From positions 1 through 13,295 of the forward strand of contig JAQGIA010000347.1 in assembly GCA_028291445.1 (NCBI GenBank): DNA of 13,295 nt, in the 5' to 3' direction. Positions within the stretch are counted from its first letter, which is position 1, and every line of letters starts with the position of its first letter. Below are positions 1 to 13,295 of this stretch, one piece after another. Both the position numbers and the translations under genes were made by a program. This stretch comes from Belnapia sp. (GTDB taxonomy: Bacteria > Pseudomonadota > Alphaproteobacteria > Acetobacterales > Acetobacteraceae). The notes beneath the pieces are model-generated. The model was given only the letters and a program-made list of their open reading frames with translations, made no database searches and was not told the origin of the DNA.

Positions 1-449
1 GAGAGCAGGACGAAGCCGATCGGCAGCAGGATCTTCACCGGCCAGCGCAGCAGGCCGCCGGCATTGGGGCTGCCCTCGTGGCGCACCCAGCTGTCGAGGA
101 AGAAGGGCCAGGTCATCCAGGCCAGCAGCAGCACCGCCGGCAGCATGAAGAAGATGAAGCCGAAGACGTCGATCCAGAGCTGGGTCCGGCGGGAGACGTT
201 GCTGTAGAGGATATCGACCCGGACATGCTCGTTGCGGAACAGGGTATAGGAGGCGCCGAGCATCACGATGGCGCCGAACAGGTACCACTGCACCTCCAGC
301 CAGGCATTCGAGCTATAGGAGATGCCGTAGCGGACGAAGGCATTGCCGGCGCTGATGGTGCAGGCGGCCAGCACCGCCCAGTCCGCCAGCTTGCCGACGC
401 CGGCATTGAGCCTGTCCACGCCGCGGCTGAAGGCGATCAAGGGACCCAT
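1..449 (-). CDS. dctQ: TRAP transporter small permease subunit DctQ (partial, C-terminus beyond window)
   Basis: Reading the minus strand from ATG at 449 gives 149 open codons running off the window edge. DctQ is the small membrane subunit of tripartite ATP-independent periplasmic transporters and joins the binding protein to the large DctM channel. Hydrophobic segments lie at about residues 20-38, 51-71, 91-113 and 137 onward, matching the four-helix DctQ fold. The conserved DctQ loop after the second helix is present as NEHVRVDI (residues 73-80). The start is supported by GGAG about 11 nt upstream. The gene follows dctP by only 15 nt, so the two are almost certainly cotranscribed, and dctM would be expected next, outside the window. 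The family is clear; the C-terminal end is unseen. Confidence 0.9.
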   Translation of the reverse strand, partial: MGPLIAFSRGVDRLNAGVGKLADWAVLAACTISAGNAFVRYGISYSSNAWLEVQWYLFGAIVMLGASYTLFRNEHVRVDILYSNVSRRTQLWIDVFGFIFFMLPAVLLLAWMTWPFFLDSWVRHEGSPNAGGLLRWPVKILLPIGFVLL

Positions 450-464
450 GATGGGGTGTCTCCG

Positions 465-1565
<1,101 letters not shown>

Positions 1566-1738
1566 TGATTCCGGCCCCTGAACTATTCGCCCCGCGCGCC
1601 TTCGGCGCTTGCCGCTTCCCTATAGCCTCATTGCACGGATGTTAAGTGAGTGTTTTGCCATGATGACCCCCGGCTTGCCCTTCGCGCCGGTCGCGAGTGC
1701 GGGCACACTGGCCGGGTGCGAGCCATGAGCCTTCTCCC
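1566..1738. promoter_or_regulatory. Divergent intergenic region between dctP and hyfB
   Basis: These 173 bases separate two divergent operons and must hold both promoters unless transcription enters from outside. The core (about 1619-1665) is clearly more AT-rich than its surroundings. On the minus strand a TTAACA-like element is followed by CTATAG (near 1619-1625), but their spacing of about 14 nt is too short for a convincing sigma-70 promoter. A short hairpin (1596-1608, 5-bp stem, TTC loop) would lie in the dctP leader. No clear operator or riboswitch was seen. Confidence 0.3.
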
Positions 1739-3787
1739 GTGCTGACGGGTCTCCTCCTCGGGATCGGCCTGCTGGCCCTGCTGGCCCTGGTCGCGGCCGG
1801 ATCGGGGTGGGTCCCGGGGCAGGAGCGGCGGGCGGCGCGGGCGGTGCATGGCGGCTGCCTGGTCATCGGCCTCGGCTTCGCCGGGGTGGCGGCGGCCAAG
1901 CTGGGCATGGGTTTGCCGGAGGTGCCCATGGCGCTGCCCTTCGGCCCGCCCTGGGGCGCGGCGGTGGTGGCGCTCGATGGGCTCTCTGCCTGGTTCCTGC
2001 TGCTGCTCGGGCTGAGCGGGGCCTCGGCCTCGCTGTTCGCGCTGGGCATGCCGCCGGAGACCGGCCGGGTGCTGGTGCCCTTCCCGCTGATGCTCGCCGG
2101 GATGGCGCTGACCCTGATCGCGGCGGATGGCTTCACCCTGCTGCTGGGCTTCGAGGTGATGTCCTTCGCCTCCTGGGCGCTGATCGCGGCCGACCATGCC
2201 GAGGCGGAGAACCGGGCGGCGGCGCGGCGCTACCTGATGTTCGCGGTGCTGGCGGGGGCCTGCCTAGTCCCGGCCTTCGGCCTGCTCGCCGGGCCGGCCG
2301 GCAGCCTGGAGTTCAGCGCGCTCCGGGCCAGCCCGCCTGAGGGCTGGCGGGCGGGGGCGGTGCTGGCGCTGGGCCTGGCGGGCGCCGGGGCCAAGGCGGG
2401 GCTGGTGCCGCTGCATGCCTGGCTGCCGCCGGCCTACCGGGCGGCCTCGGGCCCGGTCTCGGCGCTGATGTCGGGGGTGATGTACAAGGTCGCGCTCTAT
2501 GTGCTGGCGCGGCTGCTGCTCGACCTCTGCGGCCCGGTGCAGCCGGCCTGGTGGGGGGTGCCGCTGGTGGTGGCCGGTGCCGTCTCCGCGCTGTTCGGCG
2601 CGCTGCGCGCCAACATGGAGGCGGAGATCCAGCCGCTGCTCGCCTGCTCGACCATCGAGAACATCGGCTTCATCACCCTGGGCTTCGGCCTCACCCTGGC
2701 CTTCCGCGGGGCGGATCTCGGACCGCTGGCGGCGCTGGCGGCCGGGGCCTCGCTGCTGCACGCGCTGAACCACGGCATCTTCAAGACCCTGCTGTTCCTG
2801 GTCGCCGGGGCGGTACGCAACGCCGCCGGCAGCCAGCGGATCGACCGGCTGGGCGGGTTGATCCATGCCATGCCGGTGACCGCCCTGGCGGCGCTGGTCG
2901 GCATCGGGGCCGCGGCCTCGCTGCCGCCGCTGGCCGGTTTCGCCAGCGAATGGCTGCTGCTGGAGGCGCTGCTGGCGGGCTGGCGGGTGAGCGACATCGT
3001 GTTCCAGGTGGTGGTGGCGGCAGCGACCGCGCTGGTCGCCATGGCGGCGGCGCTGGCGGCGGCGGCGATGGTGCGCTTCTTCGGCCTGGTCTTCCTCGGC
3101 CGGCCGCGCAGCCCGCGTGGCGCCGGAGCGCGGGAGGCGCCGTTGAAGGAACGCTGGGCGCTGCTGCTGCCGGCCGGGCTGGTCGTGCTGCTCGGGCTGT
3201 TCCCGGGGTTGCTGCTGGCCCTGGCGGCGCCGGCCATCCGGGTGCTGGCCGGGCCGGCAACCCCCACCCCGGCAACCCCCACCCCGGCACCGGCCGGTCT
3301 GGTCCTGGTGGCCGGTGAGGGCGCCTCGACCTACCTGCCGCTGGCGGTGGCCCTGCTGCTGGCGCTGGTGCTGGTCACCCTCTGGTTCCTGGTGCGGCGG
3401 CGCTCGACCGGCGCGACGCAGCGCGGGCCGGTCTGGAACGGCGGCTTCAGCGACCCGCCGCCCTTCCTGCACTTCGGCGACCCGCTGACCCAGCCGGGCG
3501 CCGCCGGCTTCGCCCAGCCGCTGCGGCAGATGCTGGGCAGCGCCCTGCTCGGGGCGCGGGAGGTGGTGATGATGCGCCCGCCGGGCGACCCGCGGCCCGG
3601 CCATTTCGCCGCCCATGCCGCCGATCCGACGCCGGGCTGGCTGCTGATGCCGCTGGCCCGACTGCGGGATGGCATCGCCGCCCGGGCCGAGCGGCTGCGC
3701 GACCTGACGATCCGTGGCTGCCTCTCGCTCAGCTTCGGGACGCTGGTCGTGCTGCTGGCGCTGCTCGCCTGGCTGGAGGCGCGGTGA
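1739..3787 (+). CDS. hyfB: HyfB-like antiporter-type proton channel subunit of a group 4 hydrogenase-related complex
   Basis: This roughly 682-aa polytopic membrane protein belongs to the NuoL/M/N-MrpA/D superfamily, closest in layout to HyfB/HycC (E. coli HyfB is about 670 aa). From a GTG at 1739 the charged residues of the proton path sit where expected: Glu139 in LLGFEVMSF, Lys219 in GAGAKAGLVPLHAWLPP, Lys250 in GVMYKVALY, and His341/His345/Lys349 in LLHALNHGIFKT. The C-terminal soluble stretch (WNGGFSDPP, then GFAQPLRQ) and last helix are typical of HycC/HyfB. I chose GTG 1739 because it opens directly into the first hydrophobic helix. GTG 1697 would add 14 polar residues, and no strong Shine-Dalgarno supports either. 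A Pro/Thr-rich linker near residue 505-520 is encoded by a tandem repeat. It is the first gene of a six-gene operon, ending 1 nt before hyfC. Confidence 0.9.
   Translation: MLTGLLLGIGLLALLALVAAGSGWVPGQERRAARAVHGGCLVIGLGFAGVAAAKLGMGLPEVPMALPFGPPWGAAVVALDGLSAWFLLLLGLSGASASLFALGMPPETGRVLVPFPLMLAGMALTLIAADGFTLLLGFEVMSFASWALIAADHAEAENRAAARRYLMFAVLAGACLVPAFGLLAGPAGSLEFSALRASPPEGWRAGAVLALGLAGAGAKAGLVPLHAWLPPAYRAASGPVSALMSGVMYKVALYVLARLLLDLCGPVQPAWWGVPLVVAGAVSALFGALRANMEAEIQPLLACSTIENIGFITLGFGLTLAFRGADLGPLAALAAGASLLHALNHGIFKTLLFLVAGAVRNAAGSQRIDRLGGLIHAMPVTALAALVGIGAAASLPPLAGFASEWLLLEALLAGWRVSDIVFQVVVAAATALVAMAAALAAAAMVRFFGLVFLGRPRSPRGAGAREAPLKERWALLLPAGLVVLLGLFPGLLLALAAPAIRVLAGPATPTPATPTPAPAGLVLVAGEGASTYLPLAVALLLALVLVTLWFLVRRRSTGATQRGPVWNGGFSDPPPFLHFGDPLTQPGAAGFAQPLRQMLGSALLGAREVVMMRPPGDPRPGHFAAHAADPTPGWLLMPLARLRDGIAARAERLRDLTIRGCLSLSFGTLVVLLALLAWLEAR
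3256..3289 (+). repeat. 15-bp tandem direct repeat inside hyfB
   Basis: Two exact copies of the 15-mer GGCAACCCCCACCCC (3256-3270 and 3271-3285) are followed by the first four bases of a third copy. In frame they encode a repeated Ala-Thr-Pro-Thr-Pro unit in the linker between the channel domain and the C-terminal part. Because the period is 15, copy-number change would not break the frame. Confidence 0.9.
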
Positions 3788-3788
3788 G

Positions 3789-4748
3789 GTGCTGACCTTC
3801 GGGTCGATCATCGTGCAGGCGCTGCACCTTGCCCTGGTGCTGGCGGCGGCGCCGCTGGTGGTCGGCCTCATCCGCTGGCTGAAGGCGCGGATGCAGGGGC
3901 GGCGCGGAGCCTCCCCGCTGCAGCCGCTGCGGGACATGCTGAAGCTGCTGCGCAAGCGCCCGGTGCTGGCCGAGAATGCCTCGATGGTCTCCGAGGTCGC
4001 GCCCTATGTGGCCTGCACCGCGAGCCTGGTGGCGCTGGCCTGCATCCCCAGCTTCTCGCGCGGGATGCTGCTGGCGCCGGTCGGCGACCTGATCCTGCTG
4101 GTCGGGCTGCTGGCGCTGGCGCGGATGGCGCTGGCCCTGGCGGGGCTGGATGTGGGAACCGGCTTCGGCGGGCTGGGCGCGGCGCGGGAGATGAGTTTTG
4201 CGGTGTTTGCCGAGCCGGCCCTGCTGCTCTGCGTGCTGACCTTCGCCATCTTGGCCGGGACCACCAACCTCGACCTCATCGCCGCGACCTTCCGCGACGG
4301 CGGGCTGGGGCTGCGGGTCTCGCTGGCGCTGGCGGCGGTGGCGATGCTGGCGGTGGCGGTCGCCGAGAATGCCCGCATCCCGGTCGACAACCCGGGGACG
4401 CATCTCGAAGTGACCATGGTGCATGAGGCGATGCTGCTGGAAAGCTCCGGCCGGCACCTGGCCCTGTGGGAATTCCAGGCGGCGCTGAAGCTGACGCTCT
4501 GGCTGGCCTTGCTCTCGGCCATCTTCGTGCCATTCGGCACGGCGCCGACGGGGGCGGGGCCGCTTGCCTGGGTCCTGGGCCTGGCGGCCTGGCTGCTGAA
4601 GCTGGGCGCGCTTTGCTTCGCGCTGGCGGTGTTCGAAAGCGCCATCGCCAAGATGCGGGTCTTCCGGGTGCCTGAATTCCTCGGTGCCGCGCTGCTGCTG
4701 GCGCTGCTGGCGGCGGCGCTGCTGTTCGTCTCGACGGGGCTGGCATGA
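3789..4748 (+). CDS. hyfC: HyfC-like (NuoH family) membrane anchor subunit
   Basis: This 319-aa integral membrane protein of the NuoH/HyfC/HycD family forms the membrane foot that connects the peripheral redox arm to the proton-pumping arm. The cytoplasmic loop RMQGRRGASPLQPLRDMLKL (near residues 34-53) is the conserved NuoH loop. The stretch ENARIPVDNPGTHLEVTM (from residue 193) carries the acidic residues thought to line the proton input path, and HEAMLLESSG follows it as in HyfC. Length matches E. coli HyfC (322 aa). The start is GTG 3789, one base after the hyfB stop, with GGAGG at 3775-3779 inside hyfB, which indicates translational coupling. Predicted helices run through the rest of the protein to residue 319. 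Confidence 0.92.
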   Translation: MLTFGSIIVQALHLALVLAAAPLVVGLIRWLKARMQGRRGASPLQPLRDMLKLLRKRPVLAENASMVSEVAPYVACTASLVALACIPSFSRGMLLAPVGDLILLVGLLALARMALALAGLDVGTGFGGLGAAREMSFAVFAEPALLLCVLTFAILAGTTNLDLIAATFRDGGLGLRVSLALAAVAMLAVAVAENARIPVDNPGTHLEVTMVHEAMLLESSGRHLALWEFQAALKLTLWLALLSAIFVPFGTAPTGAGPLAWVLGLAAWLLKLGALCFALAVFESAIAKMRVFRVPEFLGAALLLALLAAALLFVSTGLA

Positions 4749-4791
4749 TGGCGGCGTCCCGGGCCAGGACCTCCGAAGGGCAGGTTGCGGC

Positions 4792-5460
4792 ATGACCTTC
4801 GGGCAACTCCCCTATGATGTCGCGCATCTGTTCGGCGGCGGGATGCTGCTGCTGTCCTTCATGCTGCTCTATCAGCGGCGGGTGACGGCGGTGATCAACG
4901 GGCTGGCCATCCAGGGCGCCATCCTCGCCTGCGCCGCGGCCTGGCAGGGCGGCATGCAGTCTGCGCCGCAACTTTACCTCACGGCACTGATCGCCTTCGC
5001 CGCCAAGGCGGTGCTCATCCCGCTGGCGCTGCGGGTATTGATCCGCCGGCTGGACATGGACCGCACCGTGGATACCGCCATGGGCGTGGGGCCGAGCCTG
5101 ATCGCCGGGGTGGCGCTGGTGGCGCTGGCCATATTGGTGGTGCTGCCCATCACCACCGGGGCACGGGCCATCGCGCGGGAGGATCTGGCGCTGGCGCTCT
5201 CCGTCGTGCTGCTGGGGATGCTGATGATGATCACCCGGCGCAACGCCATCCTGCAGGTCGCCGGGCTGATGAGCATGGAGAACGGACTGATTCTCGCCGC
5301 CGTCGGCGTGGCGGGAATGCCGCTGGTGGTCGAGTTGTCGACCGCGGCGCTGGTGATGGTGGTGCTGGTGGTGGCCGGCGTCTTCGTCTTCCAGATCCGC
5401 GAGCGCTTCGACAGCGTCGACGTCTCGCTGCTCGATCCGCATCGCGGCGAAGGCCGCTGA
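4792..5460 (+). CDS. hyfE: HyfE-like (NuoK-related) membrane subunit
   Basis: This 222-aa multispanning protein is of the HyfE family (E. coli HyfE is 216 aa). The C-terminal half resembles NuoK: a hydrophobic run with MITRRNAILQVAGLMSMENG (near residues 144-165), where the Glu in the last motif matches the membrane glutamate NuoK needs for proton transfer. The tail FQIRERFDSVDVSLL is soluble. The N-terminal half has further helices and the loop QRRVTAVINGLAIQG. The start is ATG 4792, 43 nt after hyfC, with AAGGG about 11 nt upstream. This is the loosest junction of the operon. The stop codon shares its final A with the hyfF start. In the complex it should sit between the NuoH-like foot and the antiporter subunits. 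Confidence 0.9.
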   Translation: MTFGQLPYDVAHLFGGGMLLLSFMLLYQRRVTAVINGLAIQGAILACAAAWQGGMQSAPQLYLTALIAFAAKAVLIPLALRVLIRRLDMDRTVDTAMGVGPSLIAGVALVALAILVVLPITTGARAIAREDLALALSVVLLGMLMMITRRNAILQVAGLMSMENGLILAAVGVAGMPLVVELSTAALVMVVLVVAGVFVFQIRERFDSVDVSLLDPHRGEGR

Positions 5461-6953
5461 TGCCCTTCGACTTTCCCCTGCCCAGTTTTCCATTGCCATG
5501 GGCGGTGGTCTTCCTGCCCTGGGCGGGAGCGCTGCTGCTGGCCTTCCTGCCGCGGGAACGCCAGGCGACCCTGGCCAATATCGGGGTTTCCGCCGCCGGC
5601 TTCCTGCTGGCCCTGGCGCTGCTGGCGCATCCCGGCGGAATCCAGGGCTGGACCCATGTGGATGCGCTGAACACGCCGCTGGTGGTGCTGTCCTTCCTCA
5701 TCGGGCTGACCACGGCGGTGTTTTCGCATGGCGCGGTGGGCGCCGAGCGCTTCGATGCGCTGCGGCTGCGGGCCTACCACGTCGCTTTCCAGGTCTTCAT
5801 GGGGGCGCAGGCGCTGGCGCTGCTGGCCGACAACATGGGGGTGATGTGGGTGGCGATCGAGATCGCCACCATGGCCAGCGTGCTGATGGTGGCGGTGCAT
5901 GGCACGCCGCCGGCGATCGAGGCGGCCTGGAAGCTGTTCATCCTCTGCGGCGTCGGGATCACCCTGGCGCTGTTCGGCACCATCATCCTCTATCTCGCGG
6001 CGCAGCCCCTGGTCGGGCATGGCGACAGCGGCCTGTCCTGGACGGTGCTGCGCGGGCTGGCCGAGCAGGCCGATCCCGGCGTGCTGAACCTCGCCTTCGT
6101 CTTCCTGCTGGTGGGCTACGGGACCAAGGCCGGGCTGGTGCCCCTGCATAGCTGGCTGCCGGATGCCGAGGCCGAGGGGCCGATCGCGATTTCCGCCGTG
6201 CTGTCCGGCCTGCTGCTGAACGCGGCGCTGCATGCGGTGCTGCGCGCCAAGGCGATCGTCGGCGCGCATGACGGGGCGGTGGCGCCCGGCCGCTTCCTGC
6301 TGGCCTTCGGCCTCGCCTCCCTGCTGCTGGCGGCCTTCGCGCTGTGGCGCCGGCGGGATGCGCGGCGCTTCTTCGCCTGGAGCAGCATCGAGCACATGGG
6401 GCTGGCGGCGATCGCCTTCGGCCTCGGCGGCGTTGCCGGCAACCTGGCGGGGCTGCTGCACATGCTGGGCCATTCATTGTGCAAATCGGCGGTGTTCTTC
6501 GGCCTGGGCGCCGCGGTGCGGCTGCGCGGGTCGCAGAAGACCGCCGATATCGCCGGGCTCTGCGCCTCGCATCCCGGGCTCGGCTGGGCGCTGGCCATCG
6601 CCATCGCGGCGGTGGCGGGGCTGCCGCCCTTCAGCCTCTTCGCCAGCGAATTCCTGCTGTTGACCGAGGTGGCGGCGCGGCATGCCTGGCTGATCCTGCC
6701 GCTCGGCATCGGGCTGCTGACGGCGACGGTGGCGAAGCTCCATATCCTGCAGGCGCTGTGCCTCGGCGACCCAACGCCGGATGCGCCGAGGGACGCCGCA
6801 TCAGGGGGCGCGACCGGGGCGGATTGGTTCACCCGGGATTGGTTCACCCTGGGGCCGGTCTGGCTGCATCTGGCGCTGGCGCTGCTGCTGGGCGCGGCTT
6901 TGCCGGGGCCGCTGGCCATGCTGCTCGGGCAGGCGGCGAGGATCCCGGGATGA
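5460..6953 (+). CDS. hyfF: HyfF-like antiporter-type proton channel subunit
   Basis: This 497-aa second antiporter-like subunit, of the HyfF/NuoN/MrpD type, is a little shorter than E. coli HyfF (526 aa). Key residues are in place: Glu134 in MWVAIEIATM, Lys158 in EAAWKLFILCG, Lys223 in GYGTKAGLVPLHSWLP and the His/Lys helix HMLGHSLCKSAVFFG. The segment LRGSQKTADIAGL follows as in HyfF. With hyfB it gives the complex two potential proton-translocating channels. It starts at ATG 5460, overlapping the hyfE stop by one base, and its stop overlaps the hyfG start in ATGA. A short tandem duplication (DWFTRDWFT) sits in a loop before the last helix. Confidence 0.92.
   Translation: MPFDFPLPSFPLPWAVVFLPWAGALLLAFLPRERQATLANIGVSAAGFLLALALLAHPGGIQGWTHVDALNTPLVVLSFLIGLTTAVFSHGAVGAERFDALRLRAYHVAFQVFMGAQALALLADNMGVMWVAIEIATMASVLMVAVHGTPPAIEAAWKLFILCGVGITLALFGTIILYLAAQPLVGHGDSGLSWTVLRGLAEQADPGVLNLAFVFLLVGYGTKAGLVPLHSWLPDAEAEGPIAISAVLSGLLLNAALHAVLRAKAIVGAHDGAVAPGRFLLAFGLASLLLAAFALWRRRDARRFFAWSSIEHMGLAAIAFGLGGVAGNLAGLLHMLGHSLCKSAVFFGLGAAVRLRGSQKTADIAGLCASHPGLGWALAIAIAAVAGLPPFSLFASEFLLLTEVAARHAWLILPLGIGLLTATVAKLHILQALCLGDPTPDAPRDAASGGATGADWFTRDWFTLGPVWLHLALALLLGAALPGPLAMLLGQAARIPG
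6821..6849 (+). repeat. Period-15 tandem repeat inside hyfF
   Basis: The 14-mer GGATTGGTTCACCC occurs at 6821-6834 and again at 6836-6849, a 15-nt period. In frame it duplicates Asp-Trp-Phe-Thr in the loop before the final membrane helix and leaves the frame intact. Confidence 0.85.
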
Positions 6954-8473
6954 GCCTGCTGAGCCTGATCCGGCATGGCCAGGACCAGGGCTGCCGGCCG
7001 CATCCGCGCCACCTGCTGGACCACGGCCAATGGAGCGCCATGGCCGAGGCGCTGGCGGCCGATCCCACGGTGGACCTCCTCGCGCTATGGGCGGAGCCCG
7101 GCGTGGTGCATGCCTGCCTGCTGGCGGAAGGCGGCTGCATCATCGCCTCCTGTGCCGCGCCGGACGGGCGCTACCGGGCGCTGTCGCCGGTCCGGCCCGG
7201 GGCGGTGCGCTTCGAGCGGATGGTGGGCGACCTCTGGGGCCTGGTGGCGGATGGGGCGCTGGATGCGCGGCCCTGGCTCGACCATGGCCGTTGGCCGCTG
7301 GTCGGGCCGCTGGCGCTGAAGCCGGCGGCCAATGCGCTGCCGCCGCAGCAGCCGCAATTCCTGACGGTCGAGGGCGAGGGGGTGCACCAGATCGCGGTCG
7401 GGCCGGTGCATGCCGGCATCATCGAGCCGGGGCATTTCCGCCTCCATGTCCAGGGCGAGACGGTCATCCGGCTGGAGGAACGCCTGGGCTACCTGCACAA
7501 GGGCAGCATCGGGCTGATGCTGGGCAAGCCGGCCCGGGTCGCGGCGCGCTTCGCCGGCCGGCTGTCCGGCGATTCCACCGTGGCGCATGCCTGGGCCTTC
7601 GCCCAGGCGGTCGAGGCCGCGCTCGGCATCGTGCCGCCGCCGCGGGCGCTGGCGTTGCGCGGGGTGATGGCGGAGCTGGAGCGGCTGCACAACCATCTGA
7701 ACGACTGGGGCAGCATCTGCAACGATGCCGCCTTCGTCTGGCCGCATGCCAGGGCCGGGGTGCTGCGCGAAGGCGTGCTGCGCGCCGCCGATGCGGCCTT
7801 CGGCCATCGGCTGATGATGGACCGGGTGGTGCCCGGCGGCGTCACCGACGATCTGCGGCCGGGCGGGGCCGAGGCCATCGCCGCGGCGCTGGCGCTGGTC
7901 GAGGCCGAGCTGCCGGTGCTCGGCGCGATCTACGACAGCCATGCCAGCCTGCAGGACCGGGTGGTGGGCACCGGCATCCTCGCCCCCGCGCTGGCCGCCA
8001 GCTTCGCCGCGGGGGGGATCGTCGGCCGCGCCTCGGGCCGCGGCTTCGATGCACGGCGCAGCCCTGGCTATGCGCCCTACGCGGGGGAGGCGGTGCCTGG
8101 GCTGGCCGCCCCTGGAATGGCGGCGGGCGATGTCGATGCCCGCGCCCGGCTGCGGCTGGCCGAGGCGGCGGAGAGCATCCGGCTGCTCGGCCTGCTGCTG
8201 GCGCGGCTGCCGCCGGGCACCGCCCCGGCGGAGCTGGCCGTGCCGCTGCCGCAGCGTGGCGGGGAGGGGCTCGGGCTGGTCGAGGGGTTCCGCGGCGAAT
8301 GCCTGCATTGGGTGGCGCTCGACGATGGCGGGCTGGTGCGGGGGGTGTTTCCGCGCGACCCGTCCTGGCTGCAATGGCCGCTGCTGGAAGCCGCGGTCGA
8401 GGGCAACATCGTCGCCGACTTCCCCATCATCAACAAAAGCTTCAACTGTTCCTACAGCGGGGTCGATCTGTGA
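6950..8473 (+). CDS. hyfG: HyfG-like large subunit (NuoC-NuoD type) lacking all [NiFe] ligand cysteines
   Basis: This 507-aa protein combines a NuoC-like N-terminal part (about 1-120) with a group 4 large-subunit domain (about 135-507), as in HyfG/HycE. Family stretches are clear: VHQIAVGPVHAGIIEPGHFR (from residue 145), EERLGYLHKGS (176-186) and MAELERLHNHLNDWGSIC (240-257). The first metal-binding motif of hydrogenases, RxCGxCxxxH, reads RLSGDSTVAH (204-213), so both cysteines are serine (206 and 209). The second, DPCxxC, aligns with NCSYSG (499-504), so its ligands are Ser501 and Gly504; a lone Cys500 is one place off. The protein ends three residues later without a processing tail. By family knowledge this cannot hold a normal NiFe site, so hydrogenase activity is not expected. 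Start overlaps the hyfF stop (ATGA). Confidence 0.9.
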   Translation: MSLLSLIRHGQDQGCRPHPRHLLDHGQWSAMAEALAADPTVDLLALWAEPGVVHACLLAEGGCIIASCAAPDGRYRALSPVRPGAVRFERMVGDLWGLVADGALDARPWLDHGRWPLVGPLALKPAANALPPQQPQFLTVEGEGVHQIAVGPVHAGIIEPGHFRLHVQGETVIRLEERLGYLHKGSIGLMLGKPARVAARFAGRLSGDSTVAHAWAFAQAVEAALGIVPPPRALALRGVMAELERLHNHLNDWGSICNDAAFVWPHARAGVLREGVLRAADAAFGHRLMMDRVVPGGVTDDLRPGGAEAIAAALALVEAELPVLGAIYDSHASLQDRVVGTGILAPALAASFAAGGIVGRASGRGFDARRSPGYAPYAGEAVPGLAAPGMAAGDVDARARLRLAEAAESIRLLGLLLARLPPGTAPAELAVPLPQRGGEGLGLVEGFRGECLHWVALDDGGLVRGVFPRDPSWLQWPLLEAAVEGNIVADFPIINKSFNCSYSGVDL

Positions 8474-9021
8474 TGCAGCCGCTGAAGCGCCTGCTATGGC
8501 CGCGGCTGGCCCGTGGCCTGGTTACCCCGCCGATCACCGATCCGCCGCCGGTGGTGCCGGACGCGGTGGTGCAGGCGCTGGTCGAGCGGCTGGAGGAAGC
8601 CGGCCAGGCCCGGCTCGGCCGCAGCCTCGCCATCCGCCAGGTCGATGCCGGGTCCTGCAACGGCTGCGAGCTGGAAATCAATGCGCTGCAATCCGTGGTC
8701 TATGACCTGGAGCGCTTCGGCCTGCGCTTCGTCGCCAGCCCGCGCCATGCCGACGTGCTGCTGGTGACCGGCCCGCTGACGCGGAACATGCGCGAGGCGC
8801 TGGAGCGTACCCTGGCCTGCACGCCGGAGCCGCGCTGGGTGGTGGCGGTCGGCGATTGCGCGGTGGATGGGGGGCTGTTCCGCGGCAGCTATGCGGTGGA
8901 GGGCGGCATCGCCGCGGCCTTGACGGTGGATCTGGTGATCCCGGGCTGCCCGCCGACGCCGACGCAATTGCTGGAAGGGCTGCTGGCGCTGCTGGCGGCG
9001 CAGACCAGGCCGCGGCGCTGA
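8473..9021 (+). CDS. hyfI: HyfI-like (NuoB family) small subunit with complete [4Fe-4S] site
   Basis: This 182-aa soluble electron-transfer subunit is homologous to NuoB/HycG/HyfI. All four cysteines of the N2-type [4Fe-4S] cluster are present: Cys62 and Cys65 in DAGSCNGCELEI, Cys129 in VGDCA and Cys159 in IPGCPPTP. Redox chemistry is therefore retained even though the partner large subunit has lost its metal site. It is shorter than E. coli HyfI (about 250 aa), lacking the C-terminal extension, and closer to NuoB in size. The N-terminus is proline-rich and basic (MQPLKRLLWPRLARG), like the membrane-contacting start of NuoB proteins. ATG 8473 shares its A with the hyfG stop. It is the last gene of the operon; no plus-strand T-tract terminator follows. 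Confidence 0.92.
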   Translation: MQPLKRLLWPRLARGLVTPPITDPPPVVPDAVVQALVERLEEAGQARLGRSLAIRQVDAGSCNGCELEINALQSVVYDLERFGLRFVASPRHADVLLVTGPLTRNMREALERTLACTPEPRWVVAVGDCAVDGGLFRGSYAVEGGIAAALTVDLVIPGCPPTPTQLLEGLLALLAAQTRPRR

Positions 9022-9060
9022 GCGCCGGCCGGTCCCTGTTCGAAATATTCTGCCGCCGGC

Positions 9061-9099
9061 AAAAAGAAACGGGCCGGCCGGAGTGATCCGACCGGCCCG
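9061..9099 (-). terminator. Intrinsic terminator for the small minus-strand gene
   Basis: The inverted repeat at 9070-9081 and 9088-9099 forms a 12-bp GC-rich stem with a 6-nt loop. On the minus-strand transcript all pairs form, one as a U-G wobble; on the plus-strand transcript the same position is a C-A mismatch. On the minus strand it is followed directly by TTTCTTTTT (9069-9061). The hairpin begins 12 nt after the stop of the 38-codon gene. The plus side lacks a T-run at the right place, so its orientation is minus. Confidence 0.8.
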
Positions 9100-9111
9100 A
9101 CGGCTGCCTTT

Positions 9112-9228
9112 TCAGGCTGCCAGTTTGGCAGCGGCTTGCCGGGAAATAGCCACTGCCGAACGTCGCCCGTCCAGTTTCCACCGGCCGAAGCCAAGGATCC
9201 TCAGGACGACATGAACACTGTGGCGCAT
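9112..9228 (-). CDS. Small 38-aa protein of unknown function
   Basis: This is a 39-codon reading frame including the stop, from ATG at 9228 to TGA at 9112. The predicted peptide begins MRHSVHVVLRILGFGRWK and ends RQAAAKLAA. It is strongly basic with a hydrophobic N-terminal stretch. Support for a real gene comes from layout: AGAGG 4 nt before the ATG, and a strong hairpin with a T-rich tract 12 nt beyond the stop on the same strand. It lies alone between the hyf operon and pirin, transcribed against both. Codon use is less GC3-biased than in neighbouring genes. No family was recognised. It could be a small membrane-associated or RNA-binding peptide, or the transcript could act as an RNA. The frame stays open upstream of the ATG, so the start rests on the ribosome site. 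Confidence 0.55.
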   Translation of the reverse strand: MRHSVHVVLRILGFGRWKLDGRRSAVAISRQAAAKLAA

Positions 9229-9411
9229 GCCGCCTCTACGGAAGGTGTGAGCGGGCTTAACTTGCGGCAATGCGGCGGCGCGAGGCGCTTATTGTTGCGG
9301 TGAATGGTGGCGATGGCCCGGGGGCATGGGACATCGGGCGGGCGGCATCCTATCTGGGTGTCATCCAGCCGGCCCCATCAGGCCGGCGCCTTTGCAGACA
9401 GGAGCGATCCG
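9229..9411. promoter_or_regulatory. Divergent intergenic region between the small minus-strand gene and pirin
   Basis: Promoters for both flanking genes should lie in these 183 bases; no convincing sigma-70 pair was found for either. A perfect 7-bp inverted repeat GCCGGCC/GGCCGGC with a CCATCA loop (9368-9387) would form a hairpin in the pirin leader just upstream of the AGGAG ribosome site (9400-9404). Confidence 0.3.
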
Positions 9412-10122
9412 ATGATCGATATCCGCCCTTTCGACACCCTCGGCGGTGCCAACCATGGCTGGCTGAAGGCCAAGCACCACTTCTCCTTCGCCGGCTACCA
9501 TGATGCCGCCCGGATGAACTGGGGCCGGCTGCGCGTCTGGAACGACGACGAGATCGCCGCCGGCACCGGCTTCGACCCGCATCCGCACCGCGACATGGAA
9601 ATCATCACCTATGTCCGGGACGGCGCGATCACCCACAAGGACAACCTCGGCAACGAGGGCCGCACCGAGGCGGGCGACGTGCAGATCATGTCGGCCGGCA
9701 CGGGGGTGGTGCATAGCGAGTACAATCTGGAGCCGGAGACGACCCGGATCTTCCAGATCTGGATCATGCCGGACCGCCGCGGCGCCAAGCCGAATTGGGG
9801 GGCCAAGGCCTTCCCGAAGGAGCAGCGCGAGGCGGGCTTCGAGGTGCTGGCCAGCGGCCGGGCGCAGGATGCGGCAAGTGGCGCGCTGCCGCTGAACGTG
9901 GATGGCGCGGTGCTGGCGGCGAGCCTGAAATCCGGCCCGACCCTGCGCCAGCCGCTGGGCGAGGGCCGCGCCGCCTATCTGGTGCCGGCCAAGGGGGCGG
10001 TCACGGTGAATGGCGTGGCGCTCGGCACAAGGGACGGGGCGGGCATCCGGGATGAGGCGGTGATGGAGATCACCGCGACCGAGGATGCGGAACTGGTGCT
10101 GGTCGAGGTCGCGGCGGAATAG
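9412..10122 (+). CDS. Pirin family protein (YhaK-like bicupin)
   Basis: This 236-aa cytoplasmic protein is of the pirin family, which are bicupins binding one metal; some degrade quercetin and others act as redox sensors. Metal ligands are visible: His57 and His59 in FDPHPHRDMEIITYV, and His101 and Glu103 in SAGTGVVHSEYN, matching the three His and one Glu of human pirin. Length equals that of the short bacterial pirins such as E. coli YhaK (233 aa). The second cupin domain (about 125-236) has no metal ligands, as usual. ATG 9412 was chosen over upstream starts because AGGAG lies 7 nt before it and MIDIRPFD is a normal pirin N-terminus. Substrate is unknown. The 3' end overlaps the convergent hydrolase gene by 53 nt. 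Confidence 0.93.
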   Translation: MIDIRPFDTLGGANHGWLKAKHHFSFAGYHDAARMNWGRLRVWNDDEIAAGTGFDPHPHRDMEIITYVRDGAITHKDNLGNEGRTEAGDVQIMSAGTGVVHSEYNLEPETTRIFQIWIMPDRRGAKPNWGAKAFPKEQREAGFEVLASGRAQDAASGALPLNVDGAVLAASLKSGPTLRQPLGEGRAAYLVPAKGAVTVNGVALGTRDGAGIRDEAVMEITATEDAELVLVEVAAE

Positions 10123-10942
10123 CGGCTGGGCCGCAGGGCCCACCCTCGGCCACCCACAGCAACTGCCGCCGCAGCACTCCGACCGGGTCCCGCCCCGGCC
10201 CGGCGGTCACCAGCGCCCGGTGGCCGCCTTCCAGCAGTTCGAAGGCAGCCCCGGGCAGCCGGGCCGAGGCGACGGAAACCAGCCCGTCGTTCTCCCTCGC
10301 GCCCTGGCGTTCCATCCAGCGGGCCAGCAGCAGGAAGACCGCCTCCTGCCGGCGCCAGCGGCGTTCGAGCACGGTCGCCAGGGCGACGCAGGGCAGCGTG
10401 TCGACCAGCGTCTCGATCGCCGCCGCGCGATCCTGCATCCAGGCCTGGCGCACGCCGGTCGTCAGGTCGCACAGCCCCCGGCCGGTACCGAGCCGCGTCA
10501 GCCGTCCCAGCCGGTGCAGCGCCAGATGCAGCCACCGCCGCGCGCAGATCGCATCGGCCATGGGCGAGCCATGGAAGGGCGATTGCAGCGCGATGAAGCC
10601 GCGGCAGCGCGTGGCGATGCCGGGCAGCAGCAGCGCCGCCAGCGCATCGAGCCCGCCCTTGCTGTGCCCGACCAGCACCACCGGGCGCGGGTCGGCGGCG
10701 ATGGCGGCGGCGATCCGCCCGGCATTGACGCCGACCGGTGCGCCGGTCCGCAGCCGCACCACCGCCACCGTCAGGCCGATCCGCCGCAGCCAATCGGCCT
10801 GGCTGTGCATGTAATCCATGCCGAAGGGATGCAGCCAGTCGGCTACCTCCCCGAGCAGGCCATGGCAGAACAGGATGCGATGGCCGGCCAGCAGCGCGGC
10901 GAGGCGATCATCCTCGCCGGCATCCTCGCCGGAATCCTGCAT
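10070..10942 (-). CDS. Alpha/beta hydrolase (lipase/esterase-like)
   Basis: This 290-aa hydrolase has a clear nucleophile elbow, VVLVGHSKGGLDA, giving catalytic Ser94. ENDGLVSV (Asp219) and LEGGHRALV (His241) complete a plausible Ser-Asp-His triad in the right order. The N-terminal strand ILFCHGLLGE carries the oxyanion His-Gly. No signal peptide is seen, so the enzyme is likely cytoplasmic. The layout recalls triacylglycerol lipase/esterase-type members whose C-terminus has an ND.LVS motif; the substrate cannot be told. The last 25 or so residues are arginine/proline-rich and lie beyond the fold; the end of their coding sequence overlaps pirin by 53 nt. It starts 73 nt after the reductase stop with only a weak AGG upstream, so it is probably the second gene of that operon. 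Confidence 0.8.
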   Translation of the reverse strand: MQDSGEDAGEDDRLAALLAGHRILFCHGLLGEVADWLHPFGMDYMHSQADWLRRIGLTVAVVRLRTGAPVGVNAGRIAAAIAADPRPVVLVGHSKGGLDALAALLLPGIATRCRGFIALQSPFHGSPMADAICARRWLHLALHRLGRLTRLGTGRGLCDLTTGVRQAWMQDRAAAIETLVDTLPCVALATVLERRWRRQEAVFLLLARWMERQGARENDGLVSVASARLPGAAFELLEGGHRALVTAGPGRDPVGVLRRQLLWVAEGGPCGPAAIPPRPRPAPVPHPRSR

Positions 10943-11015
10943 GTCAGAGCCTGCGACGCGATCGGGTTCGCGGCGGATCGCCCGCTGGCGCCATCGGTGT
11001 TGCCGTCACGAGCCC

Positions 11016-12017
11016 TCAGTCGATCTTCACCACCAGCTTGCCGAAATTGGCGCCCTTGAGCAGGCCGATGAAGGCGCTGGGCGCATTGCGCAGCCCTTCC
11101 ACCACATCCTCCCGCCAGGTCAGCCGTCCGGCCGCCATCCAGCCCAGCATCTCCTGGCGGAACTGCGGATAGCGCGGCCAGCCGGTGTCGCTGACGATGA
11201 AGCCCTGGATGCGCAGCCGCTTGCGGACGGCGGCCATCAGATTGGGGCCGGGAGCCGGGCTGGTGTCGTTGTATTCGGCGATCATGCCACACATCACCAT
11301 GCGGCCATGGTCGTTCATCCGCGGGAAGACCGCGCGCTGCACCGCGCCGCCGACATTCTCCCAATACACGTCGATGCCATTCGGGCAGGCGGCGTCGAGC
11401 TGTGCCTGGAGATCCCCGCGATGGTCGATGCAGGCATCGAAACCCAGGGTCTCGGTGACGAATTCGCATTTCTTCGCGCCGCCGGCGATGCCGACGACCT
11501 TGCAGCCGCGGATCTTGGCGATCTGGCCGACCACTTGGCCCACCGCGCCGGAGGCGGCGGAGACCACCACCGTCTCGCCGGCCTTCGGCTGGCCGATATC
11601 CTCCAGCCCGACCCAGGCGGTCAGCCCCGGCATGCCCAGCACCCCGAGGCTGGCCGAAAGCGGCGCCTCGCCCCCGTCGATCTTGAACAGCCGGCCCGGC
11701 GCCACGCACGAGAAACGCTGCCAGCCGAAGCCGCCGAGCACGATATCACCCGGGGCGAAGCCCTCGACCGTGGAGGCGACCACCTCGCCCGCGGTCTGGC
11801 CTTCCATGACGGCGCCCAGCGCGACCGGGGCGGAATAGCTTTTCGCATCTGACATGCGGCCGCGCATATAGGGGTCGAGCGAGAGGTAATGCGCCTTCAC
11901 CAGCACCTCGCCGGCTTTCGGCTGCGGCACCGCGGTCTCGACGATCTCGAAATCCTCGGCGACCGGCGGGCCATTGGGTCGGCGGCGCAGCAGGATCTGC
12001 AGGTTGGTCTCGGCCAT
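11016..12017 (-). CDS. NADP-dependent oxidoreductase, MDR family (CurA/leukotriene B4 dehydrogenase-like)
   Basis: This 333-aa zinc-free medium-chain reductase, related to E. coli CurA (345 aa) and plant/animal alkenal reductases, is expected to reduce the C=C bond of alpha,beta-unsaturated carbonyls with NADPH. Typical motifs in order are YLSLDPYMRGRM (44-55), LGVLGMPGLTAW (124-135), the nucleotide-binding loop SAASGAVGQVVGQIAK (153-168), GIAGGAKKC (176-184) and DVYWENVGG. ATG 12017 is certain: AGGAGG sits 6 nt upstream and MAETNLQILLRRRPNG is a usual start for the family. An earlier ATG (12095) would add 26 unconserved residues. The hydrolase gene lies 73 nt downstream on the same strand. 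A detoxification role is an inference. Confidence 0.93.
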   Translation of the reverse strand: MAETNLQILLRRRPNGPPVAEDFEIVETAVPQPKAGEVLVKAHYLSLDPYMRGRMSDAKSYSAPVALGAVMEGQTAGEVVASTVEGFAPGDIVLGGFGWQRFSCVAPGRLFKIDGGEAPLSASLGVLGMPGLTAWVGLEDIGQPKAGETVVVSAASGAVGQVVGQIAKIRGCKVVGIAGGAKKCEFVTETLGFDACIDHRGDLQAQLDAACPNGIDVYWENVGGAVQRAVFPRMNDHGRMVMCGMIAEYNDTSPAPGPNLMAAVRKRLRIQGFIVSDTGWPRYPQFRQEMLGWMAAGRLTWREDVVEGLRNAPSAFIGLLKGANFGKLVVKID

Positions 12018-12093
12018 GGGGTTCCTCCTCGGAATGTCGGCAACATTGGCCCGGGACCGTTGCAGGGGAAGGGGGCGGGGCCACCTGGGCGGC

Positions 12094-12409
12094 ATGACCG
12101 GATGCGTTGCCGATTATCCCCGTCCGCCGCGGCTGGAGCCCGGCAGCCGCGCATCGGCATCACCCTGGGTGGCGTGCCCATCGCCGAAACCACGGCCGCC
12201 TGGCGCGTGCTGGAGACTTTCCACCCGCCATCCGCGATCATGTCGACGTCCATGCCGGGCGGATCGAGGCCTGCTGCGTCGACGATGACCGGGTGGTGTC
12301 GCAGCCGAGCGGCTTCTTCGGCGGCTGGATCACCTCGGATGTGGCAGGGCGATGCAAAGGCGGGCCAGGAACGCTGGGTCGGTCGGCGCTGCGTATCGCG
12401 GTTTCGTGA
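12094..12409 (+). pseudogene. Decayed DUF427 domain gene: frameshifted and internally deleted
   Basis: Three consecutive plus-strand frames spell parts of one DUF427 protein. From ATG 12094 the first frame gives VADYPRPPRLEPGSR, a typical N-terminus. At about 12150 the match moves to another frame: RIGITLGGVPIAETTAAWRV then LETFHPP. At about 12225-12235 it moves to the third frame: IRDHVDVHAGRIEACCVDDD, then QPSGFFGGWITSD and KGGPGTLG, which is the family C-terminus. The central part (the tryptophan-rich stretch normally between HPPxYYIP and the IRDH segment, roughly 60-75 residues) is missing, so the second break is a deletion as well as a frame change. DUF427 has no assigned biochemical role that I know of. 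No single frame can make the protein. Family assignment is from memory of conserved motifs. Confidence 0.8.
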
Positions 12410-12469
12410 TACCAGATCTTGCTCGGGACGGCGAAGCTGCTCCCGACAACAGATATCGGAGTCATGATC

Positions 12470-12757
12470 ATGCGTCCTTTCCTCGCCCTGGCCGCCGCCA
12501 CGGCTCTCGCCGCCTGCGCTCCCGAGAGCGGCCCGGCACCGACCTCCGCCACGGCCGGTCAGGGCAGCTCGCCGCTGCAGCAGCGGGCTTTCGAGCAACC
12601 CCATAGCGGCGATGCCTCGGCCGGCACGGCGACGGTGACCGGTACCAATTCCCGCGGCCAGCCGGTCATCGAGCGCAGCGGCGTGCCGGTCGGCGATATC
12701 GGCGGTACGCCGAGCACCCCGCGTCCGGTGGGCTCGCGCAACGACAAGGGCGGCTGA
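12470..12757 (+). CDS. Small secreted lipoprotein of unknown function
   Basis: This 95-aa protein begins MRPFLALAAATALAACAPES, a short lipoprotein signal with lipobox LAAC and lipidated Cys16. The mature part (about 80 aa) is low-complexity, rich in Gly, Ser, Thr and Pro, with no fold recognised; it includes the stretch TVTGTNSRGQPVIERSGVPV. ATG 12470 was preferred over ATG 12464 because GGAG at 12458-12461 is 8 nt from the former and only 2 nt from the latter. It would be anchored in the inner or outer membrane. Its stop codon TGA directly abuts the stop of the convergent ferredoxin-like gene. Upstream is the DUF427 remnant, from which it is independent. Confidence 0.75.
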   Translation: MRPFLALAAATALAACAPESGPAPTSATAGQGSSPLQQRAFEQPHSGDASAGTATVTGTNSRGQPVIERSGVPVGDIGGTPSTPRPVGSRNDKGG

Positions 12758-12766
12758 TCAGCCGCC
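12749..12766. terminator. Perfect 18-bp palindrome across two convergent stop codons
   Basis: GGCGGCTGATCAGCCGCC is fully self-complementary and centred between the two back-to-back TGA stops (12755-12757 plus, 12758-12760 minus). As RNA from either strand it would fold into a stem of about 7 bp with a GATC loop. It may serve as a shared terminator, but neither side has a T-run longer than two bases, so this is tentative. Confidence 0.4.
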
Positions 12767-13295
12767 TTCCGGGAATTCGGCTGCGCCCGGGGTTTCGGCC
12801 GCGCGCAGCCAGTCCTCGGTGGTGCGCACGGCGGGGCGGGGCGGCCCGGCATAGGGATCGATCCCGCCCAGCGTGGCCTCCGCCGCGCGGCAATCCTCGC
12901 ACATCTCGAGCACCGCCAGCCGGGCCGGGTCGGCGAACATCCAGTGCCGGCTGCCGGCCAGCTTCGCCTTCACCCGCTCGATGCTGCTGCGGGTGCCGAA
13001 GGGCTTGGCGCAGCGGGTGCAGTGGAAGGGCGCCTCGGCCTTCACCACCTGCGGCTGGCTGGCGGTGGCGGCGAAGTTGAGCCGGGGCGATAGAGCGATC
13101 ACCCTTTCCGGGCAGGTGGCGACGCAAAGCCCGCATTGCACGCAGGCGTCTTCCAGGAAGCGCAGCTCCGGCCGGTCCGCATTGGCCGAGAAGGCGCCGG
13201 TCGGGCAGACCATGGTGCAGGCCAGGCAAAGGGTGCAGCCCGCGGCCGCCACCTCGGCGGCGCCGAAGGGGGCGAGTGCCGGCAGCGGCACCACG
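12758..13295 (-). CDS. 4Fe-4S ferredoxin-type protein, formate-dehydrogenase-associated type (partial, N-terminus beyond window)
   Basis: About 179 C-terminal residues of a larger iron-sulfur protein are seen; the frame is open at the window edge. Two [4Fe-4S] motifs follow one another: CTLCLACTMVCPTGA and CVQCGLCVATCPE, at about 20-30 and 51-61 of the visible part. Downstream are two extra cysteine pairs, CTRC followed by KPFGTRSSIERV, and CEDC, separated by HWMF. This arrangement matches the long ferredoxin-like proteins encoded beside formate dehydrogenase and its accessory genes (TorD-type chaperone, DUF3305/3306) in alphaproteobacteria, as I recall them. Its function there is not established; electron transfer or cofactor assembly for the dehydrogenase are both possible. 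It would be read toward the lipoprotein gene, with which it is convergent and abutting. Confidence 0.85.
   Translation of the reverse strand, partial: VVPLPALAPFGAAEVAAAGCTLCLACTMVCPTGAFSANADRPELRFLEDACVQCGLCVATCPERVIALSPRLNFAATASQPQVVKAEAPFHCTRCAKPFGTRSSIERVKAKLAGSRHWMFADPARLAVLEMCEDCRAAEATLGGIDPYAGPPRPAVRTTEDWLRAAETPGAAEFPEGG

Follow-up and report, generated by a model that had tools for sequence, protein, structure and literature searches.

The operon analysed here would encode a complex-I-like assembly of six subunits which appears, judged from its sequence, to have retained its electron-entry cluster and pump residues while the large subunit lost all four cysteine ligands of the [NiFe] site. 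By its gene set, the missing ligands and published descriptions, the complex classifies as Ehr type (energy-converting hydrogenase-related), the proteins compared being other than those published under the name EhrL, and with such a large subunit it could not be a [NiFe] hydrogenase. According to our main reading, to which we assign a probability of roughly 0.55, a donor would pass electrons via the small subunit to a rebuilt pocket in the large subunit, with turnover coupled to the movement of H+ or Na+. Ehr complexes without [NiFe] ligands are already known; our data add a residue-level picture and a family of relatives that carries four cysteines.

The window, by which we mean the whole stretch of 13,295 nucleotides, derives from a Belnapia genome that is 75% complete and split into 687 contigs. 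It carries an intact operon of six tightly packed genes on the plus strand in the order B-C-E-F-G-I: i) a hyfB-like antiporter subunit (1697..3787, start codon uncertain; Pfam Proton_antipo_M, 1.5e-44), whose nearest NCBIfam family, 'hydrogenase 4 subunit B', is matched under the family cut-off, ii) a hyfC/NuoH-like membrane subunit (~3789..4748, start inferred; Pfam NADHdh, 1.4e-35), iii) a hyfE-like membrane subunit (~4792..5460, start inferred), which matched no Pfam family and, under the cut-off, the NCBIfam family 'hydrogenase 4 membrane subunit' (1.8e-20), iv) a hyfF-like antiporter subunit (5460..6953; Pfam Proton_antipo_M, 1.4e-43; NCBIfam 'hydrogenase 4 subunit F', 1.3e-153, under cut-off), v) a hyfG-like large subunit of EhrL type with 507 amino acids (6950..8473), devoid of [NiFe] ligands and of a C-terminal tail, and vi) a hyfI/NuoB-like small subunit of EhrS type (8473..9021; Pfam Oxidored_q6, 4.2e-32), for which one [4Fe-4S] cluster is expected. 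The preliminary description had opened its coordinate range at 7562, a position that only approximates the start of the first ligand motif; its account of an intact gene overlapping its neighbours is confirmed by ATGA overlaps with hyfF (stop codon 6951-6953) and hyfI (ATG at 8473). Upstream of the operon and divergent from B lies a TRAP transporter solute-binding gene (465-1565, minus strand), and a pirin-like gene (9397-10122) follows downstream.

In place of the first ligand motif stands RLSGDSTVAH (residues 204-213; 7559..7588, plus strand, with the R204 codon at 7559), and in place of the second, running up to the C-terminus, NCSYSGVDL (residues 499-507; 8444..8470, plus strand); both lack the cysteines of active enzymes. 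HMMER comparison with Escherichia coli HycE and a MAFFT alignment agree in pairing HycE C241, C244, C531 and C534 with S206, S209, S501 and G504, so that the reported loss of all four ligands holds, with Ser, Ser, Ser and Gly in their place. Among the best 120 matches listed (64-100% identity, query included), none has Cys at any of the four positions: the first is Ser in all 120, the second Ser in 100, Thr in 17 and Ala in 3, the third Ser in 116 and Ala or Thr in 2 each, and the fourth Gly in all 120. The one exception, a divergent relative (L121), has Cys at the first position only. Ligand loss is a trait of the whole clade and not a peculiarity of one genome. The structure model of the large subunit (pLDDT 92.8) has HycE as its closest solved fold, and its chain stops three residues past the site of the fourth ligand, whereas the chains of HyfG and HycE continue there into a long tail. 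Large subunits with such a tail are cut by a maturation protease, as is also general knowledge (PMC7654741). Absence of the tail alone does not exclude a group 4 hydrogenase, because the four-cysteine relatives are tail-less as well. Cys500, which had been considered a possible leftover ligand, is Cys in 108 of the best 120 matches listed and in 60 of 71 Ehr rows, the other 11 having Ala, Gly, Pro or Leu. Since its counterpart in DPCxxC is the Pro, and since this position is Leu in 7/7 four-cysteine relatives, we rejected it as a leftover ligand.

The residues around these positions were compared in 71 Ehr rows, hand-picked for spread and excluding L121 (Cys at the first position) and L050 (Ala at the third). 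The preliminary description had the residues neighbouring the lost ligands preserved, which is correct in part: an Asp near the C-terminus is indeed conserved, but it is D506 and not the Asp with which the second motif begins, and His213 varies (35 His, 30 Tyr, 6 others). At the second-motif Asp, the canopy residue D529 of HycE, Asn499 stands in 71/71 rows. D208, D470, E480, K496 and N499 are invariant (71/71); by alignment, D208, K496 and N499 map to the former active site or next to it, and D470 and E480 may belong to the pocket as well. Position 504 is Gly throughout (71/71). The proton-path residues R448, H249, E405 and R360 are kept in all 71 rows and E159 in 70. As the canopy residue is uniformly Asn and D208, D470, E480 and K496 do not vary, the Ehr pocket looks rebuilt rather than decayed. 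The quinone His and Tyr of complex I, placed by alignment from the complex I numbering, are absent from the Ehr pocket, which has Ile158 and Gly207 there in 70/71 rows each. Because these two residues are missing and the canopy Asp is an Asn, quinone reduction as in complex I would be unlikely; mutating canopy residues is described to impair complex I (PMC9474812).

Relatives of the hyfG-like gene evolve under purifying selection. Of 15 close pairs compared, 14 have a dN/dS between 0.07 and 0.32, the fifteenth pair being identical, and close pairs of F and I reach 0.32 and 0.35, respectively. This is in line with the earlier view that the gene shows no decay.

The small subunit, located in 170 of 180 loci, retains its cluster cysteines almost without exception: Cys 62, 65, 129 and 159 are found in 136, 136, 136 and 135 of 136 Ehr rows. 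The cluster motif begins with CxxC, unlike the consecutive cysteines of complex I, which are likewise missing from membrane-bound hydrogenases according to the available account (PMC9474812). For the membrane subunits, only near-full-length proteins entered the residue counts (121 B, 138 F and 128 C rows), and the named conserved residues of the B and F antiporter subunits and of the NuoH-like subunit, its Glu included, are kept at 97.8-100%. These comprise E153 (121/121), K233 (120/121), K264 (119/121) and E418 (119/121) in the hyfB-like, and E134 (138/138), K223 (136/138) and E397 (135/138) in the hyfF-like protein. The NuoH-like loop PxDxxxTHLExTMxHE occurs in 126/131 Ehr C proteins and in a four-cysteine locus (L127), and differs in HyfC/HycD.

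To place the large subunit we used a first tree of 81 rows with the ligand columns excluded. Its Ehr set consisted of 32 of the 71 alignment rows plus L121, L109 and L050 (L109 being the same gene as row L082); L233 was omitted because it was in the wrong frame, and L235, judged by its protein end, was assigned to the acetic type described below instead of Nuo. All Ehr rows, with the acetic-type rows nested inside, form one clade (100/99). This clade groups at 97/96 with a four-cysteine family and with another Cys-less family, the formate type, while Hyf/Hyc and Nuo fall elsewhere. This topology contradicts the proposed placement halfway from group 4 hydrogenases to complex I, as do the CxxC start of the cluster motif and the Ile and Gly at the quinone His and Tyr. 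Since one family of relatives carries the complete set of cysteines, Ehr would belong on the hydrogenase side and not midway to complex I; strictly taken, it does not fall inside a clade of active [NiFe] hydrogenases, because the four-cysteine family that it adjoins is of unproven activity. The four-cysteine and formate-type Cys-less rows join at 97/82 in the first tree and at 70/24 in a second tree of 59 rows, from which the 20 acetic-type rows, L050 and L142 were excluded for their long branches. A constraint that unites every Cys-less row lowers the likelihood of the first tree by only 1.8 log units (AU p 0.43), and in the second the AU p values are 0.31 for Ehr and formate-type rows together and 0.42 for four-cysteine and Ehr rows together, so the trees are compatible with one loss of the ligands as well as with two. 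The formate-type family (L128, L129, L132, L135, L147, L148) has Gly and not Asn at the canopy position, and the pocket may thus have been rebuilt twice.

The four-cysteine family comprises L127:8101-9714 and 120 relatives listed (P0121-P0240), the few named ones being Betaproteobacteria and Acidobacteria MAGs. The first motif was matched by pattern in 117 of these 120, with 3 unmatched, and all 120 end in CYSCTDR. These proteins keep all four ligand cysteines and have in common with Ehr the NKSF stretch, the NuoH-like loop (in L127) and the lack of a cleavable tail. Because L127 carries B, C, E, F, G and I in one locus (F as two overlapping ORFs) and the family is tail-less, both the arrangement in six genes and the absence of a tail may predate ligand loss. 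Where NCBI names the large subunits of this family, they are labelled 'NADH-quinone oxidoreductase subunit C'.

A further 20 loci, from genomes of the window's own family, form the fast-evolving acetic type (L054-L060, L126, L130, L131, L136-L140, L143-L146, L149), nested in the Ehr clade (100/97). Loci checked with a full set (e.g. L056, L057, L060, L131) have six ORFs around G in the same order, and the EhrS cluster cysteines are mostly kept (14-16 of 17 rows). The antiporter TM7-Lys motif was found in 0/20 of these loci compared with 121/143 Ehr loci, the Glu/Lys positions are changed in six aligned B proteins, and a loose NuoH-loop pattern was matched, in any frame, in 3/20. With pN/pS of 0.26-0.46 for G in four pairs, the acetic type possibly represents complex-I-like assemblies that lost the pump too. 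As these operons have the genes and no recognisable pump motif, the gene set by itself does not prove pumping.

Geobacter ehrABCDLS was reportedly described in 2005, and we take Rv0082-Rv0087 to be a similar six-gene set. Ehr complexes without CxxC motifs are in print, with no function assigned in the relevant passages (PMC6349859, PMC10284858, PMC10432482, PMC4378227), and like the complex described here they combine a large subunit lacking CxxC with HyfB/C/E/F-like membrane subunits and a small subunit, a kinship by gene set and description only. Clusters named 'hyfBCEFGI' are mentioned for Nitrospira (PMC5596200) and for vent Epsilonproteobacteria (PMC3958643). In Acidithiobacillus, hyfBCEFG adjoins a carbonic anhydrase gene (PMC3826726), and one account gives a non-hydrogenase call by HydDB for the cluster (PMC7735108). 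For hyfBCEFGI of Cupriavidus metallidurans CH34, a role in lithotrophic growth was judged very unlikely in the authors' own statement (PMC2864759). All six CH34 subunits match those of the window; the large subunit shares 48% identity across 436 residues and has the motifs RVSGDSTVAY and NKSFNLSYAGHDL. It differs by Leu at Cys500, Tyr at His213 and other flanking genes. Compared with HycE and HyfG of E. coli, the window's protein lacks the four ligands, the canopy Asp and the C-terminal tail, and counterparts of E. coli HyfA, HyfD, HyfH and HyfJ are missing from the operon. Complex I (NuoCD/NuoD, NuoB, NuoH) has the fold, the E-channel and the antiporter residues in common with Ehr; unlike complex I, Ehr lacks the quinone His and Tyr, has a hydrogenase-type cluster motif, and its operon includes neither NuoI nor an NADH module.

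In the family of the window's genome, 87 of 150 genomes have a large-subunit match at E <= 1e-80, the broader tally of 147 genomes including NuoD hits. At the same threshold, 57 of 299 genomes sampled from the Pseudomonadota match, the window's genome included. Among plasmid records 218 match, 79 of them across at least 80% of the query, and the weak ones may be NuoD. The best named matches are Belnapia, Roseomonas, Siccirubricoccus and Paracraurococcus, presumably all Acetobacteraceae. For the neighbourhoods, 143 loci were clustered, some of which come from the same organism (L205 and L053, for instance, have identical G, F and I); those with a name are mostly Alphaproteobacteria. The exact order B-C-E-F-G-I occurs in 93 loci, BCEFG in 19 and one gene between G and I in 9; the remainder are cut at contig ends or have a gene missed or doubled in gene calling. 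In L025, L026, L027, L030, L031, L032, L036 and L150 the gene between G and I is small and resembles a glyoxalase, and in seven loci (L106, L112-L115, L119, L120), mostly of gammaproteobacterial type, an ORF upstream of B resembles a regulator with a helix-turn-helix start. Many Acetobacteraceae loci have a TRAP transporter gene set that diverges from B (in clusters of 19, 16 and 8 loci), and the two largest clusters of unlinked neighbours, named by resemblance, are TRAP-transporter-like small and large subunits (19 and 16 loci). The clustering of the 143 loci revealed no recurrent redox enzyme or partner gene beside the operon. An ORF with two ferredoxin motifs lies within or adjoining the operon in 0/143 loci, so that no relay of HyfH/HycF or NuoI type is encoded there, and farther off in three, the window among them. 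In the window, the C-terminal part of a 4Fe-4S dicluster protein runs off the contig end (12758-13294, minus strand), outside the operon.

For the mechanism, we propose that a soluble low-potential donor of the ferredoxin or flavodoxin class, encoded outside the operon, would dock on EhrS and pass on its electrons directly; direct transfer is suggested because no NuoI/HyfH-type relay is encoded. The electrons would reach a substrate in the rebuilt pocket, in or next to which the alignment places D208, K496 and N499. Protonation via R448/H249/E405/R360 and E159 would then drive the E-channel and the antiporter subunits, coupling turnover to H+ or Na+ movement. That the complex works as a redox-linked ion pump in the first place seems, on present sequence data, rather probable. 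The substrate would most likely be neither H2 nor a quinone bound as in complex I, with a soluble carrier as donor, and the acceptor most likely a quinone, bound through residues that complex I does not use for this, or else some other small molecule in oxidised form. Naming quinone as the partner is a tentative step. A reverse mode may also occur, with the ion gradient pushing electrons uphill, although it is unlikely to be the main direction. We regard as equally tentative the wider idea that the [NiFe] pocket was rebuilt (D208, N499, K496, perhaps D470 and E480) along the inherited proton path for use with a soluble carrier and no relay, making Ehr a third working branch of the superfamily.

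Partner enzymes were surveyed in the 150 family genomes as raw counts that ignore phylogeny and completeness. Formate dehydrogenase (FDH) alpha above cut-off is present in 57 of the 87 Ehr-bearing genomes vs 21 of the 63 others, and HypD in 22/87 vs 4/63. Both are commoner with Ehr and therefore neither is a clean negative, yet neither is needed: FDH alpha is absent above cut-off from 30 of the 87, among them the window's incomplete genome, and HypD from 65, some of which are listed as 100% complete (G010, G016, G044, G095). HypD gave no match in the window's genome, at its 75% completeness. CO dehydrogenase was rejected as a family-wide partner, as in these raw counts it exceeds the cut-off in 6/150 genomes, three with and three without Ehr.

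The co-occurrence of FDH bears on the alternative of an FDH-Ehr complex, in which formate dehydrogenase would bind to the Ehr core and deliver formate electrons to quinone or another acceptor. Such an arrangement is proposed in print for Margulisbacteria and others (PMC6349859), and one study reports higher amounts of Geobacter Ehr subunits on formate than under conditions that included hydrogen (PMC7894505). In the related formate-type family, L128 (gene order C-E-F-G-I-B) adjoins FDH- and NuoEF-like genes. Against this stand the 30 Ehr-bearing genomes with no FDH alpha above cut-off, the absence of a recurring FDH-like neighbour in the 143 loci and the lack of a HyfA/HycB- or HyfH-type relay in the operon. 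Despite some co-occurrence and the support in print, the formate-linked reading fails as a general rule here, and we consider it improbable. A little less probable again is a non-redox function, in which a small ligand in the pocket would gate ion flow via the antiporter subunits and the cluster would be structural or a sensor. It would account for the finding that donor, relay and partner are not encoded nearby in the 143 loci and that the catalytic signatures of both hydrogenase and complex I are gone, but not for four cluster cysteines and proton-path residues that are almost invariant. An unusual metal site with Ser, Asp208 and Cys500 as ligands, all at or next to former ligand positions, is very improbable given the replacement of Cys500 in 11/71 rows, the uniform Gly504 and the many Ehr-bearing genomes with no HypD above cut-off. 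Finally, a degraded, functionless hydrogenase operon, to which the loss of all four ligands might point, is hardly credible, and a degenerate gene was rejected, in view of the dN/dS values of the 14 close pairs, the intact, overlapping genes, the spread over 87 of 150 family genomes and the new invariant residues.

Should the pocket indeed have been rebuilt for a soluble carrier with no relay, Ehr would rank with hydrogenases and quinone reductases as the third functional branch within the complex I superfamily, acting on a substrate that nobody has thought of so far. Ehr-type operons are common and offer a natural test of how redox chemistry is coupled to proton pumping, since they keep the machinery but lack its metal site. 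Directed mutant and structure work can now start from the four-cysteine relative, the replacement of the canopy Asp by Asn and the short list of invariant residues. In public databases, relatives of the large subunit carry labels such as hydrogenase, 'hydrogenase expression protein HypE' or 'NADH-quinone oxidoreductase subunit C' and are thus widely mislabelled.
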